Positions 1 to 51,843 of a DNA stretch of 51,843 nucleotides are shown piece by piece. The DNA lies in contig JAUNRX010000005.1 in NCBI GenBank assembly GCA_030539495.1, forward strand, positions 1-51,843. Reading direction: 5' to 3'. The translations under genes were made by a program, and so were the position numbers. This DNA comes from a bacterium (GTDB lineage Bacteria; Bacillota; Clostridia; Lachnospirales; Lachnospiraceae). Numbering within the stretch: the first letter of the stretch is position 1; each line of letters begins with the position of its first letter. The notes under the pieces are model-generated. The model was not told the origin of the DNA. It saw nothing but the letters and a program-made list of their open reading frames with translations, and made no database searches.

Positions 1-16
1 AAATAGAGAGTAATGA

Positions 17-57
17 AAAGCAGGAGCCAAGTAATAAAGGCATTCCTGCTTTTTTTA
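17..57 (+). terminator. Intrinsic terminator of a gene lying upstream of the window
   Basis: A 7-bp stem (AGCAGGA at 19-25 with TCCTGCT at 44-50) is followed by six T residues. A stop codon TAA at 11-13 just before it could end a gene outside the window, but the coding part is too short to identify. Confidence 0.7.
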
Positions 58-130
58 ATACATAGAAAACTTCTATTTTTAAGAAGCCCCTATGTATTAA
101 AAAAAGCTCCGCTAAGGATGCACACTCAGG
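57..130 (+). repeat. Dispersed intergenic repeat, copy A (hairpin plus conserved tail)
   Basis: A hairpin with arms 57-65 and 90-98 (AATACATAG / CTATGTATT) and inner arms 70-74 / 82-86 is followed by an A-run and the tail GCTCCGCTAAGGATGCACAC at 106-125. The same architecture, hairpin then A-run then GCTCCGCT(A)TGGATGCGCAC, recurs at 24171-24241. The repeat appears non-coding; an 88-codon ORF running through it has no ribosome binding site and no recognisable family. Confidence 0.6.
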
Positions 131-237
131 GGAAAGTGTGTGTTCCTTGTAAAGGACTTAAGACGCGAGAGTGTGTGGAACACACACTTTGTTCTACAAA
201 GAACTCTTTACATAGCTTCATAATCAGCATAATGATA
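131..237. other. Intergenic stretch with small hairpins, no gene seen
   Basis: Between the repeat and the Pho promoter there is no credible gene. Two adjacent perfect hairpins are visible: AGTGTGTG / CACACACT (170-177, 181-188) and CTTTGT / ACAAAG (187-192, 196-201). They may be a decayed extension of the repeat. Confidence 0.5.
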
Positions 238-302
238 TTACAAACATTTTACATAAACTTCACGTATAGACAACTTTAAATTTTACATTACCCCTTTATG
301 AT
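238..302 (+). promoter_or_regulatory. Pho box and promoter of the HPr-like/pst operon
   Basis: TTTACA-like hexamers occur with about 11-bp periodicity: TTACAA 238, TTTACA 248, TTCACG 259, ACAACT 270 and TTTACA 282. The last one lies exactly 9 bp before a -10 box TATGAT at 297-302, with a C-rich spacer. Direct TT(A/C)ACA repeats at this spacing are what is known for PhoP/PhoB-class regulators in Firmicutes. The same geometry is found before the Na/Pi transporter and before the small membrane gene at 8921. Binding by PhoB is inferred. Confidence 0.8.
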
Positions 303-331
303 AGAGATAGTTTCAAGGAAGGGGGTACAAA

Positions 332-553
332 ATGCTAATAAGTTTAAATTCTGTAGACAAAGTAAAGAGCTTTGTGAATAAGATTTCCAAGTTTGATGAG
401 GAAATCGATTTAGTATCCGGAAGATACGTTGTAGATGCCAAATCACTGCTCGGTATATTCAGTTTAGATTTAAGTAAGCCAATTGAACTTGAAACAAAGG
501 GCATCACAAAAAGCAAAGAGCTAGAAGATATGCTCAAAGACTACTGCATCTAG
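332..553 (+). CDS. HPr-like protein without the phosphorylatable histidine
   Basis: This 73-residue protein follows the strong Shine-Dalgarno AAGGAAGGGGG. Residues 26-52 (SGRYVVDAKSLLGIFSLDLS at 29-48) match the second half of the PTS phosphocarrier HPr, including the position of regulatory Ser46 (here Ser38). The first half lacks the GIHARPA-type active-site loop, so His15 is missing and it cannot carry phosphate from enzyme I in the usual way. No terminator separates it from pstS 66 bp downstream, so it is the first gene of the Pho-box-driven operon. A structural or regulatory role linking carbon status to phosphate uptake is possible but is inference. Confidence 0.75.
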   Translation: MLISLNSVDKVKSFVNKISKFDEEIDLVSGRYVVDAKSLLGIFSLDLSKPIELETKGITKSKELEDMLKDYCI

Positions 554-619
554 TAGTTATTCGTCAGGACATAATTTAGAAATCACAATAAATATAAAGA
601 AGAGAAAGAGGATAAGAAT

Positions 620-1504
620 ATGAAATTAAGAAGATTTGTAGCATTAGCATTAACAGTTTCCTGTGTAGCAGGAAGTTTAGTAGCATGTGGGGGAAAAGAT
701 AAAGCAGCAGGATGGGACTCATCAAAAACAATCAATGTAGCATCCAGAGAAGAAGGATCAGGAACAAGAGGTGCTTTCGTAGAGTTATTTGGAATTGAAG
801 AGAAAGATGCTTCAGGAAATAAAGTAGATCATACAAAGGACAGTGCACTAGTAACAAACTCAACATCCGTTATGATGCAGACAGTAGCAGGCGATGATTA
901 TGGACTTGGATATATTTCACTAGGTTCTTTAAATGATACAGTGAAAGCAGTAAAGATTGATGGTGCAGAAGCAACTGTAGATAATATCAAGAATAATAAA
1001 TATGCGATTGCAAGACCATTTAATATTGCAACAAAAGAAAAAATCAGTGAAGCAGCACAGGATTTTGTAAACTACATTATGAGTACAGAAGGTCAGAAAG
1101 TAATTTCAGACAACAAATATATTTCCGTATCAGAAGGTGAAGCATTCAAGAGTACAAATCCAACAGGTAAAGTCGTAGTTGCCGGATCTTCTTCTGTAAC
1201 ACCAGTAATGGAAAAATTAAAAGAAGCATATGAAGCAGTAAACGCAGGTGTAAAAGTTGAAATTCAAGAAAGTGATTCTACAACTGGTATGAAATCTGCA
1301 ATTGACGGAATCTGTGATATCGGTATGGCTTCTAGAGAATTAAAAGACAGTGAATTATCCGCTGGCATTAAAGGAACAAAGATTGCAATGGATGGTATCG
1401 CAGTAATCGTAAATAAAAACAGCACAGTAGATAACTTAACAAAAGATCAAGTAAAGAGCATCTACATCGGAGAAACGACTTCTTGGTCAGATATCGTAAA
1501 ATAA
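620..1504 (+). CDS. pstS: Phosphate-binding lipoprotein PstS, circularly permuted
   Basis: Substrate-binding component of the high-affinity phosphate ABC importer, 294 residues, with a lipoprotein signal ending LVAC (lipidated Cys23), so anchored outside the membrane. The two halves are swapped compared with ordinary PstS. Residues 38-170 hold what is normally the second half (SREEGSGTRGAF, GYISLGSL, YIMSTEGQKVI). Residues 185-294 hold what is normally the first half (VAGSSSVTPVMEKL, CDIGMASRELKDSE, DGIAVIVNKNSTVDNLT), and the protein ends at TTSWSDIVK. In standard PstS the W-x-D/E-I segment leads directly into the R-x-x-GSGT segment, so the present N and C termini sit at a natural cut. No residues seem to be missing. 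The start has the Shine-Dalgarno AGAGGA. Confidence 0.93.
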   Translation: MKLRRFVALALTVSCVAGSLVACGGKDKAAGWDSSKTINVASREEGSGTRGAFVELFGIEEKDASGNKVDHTKDSALVTNSTSVMMQTVAGDDYGLGYISLGSLNDTVKAVKIDGAEATVDNIKNNKYAIARPFNIATKEKISEAAQDFVNYIMSTEGQKVISDNKYISVSEGEAFKSTNPTGKVVVAGSSSVTPVMEKLKEAYEAVNAGVKVEIQESDSTTGMKSAIDGICDIGMASRELKDSELSAGIKGTKIAMDGIAVIVNKNSTVDNLTKDQVKSIYIGETTSWSDIVK

Positions 1505-1528
1505 TAGAAAGTAAGGAATGAGGATAAT

Positions 1529-2380
1529 ATGCGCAAATATAAGGAAAGTTTAATGAAGTATGTATTCCTGCTTGCTGCTTGTATCTCCATCCTGGCTGTA
1601 GTGTTAATCTGTTACTTCCTTTTCGTAAATGGTATACCAGCCATAAAGGAAATCGGAGTAACAGATTTCATTTTCGGCAAGGTTTGGAAACCAAGCTTAA
1701 ATAAATATGGAATCTTGCCAATGATCTTAGGAAGCATCTATGTAACTGCTGGAGCAATTATAGTCGGTGTGCCAATCGGAATTTTAATGGCTGTATTTAT
1801 GGCAAAGTATTGCCCTAAAAAATTATATCGATTTATTAAGCCGGCAGTAGACTTGCTTGCAGGCATTCCCTCTATCGTTTATGGTTTCTTTGGCCTTGTC
1901 GTTATGGTTCCATTTATTCGTGAGAATGTTGGTGGGCAAGGATATAGTATGTTAACTGCATCACTGTTACTTGGAATTATGATCCTGCCAACCATTATTG
2001 GTGTCAGTGAAGCTGCAATTCGTGCGGTACCTGATAGTTATTATGAAGGGGCTTTGGCACTTGGTGCAACTCATGAGAGAAGTATTTTTAAAACTGTATT
2101 ACCAGCAGCAAAGTCAGGTATCTTTGCCGCAGTCGTATTAGGTGTTGGCCGTGCAGTTGGTGAAACAATGGCAGTCATTATGATTGCTGGTAACCAGCCA
2201 ATCATGCCAAAGAGCATTTATGAAGGTGTACGTACCTTAACTTCCAATATCGTTATGGAAATGGGCTATGCCACAGATTTACACCGAGAAGCATTGATTG
2301 CAACCGGTGTTGTGTTATTCGTATTTATTTTAATTATTAATATTTCATTTTCACTAATAAAGAGGAGAGGAGAAAAGTAA
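1529..2380 (+). CDS. pstC: Phosphate ABC transporter permease PstC
   Basis: Membrane subunit (283 residues, about six transmembrane helices) forming the phosphate channel with PstA. The first helix is at about residues 10-32. The cytoplasmic EAA loop that contacts PstB is visible as EGALALGATHERSIFKTVLP, followed by the conserved GVGRAVGETMAV. It lies 24 bp after pstS, and its TAA stop overlaps the pstA ATG by one base (TAATG), indicating translational coupling. Confidence 0.95.
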   Translation: MRKYKESLMKYVFLLAACISILAVVLICYFLFVNGIPAIKEIGVTDFIFGKVWKPSLNKYGILPMILGSIYVTAGAIIVGVPIGILMAVFMAKYCPKKLYRFIKPAVDLLAGIPSIVYGFFGLVVMVPFIRENVGGQGYSMLTASLLLGIMILPTIIGVSEAAIRAVPDSYYEGALALGATHERSIFKTVLPAAKSGIFAAVVLGVGRAVGETMAVIMIAGNQPIMPKSIYEGVRTLTSNIVMEMGYATDLHREALIATGVVLFVFILIINISFSLIKRRGEK

Positions 2381-3246
2381 TGATCAACAAAGCAACGATA
2401 AAACAAAAACTTAATGTATACAAAAAGCATCCACTATCTCTCCTTATGTGTTTGTTAGTATTAGTATCTGCAATCATTACGATTTCAGTACTTGGATTTT
2501 TAATCGTATATATCTTGGTGCATGGGATTCCTTATCTTAATTTGGACTTATTTGCTTGGAAATATACATCTACAAATGCATCTATGATGCCGGCAATTAT
2601 CAATACTTTGATTATGACAGTACTTTCCTTAATTATTTCAGTACCACTAGGTATTTTCTCAGCAATTTATCTGGTTGAGTATGCAAAAAAGGGAAATAAG
2701 CTGGTTAGTATTATTCGTTTAACAACAGAAACATTAGCTGGTATTCCTTCTATTATCTATGGACTATTCGGTATGATCTTCTTTGTAACGACATTAAAAT
2801 GGGGGTACTCCATTATGGCAGGCGCATTTACCTTGGCTATCATGGTACTTCCAACCATAATAAGAACGACAGAAGAGGCATTAATTTCCGTACCAGACTC
2901 TTATCGTGAAGGAAGTTATGGTTTAGGAGCTGGAAAGTTAAGAACAATATTTAGAATCGTACTTCCAAGTGCAGTACCAGGTATTGCATCAGGAATTATT
3001 CTGGCAATCGGAAGAATCGTTGGCGAAACAGCTGCCCTTATTTATACGGCAGGAACAGCAACAGAAGCAACAGGCAATTTATTTGGTTCAGGTAGAACAT
3101 TATCTGTTCATATGTACAGTCTTTCAAGAGAAGGGATCCATGTAAATCAAGCATATGCAACAGCAGTAGTATTATTACTTCTTGTTATGGCAATTAATAC
3201 AGTATCAAGTTTGATTGCAAAAAGTATTACAAAGAATAGGCAGTAG
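2380..3246 (+). CDS. pstA: Phosphate ABC transporter permease PstA
   Basis: Second permease of the phosphate importer, 288 residues with about six membrane helices. Its EAA-type loop reads EGSYGLGAGKLRTIFRIVLP and is followed by AIGRIVGETAAL, the PstA counterpart of the PstC motif. The start codon overlaps the pstC stop; the Shine-Dalgarno GAGGAGAGG is inside pstC. pstB follows after 14 bp. Typical length for the family. Confidence 0.95.
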   Translation: MINKATIKQKLNVYKKHPLSLLMCLLVLVSAIITISVLGFLIVYILVHGIPYLNLDLFAWKYTSTNASMMPAIINTLIMTVLSLIISVPLGIFSAIYLVEYAKKGNKLVSIIRLTTETLAGIPSIIYGLFGMIFFVTTLKWGYSIMAGAFTLAIMVLPTIIRTTEEALISVPDSYREGSYGLGAGKLRTIFRIVLPSAVPGIASGIILAIGRIVGETAALIYTAGTATEATGNLFGSGRTLSVHMYSLSREGIHVNQAYATAVVLLLLVMAINTVSSLIAKSITKNRQ

Positions 3247-3260
3247 AGGTGTGAGAGACG

Positions 3261-4013
3261 ATGAAAGAAAAAATAACAGTACGCGATCTTGATTTATACT
3301 ATGGAGACTTTAAAGCTCTTAAGGGAATCAATATGGATATCTATAAAAATGAAATTACAGCATTTATCGGACCATCTGGGTGCGGTAAGAGTACCTTCTT
3401 AAAATCTTTAAACAGAATGAATGATTTAGTAGAAGGATGTAGAATTACAGGAGAAGTAAAATTAGATGGGGAAGATATTTACGGAGATATCGATGTAAAT
3501 AGTTTAAGAAAACGAGTAGGAATGGTATTTCAGAAACCAAATCCATTTCCTATGAGTGTATATGATAATGTTGCATTTGGACCAAGAACCCATGGAATCC
3601 ACTCAAAACAAAAGTTAGATGAGATCGTAGAACAATCCCTACGTGATGCAGCAATCTGGGATGAATTAAAAGACCGCTTAAAGAAAAGTGCATTAGGCCT
3701 TTCCGGTGGACAGCAACAAAGATTATGTATAGCAAGAGCATTGGCAGTAAAGCCAGAAGTTATTCTTATGGATGAGCCTACAAGTGCCCTTGATCCAATC
3801 TCAACAACAAAGATTGAAGATCTTGTAATTGAGTTAAAGAAGAAATATACCATTGTCATGGTTACTCATAATATGCAGCAAGCAACTAGAATTTCTGATA
3901 AGACTGCCTTTTTCTTATTAGGTGAAGTAGTAGAATATGATAAGACAGACCGATTATTCTCCATGCCAAGTGATAAGAGAACAGAAGATTATATTACAGG
4001 ACGTTTCGGTTGA
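3261..4013 (+). CDS. pstB: Phosphate ABC transporter ATPase PstB
   Basis: Cytoplasmic ATPase that powers the PstCA channel, 250 residues. All motifs are intact: Walker [11 protein letters not shown]-loop [14 protein letters not shown], signature LSGGQQQRL, Walker [14 protein letters not shown] and the H-loop [10 protein letters not shown]. The characteristic PstB segment with NPFPMS identifies the family. It sits between pstA and phoU in the normal operon order with the Shine-Dalgarno GAGGTG. Confidence 0.97.
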
Positions 4014-4059
4014 TTTATTTGCCTGATGATACGAAGAGGGAAAGGAAGGATACAAAGTT

Positions 4060-4707
4060 ATGCGTAATAGATTTGATCAACAGTTAGTAGAACTAAATAA
4101 CGAATTGATTGAAATGGGAAGCCTGATTGAGCAGGCAATAGAAATGGCCGTTGGAGCATTAGTAAAACAAGATGTAGAACGGGCAAATAAGGCAATTGAA
4201 TTTGATGAGAACATTGACCGTCAGGAGAAGACAATAGAGAGCCTTTGTCTTAAGCTATTATTACAACAGCAGCCGGTTGCAAAGGATTTACGATTAGTTT
4301 CTTCCGCATTGAAGATGATTACAGACATGGAGCGCATTGGTGATCATGCAGCAGATATTTCAGAAATCACAATCTTGCTTGCAGGTGCTCCTTATATTAA
4401 AAAGCTAGAACATATTCAGACGATGGCAAAAGAAACAACGCTAATGGTAGTAAACAGCATTGATGCTTTTGTAAATAAGGATGTGAAGCTTGCAGAGGAA
4501 GTCATTAAACGAGATGATGTAGTAGATGCACTCTTTTCGAAAGTAAAGCAGGAGCTGATTGATCTGATCGCAGCAAATGCAAAGAACGGAGAGCAGGCAG
4601 CAGACTTACTTATGATTGCGAAATACTTTGAACGTATCGGTGATCATGCAACCAATATTGCAGAATGGGTGATTTTTTCTATTACAGGCCATCATTATGC
4701 AGAATAA
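4060..4707 (+). CDS. phoU: Phosphate signalling protein PhoU
   Basis: PhoU (215 residues) is a helical metal-binding protein that links the Pst transporter to the PhoR kinase and dampens Pho signalling when phosphate is plentiful. Two three-helix repeats are visible, each with the diagnostic metal-binding motif: ERIGDHAADISEI in the first half and ERIGDHATNIAEW in the second. It is the last gene of the pst operon; a hairpin follows its stop codon. A second PhoU-like module is fused to the Na/Pi transporter downstream. Confidence 0.95.
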   Translation: MRNRFDQQLVELNNELIEMGSLIEQAIEMAVGALVKQDVERANKAIEFDENIDRQEKTIESLCLKLLLQQQPVAKDLRLVSSALKMITDMERIGDHAADISEITILLAGAPYIKKLEHIQTMAKETTLMVVNSIDAFVNKDVKLAEEVIKRDDVVDALFSKVKQELIDLIAANAKNGEQAADLLMIAKYFERIGDHATNIAEWVIFSITGHHYAE

Positions 4708-4711
4708 AAAT

Positions 4712-4750
4712 GGGCATACGTTAAGTAGTCAAGAAAACTGACGTATGCCC
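4712..4750 (+). terminator. Hairpin ending the pst operon
   Basis: A 10-bp stem (GGGCATACGT 4712-4721 with ACGTATGCCC 4741-4750) lies 5 bp after the phoU stop. The downstream T-tract is weak (TAATCTTT), so termination strength is uncertain. It separates the pst operon from the next Pho promoter. Confidence 0.6.
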
Positions 4751-4783
4751 TAATCTTTAAAAAATATACACAAAATCATAAAT

Positions 4784-4837
4784 TTTACATAGATTTTACA
4801 TAAGGTACTTTTATATTTTACACCCCCCCTATATAAT
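4784..4837 (+). promoter_or_regulatory. Pho box and promoter of the Na/Pi transporter-phoBR operon
   Basis: Hexamers at exact 11-bp steps: TTTACA 4784, TTTACA 4795, TACTTT 4806 and TTTACA 4817. A perfect -10 TATAAT at 4832-4837 begins 9 bp after the last hexamer across a run of C. This is the clearest of the three Pho boxes here. Because phoB and phoR are in the operon it drives, autoregulation is likely. Confidence 0.85.
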
Positions 4838-4903
4838 CCAACTTATTAAAGTAAAAATAATATGAAATCTATATACAATTCTGGTATAGGTTGGAGGTTA
4901 AGA

Positions 4904-6667
4904 ATGGATATTTTTAGTATATTAACGATGTTAGGTGGACTAGCTCTATTTTTATATGGTATGCATATTATGGGCGAAGGCTTATCTAAAGTTTCAGGGG
5001 GGAAACTTGAGGCAATTTTAGAGAAACTTACATCAAACCCAATTAAGGCAGTATTATTGGGTGCAGGGGTTACAGCAGTAATCCAGTCATCATCGGCAAC
5101 AACAGTTATGGTTGTTGGTTTTGTAAACTCGGGAATTATGAAATTAACACAGGCAGTAGGAATTATTATGGGTGCCAATATTGGTACGACAGCTACTTCC
5201 TGGATTTTAAGTTTAACAGGTATTGAAAGCGGCAATTTCCTAATTAAAATGTGTAAACCGACATCATTTTCACCGATTTTAGCATTATTAGGCGTTTGCT
5301 TTATTTTATTTAGCAAGAAAGAAAAGAAAAAAGATGTTGGTATGATCATGGTTGGTTTCGCAATCCTTATGACAGGTATGTCCTCTATGAGTGATGCAGT
5401 AAAACCACTTGCAGATGTTCCAGCATTTACGAATATTTTAATTATGTTCTCAAATCCTATTCTTGGTGTAATCGCAGGTACGGTATTGACAGCAGTAATT
5501 CAAAGTTCTTCCGCATCTGTAGGTATTCTTCAGGCACTTTGTGCAACAGGATCCTTAACTTATGCAACAGCGTTCCCAATTATCATGGGACAAAACATTG
5601 GTACTTGTGTAACAGCTATGATCTCAGGTATCGGCGCGAAAAAAAATGCGAAACGTGCAGCATTAGTTCATTTATACTTTAATATGATTGGTACAATCGT
5701 ATTTATGGGGCTTTTCTATGCAATTAATGCATTTGTATCCTTTGGATTTTTAGGTGATGTTGCAAATGCAGCAGGTATCGCAGTAATCCACAGTGTATTT
5801 AATGTAACCGCTACTCTTCTTTTATTACCATTTGGTAAAGGACTTGTTAAATTAGCATGTCTTACTGTAAAAGATGATGAATTAGAAGAAGAAGAAAATT
5901 TATTCGAAAAATTAGATGATCGTTTTCTTGATAAACCAGGTTTCGCAATGCAACAATGTAGAGAATTAACTAGAAATATGGCAGAAACAGCAAAAAAAGG
6001 ATTATATCTTTCTTTTGACTTATTAAAAGAGTATGATAGTGTAAAGGCTGAAAAAGTATATGAGATCGAAACTTTAGTAGATCAATATGAAGATCAGATT
6101 GGATCTTATTTAGTAAAATTAAGTAGCAAGAACATGTCCGAAGAGGATAGTAAAGAGTTAACAGTGTTGCTTCACTGCATTGGTGACTTCGAACGTATTT
6201 CAGACCATGCTGTAAACTTAATGCAGGCAGCAACAGAAATGAATGAAAAAGGACTTGTATTCTCAGAAGAGGCAGTTGCAGAAGTTGAGATTTATATGAA
6301 TGCAATGCGTGAAATTGTAGATAATGCATTTAAGGCATTTGAAGAAAATGATTTAGCATTAGCGGAATCCATTGAACCATTAGAAGAAGTAATTGACGGG
6401 TTAAATGTGAAATTAAAGAAACGTCATGTAATACGTTTACGTGATGGAAAATGTACGATTGAATTAGGATTTGTTTTAGCAGATATTACGACAAACTTTG
6501 AACGTGTAGCAGATCACTGCTCTAACTTAGCAGTTTCTATGCTTCAAATCGATAAAGATGGTTTTGATACTCATGAGTATCTTGATACACTAAAACGTGA
6601 AAATAATCCAGAGTTTATTCGTCGTTATGAAGAATATAAAGAGAAGTATAGATTACCAAAAAAATAA
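4904..6667 (+). CDS. Na/phosphate cotransporter family protein with C-terminal PhoU-like domain
   Basis: Sodium-coupled phosphate transporter of the NptA/PNaS family, about 587 residues. The N-terminal membrane half contains the two inverted repeats of the family, each with a QSSSA motif (VIQSSSATTVMV and VIQSSSASVGIL). The C-terminal 220 residues form a PhoU-like helical domain (ERISDHAVNL, ERVADHCSNL). An ATG at 4862 is in frame but lies only about 18 nt after the predicted transcription start and has no ribosome binding site; ATG 4904 follows GGAGG and begins with the usual MDIFSILTMLGGLALFLYG. Pho-box promoter upstream; phoB starts 27 bp downstream. Confidence 0.92.
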   Translation: MDIFSILTMLGGLALFLYGMHIMGEGLSKVSGGKLEAILEKLTSNPIKAVLLGAGVTAVIQSSSATTVMVVGFVNSGIMKLTQAVGIIMGANIGTTATSWILSLTGIESGNFLIKMCKPTSFSPILALLGVCFILFSKKEKKKDVGMIMVGFAILMTGMSSMSDAVKPLADVPAFTNILIMFSNPILGVIAGTVLTAVIQSSSASVGILQALCATGSLTYATAFPIIMGQNIGTCVTAMISGIGAKKNAKRAALVHLYFNMIGTIVFMGLFYAINAFVSFGFLGDVANAAGIAVIHSVFNVTATLLLLPFGKGLVKLACLTVKDDELEEEENLFEKLDDRFLDKPGFAMQQCRELTRNMAETAKKGLYLSFDLLKEYDSVKAEKVYEIETLVDQYEDQIGSYLVKLSSKNMSEEDSKELTVLLHCIGDFERISDHAVNLMQAATEMNEKGLVFSEEAVAEVEIYMNAMREIVDNAFKAFEENDLALAESIEPLEEVIDGLNVKLKKRHVIRLRDGKCTIELGFVLADITTNFERVADHCSNLAVSMLQIDKDGFDTHEYLDTLKRENNPEFIRRYEEYKEKYRLPKK

Positions 6668-6694
6668 TTATTGACAAAATCAGGAGGAAGAAGC

Positions 6695-7366
6695 ATGGCA
6701 TTAGTGTACATTGTTGAAGATGATAAGAATATAAGTGAAATAGAAAGTTTTGCACTTAAGAATTCAGGGCATACAACGATGGAATTTGGTTCAGCAAAAG
6801 AATTTCATAAACAAATGATGGACCGTATCCCAGATCTGATCTTATTGGATGTCATGCTTCCTGATGAAGATGGACTCAGTATTTTAAAGAGACTTAGAAG
6901 TGTTACCGAGACAAGAAAGATTCCTGTTATTATGGTAACGGCCAAAACAACAGAGCTTGATAAGGTAAAGGGCTTAGATATTGGAGCAGATGATTACCTA
7001 ACAAAGCCATTTGGCGTTATGGAGCTAATCTCAAGAGTAAAGGCATTGCTTCGAAGAGCAAGTGGAATGGAAGAAGAGAAGTTCTTAACTCTTGCCAATG
7101 TCTTTATTGATGGGGAAAAGCATGCCGTTTATGTAGATGATGAGCAAATCGAGCTTACGTACAAAGAATATGAACTTCTAAAACTATTGATTCAGAACCA
7201 AGGCATTGTGATGCAGCGTGATATCATTATGGAACGTATCTGGGGCATGGATTACGAAGGGGAATCAAGAACATTGGATGTCCACATTAAGACGCTTAGA
7301 CAAAAACTTGGTGAGACAGGCAGCCGTATTAAGACAGTTCGAAATGTAGGATATATAATGGAATAG
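6695..7366 (+). CDS. phoB: Phosphate response regulator PhoB/PhoP (OmpR family)
   Basis: Two-component response regulator, 223 residues from ATG 6695, which has the Shine-Dalgarno AGGAGGA; an in-frame TTG at 6671 lacks one. The receiver domain (1-120) has the acidic pair EDD near the N terminus, phosphoacceptor Asp52 in LILLDVMLP, the switch Thr in VTAK and the Lys in LTKPF. The C-terminal winged helix has ESRTLDVHIKTLRQKLG and ends VRNVGYIME. It is followed 8 bp later by its kinase. The phosphate role rests on the pst/Na-Pi neighbours and the three Pho boxes. Confidence 0.9.
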   Translation: MALVYIVEDDKNISEIESFALKNSGHTTMEFGSAKEFHKQMMDRIPDLILLDVMLPDEDGLSILKRLRSVTETRKIPVIMVTAKTTELDKVKGLDIGADDYLTKPFGVMELISRVKALLRRASGMEEEKFLTLANVFIDGEKHAVYVDDEQIELTYKEYELLKLLIQNQGIVMQRDIIMERIWGMDYEGESRTLDVHIKTLRQKLGETGSRIKTVRNVGYIME

Positions 7367-7374
7367 GTGACCTA

Positions 7375-8712
7375 ATGAAGAAGAAAATAAATTTTAGATT
7401 TTTAGCAGTGGTAGCGGTTGCGATTATTATTACCGTAACTATGTCTACGATTGTATTTTATGAGTTATTTAAAAAAGAAGTTATGCAGGATTTAAAGACA
7501 TATGTCAGGGTTTTAGTAACTGCGGATATCTATGATGAGTTTAAAACCTATGATTTTAATGAGAATCTGGATGAGCTTCGAGTAACCATTATTAGTCAGG
7601 ATGGAATTGTAGAGTTTGATACCAATGTAGATATTGGAGGTCTCGATAACCACAGTGGCCGTCCTGAGGTAGTAGAAGCATTTAAAACTGGTGAAGGACA
7701 AGCAATCAGAGAGTCTAAGACATTAGAGAAAAATGCATTTTACTATGCGGTCCTCTTAAAGAATGGTTCTGTACTTCGTGTAGCAAAAGAGGCGGGAAGT
7801 ATCCTTAGTGTATTCTTCAGTGCCTTACCTATGATTGGAGTAACTAGTCTCCTATTGTTTATCATATGTGCAGTGTTATCGCATTTCCTAACTAAAAGTC
7901 TGGTGCTTCCAATTGAGCATTTGGCAAATAATCTAGATGAAGGAAATACGACGATCGTGTATAAGGAGTTAGTTCCTTTTATTACAACGATAAAAAAACA
8001 GCATGCGGATATTATAAGGAATGCAAGCTTAAGACAGGAATTTACTGCAAATGTCTCTCATGAGCTTAAGACACCATTAACAGCAATTTCGGGATACTCG
8101 GAATTAATTGAAAATGGAATGGCAACGGAAGAAGATGTAACCCGTTTTGCAGCGGAAATCCATCGTAACTCCAAGCGCCTGCTTAGCTTGATTAATGACA
8201 TTATTCGTTTATCAGAGCTTGATCACATTGAACGAGAAGTAAACTATGAAAAGACGAATCTCTATAGTATAGCAGGCAGTTGCGTACAGATGCTTCAAAT
8301 GAATGCAAAAAAACATCATGTAACGATAGAGTTTCATGGAGAGCTTGCATATGTTACAGCAAACAAAGAGATGATGGAAGAATTAATTTATAATCTTTGT
8401 GATAATGCAATTCGCTATAATAATGAAAATGGTCGTGTAGATGTTTTCGTAAATCCAGTTTCTACAAATGGTGCAAATTATGTGGAACTAGTCGTTAAGG
8501 ATACTGGAATAGGAATCTCAAAAGAAAATCAAGAAAGAATTTTTGAACGTTTTTACCGTGTAGATAAGAGCCGATCTAAATCTACAGGTGGTACCGGACT
8601 TGGTCTTGCCATAGTAAAGCATATTGTTGCGAGACATGAAAATGCTCACCTAGAATTAAACAGTGAGGTTGGAAAAGGAACCATGATCCGCGTAACATTT
8701 CAAGAGATATAA
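7375..8712 (+). CDS. phoR: Phosphate sensor histidine kinase PhoR
   Basis: Membrane histidine kinase, 445 residues. It has a transmembrane helix at about 9-30, an extracytoplasmic sensor segment at 31-140, a second helix at about 145-170, and a dimerisation/phosphotransfer domain with phosphoacceptor His229 (ANVSHELKTPLTAISGYSEL). The ATPase domain has the N box NLCDNAIRYNN, G1 DTGIGIS, F box ERFYRVDKSRS and G2 GGTGLGLAIVKHI. Probably phosphorylates the regulator encoded just upstream. A strong terminator follows. Confidence 0.9.
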   Translation: MKKKINFRFLAVVAVAIIITVTMSTIVFYELFKKEVMQDLKTYVRVLVTADIYDEFKTYDFNENLDELRVTIISQDGIVEFDTNVDIGGLDNHSGRPEVVEAFKTGEGQAIRESKTLEKNAFYYAVLLKNGSVLRVAKEAGSILSVFFSALPMIGVTSLLLFIICAVLSHFLTKSLVLPIEHLANNLDEGNTTIVYKELVPFITTIKKQHADIIRNASLRQEFTANVSHELKTPLTAISGYSELIENGMATEEDVTRFAAEIHRNSKRLLSLINDIIRLSELDHIEREVNYEKTNLYSIAGSCVQMLQMNAKKHHVTIEFHGELAYVTANKEMMEELIYNLCDNAIRYNNENGRVDVFVNPVSTNGANYVELVVKDTGIGISKENQERIFERFYRVDKSRSKSTGGTGLGLAIVKHIVARHENAHLELNSEVGKGTMIRVTFQEI

Positions 8713-8714
8713 TA

Positions 8715-8763
8715 AAAGAGTCATAGTATATGGAGAGTCCAATATACTATGACTCTTTTTTAA
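8715..8763 (+). terminator. Strong terminator after phoR
   Basis: A perfect 17-bp stem (8715-8731 with 8742-8757) and a 10-nt loop are followed by more T residues. Because of the A-run on the 5' side it could work on both strands. Confidence 0.9.
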
Positions 8764-8797
8764 TACATAGGAAACTTCTCTTCAAGAAGCCTCATCT
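8762..8797 (+). repeat. Dispersed intergenic repeat, copy B (decayed)
   Basis: AATACATAGGAAACTTCT followed by TTCAAGAAGCCTC closely matches the hairpin half of copy A at 57-90, but the closing arm is degenerate and the GCTCCGCT tail is absent. Confidence 0.45.
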
Positions 8798-8814
8798 ATC
8801 CTGCTTGCTTATAG

Positions 8815-8879
8815 TTTATATACATTTTAGTTACGTTTTACATAACCGTAGTATGAATTTTATGTTACCATGTTATCGT
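8815..8879 (+). promoter_or_regulatory. Third Pho box, before a small membrane-protein gene
   Basis: Hexamers at exact 11-bp steps: TTTATA 8815, TTTAGT 8826, TTTACA 8837, GTAGTA 8848 and TTTATG 8859. A -10-like TATCGT at 8874-8879 begins 9 bp after the last one, the same geometry as the two stronger Pho boxes. Individual hexamers are weaker. Confidence 0.6.
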
Positions 8880-8920
8880 ATTGTTCATAAGATAACTTAG
8901 TATAGTTAGGAGTGGATAGT

Positions 8921-9166
8921 ATGGAATTTGTATGGACATTGTCCGAAAAGATAGCACTCAGAAGTAAGGGAGATCAAATAAAATATTTCTTAGTACTTAA
9001 TATAATGGTATATTGCCTGATGGCATTGCTTTTATTAGCGATAGCAAAAACAGTAATCTATCATGAGCCAATACTTAGTATAGATGAATTGAGTTTGACC
9101 ATGATCTCTCTTGGAATAGTAATTGGACTATTTGGCGGAGCAATTTTTGCTCTTCGGAAAGACTAA
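8921..9166 (+). CDS. Small two-helix membrane protein, putative Pho regulon member
   Basis: An 81-residue protein from ATG 8921, preceded by TTAGGAG; an in-frame GTG at 8912 overlaps that site. Two hydrophobic helices are visible at about residues 22-44 (FLVLNIMVYCLMALLLLAIA) and 58-76 (TMISLGIVIGLFGGAIFAL), with a charged start and a short basic end. No family was recognised. It has its own promoter with an 11-bp Pho-box array and its own terminator, so it is a separate unit next to phoBR. Function unknown. Confidence 0.7.
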   Translation: MEFVWTLSEKIALRSKGDQIKYFLVLNIMVYCLMALLLLAIAKTVIYHEPILSIDELSLTMISLGIVIGLFGGAIFALRKD

Positions 9167-9190
9167 GACATTTAGTAAGTAATGTTTAAT

Positions 9191-9235
9191 AAAAAACAAG
9201 GACTATCGCGTTGAGCAATAGTCCTTGTTTTTTCT
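9191..9235. terminator. Bidirectional terminator between the small gene and amt
   Basis: A perfect 16-bp stem (9191-9206 with 9218-9233) starts with six A and ends with six T, so it can serve both converging transcripts. Confidence 0.9.
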
Positions 9236-9245
9236 CGTTTACGGA

Positions 9246-10976
9246 TTAGCTATCTTCTCCCTGCAGGGCATCATAGCCTTCTTCTCCGGTTCTTACTTTA
9301 ATTACATTTTCAACATCGTATACGAAAATCTTACCATCACCAATGTTGCCAGTATATAATGCTTTCTTGGCTGTTTCAATAACCTGGCTGACAGGAACTT
9401 TGCTTACGACGACATCGACTTTCACTTTTGGAAGAACAACGATATCAACTGCAACACCACGATAGTATTTTGTAGCACCTTTCTGAACACCACATCCAAG
9501 GACTTGAGTAACGGTAATACCCATAACTCCGATATCATTTAAAGCTTCTTTTAATTCGTCAAACTTATTCTGCTTACAGATAATAGAAATCTTGGTAAGT
9601 TTGATATCACTTGCAGGAGCAGAACCGCTAACGATCTGAACAGGCACAGAAGCATCAACAGATGTCTTTTTATCACTGCCCTCAGAGGAACTTCCTAATG
9701 AAGAAGCTAGTTGATTTGGAACTTGTAAGAAGTCAGCATAAGAGGATGGAAGGTTATGTTCTGTACTATCAAGACCAAGAATTTCTTCCTCACGGCTTAC
9801 ACGTAAACCAATCGTATGCTTAATCACTTCAAAGATAATAATCATGGTAATGGCAACCCAAGCCATAACAGAGATTACACCAAGAGCCTGGATCCCAAGA
9901 AGCTTAACTCCACCACCAGTAAATAAACCTTTCCAGTCAGTTCCTGTACCGTCAGAGAATAGACCAACGGCAATCGTACCAAATAGACCATTTAATCCAT
10001 GGACGCCAACTGCACCAACAGGATCATCCACCTTTAATACCTTATCGATAAACTCAATACCAAATACAACTACAAAACCTGAGATAATACCAATGATTGC
10101 AGCACTTAATGGACTTACCGTATCACATCCGGCAGTAATTGCTACAAGGCCGGCAAGAGAACCATTTAATGTCATAGAGACATCTGGTTTCTTATAACGG
10201 AACCAAGTGATAATCATAACAGTACAGGTTGCGACAGCAGCTGCAAGGTTGGTTGTTACGAAAATTTTAGAAGCACTTTGAATTGCAGCGTCGTCACCCA
10301 TGGAAACAGTAGATCCACCATTAAAACCAAACCAACAGAACCAAAGGATAAATACGCCAAGGGCACCAAGCGTCAAGCTGTGTCCAGGAATAGCGTGAAC
10401 CTTACCATTCTTACCATATTTTCCAATACGGGGACCAAGGATGATAGCACCGATAAATGCAGCAATACCACCTACCATATGTACAGCACAGGAACCGGCA
10501 AAATCATGGAAGCCCATTTCTGAAAGCCAGCCGCCGCCCCAGATCCAGTGACCTGAAACAGGATATACAATCAAACTAATTAATAAACTGTAGATACAAT
10601 ACGAAATAAATTTTGTTCGTTCAGCCATTGCACCGGAAACGATGGTAGCTGCAGTAGCACAAAAGACAGTCTGGAAAATCAAAAATGCAAAGAATGGAAC
10701 TCCATCCGGAAGCATTCCATTTCCATAGTTTGTTTCGGAAGCAATGCCACTGATTGAACCAATAAAATCATTGCTGCCTCCAAACATAATGCCAAATCCA
10801 ACAAGCCAGAAGATTGGAGTTCCGATTGAGAAATCCATTAAGTTTTTCATAATGATGTTACCGGCATTTTTTGCTCTTGTGAAACCGGTTTCGACCATTG
10901 CAAACCCAGCTTGCATAAAGAATACTAAAGCAGTTGCTAAAAGTACCCATATTGTGTTTTCTGCGGAAAATGTCAT
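9246..10976 (-). CDS. amt: Ammonium channel Amt fused to a PII (GlnB/GlnK) domain
   Basis: A 576-residue fusion. Residues 1-about 410 are an Amt/MEP/Rh channel with about 11 helices; the twin pore histidines are in CAVHMVGG and GVHGLNG. After a Ser-rich linker (LASSLGSSSEGSDKK) comes a complete PII signalling domain of about 110 residues, with a T-loop GCGVQKGATKYYRGVAVD that keeps the Tyr corresponding to Tyr51, then VLPKVKVDVVV and the GDGKIFVYDV end. PII proteins normally bind Amt to block it when nitrogen is plentiful, so the fusion probably builds the gate into the channel. The start at 10976 follows GGGAGG; an in-frame upstream ATG at 11027 lacks a good site. Confidence 0.93.
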   Translation of the reverse strand: MTFSAENTIWVLLATALVFFMQAGFAMVETGFTRAKNAGNIIMKNLMDFSIGTPIFWLVGFGIMFGGSNDFIGSISGIASETNYGNGMLPDGVPFFAFLIFQTVFCATAATIVSGAMAERTKFISYCIYSLLISLIVYPVSGHWIWGGGWLSEMGFHDFAGSCAVHMVGGIAAFIGAIILGPRIGKYGKNGKVHAIPGHSLTLGALGVFILWFCWFGFNGGSTVSMGDDAAIQSASKIFVTTNLAAAVATCTVMIITWFRYKKPDVSMTLNGSLAGLVAITAGCDTVSPLSAAIIGIISGFVVVFGIEFIDKVLKVDDPVGAVGVHGLNGLFGTIAVGLFSDGTGTDWKGLFTGGGVKLLGIQALGVISVMAWVAITMIIIFEVIKHTIGLRVSREEEILGLDSTEHNLPSSYADFLQVPNQLASSLGSSSEGSDKKTSVDASVPVQIVSGSAPASDIKLTKISIICKQNKFDELKEALNDIGVMGITVTQVLGCGVQKGATKYYRGVAVDIVVLPKVKVDVVVSKVPVSQVIETAKKALYTGNIGDGKIFVYDVENVIKVRTGEEGYDALQGEDS

Positions 10977-11004
10977 AAATATACCTCCCTTTTTTATTGC
11001 AAAA

Positions 11005-11021
11005 GTAAGTAGAGTACTTAC
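11005..11021. promoter_or_regulatory. Perfect palindrome in the amt leader
   Basis: GTAAGTA-GAG-TACTTAC, a perfect 7-bp inverted repeat with a 3-bp centre, lies 29 bp upstream of the amt start and downstream of the leader terminator. It could be an operator or a short RNA hairpin; no regulator is known to me for it. Confidence 0.4.
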
Positions 11022-11029
11022 CTGCATAA

Positions 11030-11088
11030 TTTATAAAAATAAAAAGCGAAGGTGCTTCACATAGAATGTGTAAAGCACCTTCGCTTTT
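11030..11088 (-). terminator. Intrinsic terminator inside the amt leader (attenuator candidate)
   Basis: A 16-bp perfect stem (11042-11057 with 11073-11088), with an inner CACAT/ATGTG stem, is followed on the minus strand by TTTTTATTTTTAT. It starts only about 5 nt after the predicted amt transcription start, so most transcripts should stop unless something prevents it. No alternative antiterminator stem was seen. Its regulatory role is inferred. Confidence 0.75.
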
Positions 11089-11099
11089 CATTTGCTCTT

Positions 11100-11127
11100 A
11101 TTATACGATTCTAATTTTGAATGTCAA
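11100..11127 (-). promoter_or_regulatory. Consensus sigma-A promoter of amt-PII
   Basis: On the minus strand TTGACA (11127-11122) and TATAAT (11105-11100) are separated by 16 bp. Both boxes are perfect. Transcription should start near 11093 and immediately enter the leader terminator. Confidence 0.85.
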
Positions 11128-11366
11128 CCACTATATCCTAAAAAATAGGAGAAATACGGAATGTATTAACAAAAATAAGCAAAATGTGTGTTTTACTTTA
11201 ATTTATTATGCGAAAAGTTTCAAATATAGAGCTATATAGGCTTGTCTATAACAAATATCTCATTTGTCGACGTATTCTTTACATGTATAAACCTATTATT
11301 GATAAAATATTGTAGCAATGATTTATAAATGGTAACGTTAATATAAGAAGGAAAGGGAGGGTACCA
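11128..11366. other. Divergent intergenic region
   Basis: No gene seen. It contains an inverted repeat ACAAAT/ATTTGT (11251-11256 and 11262-11267). A weak TTGATA with a TATAAA-like box about 19 bp downstream, at roughly 11300-11326, may drive the next gene, which has the strong Shine-Dalgarno AAAGGGAGGG. Confidence 0.4.
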
Positions 11367-13046
11367 ATGGTATTATATATTGGAGATAGAATTGATGAAC
11401 AATTCGTTGGCGAAATTGCAAAAAATATTGCAGAAGAACTTCGTATGATTACGGAGGTTCATACGATGGAAGGAGTTATTAATACAATTCAAGCAATACC
11501 AAACCGCCTTGTAATTATAAATGCAATTAGCATTCAGGAGTATCCGGAGGAGTTGGTAAAGCAGTTAAAGTACATACAGAGTAACCTTCAACAGAATCTT
11601 ATTATCATTGCACGTGGTCAGGATAGCAGTGATCCATTTATACAGTCGCTATATTTTGCAGGTATTAAAAACGTTATCATATCAACATGGATTCCTACTG
11701 TAATAAGCCAATGCTTAAAGTATATAACCGGAATGTATCAAGAAACGAATCTTCTATATAATGTAAAAGAGGACGTGATACAAGAGAACGAAAAGATAGT
11801 ATCTGATGTGCAGGGAATATCCGCAGAGAATCAGACAACGAAATTAAATCTATCAGAAGTATTTCAGAATGATCCGGATATTCTGGTACAGTTGTCCGAA
11901 GAAGAACAGACAATGTCTGAAAGCCGGGAGAATATGACACAAACTGTACCCCTACAATCAGAGTGTAAGGCTGAGACTGGGACTGTAAAGTTGTCAAATG
12001 AGGAATTATACCAGACTGGCGCGGATTTATATGCACAGGTGAAAGAATATGAAGAAGTTCCAGAACAGAGTACAATTCTATATAATCAAGATCTTGGAGC
12101 ACAACAGTTTGAACAGCAGCAAAGTAATCAACAACAGTTTGGTCAGCAACAGTTTGAACAACAACAATGGAATCCACAGCAGTTCGGGCAGCAACAGCAA
12201 CCAGAGAATAATAGGAGTGCTTCTTCTTATTATAATTATCCAGAGCAAAAGGAGAAGAAAGTTTCAGTAAAGAAAAATAGAGTGCCAAAGCAAAAGAAAC
12301 CACAGAAATTAAAGAAATCCAAAAAGTCATTAGTAATTACAGTTTGTTTATGCGCAATCTTATTAATTTCTATCTTGGTACCTGTATGCTTTACAATGAT
12401 GCAAAAGAAGGATGAAGAGAAAAAAGAGGCACAGGAGTTTTTGTCCTATGCGACCAATAGTGCGACGTTGGAAGCCAGTCCTACTCAGACACCTGAAGTA
12501 CAAGTAGTAACAGGGGCCATGGAAGAGGGTACATCTTCTATGGAAGGAATGGCTACACAAGCTCCAAAGGTAACAAAAGAGCCTATGATGACATTGACTC
12601 CAATTAAAGAAGAGACAACGGCACCAACAGTTCAACCATCGAAAGCAGTAGAGCCAACATCAAAGCCAACGCCAAAACCAACAGAAACACCAAAGCCAAC
12701 CCCAACGATTAAACAAACAGAGAAACCAACTGCTAAGCCTACAGTAAAACCTACGGAAAAACCAACGCCAAAACCAACAGTAAAACCAACGCCAGCTATA
12801 ATAAATATTAGAAAACTGACATTGCCAAGCTCAATACGTATGGTGAAAGGAACGAGTACAAGTATTGAAGTATCTTATTCACCAAGTAATGCAACGGAAA
12901 CAATAAAGTGGAGCAGCAGCAATACCAGCATTGCAAGGGTAAAGAATGGCGTTATCAGTGCTAAAAAGTCAGGAACAATAACAGTTACAGCTACTACATC
13001 TGGAGGAATTAAAAAATCTATCCAGGTTGTAATTGGAGATGAATAA
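11367..13046 (+). CDS. Membrane-spanning protein: alpha/beta N-domain, Q-rich, one TM helix, PT-rich stalk, Big2 domain
   Basis: A 559-residue protein of unknown function with clear modules. Residues 1-120 look like a Rossmann/receiver-like alpha/beta domain ([38 protein letters not shown]). Residues 120-245 are acidic and low in order. Residues 247-288 are Gln-rich, with repeats of QQF(G/E)QQQ. A Lys-rich stretch at 290-318 precedes a single transmembrane helix at about 320-342. Residues 410-475 are a Pro-Thr-Lys stalk ([14 protein letters not shown]), and 478-558 form a bacterial Ig-like (Big2) domain ending [19 protein letters not shown]. The positive-inside rule puts the alpha/beta domain in the cytoplasm and Big2 outside. 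It may link wall or substrate contact to the inside; this is inference. Confidence 0.8.
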
Positions 13047-13086
13047 ATACTATAACATCACCAATACTACATATGAGGTGATGAAT

Positions 13087-13236
13087 ATGGAAAAGTCTTT
13101 TGAAGAAGAAAGACAAGCGCAGAAGAAGAGTAACGAAGAATTTAATAGTATTACAAATAAGGTAAAAGTCGAAAATCAAAATCAAACACATAACTCTAGA
13201 AGAGAAGGAATAGGACCACAAAATCAACGCAGGTAA
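13087..13236 (+). CDS. Small charged protein of unknown function
   Basis: A 49-residue, hydrophilic protein starting at ATG 13087, six bases after GAGGTG; the longer frame starts at 13033 inside the preceding gene and lacks a site. Composition is rich in Glu, Lys, Asn, Gln and Arg, and it ends in REGIGPQNQRR. No membrane segment or known family. It lies between the Big2 protein and the DUF1540 gene. Confidence 0.5.
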   Translation: MEKSFEEERQAQKKSNEEFNSITNKVKVENQNQTHNSRREGIGPQNQRR

Positions 13237-13250
13237 TAAAAGTAAAATTC

Positions 13251-13300
13251 TTCCACATAAAAAAGTGGATAAAGTGGATAACTTGGTAAAAAATAGAAAA
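13251..13300 (+). repeat. DnaA-box-like tandem repeat unit, copy 1
   Basis: A unit beginning TTCCACA contains two abutting 9-mers AGTGGATAA at 13264-13272 and 13273-13281, followed by CTTGGTAAAAAATAGAAAA. AGTGGATAA is the reverse complement of TTATCCACT, one mismatch from the DnaA box TTATCCACA. It differs from copy 2 (13711-13760) at about two of 50 positions. It lies 44 bp before the DUF1540 start. Confidence 0.75.
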
Positions 13301-13343
13301 AGCTTGTCCGCCAAGTAGATTAATCATTAAAAGGAGCGAGATT

Positions 13344-13664
13344 ATGCCTAACTTGGTTTGTAGTGTAGAAAATTGCGCTTATAATAACGAATATCTTTGT
13401 TCTTTAAATGAGATCCATGTAGATGGAAGTCATGCGGAAGATCCACACTCAACATTTTGTGGTTCATTTTGTGATCAAAAAGAATCCTTTTCTAACTGTG
13501 AACACTGTGGATGTGCAACGAAAAATACAGAAATAGACTGCGAAGCAGAAAATTGTGCATATAATGATAGCAATAGATGTCACGCAGATGGTATTGACGT
13601 TTGTGGATGTGGGTCAAATACAGCTAGAGGAACAGAATGCTCTACTTTTAGACTTAAATATTAA
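13344..13664 (+). CDS. Cys-rich protein with two DUF1540 domains
   Basis: A 106-residue cytoplasmic protein with two copies of the DUF1540 motif, each C-x-V/A-E-N-C-A-Y-N (VCSVENCAYNN at about 5-15 and DCEAENCAYND at about 66-76) followed by C-x-A/L...I-V/D-C/G and a terminal Cys-Ser/Gly-x-F. It has about 18 cysteines, which suggests metal binding. DUF1540 proteins are common in Clostridia; the function is not established. Shine-Dalgarno AAAGGAG before ATG 13344; own terminator follows. Confidence 0.85.
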   Translation: MPNLVCSVENCAYNNEYLCSLNEIHVDGSHAEDPHSTFCGSFCDQKESFSNCEHCGCATKNTEIDCEAENCAYNDSNRCHADGIDVCGCGSNTARGTECSTFRLKY

Positions 13665-13669
13665 CTAAG

Positions 13670-13712
13670 ATTACAGAGAAATTCATAAACTGAAGTTCTC
13701 TGTAATTTTTTT
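13670..13712 (+). terminator. Terminator after the DUF1540 gene
   Basis: An 11-bp perfect stem (ATTACAGAGAA 13670-13680 with TTCTCTGTAAT 13696-13706) runs into a T-tract. Its first arm is part of a longer repeat: a similar 24-bp stretch recurs at 13836-13859, but there without the closing arm. Confidence 0.85.
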
Positions 13713-13760
13713 CCACAAGAAAAAGTGGATAAAGTGGATAACTTGGTAAAAAATAGAAAA
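13711..13760 (+). repeat. DnaA-box-like tandem repeat unit, copy 2
   Basis: Nearly identical to copy 1, with AGTGGATAA at 13724-13732 and again at 13733-13741. It begins 41 bp after the start of the upstream segment at 13670. The same 41-bp offset is seen for copy 3 (13836 to 13877), so a larger unit has been duplicated about 166 bp apart. The rest of the interval 13761-13835 shows no gene. Confidence 0.75.
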
Positions 13761-13870
13761 TAAACTATGATTCTAGAAGACTAAATGATAACCAGGCGTA
13801 TAAGGGACAAATTTGAGGTTTGGTATTAGACTTACTTTACAGAGAAATTTATAAAACGATTAAAAATGTA

Positions 13871-13910
13871 AAATTCTTCCACAAGCATTAGTGGATAGAG
13901 TGGATAACTT
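13871..13910 (+). repeat. DnaA-box-like tandem repeat unit, copy 3 (diverged)
   Basis: AAATTCTTCCACAAG is followed by AGTGGATAG (13890-13898) and AGTGGATAA (13899-13907), then diverges. It lies 80 bp before hisA. The stretch 13911-13990 holds only AT-rich leader sequence. Confidence 0.65.
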
Positions 13911-13990
13911 TTATATTGTAATTTAAGATGCCATTTATTAGAATATTAATAAACAATATCTCGATAAACTAGGGAAAGAGGAGAAATACA

Positions 13991-14764
13991 ATGAAATTTC
14001 GGCCATGTATCGACATACATAATGGAAAAGTAAAACAGATAGTTGGTGGAAGTTTAACCGATTACAGGGATCAGGCTCAGGAAAACTTCGTATCAAAGCA
14101 GGATGCAAAGTTTTATGCTTCTTTATATAGGAAGTTAAATCTATCAGGCGGACATATAATTTTATTAAATGGAGCAGAATCTTCTTATTATAAAGAAGAT
14201 TTAAGACAGGCTAAAGATGCACTGCTTAGTTTTCCGGGAGGATTAATGATTGGCGGGGGAGTAAATTCGGAGAATGCACGACAGTTTATTACATATGGAG
14301 CAAGTCATGTGATTGTAACAAGCTATGTATTCAAGGATGGAAGGATTAATTATGAAAATCTTGAGAAGATGGTTGATGCAGTAGGAAAAGAGCATCTTGT
14401 ACTGGATTTAAGCTGTAGAAAGAAGGGAGAGCAGTACTATGTGGTAACGGATCGTTGGCAGAAGTTTACCACGGAAGAGGTTACCTATGAGTTATTACAC
14501 CAACTGTCGGCTTATTGTGATGAGTTTTTAATTCATGCAGTGGATGTAGAAGGCAAAGCATCTGGAATAGAAGAAGAGATTATAGCACGTTTAGCAGAAG
14601 TGAACGATATAAAAGTGACTTATGCAGGTGGTGTAGGATGCTATGAGGATATCGAAAAATTGAAGAAGATTGGAAAAAATAAAGTAGATGTTACAATTGG
14701 GAGTGCATTAGATCTTTTCGGTGGAGAATTAGAGCTGGAAAAAGTAATTTCTATCTGTAATTAG
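13991..14764 (+). CDS. hisA: Eukaryotic-type HisA: ProFAR isomerase of histidine biosynthesis
   Basis: A (beta-alpha)8 barrel of 257 residues predicted to convert ProFAR to PRFAR in histidine synthesis. The start FRPCIDIHNGKVKQIVGG resembles the fungal/plant HIS6 form more than ordinary bacterial HisA. The two catalytic aspartates are present (Asp8 and Asp139 in LVLDLSC). Phosphate-binding Gly motifs GLMIGGGV and VTYAGGVG are intact. It stands alone here, with no other his genes in the window. Shine-Dalgarno AGAGGAG; terminator directly after. Confidence 0.85.
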   Translation: MKFRPCIDIHNGKVKQIVGGSLTDYRDQAQENFVSKQDAKFYASLYRKLNLSGGHIILLNGAESSYYKEDLRQAKDALLSFPGGLMIGGGVNSENARQFITYGASHVIVTSYVFKDGRINYENLEKMVDAVGKEHLVLDLSCRKKGEQYYVVTDRWQKFTTEEVTYELLHQLSAYCDEFLIHAVDVEGKASGIEEEIIARLAEVNDIKVTYAGGVGCYEDIEKLKKIGKNKVDVTIGSALDLFGGELELEKVISICN

Positions 14765-14835
14765 CTTGATTTTTATATAAAAAGATAGAAAATTTCAAAA
14801 AAAATCAGTGGAATTTCATAGTTTTTAAGTATGGC

Positions 14836-14882
14836 AAAAGTGTCTTAAACCCTTGTAGAATAAGGGCTTAAGACACTTTTTG
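14836..14882 (+). terminator. Terminator after hisA
   Basis: A 13-bp stem (AAAAGTGTCTTAA 14836-14848 with TTAAGACACTTTT 14868-14880), with an inner CCCTT/AAGGG stem and T residues after it. Confidence 0.9.
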
Positions 14883-15097
14883 CGTCTAAAAATACTGGCA
14901 TATTTCGTAAAATTAACTAAGAAATGAAAAACATATTTATCTATTTCCATAATGAAATAATTTGTTAATAATTTAAAGTATACAATATAGACAAAAACAA
15001 TACAAATAAATAAGAGTATATTAAACAATATAACAACAAAAATAATAAAAAATCGATTTCTGTAACATCAAGGCGACGGAAAAAAGGCCTCTAAGGG
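14883..15097. other. AT-rich intergenic region, no gene seen
   Basis: About 215 bp without a credible ORF. A 67-codon frame on the minus strand here is AT-driven low complexity with no ribosome binding site. Nothing resembling a riboswitch was recognised. Confidence 0.5.
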
Positions 15098-15125
15098 TTG
15101 ATTTTTTGATTTCCTGTGTTATAAT
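15098..15125 (+). promoter_or_regulatory. Promoter of the SleB-like hydrolase gene
   Basis: TTGATT (15098-15103) and a perfect TATAAT (15120-15125) are 16 bp apart. The resulting leader is about 120 nt and AT-rich; no conserved RNA was recognised in it. Confidence 0.65.
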
Positions 15126-15250
15126 TATTACATAAATGTTAACAACTTATTGCTAAAATTCATATAAATGTTTCAAAAGTACATAAGGTTGTAATAGATT
15201 AGAATTGTATTGAAATTAAAATAAATTATTTAAGAAAAAGGAGATCACAT

Positions 15251-15754
15251 ATGAAGGTAACGATGAAAAAAGTTTTGATATGTTTGATGGCATTTACCGT
15301 GGCGTTAAGTTCACTTGGAGTAAATGCATCAGCTGCATCAAAGAAAACATCATATTCAAGTGCGGACTTAAAATATTTAACGGCCATTATTTATTGTGAG
15401 GCAGGAAACCAATCATACAAAGGTAAAGTTGCGGTTGCAGATGTTATAATTAATAGAAAGAAATCAAAGAAGTTCCCAAATACATTTAAAGGTGTTATTT
15501 ATCAAAAGGGACAATTTACTCCAGCAAGATCCGGTTCATTAGCGAAGGCATTAAAGAAATATGAAGGTAAGATGAAATACGGATATGGAGAAAAGAAACA
15601 AATGGAAGAATGTAAAAAAGCTGCAAAGGCTGCTTTAAACGGTAAATTCGTTGTTTCTAAATCCACTTATTTCTTTACTATGTATAGAAGTAAATCAGCA
15701 ATTAAGAAAAAATATCCGAAAGCTGTGTTTATTGGAGATCATTATTTTAGATAG
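15251..15754 (+). CDS. Secreted SleB-family cell wall hydrolase
   Basis: A 167-residue exported protein with a signal peptide (basic start, hydrophobic KVLICLMAFTVALSSLGV, cleavage near NASAA at about residue 30), then a catalytic Hydrolase_2/SleB domain from about 38 to the end. The segment LTAIIYCEAGNQSYKGKVAV carries the conserved catalytic Glu of this fold, followed by VADVIINRKKS, characteristic of spore-cortex and wall hydrolases. It has no separate peptidoglycan-binding domain. Likely acts on peptidoglycan during growth or sporulation/germination; which one is not shown. Confidence 0.85.
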   Translation: MKVTMKKVLICLMAFTVALSSLGVNASAASKKTSYSSADLKYLTAIIYCEAGNQSYKGKVAVADVIINRKKSKKFPNTFKGVIYQKGQFTPARSGSLAKALKKYEGKMKYGYGEKKQMEECKKAAKAALNGKFVVSKSTYFFTMYRSKSAIKKKYPKAVFIGDHYFR

Positions 15755-15802
15755 TGATCAGGTTATTTTTGAGAATTAAAACGAAAATATAGATAAGAAT
15801 AC

Positions 15803-15838
15803 ATAAAGGACTTATTTCAATAGAAATAAGTCCTTTAT
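15803..15838 (+). terminator. Terminator after the SleB-like gene
   Basis: A 15-bp perfect stem (15803-15817 with 15824-15838) and a 6-nt loop; the T-tract is short because the stem ends in TTTAT. Confidence 0.75.
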
Positions 15839-15933
15839 AATTATGTGGAAATGTGGTAATATTCTATGTATGATTAAAAATAGACTAAATTTACATTAGA
15901 ACATGAGAAGTACGAGAAAGGGATGATTGTTTA

Positions 15934-17604
15934 GTGGAAGAAAATAATATTTCAAAGAATTTTATAGAACAAATTATAGATAAGGACATTGCGGAAGGAC
16001 ATTGCAAAGCCGTTGTAACTAGATTCCCTCCGGAGCCAAATGGTTATTTACACATTGGCCATGCAAAATCTATCGTTTTAAATAGTGGGTTAGCAAAGAA
16101 ATACAATGGTAACTTCAATTTAAGATTTGATGATACAAATCCTACAAAAGAAAAAGTAGAGTTTGTTAATTCAATCAAACAAGATGTTGAATGGATTACT
16201 GGCGGATTAGATGAAAGCCGTGTATTCTTTGCATCTGATTACTTTGAGCAAATGTACGAAGCTGCTGTTAAGTTAATTAAAAAAGGCAAAGCATATGTTT
16301 GTGATTTAACACCAGATCAAATCCGTGAATATAGAGGAACTTTAAAAGAAGTTGGTAAAAATAGTCCATATCGTGATCGTTCTGTAGAAGAAAACTTAGA
16401 GTTATTCGAAAAGATGAAAAATGGTGAATTTGAAGATGGAGCAAAAGTATTACGAGCTAAGATTGATATGTCCAGCCCTAATATCAACATGCGTGATCCA
16501 ATTATTTACCGTATTGCACGTATGCACCACCACAACACAGGAGATAAATGGTGTATCTACCCAATGTACGATTTCGCACATCCAATCGAAGATGCAATTG
16601 AAGGTATTAGCCATTCAATCTGTACTCTTGAATTTGAAGACCACCGTCCATTATATGACTGGGTTGTAAATGAAGTTGGATATGAAAATCCTCCAAAACA
16701 AATTGAGTTTGCAAAAATGTATTTAACAAACGTTATTACAGGTAAACGTTATATCAAGAAATTAGTAGAAGATGGCGTTGTTGATGGATGGGATGATCCA
16801 AGACTTGTAACAATTGCAGCGTTAAGAAGACGTGGTTTCACTCCAGAGTCTATCCGTACGTTTATCGAACTTAGCGGTATCAGTAAAGCAAACAGCTCTT
16901 GTGATATGGCAATGCTTGATTACTGTATCCGTGAAGATTTAAAATTAAAGAAATCCAGAATGATGGCAGTTCTTGATCCAATTAAGCTTGTTATTACAAA
17001 CTATCCTGAAGACCAAGTAGAATATTTAGATGTTATGAACAACCAGGAAAATGAAGAATTAGGCATGCGCCAAGTTCCATTTAGTCGTGAGCTTTACATT
17101 GAACGTGAAGATTTCATGATTGAACCACCTAAAAAATACTTCCGTCTATTCCCAGGAAATGAAGTTCGTTTAATGCATGCTTACTTTGTAACATGTACAG
17201 ATTACATTACAGATGAAACAGGTAAAGTAGTTGAAGTACATTGTACGTATGATCCAGAGACTAAGAGTGGTTCCGGATTTACAGGAAGAAAAGTAAAAGG
17301 AACAATCCACTGGGTATCTGCAAAAGAAGCACTTAATGCAGAAGTTCGTTTATACGAAAACTTAGTAGATGAAGAAAAAGGTGTATACAACGAAGATGGA
17401 TCTGTAAATGTAAACCCAAATTCCTTAGTTGTATTAAACGATTGTTATGTGGAACCAGCATTAGCTGATGCAGTTGCATATGATAGTTTCCAATTCTTAC
17501 GTCACGGATATTTCTGTGTTGATAATAAAGACTCAAGCAAAGATCATTTAGTATTTAACCGTATCGTATCTCAAAAGAGTTCATATAAACCAATTAATAA
17601 ATAG
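15934..17604 (+). CDS. glnS: Glutaminyl-tRNA synthetase
   Basis: Class I synthetase charging tRNA-Gln, 556 residues, starting with GTG after AAAGGGA. The HIGH-type motif is [15 protein letters not shown] near residue 32 and the GlnRS-typical WDDPRL...[12 protein letters not shown] is present. The KMSKS-like loop reads [12 protein letters not shown] where E. coli GlnRS has VMSKRKLNLLV. The C-terminal anticodon-binding beta-barrels (about 340-556) are complete. Many Firmicutes make Gln-tRNA by the GatCAB amidation route instead, so direct charging is a notable lineage trait. The DUF2225 gene follows after 11 bp. Confidence 0.95.
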
Positions 17605-17615
17605 GGAGACTTATA

Positions 17616-18470
17616 ATGGGGGAATTGTTCTCGGGATTAGAACAGTTTGGACTAGAGAAGTTAAAGAATATAGATATTTATGAAAAAGAGAGTGGCAGGC
17701 CCGGTAACGGGCCTGCTTCTGCTCAAGAAGTAAAAAAGGTTGAAGCTGATTTTCTATTCGATAAAACCTATACTTGTCCTGTTTGCGATAACACGTTCAA
17801 ATCAAAAACAGTCAGGGTAGGGAAGGTAAAATTGTTATCATCAGATACTGATTTGCGACCAAGATATCAGTTCGTTGATGCAATTAAGTATGATGCAGTA
17901 GCATGTCCGAAATGTGGCTATGCGGCATTGTCAAGATTTTTTAATTATATGACAAATGTGCAGGCAAGGCTTGTGAAAGAACAGATTACATCGACATTTA
18001 AGCCGTTTAATAATGAGCTGTCTATGTATACATATGATCAGGCAATTATGCGGTACAAATTGGCATTAGTTAATACAATAGTTACCCGAGGTAAAAATAG
18101 TGAGCGTGCTTATACCTGTCTAAAACTTGCATGGCTGTATAGAGGGAGAAGGGAAACATTACCCTCCACAATTCCAAACTATGAAAAAATAAAACTAGGA
18201 TTATTTAAAATAGAGCTGGATTTTCTAAAGAATGCCTATGAAGGATTTTGTACTGCATTTATGAAGGAAGATTTTCCGATTTGTGGTATGGATGAAAACA
18301 CAGTAAATTACTTAGCTGCCGAGTTAGCGAGAAGGTTAGGGAAGACAGAAGAAGCGTTAAAATTTGTATCACGTATTCTTATATCTCGAGAGGCAAATGA
18401 GCGTATAAAAAACAAGGCGAGAGAAGTCAAAGATCGCATTAAGATAGCAAACGAAACAAAAAAAGGATAA
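17616..18470 (+). CDS. DUF2225 protein with two CxxC zinc-binding motifs
   Basis: A 284-residue cytoplasmic protein. Residues 45-112 form the DUF2225 zinc domain, with CPVC (YTCPVCDNTFKSK) and CPKC (ACPKCGYAALSRFF). The remainder is helical, probably TPR-like (RAYTCLKLAWLYRGRR, LAAELARRLGKTEEALKFV). The function of the family is not known. It is 11 bp downstream of glnS and likely cotranscribed. Residues 27-34 (GRPGNGPA) are encoded by a perfect GC-rich palindrome, listed separately. Confidence 0.85.
   Translation: MGELFSGLEQFGLEKLKNIDIYEKESGRPGNGPASAQEVKKVEADFLFDKTYTCPVCDNTFKSKTVRVGKVKLLSSDTDLRPRYQFVDAIKYDAVACPKCGYAALSRFFNYMTNVQARLVKEQITSTFKPFNNELSMYTYDQAIMRYKLALVNTIVTRGKNSERAYTCLKLAWLYRGRRETLPSTIPNYEKIKLGLFKIELDFLKNAYEGFCTAFMKEDFPICGMDENTVNYLAAELARRLGKTEEALKFVSRILISREANERIKNKAREVKDRIKIANETKKG
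17695..17716 (+). other. GC-rich perfect hairpin inside the DUF2225 coding region
   Basis: GCAGGCCCG at 17695-17703, loop GTAA at 17704-17707, CGGGCCTGC at 17708-17716. It is a 9-bp perfect stem, eight of nine pairs G-C, closed by a GNRA-type tetraloop, and is sharply richer in GC than the surrounding AT-rich gene. It is in frame and encodes a Gly/Pro-rich segment. Confidence 0.8.
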
Positions 18471-18517
18471 GAGAAGAAACTTTGTAAACACCAAGTTTTC
18501 TTCCCTTATCCTTTTTT
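18459..18517. terminator. Bidirectional terminator between DUF2225 and DUF6062 genes
   Basis: Converging genes share a long stem: 18459-18481 starting AAAAAAGGATAAG pairs with 18494-18517 ending CTTATCCTTTTTT, with a small internal mismatch. A-run on one side and T-run on the other fit use on both strands. It overlaps the last codon of the minus-strand gene. Confidence 0.85.
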
Positions 18518-19235
18518 ATTCCACAGAAACACTATTTAACTTTTCAATACTTCTAGGAAGCGCATCTTTTGAGTTCTTCCAAGGCTCATTGGCAAAGCGA
18601 TAGTCGAATTTATCAATAAACCATAGAAGATCATCTTCTACTCGTTTTATATTGGTAAGGTATAACTCATTGATATCTTCAATAAATGCTTCATAAATAG
18701 TACCACTGAGCTCAGAGGAAGCAAGTTCATAAAGCATTCCATAGTGAGTCATGCAAAAGCCATTGCTGGATTTAAATTCTTTCTTAAAATCAGTATCATT
18801 CTTATAAAGATAAAGAATTGTGATCAAATAACGATTAAATACCTGCTTAATACGGTCACAGACATAGCAGCTTTGATTTACTTTCTTTATATAGGCAGTA
18901 ACCGGAGATTCAGAGGGCTTCTTTTTAAATAATCCAGAGGATTTTGGAGCACCTTGCTTGGTCAACTTCTCCAAGTCTTCCCTTGTCTTCTTAAAATGAG
19001 TAGACAACATAAGGGAGAGCCCTAGACGGTTCTGATTTTTATAAAGCATGCCAATGTGCTTTTCACAGAATCCCTGCTGATTGGTGATTTCCCGAATGTC
19101 ATCTTCCATATAGCTAGGTCCCATGGTAAATTCAATTGCATTTTGTTCTAACGAGTGATACATGGTGCAGATTGGGCATTCACAAGAGGTATGGAATGCA
19201 TCATTTACTGGAATTGTATATAATTTCTCTTTCAA
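18516..19235 (-). CDS. DUF6062 family protein with repeated Cys/His motifs
   Basis: A 239-residue soluble protein starting with TTG at 19235 after AAAGGA; the longer frame to 19292 would add a spurious hydrophobic start. The sequence MKEKLYTIPVNDAF...CECPICTMYH and MGPSYMEDDIRE is typical of DUF6062. Two similar halves each have a CxxC and an FCxxH motif (CPIC then GFCEKHIGMLY; CYVC then GFCMTHYGMLY), suggesting a duplicated metal-binding domain. Function unknown. Confidence 0.8.
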   Translation of the reverse strand: MKEKLYTIPVNDAFHTSCECPICTMYHSLEQNAIEFTMGPSYMEDDIREITNQQGFCEKHIGMLYKNQNRLGLSLMLSTHFKKTREDLEKLTKQGAPKSSGLFKKKPSESPVTAYIKKVNQSCYVCDRIKQVFNRYLITILYLYKNDTDFKKEFKSSNGFCMTHYGMLYELASSELSGTIYEAFIEDINELYLTNIKRVEDDLLWFIDKFDYRFANEPWKNSKDALPRSIEKLNSVSVE

Positions 19236-19323
19236 TGTGATTTTCCTTTCGATGATTTTGTAGTTTATGTATAATAGGAGTAAAACAAGCATAGGATTAC
19301 CGTATAGGTTGTCTTATACTCTT

Positions 19324-19352
19324 ATTGTAGCATACTTATATCTGTTTGTCCT
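19324..19352 (-). promoter_or_regulatory. Possible promoter of the DUF6062 gene
   Basis: On the minus strand TACAAT (19329-19324) is preceded by TATGC, an extended -10 (TRTGN). An AGGACA at 19352-19347 gives a 17-bp spacer, sharing GACA with the -35 consensus. Confidence 0.45.
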
Positions 19353-19514
19353 TTTTATAGGCACTAGAATGATAGTCTTGTATATGGTTATACTAATAAA
19401 CAAGAGAAATAATGAGATAGGAAGAGTATACAAGAGAAAATGATATAAAAGATAGCATTTCGCAGGAATTCCCATAATAGGAATACTTGCAATTAAGTGG
19501 TAAATTTACTAATA
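19353..19514. other. Upstream region of groES, no gene seen
   Basis: No ORF of note. It contains a near direct repeat ACAAGAGAAA(T)AATGA at about 19402 and 19430, and an imperfect inverted repeat around 19462-19490 (GCAGGAATTCC with GGAATACTTGC). Either could be a binding site; nothing more can be supported. Confidence 0.4.
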
Positions 19515-19553
19515 TATAATCATTAGTTAGCACTCAAACGTAATGAGTGCTAA
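19515..19553 (+). promoter_or_regulatory. groESL promoter -10 and CIRCE operator (HrcA site)
   Basis: TATAAT at 19515-19520 is followed by the exact CIRCE inverted repeat TTAGCACTC-N9-GAGTGCTAA at 19527-19553. CIRCE is the known binding site of the heat-shock repressor HrcA. A -35 is weak (TTAAGT at 19493). Confidence 0.95.
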
Positions 19554-19592
19554 TAACACAAAAAGTTAGAATAATTTAAGGAGGAATATACA

Positions 19593-19877
19593 ATGAAATT
19601 AGTACCTTTAGGAGACAGAGTTGTATTAAAACAATTAGTTGCAGAAGAAACTACTAAATCCGGTATCGTGTTACCAGGTCAAGCAAAAGAAAAACCTCAA
19701 CAAGCAGAAGTTATTGCAGTTGGTCCTGGCGGAATGGTAGATGGCAAAGAAATCGAAATGCAAGTTAAAGTTGGTCAAACAGTAATTTATTCTAAGTATG
19801 CAGGAACAGAAGTTAAATTAGAAGATGAAGAATATATTATCGTAAAACAAAACGATATTGTAGCTGTTGTAGAATAA
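19593..19877 (+). CDS. groES: Co-chaperonin GroES
   Basis: The 10-kDa lid of the GroEL folding chamber, 94 residues. It has the family start KLVPLGDRVVLKQL, the mobile loop (EETTKSGIVLPGQAKEKPQQ at about 18-37) and the end VKQNDIVAVVE. First gene of the groESL operon, 39 bp after CIRCE, with the Shine-Dalgarno AAGGAGG. Heat-inducible through HrcA is expected. Confidence 0.97.
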   Translation: MKLVPLGDRVVLKQLVAEETTKSGIVLPGQAKEKPQQAEVIAVGPGGMVDGKEIEMQVKVGQTVIYSKYAGTEVKLEDEEYIIVKQNDIVAVVE

Positions 19878-19916
19878 TAGTTACCCATTTAAATATAGAA
19901 AATATGGAGGAATTAG

Positions 19917-21542
<1,626 letters not shown>

Positions 21543-21570
21543 TCCCCACTCAAATGAGTGTGTAATAAAA

Positions 21571-21608
21571 TCCTTTCTTATCATTTTTTGATAGGAAAGG
21601 ATTTTTTT
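21571..21608 (+). terminator. Terminator of groESL
   Basis: A 13-bp stem with one G-U pair (TCCTTTCTTATCA 21571-21583 with TGATAGGAAAGGA 21589-21601) and seven T residues. Confidence 0.9.
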
Positions 21609-21612
21609 AGAC

Positions 21613-21641
21613 TAGTCAATTTTTTATATATTTTGTATAAT
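21613..21641 (+). promoter_or_regulatory. Promoter of the DUF6106 gene
   Basis: TAGTCA (21613-21618) and TATAAT (21636-21641) with a 17-bp spacer, 62 bp upstream of the ATG. Confidence 0.6.
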
Positions 21642-21703
21642 AAGAGTATTCATAAGATAATGATGTAAGAAATGCTTACAGAAAATTATAGGAGGATTTA
21701 CAT

Positions 21704-22201
21704 ATGAATGAAATGTATGCGGAGAGCGGAGTGAAATGCGATCTGTCTCAAAAGGATATTGGAAAGATTGTGTTATACTTTGTTGTTTTAGTAGTATCAT
21801 TAGTAGTATCCCTAATGAGTTTCTATTTAATGGCCATACCAATCGGGGTAGCTACATATGGTATTGTAAAAGCATCCAAAATTAAGTACGAGTATGAATA
21901 TATCTTCTGCGATGGTCAGTTAGATATTGATAAGATTACAGGAAATTCAAAACGTAAGAGAATGTTACGTATTGATTTTGATGACTGTGAGGTAGTTGCC
22001 CAAAATGGTTCTCATGCATTAGATGAATGGAGCAATAAACAGTTAAAAGAGGTAGACTATACTTCTCATGTAAAAGGAAAAGATCATTACGTAATTATCG
22101 TTCACAAAGATAAAGAGTTATTAAAGATTTTATTTGAGCCAAATGAAAAGATGATTGAATGTATGAGAAATAAATCCAGACGTTTAGTCCATATTGATTA
22201 A
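21704..22201 (+). CDS. DUF6106 family membrane protein
   Basis: A 165-residue protein with a short cytoplasmic start (MNEMYAESGVKCDLSQKD), a helical hairpin at about 20-58 (IVLYFVVLVVSLVVSLM then YLMAIPIGVATYGIV), and a soluble part. The soluble part contains the family hallmark YEYEYIFCDGQLDIDKI followed by KRKRMLRIDFDDCE and ends ILFEPNEKMIECM. DUF6106 is widespread in Lachnospiraceae and of unknown function. Shine-Dalgarno AGGAGG; single-gene unit between two terminators. Confidence 0.8.
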   Translation: MNEMYAESGVKCDLSQKDIGKIVLYFVVLVVSLVVSLMSFYLMAIPIGVATYGIVKASKIKYEYEYIFCDGQLDIDKITGNSKRKRMLRIDFDDCEVVAQNGSHALDEWSNKQLKEVDYTSHVKGKDHYVIIVHKDKELLKILFEPNEKMIECMRNKSRRLVHID

Positions 22202-22221
22202 AAAAATAGAAAAAAGATTTG

Positions 22222-22262
22222 GGAGTAATTGTTATGAATATTTATAATAATTGCTCCTTTTG
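22222..22262 (+). terminator. Terminator after the DUF6106 gene
   Basis: A 14-bp stem with two G-U pairs (22222-22235 with 22244-22257) followed by TTTTGT. Confidence 0.8.
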
Positions 22263-22431
22263 TCGTATAAGCAAGTAAATTGGAGTACTAGAGAAAATAA
22301 GCTATTATTTACCAGTTAAAAAAATAATATTATATTCATACTATTTATAATTAATGCATATAGTTTCATTAATAATTCGGAAGTGGTTAAAAAAATTCAG
22401 TTTTATTGAACTTATTCATTAGAAATGGTTA
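22263..22431. other. AT-rich upstream region of guaB, no gene seen
   Basis: About 170 bp with no ORF and no recognised riboswitch; in particular no purine or guanidine riboswitch pattern was found. Confidence 0.5.
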
Positions 22432-22460
22432 TTGACAACCCACTAATTATTAGTTATACT
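22432..22460 (+). promoter_or_regulatory. guaB promoter with a palindrome in the spacer
   Basis: TTGACA (22432-22437) and TATACT (22455-22460) with the ideal 17-bp spacer. The spacer contains the perfect palindrome ACTAAT-T-ATTAGT at 22442-22454, a position where a bound repressor would block RNA polymerase. The regulator is unknown. Confidence 0.85.
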
Positions 22461-22493
22461 TTTAAAAATATTTATAATTCTATAAATTTTTAA

Positions 22494-23981
<1,488 letters not shown>

Positions 23982-24013
23982 TAGGTTTTCTTGCTCCCCA
24001 CGGAGTTTGCGAT
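23982..24013. other. Short spacer after guaB
   Basis: No clear terminator directly after guaB; the large inverted repeat that follows may fold and terminate transcription, since its second arm ends in a run of eight T at 24165-24172. Confidence 0.4.
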
Positions 24014-24172
24014 AAAAATATGTGTTTGTTTATGCATGTTCTTCCGCTGCCTCTACAGTTTTTATACTCTGTTCGTGTTAATCAGACGTTCCGTCTGCTT
24101 TCCGCGTACAGAGTACAAAAACAGTAACGGCAGAGGAAGTACATTTGCATAAATCAAACACATATTTTTTTT
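24014..24172 (+). repeat. Large imperfect inverted repeat with nested hairpin
   Basis: An arm at 24014-24071 pairs with an arm at 24109-24170. The arms are about 60 bp each with roughly 85% complementarity: blocks such as ATATGTGTTTG / CAAACACATAT and ACTCTG / CAGAGT pair exactly. The loop holds a perfect CAGACG-TTC-CGTCTG hairpin at 24083-24097. The second arm ends in T8, as a terminator would. The total foldback is about 157 nt. No ORF is contained. It may be a structured RNA, a very long terminator for guaB or a MITE-like element. Confidence 0.75.
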
Positions 24173-24303
24173 ATTGTAGAAAAGTTCTCTTACGAGATCT
24201 TTTCTACAATAAAAAATCGCTCCGCTATGGATGCGCACTCACCTGAATGGAAGATGTCGCTATGCGACCAGGTTCGGCGCAGTAAAGTGTCTTTGACACT
24301 TTA
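24172..24303 (+). repeat. Dispersed intergenic repeat, copy C (hairpin plus conserved tail)
   Basis: A hairpin TTATTGTAGAAAAAG (from 24171) / CTTTTCTACAATAA (24200-24213) is followed by A6 and GCTCCGCTATGGATGCGCAC at 24220-24239, then by hairpins GTCGC/GCGAC (about 24256-24268) and TAAAGTGTC/GACACTTTA (24283-24303). The order hairpin, A-run, GCTCCGCT tail matches copy A at 57-130. The stretch GTTCGGCGC...AAAGTGTCTTTGAC also resembles 43792-43820. Confidence 0.65.
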
Positions 24304-24305
24304 TT

Positions 24306-24339
24306 ATAAGTTTTTCGAGTGGTAGCAAGAAAAACTTAT
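24306..24339. other. Perfect 11-bp hairpin
   Basis: ATAAGTTTTTC (24306-24316) pairs with GAAAAACTTAT (24329-24339). It ends the structured block that began at 24014. Confidence 0.7.
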
Positions 24340-24563
24340 TGGCGGCCAAAGGAAGTGGCGGGAAGTAATGAAAAACAAAAGACAAGTTTCCTTGTGGAGG
24401 AGATGGAGATAGGAAAAAAGTAGGATGAGGTGATGGAAAAAAGGAGAGGGGAAATGTAATAAATAATAGGGAAAGAGTTCCTTTGAATTGTATAATATAG
24501 GTAACGAGCTGGGGTGGACATAAGGGTGAGAATACAAAAAGTTACAGGGAAAGGGGAAGAGTG
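24340..24563 (+). other. Purine-rich leader upstream of the GH16 gene
   Basis: No gene. From about 24393 to 24478 the plus strand is nearly all A and G, with few C. A -10-like TATAAT at 24491-24496 without a good -35 could start the GH16 transcript. Confidence 0.5.
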
Positions 24564-27500
24564 ATGGAAAAAATCAAACAATTTAGCCAAATTCTTCGAA
24601 GGACAAAGAAAGGAACCGCAGCATTTGTGTCGGCATTAATGGTATTTACTGTGATTCCCGTAAATAAGACATACGCAGAGGGAACTAGTGGGGAGGAGAC
24701 CCCACAAGTAGGAGAAACTGTTGATATTACCACAAAAGATAGTGGAACAGAAGAGACTAAGGATTGGCAGCTTGTTTGGAGTGATGAATTTACAGGAAAC
24801 ACCCTTGATCAGACAAAATGGGGGTATATGGTAGGAACAGGAGCAGAATACGGAAATGACGGATGGGGAAATAGTGAAGCAGAATATTACACAGACGGAG
24901 AGAATGCAGAAGTTAAAGATGGAAAACTTGTAATAACCGCAAAAAAGACCGGAGACAATGCAGGAAAATACGGCGGAAAGCCATATACATCTACAAGACT
25001 ATGGACAAAAGGAAACAGTGGATGCGTAGAGAATGGAAAAAATGAAGCAGGAACTGAGGGAGGACAAGCTTTATTTGCAAAGAAGTATGGTCGATTTGAG
25101 GCAGCAATCTCCCTTCCTGAAGGAACCGGATACTGGCCAGCATTTTGGATGATGCCAGCATATGATAAATATGGTGCGTGGGCTACTTCCGGAGAAATTG
25201 ATATTATGGAGGCAAGAGGAAGAGTTACCAACAGCGTAGGCGGAACTATTCATTATGGCGATGTATGGCCAAATAATAAGTATAATGGGGGAACCTATAC
25301 AAAGGATGATTTTACTACATCAGGTGAGCACGTGTATGCATTGGAGTGGGAGCCGGGAGAGATGCGCTGGTATGTCGATAATGAGCTGTATTACAAAACA
25401 GGCGACTGGTATTCCAAGTCATCCAATAATGCAGACGATTATACCTATGGCGCTCCATTTGACCAGCCATTTTATATCATGTTGAACTTAGCAGTAGGCG
25501 GAACCTATGACGAGGGACAGCTGGATCAGACAATTGATGGCGGACAGATGAAAGTGGATTATGTCAGAGTATATGATTTAGTTGGTAAGGACGGAACAGT
25601 AGGACAGTATAATGAAAACGTTGCACCTAGTACAACGAAAGTTGGAGAGTTATTAGGTGGTCAGGTAGGAGATAACTTAACATCTTCTTCTCTGAAAAAT
25701 ATAAACAAAGTGGTAGACGATTATGATAAGAACAGCACGAACGGATGGGATCTGTTGGCGTTAACGGGATTTGGCGGAGATGCTTCAGCAAGCGATGCAG
25801 ACGATGCAGCAAAGATAACGATTGCAAATGGCGGAAGTCAGACCTATTCTGTTCAACTGACGCATAAACTTCCATTAACATATGGATATACATATCAGGT
25901 ATCTTTCAAGGCAAAGGCAGATGCAGCAAGAACGGCAAGCGTAAAGCTAGGCCAGGCAGGAGGAAGCTTTGCCGCTTATACAGATACATTTATCCCTGAA
26001 TTGACCACGGATTGGAAGACTTACACCTATACCTTTGATATGAAGAGTAAGACGGATAAAAACTGCCGATTAGAAATCAATATGGGACAAAATACAAGCA
26101 GTGTATATTTAAAAGATATACAGGTAGTTTCTACGGGAACGACAAAGATTGCAGGAGAAAATGAAGCAAAAGAGCCACTTGCAAATGGACAGCATGTTTA
26201 TAATGGAACTTTTGATCAAGGAAATAAGGTAAATGACCTTGGCAGTATGACTCGATTGAAATACTGGAATGTGGAAAATACAGATGCAACGGTTGATGCA
26301 TCAAGCCGTGAAGTAAAGATGGTATCAACGGGCGATAAGAAAAGTACCTTAAAACAAGTAGGTATTCAAATGCTAAAGAAGGACAGCTATCGTTTATCTT
26401 TTGATGCAAGATCCGAGCAAGCAAGTACTCTGGGTGTAAAGATGATGAGCAGCGATGGAACGTCTTATTTAAATGAGGCAACGAAGTTAAGTAATCAAAT
26501 GTCCACCTACACGTATGAGTTTACCGTAGACGATAAAGGGGATACCATGGGCCAGCTTGTTTTTGAACTGGAGAATAACAATATCCCTGTATATCTGGAC
26601 AATGTCAGTGTTATTCGTACCACAGACCATAATGTAGATTATTCAGGAGTTAAGTGCTATCTAATAGGCAACGGAAAGTTTGAGGCAGGAACAAGCAGTT
26701 GGGAAGCTTATCAATCCAATATGGGAGTAGATCAAGTGGATGGCGCCAACCAGCTTTGGATTGCTGCAGCTAAAAGCGCAAATAATTATGATATGATGTT
26801 GCTTAACAGAGATTTAGCCTTTAAGTCAGGACTTAGCTATACGTTAAAGTTTAAGGCAAAGACAACAGGAAGCACCAATCAGCCATTGACAGTAAGAATA
26901 CAGAGAGATACAGACTGGGCTTCTCTGTTAGATCAGGAAGTTACGGTAAATAGTGAATGGAAGGAATATGAGTATGAGTTCAAACCTTCTTATGATGACA
27001 ATTTTAATCTTAAATTCTTATTAAGCGGAGTAACCGAGAACTGCAATTTTAACTTTAAAGATATTGAGCTATATGTAACCAATAAGCCTGTCGCAGAGGC
27101 TGCGTATCTATATGATGCAGGCGAGACGCTGGCAGGACAAGATGTAACGATTCCATATGTCAATAAGCAAGGATGGGATGAGAATAAGACGATCAGCTAC
27201 TATGTAAATGATCAGTTGGTAGATGCTGATAAGGTGACGTTAGATCGAAAGAATAAGACGATTACAATTGATAAAAGCTTATTTGGGGAAGCCAATGCAT
27301 ATACCATCAAAGCAACAGCACCTGAGTATGATATGACCAATACAGTGACCCATACGGTATTAGACAAGAGTGGAAACCTTGTGACAAATGGAGACTTTTC
27401 CAAGGGCGTAACAGCATGGAACAGTTATTTTACAAATGGATGTGGTAATTTTTCTGTGGAGAACGAGGAAGCCAAGGTGAACTTTACATGGCATGAAGGC

Positions 27501-28619
27501 CAGACATGGGATCTGCAGCTATATCAGGAGGGAATTAAGCTGAAAGCAGGGAAGAAATACTCCATCAGCTTTAAGGCAAAATCAACAATTGCCCGTGATA
27601 TTGCCATTGAGTTCCCTACAGCAGTACCATTTCAGACAGCAAGCCTTACAGAAAAGTATCAGCAGTTTAACTATGAATATACGCCAGCCCAGGATATCTC
27701 TGCTAAGATCAATTTCTTGTTAGGAAATGTGAACGGAGTTAGCAATCAGGATAATCCACATATCATATACTTTGATGATGTCGTGATTAAGGAGGCAGAG
27801 GAAGTTCCACCTGAAAAGGTTGAAGTTACTAATGTTACATTAAATGGGACAGACACTACCTTAGCAGTGGGCATGACATATCAGTTAGAAGCTAAGATAA
27901 CTCCGGACAATGCTACAGATAAGCAGGTTACTTATACATCAAGTAATGAAAAGGTAGTAAAAGTATCCGCCGATGGAACAATTACTGCAGTAGGAAAAGG
28001 AAAGGCAGACATTATTGCAAAGGCAGGAAATAAAACAGCTACATTTAAGGTGACAGTAATACAAAAGCCATCCAAGATCGAAAATGTAAAGATATGCAGA
28101 CAAACGGATACCACCGTCAAAGTATCTTATAACAAGGTATGTGGTGCAACTGGTTACGAGATACAAGTAATGAAAGACAAAGAGATGGTAAGTGATAAGA
28201 AGACTTTGATGACCTCGTATACAATCAAAGGATTGGAGCAGGCAACGGCATATAAAGTAAGAGTAAGGGCATATAAAGTTGTAAATGGAACTTATTTTTA
28301 TGGTGATTTTTCTCCATACTGTGATGTAACGACCACACCTAAAAAAGTCCAGTTAAAAGGCTTAGACCGTATAAATAGGACAAGTCTTAAACTTACCTGG
28401 AATAAGGTGAAGAATGCTTCCGGATATGAAGTCTACATGAAAGAAGGGATTGGGCTGTATAAGGTTGTAGCAATACTTCCAGATAAATCAGACTCTTATA
28501 CCTTGAATTCATTAAGAGCGGGAAGAATTTATACTTGTAAAGTACGGGCCTTTTGTTTGGTAAATGGAAAGAAAGTATATGGAGAATTTAGCGATATAAA
28601 AGTTAGAATGATGTTATAA
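24564..28619 (+). CDS. Secreted multi-domain GH16 beta-glucanase (laminarinase type)
   Basis: A 1351-residue exported enzyme predicted to cleave beta-1,3(1,3-1,4)-glucans. The signal peptide ends near TYAEG (about residue 38). The GH16 domain is at about 65-340, with the catalytic motif GEIDIMEARG (nucleophile Glu211, acid/base Glu216) and the substrate-cleft WPAFWMMP. Four CBM4_9-like jelly-roll domains follow at about 382-522, 545-684, 699-839 and 937-1079 (each with a YxxSFKAK-type core strand), with an Ig-like spacer at 840-935. Then come a Big2 domain at 1085-1165 and two FN3 domains at 1168-1257 and 1260-1351. No sortase or S-layer anchor was seen. The start ATG 24564 follows AAGGGG; GTG 24561 is an alternative. 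Single-gene unit. Confidence 0.93.
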   Translation: MEKIKQFSQILRRTKKGTAAFVSALMVFTVIPVNKTYAEGTSGEETPQVGETVDITTKDSGTEETKDWQLVWSDEFTGNTLDQTKWGYMVGTGAEYGNDGWGNSEAEYYTDGENAEVKDGKLVITAKKTGDNAGKYGGKPYTSTRLWTKGNSGCVENGKNEAGTEGGQALFAKKYGRFEAAISLPEGTGYWPAFWMMPAYDKYGAWATSGEIDIMEARGRVTNSVGGTIHYGDVWPNNKYNGGTYTKDDFTTSGEHVYALEWEPGEMRWYVDNELYYKTGDWYSKSSNNADDYTYGAPFDQPFYIMLNLAVGGTYDEGQLDQTIDGGQMKVDYVRVYDLVGKDGTVGQYNENVAPSTTKVGELLGGQVGDNLTSSSLKNINKVVDDYDKNSTNGWDLLALTGFGGDASASDADDAAKITIANGGSQTYSVQLTHKLPLTYGYTYQVSFKAKADAARTASVKLGQAGGSFAAYTDTFIPELTTDWKTYTYTFDMKSKTDKNCRLEINMGQNTSSVYLKDIQVVSTGTTKIAGENEAKEPLANGQHVYNGTFDQGNKVNDLGSMTRLKYWNVENTDATVDASSREVKMVSTGDKKSTLKQVGIQMLKKDSYRLSFDARSEQASTLGVKMMSSDGTSYLNEATKLSNQMSTYTYEFTVDDKGDTMGQLVFELENNNIPVYLDNVSVIRTTDHNVDYSGVKCYLIGNGKFEAGTSSWEAYQSNMGVDQVDGANQLWIAAAKSANNYDMMLLNRDLAFKSGLSYTLKFKAKTTGSTNQPLTVRIQRDTDWASLLDQEVTVNSEWKEYEYEFKPSYDDNFNLKFLLSGVTENCNFNFKDIELYVTNKPVAEAAYLYDAGETLAGQDVTIPYVNKQGWDENKTISYYVNDQLVDADKVTLDRKNKTITIDKSLFGEANAYTIKATAPEYDMTNTVTHTVLDKSGNLVTNGDFSKGVTAWNSYFTNGCGNFSVENEEAKVNFTWHEGQTWDLQLYQEGIKLKAGKKYSISFKAKSTIARDIAIEFPTAVPFQTASLTEKYQQFNYEYTPAQDISAKINFLLGNVNGVSNQDNPHIIYFDDVVIKEAEEVPPEKVEVTNVTLNGTDTTLAVGMTYQLEAKITPDNATDKQVTYTSSNEKVVKVSADGTITAVGKGKADIIAKAGNKTATFKVTVIQKPSKIENVKICRQTDTTVKVSYNKVCGATGYEIQVMKDKEMVSDKKTLMTSYTIKGLEQATAYKVRVRAYKVVNGTYFYGDFSPYCDVTTTPKKVQLKGLDRINRTSLKLTWNKVKNASGYEVYMKEGIGLYKVVAILPDKSDSYTLNSLRAGRIYTCKVRAFCLVNGKKVYGEFSDIKVRMML

Positions 28620-28622
28620 AAA

Positions 28623-28670
28623 TAGAACCCCTTGTATTAGAGAAACACTAATATAAGGGGTTCTATATAA
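28623..28670 (+). terminator. Terminator after the GH16 gene
   Basis: A 17-bp stem with one G-U pair (28623-28639 with 28649-28665). The stem begins TAGAACCCC and ends GGGGTTCTA; the T-tract is weak. It may also end the converging amidase transcript. Confidence 0.8.
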
Positions 28671-28687
28671 TTTGCTTGGAATTTAAT

Positions 28688-29386
28688 TTATTTATTTTTT
28701 TGGTAGTAGTCCCAGACTTGAGTTTTAAGCTTTTCCCATGCATCCTCGTGGTCTACATAGTATTTGGGACATATTTTGCCGGTTACATCGTAGTGGCGGA
28801 TGATGTCATCCTTGGATAAATCATAAGTATCTAGCAGCCAGGCAACAAGTTTTGTTAAGGCATTGCAAGTATCTGTAGTGAACTTTCCATCGACTTTGGG
28901 ATGACAGACTTCTATGCTGATCGTATCGCTGTTTCGATTGTTGGAAGCATAGGAAATCTCATTTAAAGGAATGCACTGGATGATTGTACCGTCAGTACCT
29001 ACTACGAAGTGGCTGCTTGCACTTGTATCACCGGACTCTGCAAGGCTTTCAAAATAATCTCGGTTGGCTTGGGCAGTGGAACCCGGGTTTCCAACATAGT
29101 GGATTACGATTGAGTTTACCTTTTTTAGCTTGGTTTGAGGTCTTGAATATTTGTTTGGCGTAAGTAAATCTTCTGTGATAGAAGGCTTTACTATAGTGGC
29201 GGATGTACTGGTTGAACTGGTTTGGCCGGTTAAACGTGATAGGACAGTAAAGCTTGAAGTAAGACTTCTTGCCTTAAAAGCATTGATCAGCACGGTACAG
29301 CAAATGATAATCAGCAGTATGCCAATCAGTCTTTTATAAAACTGTTTTGTATGTTTGGATTTCTTGAATTTTTTAAGTTTTAACAT
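28688..29386 (-). CDS. Membrane-anchored N-acetylmuramoyl-L-alanine amidase
   Basis: A 232-residue protein with one N-terminal transmembrane helix (about 19-38, LIGILLIIICCTVLINAF) and an extracytoplasmic Amidase_2 (PGRP-like) domain from about 90. Zinc ligands are visible: His in IVIHYVGN, His in RHYDVTGK and Cys in KICPKYY; the catalytic region has SSHFVVGTDGTI and SIEVCHP. It cuts the amide bond between MurNAc and the peptide stem. Upstream gene is the dCMP deaminase, 25 bp away on the same strand. Confidence 0.9.
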   Translation of the reverse strand: MLKLKKFKKSKHTKQFYKRLIGILLIIICCTVLINAFKARSLTSSFTVLSRLTGQTSSTSTSATIVKPSITEDLLTPNKYSRPQTKLKKVNSIVIHYVGNPGSTAQANRDYFESLAESGDTSASSHFVVGTDGTIIQCIPLNEISYASNNRNSDTISIEVCHPKVDGKFTTDTCNALTKLVAWLLDTYDLSKDDIIRHYDVTGKICPKYYVDHEDAWEKLKTQVWDYYQKNK

Positions 29387-29411
29387 GGCATTTTCCTAAA
29401 AACACGCCTGA

Positions 29412-29891
29412 CTATAAGTCAAGCGTGATTGCCTTATCTGCCATATTGTATTGGCGGTATGTGAGTCCGGCACTCTTCATCATTCGTTTGCTGGCGATTA
29501 CAGATCCGGTATTGGCATATTTATCTTGTAAGTAGATTACCTCTTTGATACCTACTTGGATTAATGCTTTTGTACATTCGTTACATGGAAATAGGGTAGT
29601 ATATACTTTTGAGCCTTTTAGGTTGACTCCCGTATAGTTTAAGATTGCATTTAATTCTGCATGGCATACATAAGGATATTTCGTGTCTAAGAAATCACCT
29701 TCACGATCCCATGGATATTCATCATCGGAACACCCTTGAGGCATGCCATTGTATCCCATGCTTAAGATGCGGTTTTCTTCATTTACGATACAGCACCCTA
29801 CGCTTGTACTAGGATCTTTGCTTCGCTTGCTAGAGAGTAACGCTACTCCCATAAAGTATTCATCCCAGTTTAAAAAATCTTGTCGTTTCAT
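29412..29891 (-). CDS. dCMP deaminase (ComEB family)
   Basis: A zinc deaminase of 159 residues predicted to convert dCMP to dUMP for dTTP synthesis. The zinc motif is HAE (CHAELNAILNY) and PCNEC (LFPCNECTKALIQ). The start RQDFLNWDEYFMGVALLSS and the DPSTSVGCCIV segment are typical. Its ATG directly abuts the stop of the upstream DUF1461 gene, with AGGAGG inside that gene, so translation is coupled. Confidence 0.93.
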   Translation of the reverse strand: MKRQDFLNWDEYFMGVALLSSKRSKDPSTSVGCCIVNEENRILSMGYNGMPQGCSDDEYPWDREGDFLDTKYPYVCHAELNAILNYTGVNLKGSKVYTTLFPCNECTKALIQVGIKEVIYLQDKYANTGSVIASKRMMKSAGLTYRQYNMADKAITLDL

Positions 29892-30539
29892 TTATATAAG
29901 GTCCTCCTGCTTTTTATGTCGTCTATATAGTAAATATAGGATGCCGCTTCCAAACAGTACAAAGATTACAATAAAGATTGCACAGTGAAGAAAAAATTCT
30001 TCGGGAAGAAGCAATATAATTGGATCGGTTCTTGGATCGAACAGCCAGTCATCGTTATTGAAAAATAACTTGTGAAATAGGATAAAGGTTTGATCGAAAT
30101 TAATCGCACATGCGGTTCCAACAAGGAGTGGCAGTACAATACAAGTAATTGAGGAAGTTTTGAGATATCGATATTCTTTTTTTCTTCGTTTATAGAATAC
30201 AGCTATAATCAACATAATTCCGGAAATTGCTGCAATAAAGTAGAAAGCAATGAAGATATCTTTTACTTCTTTAAAATGTGACAATGCACTTTCTGAGGAA
30301 GGTAATGTTGGGAAACGAAGTTCTCCCATATTAAGTGGGGAACAATAATCAATTAATGCATTGTAATTTTTCATGATTTCGTCTTGACTGTAACCGGTTT
30401 GTTCTACTAAATTTAATGCCGTTACATCGTGCTGATATATACTTCGACAATTTATTACAATAATAACACCAATTGAGATAAAAAATAATGTAAAAAGTAT
30501 ACCAATTCCTAAATTAGAAAGTTTTCTTTTGGTTTCCAC
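29892..30539 (-). CDS. DUF1461 (TIGR01906) integral membrane protein
   Basis: A 215-residue protein with about four or five helices: near 12-31, 96-115, 130-147 and 185-206. The segment FNNDDWLFDPRTDPIILLLPEEFF is the family signature. Function is unknown. GTG start at 30539 after AAAGGAGG. First gene of a minus-strand unit with dCMP deaminase and amidase, served by a good promoter at 30596-30624. Confidence 0.85.
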   Translation of the reverse strand: METKRKLSNLGIGILFTLFFISIGVIIVINCRSIYQHDVTALNLVEQTGYSQDEIMKNYNALIDYCSPLNMGELRFPTLPSSESALSHFKEVKDIFIAFYFIAAISGIMLIIAVFYKRRKKEYRYLKTSSITCIVLPLLVGTACAINFDQTFILFHKLFFNNDDWLFDPRTDPIILLLPEEFFLHCAIFIVIFVLFGSGILYLLYRRHKKQEDLI

Positions 30540-30595
30540 AGAAATACTTCCTCCTTTGCTTTTTTTATGATTCTTACGGGCTTTTCTAATTGTCT

Positions 30596-30624
30596 ATTAT
30601 AGTATATTTTTGTAAGCATCGCAA
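30596..30624 (-). promoter_or_regulatory. Promoter of the DUF1461-dCMP deaminase-amidase unit
   Basis: On the minus strand TTGCGA (30624-30619) and TATAAT (30601-30596) are 17 bp apart. It diverges from the purH riboswitch. Confidence 0.75.
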
Positions 30625-30739
30625 CAAAAGAAAGCGCAAGGAAGGGGAATTAGGTGATAAGAATATAGATAAGTAATACTTATAAATGGAATTAAAGAAT
30701 AAGATAACGCTTATAAGAATAAAATCTTGCATTCTAAAA

Positions 30740-30750
30740 TATGATATAGT
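30740..30750 (+). promoter_or_regulatory. Extended -10 promoter of purH
   Basis: TATGA-TATAGT matches an extended -10 (TRTGN) just upstream of the riboswitch; no good -35 is seen. Transcription would start near 30757. Confidence 0.55.
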
Positions 30751-30762
30751 AGTATTAAGTTA

Positions 30763-30867
30763 TCAATTCGTATGACTGGCGGAAAAATGGGAGAAACCCA
30801 TAGGGAGTACGAATATTTTATATGCCGACCGCCTGGGCAGCCTAATGGTTACTCAGACGGTCTTTTT
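30763..30867 (+). promoter_or_regulatory. ZTP riboswitch (pfl motif) with terminator, controlling purH
   Basis: The outer stem ATTCGTA (30766-30772) pairs with TACGAAT (30808-30814). The conserved ATGACTGGCGG and the GGGAG...AGGGAG core lie inside it, followed by the hallmark GCCGACCGCCTGGGCAGCC at 30824-30842. These are the two halves of the pfl/ZTP RNA joined by a pseudoknot. GACCGCCTG (30827-30835) also pairs with CAGACGGTC (30854-30862) to form a terminator with T5. ZTP/ZMP accumulate when 10-formyl-THF is short, and PurH uses ZMP plus 10-formyl-THF, so the target fits: ligand binding should prevent termination. Confidence 0.95.
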
Positions 30868-30947
30868 GTTTCTATATGTAAAATTATTACATAAATAAAG
30901 AAGCAGAAAGACCACGATGTATGTTAGGAATGAAAAGGAGAATGGAA

Positions 30948-32501
30948 ATGAGAGCATTAATCAGCGTTTCAGACAAAACAGGTATCGTAGAATTTGCCAA
31001 AGAGTTAGTGAACTTAGGAATTGAGATTATTTCTACTGGTGGAACTTACAACAAGTTAAAGGCAGAGGGTGTACCTGCAATTGAGATTTCAGATTTAACT
31101 GGATTTCCAGAATGTTTAGACGGTAGAGTAAAGACGCTTCATCCAATTGTTCATGCTGGACTTCTTGCTATGCGTAGCAAACCAGAACATATGCAACAAT
31201 TAAAGGACTTAAATATTCAGACAATCGACATGGTTGTTGTTAACCTTTATCCTTTCAAAGAGACAATCTTAAAAGATGGCGTTACAAGAGCAGAAGCAGT
31301 TGAAAATATCGATATCGGTGGCCCAACAATGCTTCGCAGTGCTGCAAAGAACTACCAAGATGTTGCGGTAGTAACGGATCCAAGAGATTATGAAACAGTA
31401 CTTAATGAATTAAAAGAAGAAAAGCAAGTAAGTTTAGATACAAAATTCTACTTAATGCAGAAAGTATTTTTGCATACATCCAATTACGATACAATGATCG
31501 CTGATTACTTAAAGAAAGAAAGAAACGATCATGAATTACCAGAAACATTGACAATGACATTTGAAAAAGTTCAGGATATGCGTTATGGTGAAAATCCTCA
31601 TCAAAAAGCTGCATTCTACCGTGAAATTGGTAAGAAACATGGTTCTTTAACAGACGCAAAACAATACAACGGAAAAGAATTATCTTTCAATAACATCAAT
31701 GATACAAACGGTGCATTAGAGTTATTAAAAGAATTCACAGAACCAACCGTTGTTGCTTGTAAACATGGTAATCCTTGTGCAGTTGCAAGCGATGAGAACA
31801 TTGTAGAAGCTTACATAAAGGCATTTAATGCAGATAAGGTTTCTATCTATGGCGGTATTGTTGTTGTAAACCGCCCAGTGACAAAAGCATTAGCAGAAGA
31901 GATGGCTAAGATCTTCCTTGAAGTAATCGTAGCTCCAAGTTATGAAAAAGAAGCACTTGAAATTCTTTGCAAGAAGAAAAATCTTCGTGTATTAGAACTT
32001 CCTGAAATCGATGTTCCTCAGGATGAAAATGCTTACGATCTTAAGAAGGTAAACGGTGGTGTAATCGTTCAGACCATCGACAGCAAATTATTAAATGAAG
32101 CTGACCTTAAAGTCGTAACAGACAGACAGCCAACGGAAAAAGAAATGGAAGACATGATGTTTGCATGGAGAGTCGTTAAATTTGTAAAATCCAACGGAAT
32201 TGCATTAGCAAAAGACAAACATACCGTTGGAATTGGACCAGGTCAGGTAAACAGAGTATGGGCTGCGGAACAATGTGTTGAACATGCAAAAGAATTAATT
32301 AGCGAAGATGCTGCGGTTGGTTCCGTTCTTGCTTCCGATGCATACTTACCATTTAATGATACCGTAGAAGCTGCTCATAAAGCCGGAGTTACTGCAATCA
32401 TCCAACCAGGTGGATCCATCAGAGATCAGGAGAGTATTGATAAATGTAATGAATATGGCATTGCCATGGTATTTACAGGAATGAGACATTTCAGACACTA
32501 A
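30948..32501 (+). CDS. purH: Bifunctional AICAR transformylase / IMP cyclohydrolase
   Basis: Catalyses the last two steps of IMP synthesis, 517 residues. The N-terminal IMP cyclohydrolase (about 1-190) starts MRALISVSDKTGIVEFAKEL and has STGGTYNKLKAEG. The AICAR transformylase half has RYGENPHQKAAFY, CKHGNPCAVA (catalytic Lys-His) and ends with IQPGGSIRDQESI and MVFTGMRHFRH. The longest frame starts at 30921, but ATG 30948 is seven bases after AAAGGAG and gives the standard N terminus. It stands alone under the ZTP riboswitch; no other pur genes are nearby. Confidence 0.97.
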   Translation: MRALISVSDKTGIVEFAKELVNLGIEIISTGGTYNKLKAEGVPAIEISDLTGFPECLDGRVKTLHPIVHAGLLAMRSKPEHMQQLKDLNIQTIDMVVVNLYPFKETILKDGVTRAEAVENIDIGGPTMLRSAAKNYQDVAVVTDPRDYETVLNELKEEKQVSLDTKFYLMQKVFLHTSNYDTMIADYLKKERNDHELPETLTMTFEKVQDMRYGENPHQKAAFYREIGKKHGSLTDAKQYNGKELSFNNINDTNGALELLKEFTEPTVVACKHGNPCAVASDENIVEAYIKAFNADKVSIYGGIVVVNRPVTKALAEEMAKIFLEVIVAPSYEKEALEILCKKKNLRVLELPEIDVPQDENAYDLKKVNGGVIVQTIDSKLLNEADLKVVTDRQPTEKEMEDMMFAWRVVKFVKSNGIALAKDKHTVGIGPGQVNRVWAAEQCVEHAKELISEDAAVGSVLASDAYLPFNDTVEAAHKAGVTAIIQPGGSIRDQESIDKCNEYGIAMVFTGMRHFRH

Positions 32502-32510
32502 AATATGAAA

Positions 32511-32546
32511 GAGGAGTGAGTGCGATGGCACCCACTCCTCTTTTCT
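32511..32546 (+). terminator. Terminator after purH
   Basis: A 13-bp stem with one mismatch (GAGGAGTGAGTGC 32511-32523 with GCACCCACTCCTC 32528-32540), a GATG loop and TTTTCT. Confidence 0.9.
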
Positions 32547-32620
32547 ATTAGAGACGAATTTTAAGTTTTCAAACAATAGAAGTATTTTTAGATGATGCTG
32601 ACATCGCAAAGTTATTCTTA

Positions 32621-33016
32621 TTATAGGTATCTATTTTCCTCATAGTAGTCCTTTAGTATGGTAACAACGTCCTCAATCGGAATTTGATAGGTCTTTGCTG
32701 TAGAAGCAACTTGTTTTAACTGTTCCTTGATCAAGGAAAGTTCATTGTTCTTATCTACTGCTTGGCTGTGATCGGTAACAAAACTGACTTCATCATCCAA
32801 GGTGTGGATCAGCTGTTCTTTTTCCAGGATATCGTATGCTTGCTTGGTAGTATTTACACTGATATGTAAGGTTCGTGCCAATGCGTGAATACTAGGCATA
32901 GCCTCGCCTGGTTTTAGCTCATTTGACACAATTCTTTTGCGCAGTTCCTCGGCAATCTGATTAGAGATTGGCAAGTCACAATTATTGTTGATGGCAATAT
33001 TCATAATATTACTCAT
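32621..33016 (-). CDS. GntR-family (YtrA-type) transcriptional regulator
   Basis: A 131-residue repressor: an N-terminal winged helix at about 10-75 (PISNQIAEELRKRIVSNELK, PGEAMPSIHALARTLHISVN, TTKQAYDILEKEQLI) and a short C-terminal helical part, as in YtrA-subfamily regulators that control ABC exporters. ATG 33016 follows GGAGGT; nine extra upstream codons lack a site. It lies directly downstream of an ABC transporter operon on the same strand but has its own promoter and is separated by a terminator. It probably regulates that operon; the ligand is unknown. Confidence 0.85.
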   Translation of the reverse strand: MSNIMNIAINNNCDLPISNQIAEELRKRIVSNELKPGEAMPSIHALARTLHISVNTTKQAYDILEKEQLIHTLDDEVSFVTDHSQAVDKNNELSLIKEQLKQVASTAKTYQIPIEDVVTILKDYYEENRYL

Positions 33017-33061
33017 GTATCTACCTCCCTGACGATAAGACACGTTCCAATGTTTGTATCC

Positions 33062-33072
33062 ATTATAGCATA
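33062..33072 (-). promoter_or_regulatory. Extended -10 promoter of the GntR gene
   Basis: On the minus strand TATGC-TATAAT, a perfect -10 with TRTGN extension; the -35 is poor. Confidence 0.65.
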
Positions 33073-33093
33073 CCCCTTACAGAAATAGGAAAT

Positions 33094-33130
33094 AAAAAAC
33101 CCCAATTTCATAAAAGAAATGGGGTTTTTT
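33094..33130 (-). terminator. Terminator of the ABC operon
   Basis: GAAATGGGGTTTTTT (33116-33130) pairs with AAAAAACCCC...TTTC (33094-33109) with one bulged base. On the minus strand the stem ends in T6ATTT. Confidence 0.85.
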
Positions 33131-33150
33131 ATGGGCATAAATTTATTGAA

Positions 33151-34572
33151 CTAGACTTCCCTTCGTGTAAAGCCGTCATATGCTGTCCATAACAGGACGA
33201 TCATATGTACAATAATAACGATTATCGCAAATGTCATTGTCTGATTAGGGAAAAGGCTGTTTCCTGCTTGAATAGTAGCAAGATCCGTATTTGCGAAGAA
33301 TAAATAACGTCCCCAATCCTGATTAATCATGGAAAGAATTCCTGTAATGATACTTCCGGAGATAGAAAGTGCAATACTGATACCGATTGCGATTGCAGAA
33401 TTTCTAAATAAGGAGGAGAGTGCAAATGCAAGTGTTCCGTAGCAGATAATATCAATAAATGCATATAGATAGAGTTTTGCTACATATAAGAAACCACTGT
33501 ACATGGTAACTGAGCCATTGGATGCGGTAATATAGGATGCACCTAAATGATCTGCACCGCCCAGAATAAGGGAAAACAATACACAGATGATATAGTATCC
33601 AACTACACAGAAGAAGGAGAAAGATACTACCATTAAATATTTACTGATAATGATTTTTCTACGATTAATCGGATTGATTAAAAGGAACTTAATCGTACCG
33701 GAAGAAAATTCAGTTGCTACGCATGAACCTGCAATGATTAACATAAGGATCTGAATCATGGTAACAAAGCTTGCAGAGAGCTGTAATACATTCCAGAACT
33801 TGCTGCTTGTACTGCTTAAATTCATTGAACTAGACATACCCATACTACCTACAATAGACATATCTGAGCTACTGTCCATATTGTTTGTGATGGCATTGTC
33901 GATAATGGCATCTGTTTGCTTTTCATCTAATAATTTATTTAGTACTAAGTAAGAATTATATTTGTTTTTATAATTTGTACTATTTTCTCCGGTAGAAGTA
34001 TATATTCTTTCTAATTGATCTTGCAGTGAAAGCAAGTTATTTGCACAGGAGAAAAGCTTCGGATCATCTTTTGGATTGATTGATTGATCAAGACAATATT
34101 GATACGGATTTGTCACCGCTTTGTCGCTGCCCGGGAAGGTATAGGTATTTGGCTTGTATTGATTTGCCATAACTTTTACATAATCCGTAGGATTTCCTGA
34201 TTTAAGGGAAACCGCAGCTTCATCAAAGAGTTTTCTGTTGGCTTCATTTGTTCCAACGGAAAGTAAATCGGCAGCAGAATATAGTTCATCGTAGATCCAA
34301 TTCTCAAGGTTATACATGCCAAGTTCTTTGACTTTCATCAAAACGAAGTAGTCAGGATATGTTTTGTCTTCTATGGTGGTGTAGCTGTTTAGCTGATCAT
34401 TTACATAGCTTTCGCTCATATAATCATTGTCGGAGTAGTATTCAGTCATGTCTAGCTCCATGCTGGATAAGAACAGCAGCCCAAGAGAGATTACAAGAAG
34501 AATAGCCAGCCAAATGATCGTACTTTTCTTCTTAAAAATCTTAATATACTCATTTTTAATTAAATTCAGCAT
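33151..34572 (-). CDS. ABC-2 type exporter permease
   Basis: A 473-residue membrane subunit: a first helix at about 19-38 (STIIWLAILLVISLGLLFLS), a large outside domain at about 40-255, and five more helices to the end. The start MLNLIKNEYIKIFKKKSTI is typical of ABC-2 permeases paired with BcrA-like ATPases. It follows the ATPase after 2 bp. The substrate is unknown; relatives export peptides, antibiotics or lipids. Last gene of the operon. Confidence 0.85.
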   Translation of the reverse strand: MLNLIKNEYIKIFKKKSTIIWLAILLVISLGLLFLSSMELDMTEYYSDNDYMSESYVNDQLNSYTTIEDKTYPDYFVLMKVKELGMYNLENWIYDELYSAADLLSVGTNEANRKLFDEAAVSLKSGNPTDYVKVMANQYKPNTYTFPGSDKAVTNPYQYCLDQSINPKDDPKLFSCANNLLSLQDQLERIYTSTGENSTNYKNKYNSYLVLNKLLDEKQTDAIIDNAITNNMDSSSDMSIVGSMGMSSSMNLSSTSSKFWNVLQLSASFVTMIQILMLIIAGSCVATEFSSGTIKFLLINPINRRKIIISKYLMVVSFSFFCVVGYYIICVLFSLILGGADHLGASYITASNGSVTMYSGFLYVAKLYLYAFIDIICYGTLAFALSSLFRNSAIAIGISIALSISGSIITGILSMINQDWGRYLFFANTDLATIQAGNSLFPNQTMTFAIIVIIVHMIVLLWTAYDGFTRREV

Positions 34573-34574
34573 CC

Positions 34575-35534
34575 TTAGTTTCCTCCTTTCGTAGTAAGCT
34601 CGATAAATGCATCTTCTAAGTTTCGGTGGTCTTTTGTAGTAACATTATAAAGATCAATATCATTTGTAATCAGTACTTTGTTGATATCCTTAATAAATAC
34701 ATTTGCAGAGTCGCTATGATCTAAGCCTAGTTCAATATGGTGATCATCCAATACCTGAATGGAGTTTGCTTGATTTGCTTGTAATGGTGTATGATCAAGG
34801 ATAATCTGGCTTGCAAGGGAAGCATTGCTTACTTCCAGTACATAATGAGTGGTTCCGTCAGAGCTTTGATTTATAAAGTCTTCTACGGAAGTAACACTAA
34901 GAAGTGTTCCATTGGTTACAATGCCGACACGATCACACATCAATTCCATCTCACTCATTAAATGACTGGATACAAGAACACAGATACCAGTTTCATGAGC
35001 AAGATAGCGAAGTAAGTCACGTAGCTGTTTGATGCCGGCAGGATCCAGTCCATTGGTTGGTTCATCAAGAATAAGCACTTTAGGGTTGTGCATGATTGCT
35101 TGAGCCACACCGAGACGCTGACGCATACCAAGTGAGTATTTACCAACCTTATCATTAATGCGATCCGTTAATCCTACGATATCAATGACTTCTTTTAAGC
35201 GTTCCGGGGTTACCCCTTTTCTCATCCTTGCGTATTGTTTTAGATTATCCAGTCCGGACATATACTTATAGAATTCCGGATTTTCTACAATGGCACCTAT
35301 ATTGGAGAGTGCAGCTTCGAAGTTCTTTGTTACGCTGGAACCACAGATGCTGATATCTCCGTCATCAATTTGAAGCATGCCTACGATCATCTTAATCGTA
35401 GTCGTTTTTCCGGCACCATTTGGACCTAAAAATCCAAAAACTTCGCCAGTGTATGTTTCGAGGGAAATATCATGTAGTATCTGACGCTTCCCAAAATATT
35501 TATTAATATGGTCTATTTTTAATGCAACTTCCAT
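34575..35534 (-). CDS. ABC transporter ATP-binding protein (BcrA/drug-export type)
   Basis: A 319-residue ATPase: Walker A GPNGAGKTT, Q-loop VENPEFYKYMSG, signature YSLGMRQRLG, Walker B VLILDEPTNGLDP, and H-loop SSHLMSEMELM. A C-terminal extension of about 90 residues is usual for the BcrA group. Its ATG overlaps the stop of the upstream gene by one base (TAATG), so the three proteins are made together. Confidence 0.92.
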   Translation of the reverse strand: MEVALKIDHINKYFGKRQILHDISLETYTGEVFGFLGPNGAGKTTTIKMIVGMLQIDDGDISICGSSVTKNFEAALSNIGAIVENPEFYKYMSGLDNLKQYARMRKGVTPERLKEVIDIVGLTDRINDKVGKYSLGMRQRLGVAQAIMHNPKVLILDEPTNGLDPAGIKQLRDLLRYLAHETGICVLVSSHLMSEMELMCDRVGIVTNGTLLSVTSVEDFINQSSDGTTHYVLEVSNASLASQIILDHTPLQANQANSIQVLDDHHIELGLDHSDSANVFIKDINKVLITNDIDLYNVTTKDHRNLEDAFIELTTKGGN

Positions 35535-36241
35535 TACTCATTCCCTCCTATGTCAGTTCCACTTGAGTACTCAAACGAAGTGGTAGCTATTTTAGAAATC
35601 TTCCAAGAGCCGTTTTCACGTAAAAGCTGTACAGATACCTCGATGGAATTAGAGTGTTCTGTAGATTTGGAAGTATCATTGATTATGGTTCCATCCTCTT
35701 TTACAGGAGAGTCCTGCCATGGTTCTAAATCAATATTTGTAATGGAATATGCGCCACAAACAGTGAGCTTGGAGTTTAATTTGAACGTTACAAGAGCGCC
35801 GCTTGGTCCATATTTTTTGATTTTTACGGATGAAATGGAATGTTGGGTATCGGTAATAAAACCGATGTCCTTTAATGTTTCATCCTTATAAAATGTTTTA
35901 ATGTCATCTTCACCGGTTTGACGGTTTATGTAGTAGTTCATCTCGGAAACTGTGCTATTATAGTGGTTGTAGGTAAAATATTTGTCGATAAGGCTATTAT
36001 AGTCTGCAATTTCCTTTTCCCCACTTTCTTTTGTCCAAGCTTTATTCTTTATTACATCGTCTGGAGCCTTTAAGGTTGTCATATAGTCATTAACGTAATT
36101 AGTGACCAGTGAGTTAATATCTCCTTTTTCATTACTAAAAATAATTTGATCTGCAATCACATAGATCGCAACGATAACAAGCAGCAGTGCTCCTAACATA
36201 ACGCCACGGTTTGCAGATTTCCACATCTTTTTTAATTTCAA
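35534..36241 (-). CDS. Membrane-anchored extracytoplasmic partner of the ABC exporter
   Basis: A 235-residue protein starting with TTG 36241 after AAAGGAGGG. One N-terminal helix at about 12-32 (GVMLGALLLVIVAIYVIAD) anchors an outside domain rich in beta strands, with no recognised family and a single cysteine. It is the first gene of the operon, translationally coupled to the ATPase. It may be a substrate-handling or accessory subunit; this is inferred only from position and topology. Confidence 0.75.
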   Translation of the reverse strand: MKLKKMWKSANRGVMLGALLLVIVAIYVIADQIIFSNEKGDINSLVTNYVNDYMTTLKAPDDVIKNKAWTKESGEKEIADYNSLIDKYFTYNHYNSTVSEMNYYINRQTGEDDIKTFYKDETLKDIGFITDTQHSISSVKIKKYGPSGALVTFKLNSKLTVCGAYSITNIDLEPWQDSPVKEDGTIINDTSKSTEHSNSIEVSVQLLRENGSWKISKIATTSFEYSSGTDIGGNE

Positions 36242-36483
36242 TGTGAATATCCCTCCTTTGTTTTATTGAGTTATTTATGAAATATGGCAAAGACAAGGCA
36301 ATGCAATAGCTCATAAAACTCATTTTACCATAGAAAATATATACAAAATAGTAGTATTTTACAGAAATAGATTAAAATGTAATTAAAACTAATTAAGATA
36401 AGTGCATTATTGGAGAAAACCTTAAGAAATAGTAATTTTATGTATAAGCTATTATTATAAGTCACTTTCCCATTATGTATTGG
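36242..36483. other. Divergent intergenic region between the ABC operon and the M16C gene
   Basis: No gene seen. On the minus strand TATGG-TAAAAT near 36322-36332 is an extended -10 candidate for the ABC operon. The rest is AT-rich. Confidence 0.4.
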
Positions 36484-36494
36484 TGTGATATACT
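36484..36494 (+). promoter_or_regulatory. Extended -10 promoter of the M16C peptidase-era unit
   Basis: TGTGA-TATACT fits TRTGN plus -10; a TTTCCC about 17 bp upstream is a poor -35. Confidence 0.55.
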
Positions 36495-36554
36495 ATAGAT
36501 GAATAATTATGGTTATACTGAAAGAAAAGATAAAAATTAAGTTAGGAGATCAAC

Positions 36555-39494
36555 ATGGGAAGAATAATAAAAAGCAAGAATGACTTAATCAAGATGGACG
36601 CATACGAATTAGTCCATGAGGAAAAGCTAACCGATCTTAACAGTTTAGGGCTTTTATTCCGTCATAAAAAGACTGGAGCAAGAGTATTAGTAATCAGCAA
36701 TGATGACGATAATAAAGTTTTTTCCATCGGTTTTAGAACTCCACCAGAAAACTCAACAGGAGTACCTCATATCATCGAACATTCCGTATTATGCGGTTCT
36801 AAAGAATTCCCATCGAAGGACCCATTTGTTGAACTTGTAAAAGGCTCATTAAATACATTTTTAAATGCGATGACATATTCCGATAAGACTCTTTATCCAA
36901 TTGCAAGCTGCAATGAAAAAGATTACAAGAATTTAATGCACGTTTATATGGATGCAGTATTTTATCCTAATATCTACAATCGCGAAGAAATCTTTAAGCA
37001 AGAAGGCTGGCATTATGAATTAGACAGCGTGGATGGCGAGCTTACGTACAATGGCGTTGTTTATAACGAGATGAAAGGGGTATTTTCCTCTCCAGAGCAA
37101 CAATTATTCCGTCAAATCCAGCAGTCTTTATTCCCAGATACCACATATGGCGTAGAATCCGGTGGCGATCCAGCAAATATTCCAGACTTATCATATGAAC
37201 AATTTTTAGATTTCCACAAACGTTATTATCATCCTTCTAACAGCTATATCTATCTTTATGGTGATTTAGATGTGGAAGAACGTTTAAGCTGGATGGATGA
37301 AAATTATTTATCCAAGTTTGAAGAAGCGCCAATCGACTCAACAATCAAGAAACAAGCATCATTTGGCGATATGCGTGAAGTGGTTGACTATTACTCTTTA
37401 GCAGAAAATGAGTCTACAGAAGAAAAGACTTATTTTTCCTATAATGCAGTAATCGGAACAAGCCTTGATCGTGAGTTATATTTAGCATTCCAAATCCTTG
37501 ATTATGTATTGTTAAGTGCACCAGGTGCTCCATTAAAACAAGCATTAATCCGCGCAGGAATTGGTAAAGATATTTTAAGCTCTTATGACAATGGAATTTT
37601 ACAACCTTATTTCTCTATTATTGCAAAAAATGCAAAATCAGAGGATAAGGAACGCTTCTTAACAGTAATTAAAGAAACATTAGAGAAAATTGCAAGCGAA
37701 GGGATTGAAGAAAAGCCTTTACGTGCAGCAATCAACTACTTTGAATTTAAATATCGTGAAGCTGATTTTGGAAGCTATCCAAAGGGACTTATGTATGGAT
37801 TACAGATTCTTGACAGCTGGCTATATGATGACGAAGCTCCATTTATCCATATTGAAGCAAACGATACTTTCAAATTCTTAAAAGAACAAATTGGTACCGG
37901 ATATTACGAACAATTAATCAGAACTTATCTATTACAAAATGATCATACTTCCATGGTGGTAATCGAACCAAAAGTTGGACTTACAAATGAAGTAGAGCAA
38001 AGAGTAAAAGAAAAGCTTGCAGCGTATAAAGAGACATTATCTACAGAAGAGTTAGAAAAGGTGATCGAAGATACGAAAGCATTAAAGCAGTTCCAAGATA
38101 CTCCAAGTACAAAAGAAGAGCTTGAGTTAATCCCAATGCTTGCAAGAGAAGATATTGATACAAAGGCAACGAAACTTTATAACGAAGTGAAAGAAGCAGC
38201 GGACGTTACGATATTACACCACAATATGTTCAGTAACGGCATTGGCTACCTTCGCCTATTATTTGATGTAAATGATGTGGAAGAAGAGTTAGTTCCATAT
38301 ATGAGCTTGCTTTCTACCGTGCTTGGTTATATCGATACAAATAAGCATTCCTTTATGGAATTTGCAAATGAAGTAAATATTCATACAGGTGGTATTGTCA
38401 GTGATGTAACCGCTTACTCTGTATTAAATGCAACAGAGAATTACACTGTAAAATTTGGTGTAAAGACAAAAGTATTATACGACAAAGTGGGAACAGCATT
38501 TGAATTAATTAAAGAAATGTTATTCGAATCTAAATTAGATGACTATAGTCGTTTAAAAGAAATCGTAGCAGAACAGGTTTCCAGAAGCCAGATGAAGGTA
38601 AACAGCGCAGGTCACTCCTACGCATCTGTTCGTGCCATGTCCTACAGTTCAGTCAATGCAAAATACAATGATTTAACAGGCGGAATTGCATACTATGAAT
38701 TCTTAAAAGACTTAGAGGAACATTTTGAGGAACGAAAAGAAGACTTAGTACAAAAATTATCTGGCTTATTAACTAGAATTATCCGTAAAGATAACTTGCT
38801 TGTAAGTTACACTGCAGATAATCAAGGTTACGTATTAATGGCCGAAGAATTAGGCGGTTTCGTAAAAGATTTACGAGTTGCTGAAGATAGACCAAAACGT
38901 GCTGTAATCAAGACAGAAGTATTAAATGAAGGCTTCAAGACAAGCAGCCAGGTTCAATATGTAGCCCGTGGCGGTAACTTTATTGAAAAAGGATACAAGT
39001 ACACAGGAGCATTAAAAATTCTTAAAGTAATTTTAAGTTATGATTATTTATGGATCAATATCCGTGTAAAAGGTGGAGCATACGGCTGTATGGGCGGCTT
39101 TGGATTAGATGGAAATAGTTATCTTGCTTCTTACCGTGATCCAAACTTAATGGCTACTAATGAAATCTTTAATAATACAGCAGAGTATTTAAAGACATTT
39201 ACCGTAGACGAACGTGATATGACAAAATATATTATCGGTACGATCAGCGGAATGGATACTCCAATGAATCCAAGCGCAAAAGGCTCTCGTTCACTTGGTG
39301 CATACCTTAGTGGTGTGACAGAACTTGACCTACAACGTGAACGCGATGAAGTATTATCCGCAACCCAACAAGATATCAGAGCATTAGCAGATATTGTTCA
39401 AGCCGTATTAGATGCAGATCAAATCTGCGTAATCGGTAATGAGAATAAAATTGAAGAAGATAGAGAGTTGTTTAAAGAAATTAAGGCACTCTAG
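36555..39494 (+). CDS. Insulinase-family (M16C, PreP-like) zinc metallopeptidase
   Basis: A 979-residue peptidase. The inverted zinc motif HxxEH is at His72-His76 (PHIIEHSVLCGSKEFP), with the third ligand Glu in VVYNEMKGVF. It has the usual four-domain layout: active M16 domain, M16C-associated middle region, then an inactive second half with GGAYGCMGGFG. No signal peptide, so cytoplasmic; relatives degrade peptides. Shine-Dalgarno TTAGGAG. era follows after 10 bp, so probably one transcript. Confidence 0.93.
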   Translation: MGRIIKSKNDLIKMDAYELVHEEKLTDLNSLGLLFRHKKTGARVLVISNDDDNKVFSIGFRTPPENSTGVPHIIEHSVLCGSKEFPSKDPFVELVKGSLNTFLNAMTYSDKTLYPIASCNEKDYKNLMHVYMDAVFYPNIYNREEIFKQEGWHYELDSVDGELTYNGVVYNEMKGVFSSPEQQLFRQIQQSLFPDTTYGVESGGDPANIPDLSYEQFLDFHKRYYHPSNSYIYLYGDLDVEERLSWMDENYLSKFEEAPIDSTIKKQASFGDMREVVDYYSLAENESTEEKTYFSYNAVIGTSLDRELYLAFQILDYVLLSAPGAPLKQALIRAGIGKDILSSYDNGILQPYFSIIAKNAKSEDKERFLTVIKETLEKIASEGIEEKPLRAAINYFEFKYREADFGSYPKGLMYGLQILDSWLYDDEAPFIHIEANDTFKFLKEQIGTGYYEQLIRTYLLQNDHTSMVVIEPKVGLTNEVEQRVKEKLAAYKETLSTEELEKVIEDTKALKQFQDTPSTKEELELIPMLAREDIDTKATKLYNEVKEAADVTILHHNMFSNGIGYLRLLFDVNDVEEELVPYMSLLSTVLGYIDTNKHSFMEFANEVNIHTGGIVSDVTAYSVLNATENYTVKFGVKTKVLYDKVGTAFELIKEMLFESKLDDYSRLKEIVAEQVSRSQMKVNSAGHSYASVRAMSYSSVNAKYNDLTGGIAYYEFLKDLEEHFEERKEDLVQKLSGLLTRIIRKDNLLVSYTADNQGYVLMAEELGGFVKDLRVAEDRPKRAVIKTEVLNEGFKTSSQVQYVARGGNFIEKGYKYTGALKILKVILSYDYLWINIRVKGGAYGCMGGFGLDGNSYLASYRDPNLMATNEIFNNTAEYLKTFTVDERDMTKYIIGTISGMDTPMNPSAKGSRSLGAYLSGVTELDLQRERDEVLSATQQDIRALADIVQAVLDADQICVIGNENKIEEDRELFKEIKAL

Positions 39495-39504
39495 GAGGAA
39501 ATAA

Positions 39505-40410
39505 ATGAATCAAAATTATAAATCAGGATTTGTAACGTTAATTGGACGCCCAAACGTTGGTAAGTCCACGTTAATGAATCAGCTGATTGGACAAAAGATT
39601 GCAATCACATCAAACAAACCACAAACGACAAGAAACCGTATTCAGACTGTATATACAGATGAGCAAGGACAAATTATCTTCCTAGATACACCAGGTATTA
39701 CAAAAGCGAAAAACAAGCTTGGCGAATATATGGTAAATGCAGCAGAGAATACGTTAAATGAAGTGGATGTAGTCCTTTGGCTTGTAGAACCTAGTACATT
39801 TATTGGTGCTGGGGAACACCACATTGCAGAAACATTAAAGAGAGTTAAGACACCTGTTTTCTTAGTAATCAATAAGATTGATACAGTACCAAAAGAACAA
39901 ATCTTAACATTTATCGATAAATATAAAGAGATTTATGATTTCTGTGAAATCATTCCGGTTTCTGCCCTTAAAGGGGAAAACAAAGAAACATTGATCAAAG
40001 AAATTATGAAATACCTTCCTTACGGACCACAATTCTATGATGAAGACACAATCACTGACCAGCCGGAACGTCAAATTGTAGCAGAATTAATTCGTGAAAA
40101 GGCTCTTCGTTTATTAAGTGATGAAATTCCTCACGGTATTGCAGTATCTATTGACTCCATGAAAGAACGTAACCATGGAAAATTAATGGATATCCAAGCA
40201 ACGATCGTTTGCGAACGTGACTCTCACAAGGGAATTATCATCGGTAAACAAGGTTCCATGTTAAAACGTATCGGAACAGATGCAAGATGGGAAATCGAGC
40301 GTTTATTAGATACAAGAGTAAACTTACAGTTATGGGTTAAAGTTAAGAAGGACTGGAGAGACAGTGATTTCTTATTAAAGAACTTTGGTTATAATAAAAT
40401 CGACGTTTAA
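39505..40410 (+). CDS. era: GTPase Era (30S ribosome assembly)
   Basis: A 301-residue GTPase that helps mature 16S rRNA and assemble the 30S subunit. The G domain has GRPNVGKST, the switch NKPQTTRNRIQ, DTPGI and NKID. The C-terminal KH domain (about 200-301) has IIGKQGSMLKRIG and ends WRDSDFLLKNFGY. Shine-Dalgarno AGGAGG eight bases before the ATG. yqzL and recO follow downstream, a common order in Firmicutes. Confidence 0.97.
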   Translation: MNQNYKSGFVTLIGRPNVGKSTLMNQLIGQKIAITSNKPQTTRNRIQTVYTDEQGQIIFLDTPGITKAKNKLGEYMVNAAENTLNEVDVVLWLVEPSTFIGAGEHHIAETLKRVKTPVFLVINKIDTVPKEQILTFIDKYKEIYDFCEIIPVSALKGENKETLIKEIMKYLPYGPQFYDEDTITDQPERQIVAELIREKALRLLSDEIPHGIAVSIDSMKERNHGKLMDIQATIVCERDSHKGIIIGKQGSMLKRIGTDARWEIERLLDTRVNLQLWVKVKKDWRDSDFLLKNFGYNKIDV

Positions 40411-40624
40411 TTGTTTTTATTTAATTCCGTAAATCCTACAAACCTATTTTTTGCTAGAATACCCTTTTTGCGAATAGTTTTCTTCTAAATGGAAATACTA
40501 TTGTTAGTCACTAGTATTAATCATGAGGGAATACTAGTGCAAACATATTAATAGGGGAATATTGTTTTAGAATGAAAACGAGATTAGTAATTATGATCGG
40601 AGTACGTTCAGGAAAGAGGTTTGT
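40411..40624. other. Intergenic region with a perfect hairpin/palindrome
   Basis: No gene seen. CACTAGTATT (40509-40518) and AATACTAGTG (40530-40539) form a perfect 10-bp inverted repeat with an 11-bp centre. No T-tract follows, so it is not an obvious terminator; it may be an operator for the yqzL-recO unit. Confidence 0.55.
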
Positions 40625-40801
40625 ATGGATAACGGTAATTTATGGAAACAATTTGAAACATCAGGAGAAATTACAGATTACTTAAAGTATACGGCTTGTA
40701 CAAGAGAAGTCGACAGACCGTATGCTACCAAGGAGGGAGAACGTGGTGGTAACACAGATTACGGTAACTGGAATGGTGTTAGCCGCCATGCCAGTTGGTG
40801 A
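40625..40801 (+). CDS. yqzL: YqzL family small protein
   Basis: A 58-residue protein. Residues 6-24 (LWKQFETSGEITDYLKYTA) match the YqzL family, whose gene sits just upstream of recO in many Firmicutes. Shine-Dalgarno AAAGAGG before ATG 40625. The ORF runs 59 bp into recO in another frame; residues after about 40 are therefore dictated by the recO 5' end. Function unknown. Confidence 0.75.
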   Translation: MDNGNLWKQFETSGEITDYLKYTACTREVDRPYATKEGERGGNTDYGNWNGVSRHASW

Positions 40802-41486
40802 TTATGATAAGAGGTTAGTAATTTTAACAAAAGAACGCGGTAAAATATCAGCATTTGCAAAAGGCGCTAGGAAACCAAATAGCGCCTTACTTGCGTGCTC
40901 TCAGCCATTTGTCTTTGGCGAGTTTAACTTATACGCCGGACGCAATTCTTATAATGTCATGAATTCAAACATTTCTAATTATTTTCCCGAAATAAAAGAA
41001 GATTTGGAAGCAGTTTCATATGCGTGCTACTTTGCAGAGCTAGTGGAGCAGGTAACCCATGAAAACAACGACGAAGTCGAAGTGCTAAAATTGCTATATC
41101 AGACAATGAGAGCACTTACAAAAACATCCATCAATAATAAGCTGATACGATACATATTTGAGCTTAAGATCATGAGTATCAATGGCTATACTCCTCAGGT
41201 ATTTGAATGTGTATCATGCGGCGAAACAGAGAATGTACATCTTTTCAGTTTTAGCAGAGGTGGACTTGTCTGTAGTAATTGTAAGAAGGATGCAGGAGAA
41301 TTAATGGGATTAGAGGGTTCTACTATCTATACCATGCAGTTTATCATAGCAACACCAGTGGAAAAATTGTATACGTTTACAGTAAATGAGACCGTGCTTC
41401 GTGAACTTAAGAAAGTCATGGAACGTTATATGAAGATGATGATTGATCGAAAATTCAAGTCATTAGAAATCCTGGAATTGTTATAA
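40743..41486 (+). CDS. recO: DNA repair protein RecO
   Basis: RecF-pathway mediator that loads RecA and anneals single strands, 247 residues. It has an N-terminal OB fold (VTQITVTGMVLAAMPVGDYD, then FAKGARKPNS), a helical middle part, and the zinc finger CVSCGETENVHLFSFSRGGL followed by VCSNCKKD. GTG 40743 lies six bases after AGGAGG and gives the expected N terminus; the frame is open to 40722. It overlaps yqzL. Confidence 0.93.
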   Translation: MVVTQITVTGMVLAAMPVGDYDKRLVILTKERGKISAFAKGARKPNSALLACSQPFVFGEFNLYAGRNSYNVMNSNISNYFPEIKEDLEAVSYACYFAELVEQVTHENNDEVEVLKLLYQTMRALTKTSINNKLIRYIFELKIMSINGYTPQVFECVSCGETENVHLFSFSRGGLVCSNCKKDAGELMGLEGSTIYTMQFIIATPVEKLYTFTVNETVLRELKKVMERYMKMMIDRKFKSLEILELL

Positions 41487-41636
41487 AATAAGTGATTAGT
41501 GTAAATAATCATTGAAAATAAGATGTATTTTGGGTAAAATAATTAGAGGTTTATGCAATCGCAATTTACGAATAGATTCGCAAACATAAGCGAATGGAAT
41601 GAATAAATAAAACTTAATTACGAGAGGTTGAAACAT
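41487..41636 (+). other. recO-glyQS intergenic region
   Basis: A small hairpin ATTCGC/GCGAAT (41576-41581 and 41590-41595) is the only structure. No T-box leader was seen, although the next gene is a tRNA synthetase. Confidence 0.5.
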
Positions 41637-43025
41637 ATGGAAAAATCAATGGAAAAAATAGTCGCATTGGCTAAAGCAAGAGGATTCGTATATCCAGGTT
41701 CCGATATCTACGGTGGACTTGCAAACACTTGGGATTACGGTAACTTAGGTGTGGAACTTAAAAATAACGTGAAAAAAGCTTGGTGGAAAAAATTCATCCA
41801 AGAAAATCCTCACAACGTAGGTGTTGACTGTGCGATCTTAATGAATCCGCAAACATGGGTTGCATCTGGACATTTAGGCGGTTTCTCTGATCCTTTAATG
41901 GATTGTAAAGAATGTCATGAACGTTTCAGAGCAGATAAATTAATCGAAGATTACATGTTCGAAAACAAGATTGAAATCGAAGGTTCTGTTGATGCTTGGT
42001 CTAACGACGAAATGAAAGCATACATCGATGAACATAATATCGATTGTCCATCTTGTGGAAAACACAACTTCACTGACATCCGTCAATTTAACTTAATGTT
42101 CAAAACATTCCAAGGTGTTACAGAAGACGCTAAGAATACAGTTTACTTAAGACCAGAAACAGCTCAAGGTATCTTCGTAAACTTCAAAAACGTACAAAGA
42201 ACATCTAGAAAGAAAATTCCATTTGGTATCGGCCAAGTAGGTAAATCTTTCAGAAATGAAATTACACCAGGTAACTTCACATTCCGTACAAGAGAATTCG
42301 AACAAATGGAACTTGAATTCTTCTGTGAACCAGATACAGATCTTGAATGGTTTGCATACTGGAAAGAATTCTGTATCAACTGGTTACAAACATTAGGCAT
42401 CAAAGAAGACGAAATGCGTGTACGTGATCATGAAGCAGAAGAATTATCCTTCTACTCCAAAGCTACAAGTGATATCGAATTCAAATTCCCATTTGGCTGG
42501 GGTGAATTATGGGGTATTGCAGATCGTACAGATTACGATTTATCTCGTCACCAAGAAGTATCTGGTCAAGATTTAACTTACTTTGATGATGAAAAGAAAG
42601 AAAAATATATCCCATATGTAATCGAACCATCTTTAGGTGCTGACCGTGTAACTTTAGCATTTTTATGCCAAGCATATGATGAAGAAGAAATCGGTGAAGG
42701 TGATGTAAGAACAGTTCTTCACTTCCATCCAGCATTAGCTCCAATCAAGATCGGTGTATTACCATTATCTAAGAAATTAGCTGGTCCTGCTGAAGAAGTA
42801 TTCGCTATGCTTAGCAAAGAATACAACTGTGAATATGATGACAGAGGAAATATTGGTAAACGTTACAGAAGACAAGATGAAATCGGTACTCCATTCTGTA
42901 TCACATATGACTTCGATTCTGAAGAAGATCATGCAGTTACAGTTCGTGACCGTGATACAATGCAACAAGAACGTGTTAAAATTGAAGATTTAAAAGCTTA
43001 TTTTGCAGAAAAAATGGACTTTTAG
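41637..43025 (+). CDS. glyQS: Glycyl-tRNA synthetase (class II, single chain)
   Basis: Charges tRNA-Gly, 462 residues, the alpha2 type. Class II motif 2 is visible as [20 protein letters not shown] and motif 3 as [15 protein letters not shown] CxxC pair-containing insertion ([19 protein letters not shown]) is typical. The C-terminal anticodon domain starts near [14 protein letters not shown] 41637 is nine bases after GAGAGG; an in-frame TTG at 41628 is too close to that site. Confidence 0.96.
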
Positions 43026-43086
43026 TATAAACTAGAATGTTGACTCAAAGATAACTGTGTGAATGTGGGCTGAGGGGGAGAAGCAA

Positions 43087-43734
43087 TTGGAAATCAAAAC
43101 TTTTTGTAGAGGCTCCAAGAAATTAGCAATCAAATACCGTTATTATTTGAAATATAATTTACTGGTTGCATTATGTATTATTGTGCCAGTCAGTTTATTC
43201 CTATTAGACAATTTTGAACTGATCCACATAGGTAAGCTTAGGATTAACAGCGCAACCGTAGCCATATTATTTATAATATGGCTCGTTGTGTTAATAATCG
43301 GATTTATTGGGTTTGGACAGGTAAATGGTCTGACATATCAGATATTTGGCATTACAACCGACAATCGGCTTGTAAGGTTTTATTTTAAGGATATGCTTCG
43401 GGATGGAAAGGTCGTACTTCATTTTAAACCTTATCATAAAAGGGAAACTCGAATGGAGTATGTAGATGTCATCAAGAAGAAGGAAGAGATTATTAAAGAT
43501 ACCAATTTCGAAGAGTATTTATGTACATTATGTAATGATCATGAAGTACAGAAGCAAAGTGATATTTTGTTTGAGGTCATGGATAATATCCGTGTCGTAA
43601 AAGACAAGAGAACATACCTGGAGATTAAATATACAATTGGCAGGTTCAAAACAAAGAAAAAAGTTAAGATTTATAAAAATCTTACGAATATGAATGAACT
43701 AAATGATTTAGTGAAGTCAGAAAAGGAGCTATAG
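43087..43734 (+). CDS. Two-helix membrane protein of unknown function
   Basis: About 215 residues from TTG 43087, six bases after GAGGGGGAG; GTG 43063 is the longer alternative. Two hydrophobic helices (NLLVALCIIVPVSLFLL and ATVAILFIIWLVVLIIGFIG) are followed by a basic cytoplasmic domain of about 125 residues rich in Lys and Glu (VLHFKPYHKRETRMEYVDVI). No family recognised. It lies 61 bp after glyQS and is followed by a strong terminator. Confidence 0.75.
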   Translation: MEIKTFCRGSKKLAIKYRYYLKYNLLVALCIIVPVSLFLLDNFELIHIGKLRINSATVAILFIIWLVVLIIGFIGFGQVNGLTYQIFGITTDNRLVRFYFKDMLRDGKVVLHFKPYHKRETRMEYVDVIKKKEEIIKDTNFEEYLCTLCNDHEVQKQSDILFEVMDNIRVVKDKRTYLEIKYTIGRFKTKKKVKIYKNLTNMNELNDLVKSEKEL

Positions 43735-43763
43735 CATAGAGACATGTTATAGCTCTTTTTTTA
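43726..43763 (+). terminator. Terminator after the membrane-protein gene
   Basis: A 12-bp stem with one G-U pair (GAGCTATAGCAT 43726-43737 with ATGTTATAGCTC 43744-43755) and eight T residues. Confidence 0.9.
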
Positions 43764-43850
43764 CTTTATAGGAAATTGTGCGGCAATCCCCTTCGGCGCG
43801 GGCAAAGTATCTTCGACTTGAAGGTTTTGCACCCTCATGAATGAGGGATG
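43764..43850 (+). repeat. Dispersed intergenic repeat, copy D (partial)
   Basis: TTTATAGGAAA is followed by CTTCGGCGCGGGCAAAGTATC and TTCGACTT, resembling CATAGGAAAC in copy B and GTTCGGCGCAGTAAAGTGTC in copy C. A perfect CCCTCAT/ATGAGGG hairpin (43832-43838, 43841-43847) follows. Confidence 0.45.
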
Positions 43851-44038
43851 GGGAGTTGAGAGTGTCGGATAGTACAAGAATGAAAGCATTTTCAATGAAA
43901 ATAAATGTAACATTGTCGAAAAAAACACAATCTTACATATAAATGAAAGTAAAAATCAGTATAAATATTCCATATGTGGAAATAGTAAAGGAAGTATAAA
44001 ATAATACATTGTTTCTAAAGTTTGCTTCGTGTAATTTT

Positions 44039-44110
44039 AAGAGGTGTCTAGTTGAAAATGTCAAATACAGTAAAAGAATGACATTTATACCAACTCGCAC
44101 CTCTTTTAAT
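44039..44110 (+). other. Terminator-like long stem without an upstream gene (possible small RNA 3' end)
   Basis: Three stacked stems: AAGAGGTG/CACCTCTT (44039-44046, 44098-44105), AGTTG/CAACT (44050-44054, 44091-44095) and AAATGTCA/TGACATTT (44056-44063, 44079-44086), followed by TTTTAA. The nearest gene ends 300 bp upstream behind its own terminator, so this stem could end a non-coding RNA starting near 43870-44030. No such promoter was confirmed. Confidence 0.45.
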
Positions 44111-44112
44111 AC

Positions 44113-44140
44113 GCTTTATATGTGTAAAGCGCACATATAA
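44113..44140 (+). other. Two overlapping, mutually exclusive hairpins
   Basis: GCTTTA/TAAAGC (44113-44118, 44125-44130) and TTATATGTG/CACATATAA (44116-44124, 44132-44140) share bases and cannot form together. They lie about 70 bp upstream of the ppdK promoter. A binding site or a remnant switch RNA is possible. Confidence 0.45.
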
Positions 44141-44211
44141 TATTCCTTTTATGTAAGTTGGTGTTACAATGGCATGAAGAAAATGGAAAAATATTATATT
44201 TTTACAAAATT

Positions 44212-44241
44212 TTGAAAAAGGTATTTTATTACTTGTATAAA
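44212..44241 (+). promoter_or_regulatory. ppdK promoter
   Basis: TTGAAA (44212-44217) and TATAAA (44236-44241), spacer 18 bp. It gives a leader of about 110 nt with no recognised RNA motif. Confidence 0.6.
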
Positions 44242-44357
44242 TATGGTAATATATTACTTGCAACTAGGAAAAGGCATAATTTTGATACTAGCAGTGCTGG
44301 ACTTTTTCGTTCACATTGTTAAAAAATAAACATATTGTTTAGGAGGTAATTACTAAC

Positions 44358-46979
44358 ATGGCAAAATGGGTTTATATGTTCAAAGAAGGCAATGCAGATA
44401 TGAGAAACCTTCTTGGTGGTAAAGGTGCCAACTTAGCTGAAATGACTAACTTAGGCTTACCAATTCCACAAGGATTTACAGTAACTACTGAGGCATGTAC
44501 AGATTATTACAACAGCGGAAAACAAATTACAAAAGAAATCCAAGATCAAATTTATGAAGCATTAGCAAAAGTTGAGCAACTTCAAGGTAAGAAATTTGGC
44601 GATACAGAAGATCCTTTATTAGTTTCTGTACGTTCCGGTGCCAGAGCAAGTATGCCAGGTATGATGGATACAATCCTTAACCTTGGTCTTAATGATATTG
44701 CAGTTGAAGGATTTGCTAAGAAAACTGGAAATCCTAGATTTGCATACGACTCCTATAGAAGATTTATTCAAATGTTCTCTGATGTAGTTATGGAGATGAG
44801 TAAAACATTTTTCGAGGGAATCCTTGATGAAGTAAAACAAGCCAAAGGTGCAAAATATGACACTGACTTGACTGCTGAAGATTTAAAAGAAGTAATCGTT
44901 AAATATAAAGCTATCTATAAAGAAAAAATGGGAGAAGATTTCCCACAGGATCCAAAGGTTCAATTAATGGAAGCTGTAAAAGCAGTATTCCGTTCATGGG
45001 ACAACCCACGTGCTATCTACTATAGAAGAATGAACGATATCCCTGGAGACTGGGGTACAGCTGTAAACGTTCAATGCATGGTATTTGGTAACATGGGCAA
45101 CACATCAGGTACAGGTGTTGCATTTACACGTAACCCATCCACCGGTGAAGCTAAGATTTATGGTGAATATCTAATCAATGCTCAAGGTGAAGATGTTGTT
45201 GCAGGTATCAGAACACCACAACCTATTACAAAATTAGAGCAAGATTTACCAGAATGCTACAAAGAGTTTATGGAAATCGCTCATAAACTAGAAGAGCATT
45301 ATAAAGATATGCAAGACATGGAATTTACAATTCAAGAAGGTAAATTGTATTTCTTACAAACTCGTAATGGTAAGAGAACAGCTCCTGCAGCTTTACAAAT
45401 CGCTTGCGATTTAGTAGATGAAGGCAAGATTACAAAAGAAACTGCAATCAGCCGTATCGAAGCAAAATCTCTTGATCAACTATTACATCCAGGATTTGAT
45501 GCTGCAGCATTAAAAGCAGCAAAACCTGTAGGAAAAGCTCTTCCAGCATCTCCTGGTGCTGCAGCTGGTAAAGTATACTTTACTGCAGAAGATGCAAAAG
45601 CTCATCATGAAGCAGGAGAAAGAGTTATCCTTGTTCGTCTTGAAACTTCTCCAGAAGATATCGAAGGTATGCATGCAGCTGAAGGTATCTTAACAGTTCG
45701 TGGTGGTATGACTTCACATGCAGCTGTAGTTGCACGTGGTATGGGTACTGCTTGTATCTCAGGTTGTGGAGATGTTAAGATTGATGAAGAAGCAAAAGAG
45801 TTCACGATTGCTGGACAGACTGTTAAAGAAGGAGATTACATTTCCTTAGATGGTTCTACAGGCAATATCTATATTGGCGATATCCCAACTGTTGAAGCAT
45901 CCATTTCCGGTAACTTCGAAAGAATTATGGAATGGGCTGATGAAATCAGAACATTACAAGTTAGAACAAATGCAGATACACCAGCAGATGCAGCAAATGC
46001 TGTTAAATTCGGTGCACAAGGTATTGGCCTTTGCCGTACTGAGCATATGTTCTTTGATGCAGAAAGAATTCCTAAGATCCGTAAGATGATCTTAAGTAAA
46101 ACAGTTGAAGCAAGAGAAGAAGCTCTTAATGAGTTAATCCCTTATCAAAAAGGTGACTTCAAAGCTCTTTACGAGGTTATGGAAGGTAGACCGGTCACAA
46201 TCCGTTTCTTAGATCCACCTTTACATGAATTTGTTCCAACAGAAGAAGATGATATTGAAGCATTAGCAAAAGATATGGGTCTTACTGTAGAGGAAGTAAA
46301 AGCAACTTGTGATTCCTTACATGAATTCAACCCTATGATGGGTCACAGAGGATGCCGTCTTGCTGTAACTTATCCTGAAATCGCTAAGATGCAGACAAGA
46401 GCTGTAATGGAAGCTGCTATTGAAGTGAAAACTGAAAAAGGCTTTAATGTAGTTCCTGAAATTATGATCCCATTAGTTGGTGAAAAGAAAGAATTAAAAT
46501 TTGTTAAAGATGTTGTTGTTGAAACAGCAGAACAAGTTAAGAAAGAAAAGAATTCGGACATTGAATACCATATTGGTACAATGATCGAAATTCCACGTGC
46601 AGCTTTAATGGCTGATGAAATCGCTGAAGAAGCTGAGTTCTTCTCATTTGGTACAAATGACTTAACTCAGATGACATTTGGTTTCTCTCGTGATGATGCT
46701 GGTAAGTTCCTTGACTCTTACTACAATAATAAGATCTATGAATCAGATCCATTTGCAAGATTAGATCAAGCAGGTGTTGGCCAATTAGTTAAGATTGCTG
46801 CTGAAAAAGGTAGAAAGACAAGAAACAACATTAAATTAGGTATCTGTGGAGAACATGGTGGAGATCCATCTACAATCGACTTCTGTCAAAGAGTTGGATT
46901 AACTTATGTATCATGCTCACCATTCCGTGTACCAATTGCAAGACTTGCTGCCGCACAGGCTGCATTAGCAAACAAATAG
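44358..46979 (+). CDS. ppdK: Pyruvate, phosphate dikinase
   Basis: Interconverts pyruvate + ATP + Pi and PEP + AMP + PPi, 873 residues. In anaerobic Clostridia it often serves PPi-linked glycolysis. The ATP-grasp domain starts with LLGGKGANLAEMTNLGLPIP. The swivelling domain has the phosphorylated His454 (GGMTSHAAVVARGMGTACIS). The PEP/pyruvate barrel has IGLCRTEHMFF and catalytic Cys830 (GICGEHGG). Complete. Strong Shine-Dalgarno TAGGAGG and biased codon use indicate high expression. The last eight codons plus stop are repeated just downstream. Confidence 0.98.
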   Translation: MAKWVYMFKEGNADMRNLLGGKGANLAEMTNLGLPIPQGFTVTTEACTDYYNSGKQITKEIQDQIYEALAKVEQLQGKKFGDTEDPLLVSVRSGARASMPGMMDTILNLGLNDIAVEGFAKKTGNPRFAYDSYRRFIQMFSDVVMEMSKTFFEGILDEVKQAKGAKYDTDLTAEDLKEVIVKYKAIYKEKMGEDFPQDPKVQLMEAVKAVFRSWDNPRAIYYRRMNDIPGDWGTAVNVQCMVFGNMGNTSGTGVAFTRNPSTGEAKIYGEYLINAQGEDVVAGIRTPQPITKLEQDLPECYKEFMEIAHKLEEHYKDMQDMEFTIQEGKLYFLQTRNGKRTAPAALQIACDLVDEGKITKETAISRIEAKSLDQLLHPGFDAAALKAAKPVGKALPASPGAAAGKVYFTAEDAKAHHEAGERVILVRLETSPEDIEGMHAAEGILTVRGGMTSHAAVVARGMGTACISGCGDVKIDEEAKEFTIAGQTVKEGDYISLDGSTGNIYIGDIPTVEASISGNFERIMEWADEIRTLQVRTNADTPADAANAVKFGAQGIGLCRTEHMFFDAERIPKIRKMILSKTVEAREEALNELIPYQKGDFKALYEVMEGRPVTIRFLDPPLHEFVPTEEDDIEALAKDMGLTVEEVKATCDSLHEFNPMMGHRGCRLAVTYPEIAKMQTRAVMEAAIEVKTEKGFNVVPEIMIPLVGEKKELKFVKDVVVETAEQVKKEKNSDIEYHIGTMIEIPRAALMADEIAEEAEFFSFGTNDLTQMTFGFSRDDAGKFLDSYYNNKIYESDPFARLDQAGVGQLVKIAAEKGRKTRNNIKLGICGEHGGDPSTIDFCQRVGLTYVSCSPFRVPIARLAAAQAALANK

Positions 46980-47039
46980 AAAAAGACCAAAGTGAGCCTG
47001 TGCGATATGCACCAAGGCTGCATTAGCAAACAAATAGAA
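46957..47039 (+). repeat. 25-bp direct repeat duplicating the ppdK 3' end
   Basis: 46957-46981 recurs exactly at 47015-47039 (begins AGGCTGCATTAGCAAACAAA). The first copy covers the last eight codons and stop of ppdK. Between them, GCCTGTGCG (46996-47004) is the reverse complement of CGCACAGGC (46952-46960), so a direct and an inverted repeat are nested. Confidence 0.9.
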
Positions 47040-47056
47040 TATTGGCTATTTAATAG

Positions 47057-47100
47057 AAATCCCTCTGGTATTAAAATTACTTAATACCAGAGGGATTTTT
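47057..47100 (+). terminator. Terminator of ppdK
   Basis: An 18-bp perfect stem (47057-47074 with 47081-47098) beginning AAATCCCTCTGG, followed by T5 that overlaps the stem end. Confidence 0.92.
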
Positions 47101-47161
47101 GACATTATTAGCATATAGTAATTTCCTATAACAATAAATAGGTAAAAAATGTAAAATCCTA

Positions 47162-47214
47162 TTGACAACTAGCATCTGCTAGTCTAGTATGATTATTAGC
47201 TAGCAAGTGCTAGT
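47162..47214 (+). promoter_or_regulatory. tetR promoter with two palindromic operators
   Basis: TTGACA (47162-47167) and TAGTAT (47185-47190), spacer 17 bp. The spacer is filled by the palindrome ACTAGCA-TC-TGCTAGT (47168-47183). A second copy, GCTAGCA-AG-TGCTAGT, is at 47199-47214. Their centres are 31 bp apart, about three helical turns, so two dimers would sit on one DNA face. Autorepression by the TetR protein encoded next is the simplest reading. Confidence 0.85.
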
Positions 47215-47237
47215 TAATAAAAAGATAGGATAATCGT

Positions 47238-47816
47238 ATGACAACGAAACAAAAAATCAGCAAAGAAGCATTGCGCCTATTTAGCATAAGAGGCTATGAG
47301 GCAACATCGGTACGGGATATTGCAAAAGCAGTAGGGATTAAAGATAGCTCACTATACAATCATTATAAAAGTAAACAGGATATATTTGATACTATTGTTA
47401 ATGAATATAAGATGGAGTCTGCAAATGAGTTTGAGCAGTTTTGCAAAGAGAATGACTGTACCAGACCAGAAATCCTAAAGAAATCAGCAGTAGCAATTAT
47501 AGCAGCGTTTTTAGATCCTTGTGTAGTTCAGACAAGAAAGATGTTAACTATGGAGATGTACCATAACAAAGAAGCAAAAGATGTTTATTATAAACTATTT
47601 TATAAAGAACCTGCCAGTTGGTGTGATATTGTATTTGAACAATTAATTGAGGCTGGTGTATTAGAACAAGAAAATCAAGAGGCATTATTCTATGAATTCT
47701 ATGGTCCGTTATTTACATTACTTTTAGAAACAGATCTTCTGGAGATTTCAAAAGATACGGTACTTGAACGAGCGGTAACTCAGGCAGAACGATTTATTGA
47801 AAATCATAGGAGGTAG
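47238..47816 (+). CDS. TetR-family transcriptional repressor
   Basis: A 192-residue regulator. The N-terminal helix-turn-helix (about 1-50) reads ALRLFSIRGYEATSVRDIAK then GIKDSSLYNHYKSKQDIF. The C-terminal ligand/dimer domain is divergent, as usual, and the inducer is unknown. Shine-Dalgarno AGGATA is weak. The flavodoxin/ferredoxin gene begins 4 bp after its stop, so the two form an operon controlled by the twin operators. Confidence 0.92.
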   Translation: MTTKQKISKEALRLFSIRGYEATSVRDIAKAVGIKDSSLYNHYKSKQDIFDTIVNEYKMESANEFEQFCKENDCTRPEILKKSAVAIIAAFLDPCVVQTRKMLTMEMYHNKEAKDVYYKLFYKEPASWCDIVFEQLIEAGVLEQENQEALFYEFYGPLFTLLLETDLLEISKDTVLERAVTQAERFIENHRR

Positions 47817-47820
47817 TAGT

Positions 47821-48582
47821 ATGGTAGGGGTTTATTTTAGTGGTACAGGTAATACACGATATTGTTTGGAGAGATTTGTAGCAAAGGTAGAGCCTTCAGC
47901 CCAAAGTATCTCAATTACAGATCCAGAGGTAAAAAAGAGAATAAAGGAAAATCAAAATATTGTATTTGGATATCCAATTTACTTTAGCAATTTACCAAAG
48001 ATTGTGCGTGATTTTATTGAAGAGAATAAAGCGCTGTTTCATGATAAAAAGATATTTATTATAGCAACTATGGGCTTATTTAGTGGTGATGGAGCAGGTT
48101 GTTCGGCACGATTGTTTAAAAAATACGGAGCAACTATAGTTGGTGGACTACATGTTAAGATGCCAGACTGTGTTGGAGATAGCAAAGCTCTTAAGAAACC
48201 ATTAGATCGGAATAGAGAGCTTGTAAAAAAAGCAGAGCATAAGATCGATGAAGCAGCTAAGAGGTTGAAAGAAGGGAAACCATTAAAACAAGGAATCAAT
48301 ATATGGTATCATATTGCGGGTTTATTTGGACAACGTCTATGGTACTATAGTAAGACGAGGAACTACAGCAAAGATTTAAAGATAGATCTTAATAAATGCA
48401 TTGGATGTGGAAAATGCACTAGGGTATGTCCAATGAATAACTTACATATAAAAGAGAATAAGCCGGTGGCAGATGGAAATTGTACCATGTGTTATCGTTG
48501 TATAAGCAATTGTCCGAAACAGGCAATTACATTACATGGAAAAGAAGTCTATGAGCAGTGTAAAATTGAGCGTTACATATAG
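47821..48582 (+). CDS. Flavodoxin-like/2x[4Fe-4S] ferredoxin fusion (EFR1 family)
   Basis: A 253-residue electron-transfer protein. The N-terminal flavodoxin-like domain has the FMN-phosphate loop YFSGTGNTRYC at about 5-15. The C-terminal part holds two 4Fe-4S clusters: CIGCGKCTRVCP and CTMCYRCISNCP. ATG 47821 follows AGGAGG inside the 3' end of tetR; 24 upstream bases in frame are not needed. Induction through the TetR gene suggests a redox or xenobiotic response; the partner is unknown. Confidence 0.9.
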   Translation: MVGVYFSGTGNTRYCLERFVAKVEPSAQSISITDPEVKKRIKENQNIVFGYPIYFSNLPKIVRDFIEENKALFHDKKIFIIATMGLFSGDGAGCSARLFKKYGATIVGGLHVKMPDCVGDSKALKKPLDRNRELVKKAEHKIDEAAKRLKEGKPLKQGINIWYHIAGLFGQRLWYYSKTRNYSKDLKIDLNKCIGCGKCTRVCPMNNLHIKENKPVADGNCTMCYRCISNCPKQAITLHGKEVYEQCKIERYI

Positions 48583-48587
48583 GTTAG

Positions 48588-48815
48588 ATTGAGAAACTAT
48601 TTGAAGGATTTGAGGAGATATTAGTTTACTTCTTTGTAGGCGAAATTAATGAGGAGTTAATTATAGAGTGTACATTTAGGGGCTTATATCCAGGTTGGGA
48701 TACGCAAAGTAAAGGCTCTGTTGCATTAGAAGAGAAGTTGGGATATCATTTTAATTATAAATTTGATTGTTTCGAAATTAGAGAAAGGAGCCCATATGAG
48801 AAACGAAGTAACTAA
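48588..48815 (+). pseudogene. Remnant of a GNAT acetyltransferase (C-terminal part)
   Basis: An open frame without start codon or ribosome binding site encodes 75 residues. GLYPGWDTQSKGSVALEEKL followed by GYHFNYKF and CFEI resembles the C-terminal end of GNAT N-acetyltransferases (Y-P-x-W-D...S-V-x-L-x-E-K-L-G-Y). The acetyl-CoA-binding half is missing. Its frame runs 20 bp into the greA-like gene, so a deletion probably fused the old gene end to this locus. Confidence 0.6.
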
Positions 48816-49299
48816 GAATGATATTAAAAAGATGGAAGAAGAGATAGAGTACCGTAAGCTAGTAGTTCGAAAAGAAGCGATTCAGGCAGTAAAGGAAGCT
48901 AGGGCACAAGGAGATTTAAGTGAGAACTTTGAATACTATGCTGCAAAAAAGGATAAAAACAAAAATGAAAGTCGCATACGCTACTTAGAAAGAATGATTA
49001 AGACAGCAATTATTGTCTCTGATGATTCAAAAGAAGACGAAGTTGGGCTAAATAATACAGTAACAGTTTATTTTGAAGAGGATGATGCCTGTGAGACGTA
49101 TAAGCTGGTAACCACAGTTCGTGGAAACTCTTTAGGGGGATTAATCAGTATCGAATCTCCTCTGGGAAAAGAATTGTTAGGTCATAAGGTAAACGACCGT
49201 ATCTATATAAAAGTAAATGATACGTATGGTTATTATATCGTGATAAAGAATATTCAAAAGACAGTGGATGATGGTACGGATAAGCTACGCAGCTACTAA
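48796..49299 (+). CDS. GreA-family transcript cleavage factor (possible paralogue)
   Basis: A 167-residue protein. The N-terminal coiled coil (about 1-75) has the acidic tip GDLSENFEYYAAKKDKNKN seen in GreA, with the tip Asp and Glu that activate RNA polymerase cleavage. The C-terminal FKBP-like domain (80-160) has IESPLGKELLGHKVND. It differs from the housekeeping consensus at several places and lacks the usual greA neighbours, so it may be a second copy. ATG 48796 after AAAGGAG; the longer frame from 48763 runs through the GNAT remnant. Confidence 0.85.
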   Translation: MRNEVTKNDIKKMEEEIEYRKLVVRKEAIQAVKEARAQGDLSENFEYYAAKKDKNKNESRIRYLERMIKTAIIVSDDSKEDEVGLNNTVTVYFEEDDACETYKLVTTVRGNSLGGLISIESPLGKELLGHKVNDRIYIKVNDTYGYYIVIKNIQKTVDDGTDKLRSY

Positions 49300-49313
49300 G
49301 GGTACGCAGAAGA

Positions 49314-49372
49314 GGGCTCTTAGATTTTAAGAAAGAGAAATTACAAACTTTCTTAAAATCTGGGGCCTTTTT
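49314..49372 (+). terminator. Terminator after the greA-like gene
   Basis: A 14-bp perfect stem (AGATTTTAAGAAAG 49322-49335 with CTTTCTTAAAATCT 49348-49361), extended by GGGCTC/GGGGCC, then T5. Confidence 0.9.
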
Positions 49373-49473
49373 ACATTTGGTTTTAAAAGTAGACAAAGAA
49401 TTACCAGCTAAATTGATAAAAATAACGAAAATCATTAAGAAAGGGCATTTAATATATACAGAATAACTACAGA

Positions 49474-49483
49474 ATGCTATACT
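49474..49483 (+). promoter_or_regulatory. Promoter of the PL9 gene
   Basis: ATGC-TATACT is a -10 with TGn extension, 80 bp upstream of the start codon; the -35 is not clear. Confidence 0.5.
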
Positions 49484-49562
49484 AAAATATGAAAAACTAA
49501 AACAATTATGATAAACAAAGTGAACATGGTATTGGCATTTTGTTTAAAAGGGAGGAAAACAA

Positions 49563-51843
49563 ATGAAGCAATTACGTACAAGAGTAATGGCAATGATGTT
49601 ATCAGTTTTAATGCTATTTTCTTTAGTACCAAGTGTGCAAACGTTTGCAAATGAGGAGAGCAACGAAGCAGGTAACTATACTTGGACAGGAAGAGCATTT
49701 GGACAAAGTACTGACAAGAACTTCAAGTCTACAATTTTACCAGACAAAGTTGGTACTCAGGAAGCAAAGGAAAAGAAAATCATCGTAAAAGATGGGGAAA
49801 ATGAAAAGGAAACAAATGCAGTAGAAATCGAAAGCCGTGGTGGTAAGATTGCTAACTCACATGACGGACTTATGTTCTATTACGCTACGCTTCCTACAAC
49901 TAAGAACTTTAAATTAAGTGCAAATGTATACATAAATCAATTAGGTCCTGAAGCAGCAACCGAATCCAAACCAAGCAAACAAGAAGCTTGTGGTATTATG
50001 GTTCGTGATAATGTTGGACCAGCAAGAAAAGATCCAATGGAATTTGGTTTTGAGGAAATTACTTCCGCATCCAATATCGTAGCAAACATGTTTATGGCAC
50101 CAGATAAGAAAGCAGACGTTCCTATTATTTCTAACGTTTACGATCGTAATGGTGTAACAGTTCCTTATGGTAATGTGGGAGCAGTAAAAACACAAACTAA
50201 AATAGCAACTTTAAATAGTGATCTTGTTACAACAACTGACCGTACTCCTACTGATGGAAAGTATAGCAAAGATCTTTTCGTTGCAGTAACATTAGAACGT
50301 AAAGATGATGGATTTGTTGTATCTTATACAGATCAAGAAGGAAAGACTTATTCTAAAACAGTAAATGGTGCAGATCGTGTAGCTGTAACTGATAAAGACA
50401 ACATGTATGTTGGTTTCTTTGCATCTCGTAATGCAAAAATGACAGTAACAGATATTGAATTAACTACTTCTGAGGCAAATACAAAAGTAGATGGTTTTAC
50501 ACCAGTAGCATATGCTTCAACACTTGATATTGCAAGTGCAACGACTTCAAGTACATCTGATTATACAGTACGTTTACGTAGTAACTACGATGGTATAGTA
50601 TCAATCAAACAAGACGGAACAGAAATTGAAAAATCAGGAAAAGCAGCAAAAGCAACATTCTATGAAAAGAAAACAACTTTAACGAAAGATACGACTGAAT
50701 TTGAAGTATCATATGCAGTTGCTGGTTCTGAGGAAGTAAAAACAGCAACATTTAAAGTAACTAAAAAAGAAGCATATGCAAACAGAGATTTATATGTAAC
50801 AGTTGATGGGACACCAGAAGGAAAAGGAACAAAAGAAAGCCCTCTTGATGTAAAAACTGCACTTGCTTATGTAAGCGATGGATATACTGTTTACGCTAAA
50901 GGCGGTACTTATGGCGCATTAGTAATGAATGAAACTTTCACAGCAGATGCCGCAAATAAGAAAACATTATGTGCATTAGAAGGTGAGCAAGTAGTATTTA
51001 GTGGAACTAGCCAAGTGGATGCAAGTAACTGGAATTTTAAACAATTAGAGTTTACAGGATCAAGCACAACTGGTTTCCGTTTAACAGGACATTCTAATAC
51101 AATTGAATTATGTAAATTCTACAATAATGGAGATACTGGATGTCAAATGAGTGGTGGTTCAGGTACAGATCCACTTAACTGGCCATCTAACAATACTGTA
51201 TTAAATTGTGAATCCTACAACAACGTTGATAGCTCTAGAATTAATGCCGATGGTTTTGCTGCAAAACTTGGCGTTGGTAAAGGAAACGAATTCAAAGGTT
51301 GTGTATCTCATAATAATGCAGATGACGGTTGGGATTTATACAACAAATTAGAAGACGGTGCGAACTATCCTGTAACAATTGATAGCTGTGTCGCATATGA
51401 AAATGGTCTTCCATATGAAGGAACAGTAGCAGCTAAAGGTTCTATCGGAAATGGTTTCAAACTCGGTGGAGAAGGCTTACCAGTTGATCATGTTGTGAAA
51501 AATTGTATTTCTTATGACAATAACATGGATGGATTTACATGTAACTTTAACCCTGGAAAGATTACAGTAACAAATTGTACATCTTTCAATAATGCAAGAA
51601 CAAACTATATCTTCAGAAGTAATCCTTACTTTGATGAGGATAAGCAAGGTGTGTTTACAAATAACATTTCTTTCAGAACAGATGGAAATTATGAAACAAA
51701 TGATTTTATTTCAGGTACAGTGAAAAAAAGTTTCTTCTTTGAGACTGGAAAACAAACAATTACTGCTTCTGATTTCGCAAGCGTAACAGCACCAAAAGAA
51801 TGGACAAGAAATGAAAAGGGAAATCTTGTATACGGTGATTTCT
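49563..51843 (+). CDS. Secreted pectate lyase, polysaccharide lyase family 9 (3' end outside window)
   Basis: An open frame of 760 codons continues past the window end. The signal peptide (MKQLRTRVMAMMLSVLMLFS, cleavage near TFANEES at about 30) is followed by an N-terminal beta-rich module to about 300, an Ig-like segment to about 400 and a right-handed beta-helix from about 403. The PL9 calcium site and base are visible with the right spacing: Asp563 (DGFAAK), Asp587-Asp588-Asp591 (ADDGWDLYNK) and Lys633 (GNGFKLGG), matching Asp209, Asp233/234/237 and Lys273 of Pel9A. It cleaves polygalacturonate by beta-elimination. ATG 49563 follows AAGGGAGG. Confidence 0.93.
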   Translation, partial: MKQLRTRVMAMMLSVLMLFSLVPSVQTFANEESNEAGNYTWTGRAFGQSTDKNFKSTILPDKVGTQEAKEKKIIVKDGENEKETNAVEIESRGGKIANSHDGLMFYYATLPTTKNFKLSANVYINQLGPEAATESKPSKQEACGIMVRDNVGPARKDPMEFGFEEITSASNIVANMFMAPDKKADVPIISNVYDRNGVTVPYGNVGAVKTQTKIATLNSDLVTTTDRTPTDGKYSKDLFVAVTLERKDDGFVVSYTDQEGKTYSKTVNGADRVAVTDKDNMYVGFFASRNAKMTVTDIELTTSEANTKVDGFTPVAYASTLDIASATTSSTSDYTVRLRSNYDGIVSIKQDGTEIEKSGKAAKATFYEKKTTLTKDTTEFEVSYAVAGSEEVKTATFKVTKKEAYANRDLYVTVDGTPEGKGTKESPLDVKTALAYVSDGYTVYAKGGTYGALVMNETFTADAANKKTLCALEGEQVVFSGTSQVDASNWNFKQLEFTGSSTTGFRLTGHSNTIELCKFYNNGDTGCQMSGGSGTDPLNWPSNNTVLNCESYNNVDSSRINADGFAAKLGVGKGNEFKGCVSHNNADDGWDLYNKLEDGANYPVTIDSCVAYENGLPYEGTVAAKGSIGNGFKLGGEGLPVDHVVKNCISYDNNMDGFTCNFNPGKITVTNCTSFNNARTNYIFRSNPYFDEDKQGVFTNNISFRTDGNYETNDFISGTVKKSFFFETGKQTITASDFASVTAPKEWTRNEKGNLVYGDF

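Follow-up and report, generated by a model that had tools for sequence, protein, structure and literature searches.

PstS, long a textbook case, serves as a model of the venus-flytrap type of binding protein. Canonical PstS (TIGR02136 and PF12849; PDB 4q8r, 4gd5, and 4exl) shares with the protein described here both of its halves, the mapped phosphate contacts, a lipoprotein-like signal, and a pst operon, but it carries the two halves in the opposite order. One solved chain, deposited as PDB entry 4h1x ("Phosphate-binding protein pstS 2"; 265 amino acids), is permuted in the same way as our protein and presumably comes from Streptococcus pneumoniae. No paper citing the entry code 4h1x was found in the literature searched. 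For the two pneumococcal phosphate systems, the accessible text of one study describes Pst1 and Pst2 as evolutionarily distinct, treats Pst2 as a functional transporter, and makes no mention of chain order (PMC4913102).

Among other binding proteins, Tp0684 (TpMglB-2) is described in the accessible text of its report as a circularly permuted glucose-binding lipoprotein, for which a "type Ic" class and a possible connection with anchoring in the membrane are suggested by the authors (PMC4990184). TpMglB-2 is a sugar-binding type I protein with a ligand other than that of PstS. The protein described here is not of this type, as its best matches are to the PBP_like_2 and PstS models and no such family is among the matches listed, and the permutation of TpMglB-2 was probably an event separate from that of PstS. 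No paper title on PstS permutation was found among the matches listed, with most subscription papers and permutation databases lying outside the search. The PstS permutation is already present in a solved structure but is undescribed in the literature searched.

We analyzed a stretch of 51,843 nucleotides (the window) from a draft genome of a member of the Lachnospiraceae. A gene near its start very probably encodes a working, membrane-tethered phosphate-binding protein of a PstSCAB importer whose chain is circularly permuted; phosphate binding and the feeding of PstCAB are predicted functions. The circular permutation of PstS is real, apparently old, and widespread. New here are the findings that both halves (N, which starts canonical PstS, and C, which ends it) follow one lineage, that the permuted form has its own PstC lineage, that the permuted and canonical forms rarely occur in one genome, that a double protein of the order N-C-N-C exists, and that the genes of one divergent permuted clade lie mostly beside a cotransporter gene.

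Chain order and phosphate site

The gene and its parts are as follows.

620 to 1504, + strand: pstS, circularly permuted phosphate-binding lipoprotein (294 amino acids, ATG start, TAA stop)
677 to 688, + strand: lipobox L-V-A-C (residues 20 to 23), the membrane anchor, read from the translation
722 to 1129, + strand: half that ends canonical PstS (residues 35 to 170), holding R43, G48, and T49, placed by profile and structure alignments
1130 to 1165, + strand: new linker (residues 171 to 182) from the old C terminus to the old N terminus
1166 to 1495, + strand: half that starts canonical PstS (residues 183 to 292), holding S192, S220, and S238, placed by profile and structure alignments

A preliminary description of this gene, made from the letters of the sequence, held that its halves are swapped, and all of the profile and structure comparisons bear this out: residues ~35 to 170 correspond to the canonical end and residues 183 to 292 to the canonical start. 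The PF12849 (PBP_like_2) profile matched the window protein in two stretches at 108.5 bits, above its cutoff of 27, and in the search of the organism's own genome the downstream part of the gene corresponded to profile positions 8 to 125 and the upstream part to positions 123 to 267. TIGR02136 (PstS) also matched in two stretches, with a score of 182.4 bits that lies under the cutoff of 206.6, and its division into two stretches suggests that the swapped order is the probable cause of this low score. A two-segment alignment with canonical 4q8r gave two swapped pieces (query residues 182 to 292 on chain positions 3 to 113 and query residues 37 to 170 on chain positions 119 to 245), and the order in standard PstS thus differs from that in the window protein.

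In the single-sequence search of solved structures, which matched 12 solved sequences, 4h1x gave a single collinear alignment (query residues 33 to 292 on chain positions 6 to 264; 194 bits; E value = 2.9e-56) with 41% identity (107 of 258 aligned positions). A profile built from 35 permuted proteins matched 26 distinct solved sequences, and 4h1x was the only one matched in one piece and at nearly full length (profile positions 31 to 292 on chain positions 4 to 264). With the same profile, 1ixh-type chains, which we take to be Escherichia coli PstS, aligned from their position 7 onward with the latter half of the window protein. In the permuted proteins examined, the cut falls at one place, ahead of R-x-x-(G/S)-S-G-T. 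In the canonical proteins examined, a segment of 5 to 6 residues, mostly GG-x-D, joins the halves, and it is there that the window protein has its two termini. Among 135 distinct permuted proteins, the linker has a median length of 12 residues (range, 11 to 19), and 129 of them, including the window protein, show a loosely defined lipobox pattern. A Trp residue ahead of the first half was considered as a duplication scar echoing the final W-S-D-I segment; this idea was dropped, with only 18 of the 135 distinct permuted proteins having a Trp within 25 residues before that half.

The accessible part of the report on PhoX of Xanthomonas citri lists phosphate contacts at S34, S62, D80, R159, G164, T165, and N201 and assigns residues 26 to 100, 252 to 265, and 277 to 340 to domain I and residues 101 to 251 to domain II (PMC5439949). 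Six of the seven contacts were mapped by spacing, with N201 left out: S34, S62, D80, R159, G164, and T165 correspond to S192, S220, S238, R43, G48, and T49. These six positions are invariant in all 35 permuted proteins of alignment A1 (the window protein and 34 of the 80 best public relatives). The PstS tree was built on 236 columns and 99 rows, of which 49 are permuted (after thinning at 72% identity), 46 canonical, and 4 tandem; the six positions also agree across all of these rows, except for T in place of S192 in two permuted ones. The Asp contact of PhoX is Ser in permuted, canonical, and tandem rows alike; this difference from PhoX is therefore not due to permutation, because canonical and tandem relatives carry Ser too.

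Mapped onto the domain limits in that accessible part of the PhoX report, the cut lies inside domain II, just before R43 (PhoX R159). Domain I, usually made from both chain ends, would become one continuous stretch, and domain II, usually continuous, would be made from both chain ends. The termini would thereby move from domain I to domain II, so that the lipid anchor would hang from domain II rather than from domain I. The preliminary description had expected both the hinge and the termini to face the PstCA channel differently; on this mapping to PhoX the termini would move, but no shift of the hinge is required, and both lobes, like the phosphate site, would probably be unchanged. The fold and the venus-flytrap action are probably those of PstS, an intact fold being suggested by homology to 4h1x at the identity given above. 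Sequence, operon context, conservation, and the collinear solved homologue all support a true circular permutation in which each half is whole and the lipoprotein signal is preserved.

Operon context and distribution

The permuted pstS is the first gene of a pstSCAB-phoU operon, with pstC, pstA, and pstB directly downstream and all above their cutoffs.

1529 to 2380, + strand: pstC permease (TIGR02138, 307.8 bits, above the cutoff)
2380 to 3246, + strand: pstA permease (TIGR00974, 283.5 bits, above the cutoff)
3261 to 4013, + strand: pstB ATPase (TIGR00972, 425.5 bits, above the cutoff)
4060 to 4707, + strand: phoU (TIGR02135, 217.3 bits, above the cutoff)
4862 to 6667, + strand: Na/Pi cotransporter with a C-terminal PhoU domain (PF02690 and PF01895 in a scan of 4907 to 6664)
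6671 to 7366, + strand: PhoB-like response regulator (top NCBIfam match TIGR02154 PhoB, below the cutoff, in a scan of 6689 to 7363)
7375 to 8712, + strand: PhoR/PnpS-like histidine kinase (top NCBIfam match NF046044 PnpS, below the cutoff)

A PF12849 search found no second PstS in the organism's own 3.96-Mb draft genome (257 contigs), the sole other match (21.1 bits) being under the cutoff, and a canonical PstS query gave no match there at an E value of 1e-25 (7 of 52 first-look candidates scored). The permuted protein is apparently the only PstS of this organism, in a genome that is 91% complete.

Several other features of the window were observed. Just 5' of pstS lies a gene for an HPr-like protein of 73 amino acids (332 to 553, + strand; PF00381, 23.6 bits), which, as read from the sequence, is without the active-site His region and keeps a Ser46-like region, in which it resembles Crh. 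This gene was dropped as a part of the system, as among 150 permuted open reading frames (ORFs) it is upstream only in three copies of the window itself. Short inverted repeats at 171 to 187, 5' of the HPr-like gene, are terminator-like. TTTACAT-like repeats with 11-base spacing occur on the + strand ahead of the pst operon (237 to 265), ahead of the Na/Pi cotransporter gene (4784 to 4801, an exact match), and after phoR (8815 to 8843); these are perhaps PhoB boxes, with a pattern that is no commoner than chance across the window (28 versus 24). The gene at 9246 to 11027 (- strand; PF00909 and PF00543) joins an ammonium transporter and a P-II regulator domain in one protein. Comparison with a defense library gave no match.

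A close-type, full-length collinear match was found in at least 79 of 299 same-family genomes, the window genome included, so that the swapped order, seen also in 4h1x, is not a local oddity; with divergent collinear matches added, the count is at least 88 of 299. These are hand counts, and the first look scores 6 to 8 candidates per genome, which makes all counts of genomes with permuted or tandem forms lower bounds. In 4 of the 79 genomes (G227, G150, G146, and G051) the match crosses one stop codon, and a genome with the halves on two contigs (G275) and one with a broken divergent copy (G183) were left out of the counts. In a sample of the phylum, at least 14 of 398 genomes (again counted by hand), our own included, had a permuted match, representing 11 coded families, and at least 2 of 398 had a fused double protein. 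A relative is encoded in 559 stretches of public genomes; the best 80 of these 559 were kept, and among the taxa named in their titles are Lachnospiraceae, Oscillospiraceae, Cellulosilyticum, Anaerotignum, Acetivibrio, and Caldicoprobacter, as well as a few belonging to other orders (Selenomonadales and Erysipelotrichales).

Canonical PstS-like proteins were found with a canonical query in 101 of the 299 same-family genomes, after 6 of 107 genomes whose matches were pieces of permuted proteins had been set aside; one of the 101 (G045) has an end fragment only. The canonical and the close permuted forms occur together in only 2 of 299 genomes (G093 and G232), and the two forms therefore seem to replace each other. 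No canonical, close permuted, or divergent permuted match was found at the thresholds used in 119 of 299. A pstC gene starts within 900 nucleotides downstream of 128 of the 150 permuted ORFs (135 distinct sequences in 146 loci); of the other 22, some have pstC further on and others adjoin a cotransporter gene. At one locus (L158, 4876 to 6794, - strand), two tandem permuted pstS genes lie ahead of one set of pstC, pstA, and pstB.

A divergent clade of permuted proteins, with 12 rows and a support of 100, stands out in the PstS tree, and at 9 of these 12 loci the permuted gene adjoins, instead of pstC, a Na/Pi cotransporter (NptA-like) gene on the same strand.

L143, L145, L146, L148, L150, L151, and L155: cotransporter gene downstream of the divergent permuted gene
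L154 and L156: cotransporter gene upstream of the divergent permuted gene

Both of the cotransporters scanned (L143 and L150) have PF02690 and the PhoU domain, and no cotransporter neighbor was seen at L149 or L157 of this clade. At the remaining row, L152 (953 to 3932, - strand), the gene immediately downstream of the divergent permuted one, in the same orientation, encodes polyphosphate kinase. Outside the tree, three further relatives (in G710 and G746, and the broken copy in G183) have the same downstream neighbor; L205, L208, and, for a broken copy, L162 are the loci other than the nine above with the cotransporter gene downstream in place of pstC. Among 15 same-family genomes with divergent collinear matches, 13 also have a canonical (7) or a close permuted (6) PstS. 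No paper title on a joint NptA and PstS operon was found in the literature searched. We speculate, while regarding it as doubtful, that permuted PstS is a separate and ancient importer lineage, anchored by the other lobe and coevolved with its own permease, and that one branch of it left the ABC importer for a Na/Pi cotransporter. If so, this branch would represent a binding-protein-assisted secondary phosphate transporter or a sensor.

Ancestry and alternative readings

The free quick PstS tree requires two changes of the permuted label, compared with a shuffled mean of 33, and contains long branches (L128, L144, and L153); 4h1x sits apart from the close group of the window protein. Such a tree leaves unjoined the close PstS-like group, the PstS 2 of 4h1x, and the divergent cotransporter-linked group, as would be expected if the permutation had arisen several times. 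However, one permuted clade was not rejected in the AU test (P value = 0.864), and the constrained tree was better than the free tree by 36.6 log units, which means that the free search had missed a better tree. The C-half tree needs one label change and the N-half tree two, or one without the three long-branch rows (shuffled means, 32 to 33), and the cut place is the same in the proteins examined; several origins are thus unlikely. The half trees also bear on whether a C half and an N half taken from separate pstS genes were fused. Some genomes do have two PstS-like genes, but the two trees split permuted from canonical sequences almost alike, as one source predicts, which makes such a fusion quite improbable. 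One event from one source gene would be the simplest reading of the trees, with the canonical order taken as the older because the PF12849 model and the remaining solved PstS chains have it. In the PstC tree (72 rows, 71 of them different; 33 permuted, 37 canonical, and 2 tandem), the 33 permuted operons lie on one side of one branch (support of 93). Permuted PstS and its PstC have thus been passed on together, a pattern that fits coevolution but could also reflect plain shared descent.

Two further readings concern the gene itself. The window comes from a draft assembly of many contigs, and sequencing, assembly, or rearrangement damage might have produced a scrambled, nonfunctional gene; yet the same order, motifs, and linker length, mostly adjoining pstC, are found in many genomes, some of them in one contig (e.g., G265 and G035), and a homologue, 4h1x, has been solved. 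Because the swapped order is common to independent assemblies, damage is already refuted, and we give it a negligible probability. The earlier claim of a permutation rather than damage holds, given a gene that heads pstSCAB-phoU, invariant contacts, and an order that recurs across the family and phylum samples. That the protein binds another oxyanion, or is mainly a sensor and not the supplier of PstCAB, could be argued from its divergent relatives, which adjoin Na/Pi cotransporter genes or, once, a polyphosphate kinase gene. Against this, the window protein is the only PstS found in the draft genome, its gene heads pstCAB-phoU followed by PhoB/PhoR-like genes, and the mapped contacts are kept; we consider this reading very improbable and retain that of a permuted phosphate-binding protein serving PstCAB.

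Double proteins and a probable route to permutation

In two genomes of one genus code (G606 and G649), a single lipoprotein comprises two complete PstS copies in the order N-C-N-C, in frames of 544 and 531 residues.

L184, 3350 to 4981, - strand: double canonical PstS lipoprotein, beside pstCAB-phoU
L183, 3632 to 5224, - strand: double canonical PstS lipoprotein, beside pstCAB-phoU

The copies within each double protein are 73% and 74% identical. In the tree, the first copies pair together and the second copies pair together (support of 85 and 94), and the duplication therefore seems older than the split between the two genomes. The middle C-N segment is ordered as in the window protein and matches it collinearly; unlike the window protein, the double protein carries both full copies. 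Because the double proteins fall in the canonical part of the PstS tree, they are not the direct ancestor of the permuted form, but they show that such an intermediate can arise and persist.

Among 201 ORFs with both halves, we counted 150 of the order C-N, 47 N-C, and 4 N-C-N-C (135, 45, and 2 distinct sequences, respectively), in loci picked by likeness to the window protein, so that the ratio of C-N to N-C carries no meaning. No other whole-half intermediate (C-N-C or N-C-N) was found among these 201 ORFs. Two candidates for tandem proteins with long frames (G619 and G439; 574 and 584 amino acids) proved to be loci of plain N-C proteins. A canonical pstS of the same family (L233, 1999 to 3399, - strand, in G196) contains, in frame, a tandem repeat of ~100 residues that runs across the cut site, from the last part of the N half into the first part of the C half; both copies read identically, so that either a recent duplication or an error of assembly may lie behind the repeat.

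Duplication followed by trimming is, we infer, most likely the origin of permuted PstS. One in-frame tandem duplication of pstS would have given the order N-C-N-C, and removal of the leading N half and the trailing C half would then have left signal-C-N. These steps would be early events in a type of Pst operon that has been passed on along with its own permease.

The living N-C-N-C double protein makes this duplication route to permutation testable. Permuted PstS may also be underannotated, because the window protein falls short of the cutoff of the NCBIfam PstS model. With a natural permutant common among the relatives of this organism, the effects of chain order and of anchor position on how the protein folds, is tethered, and docks on the same importer can readily be compared.
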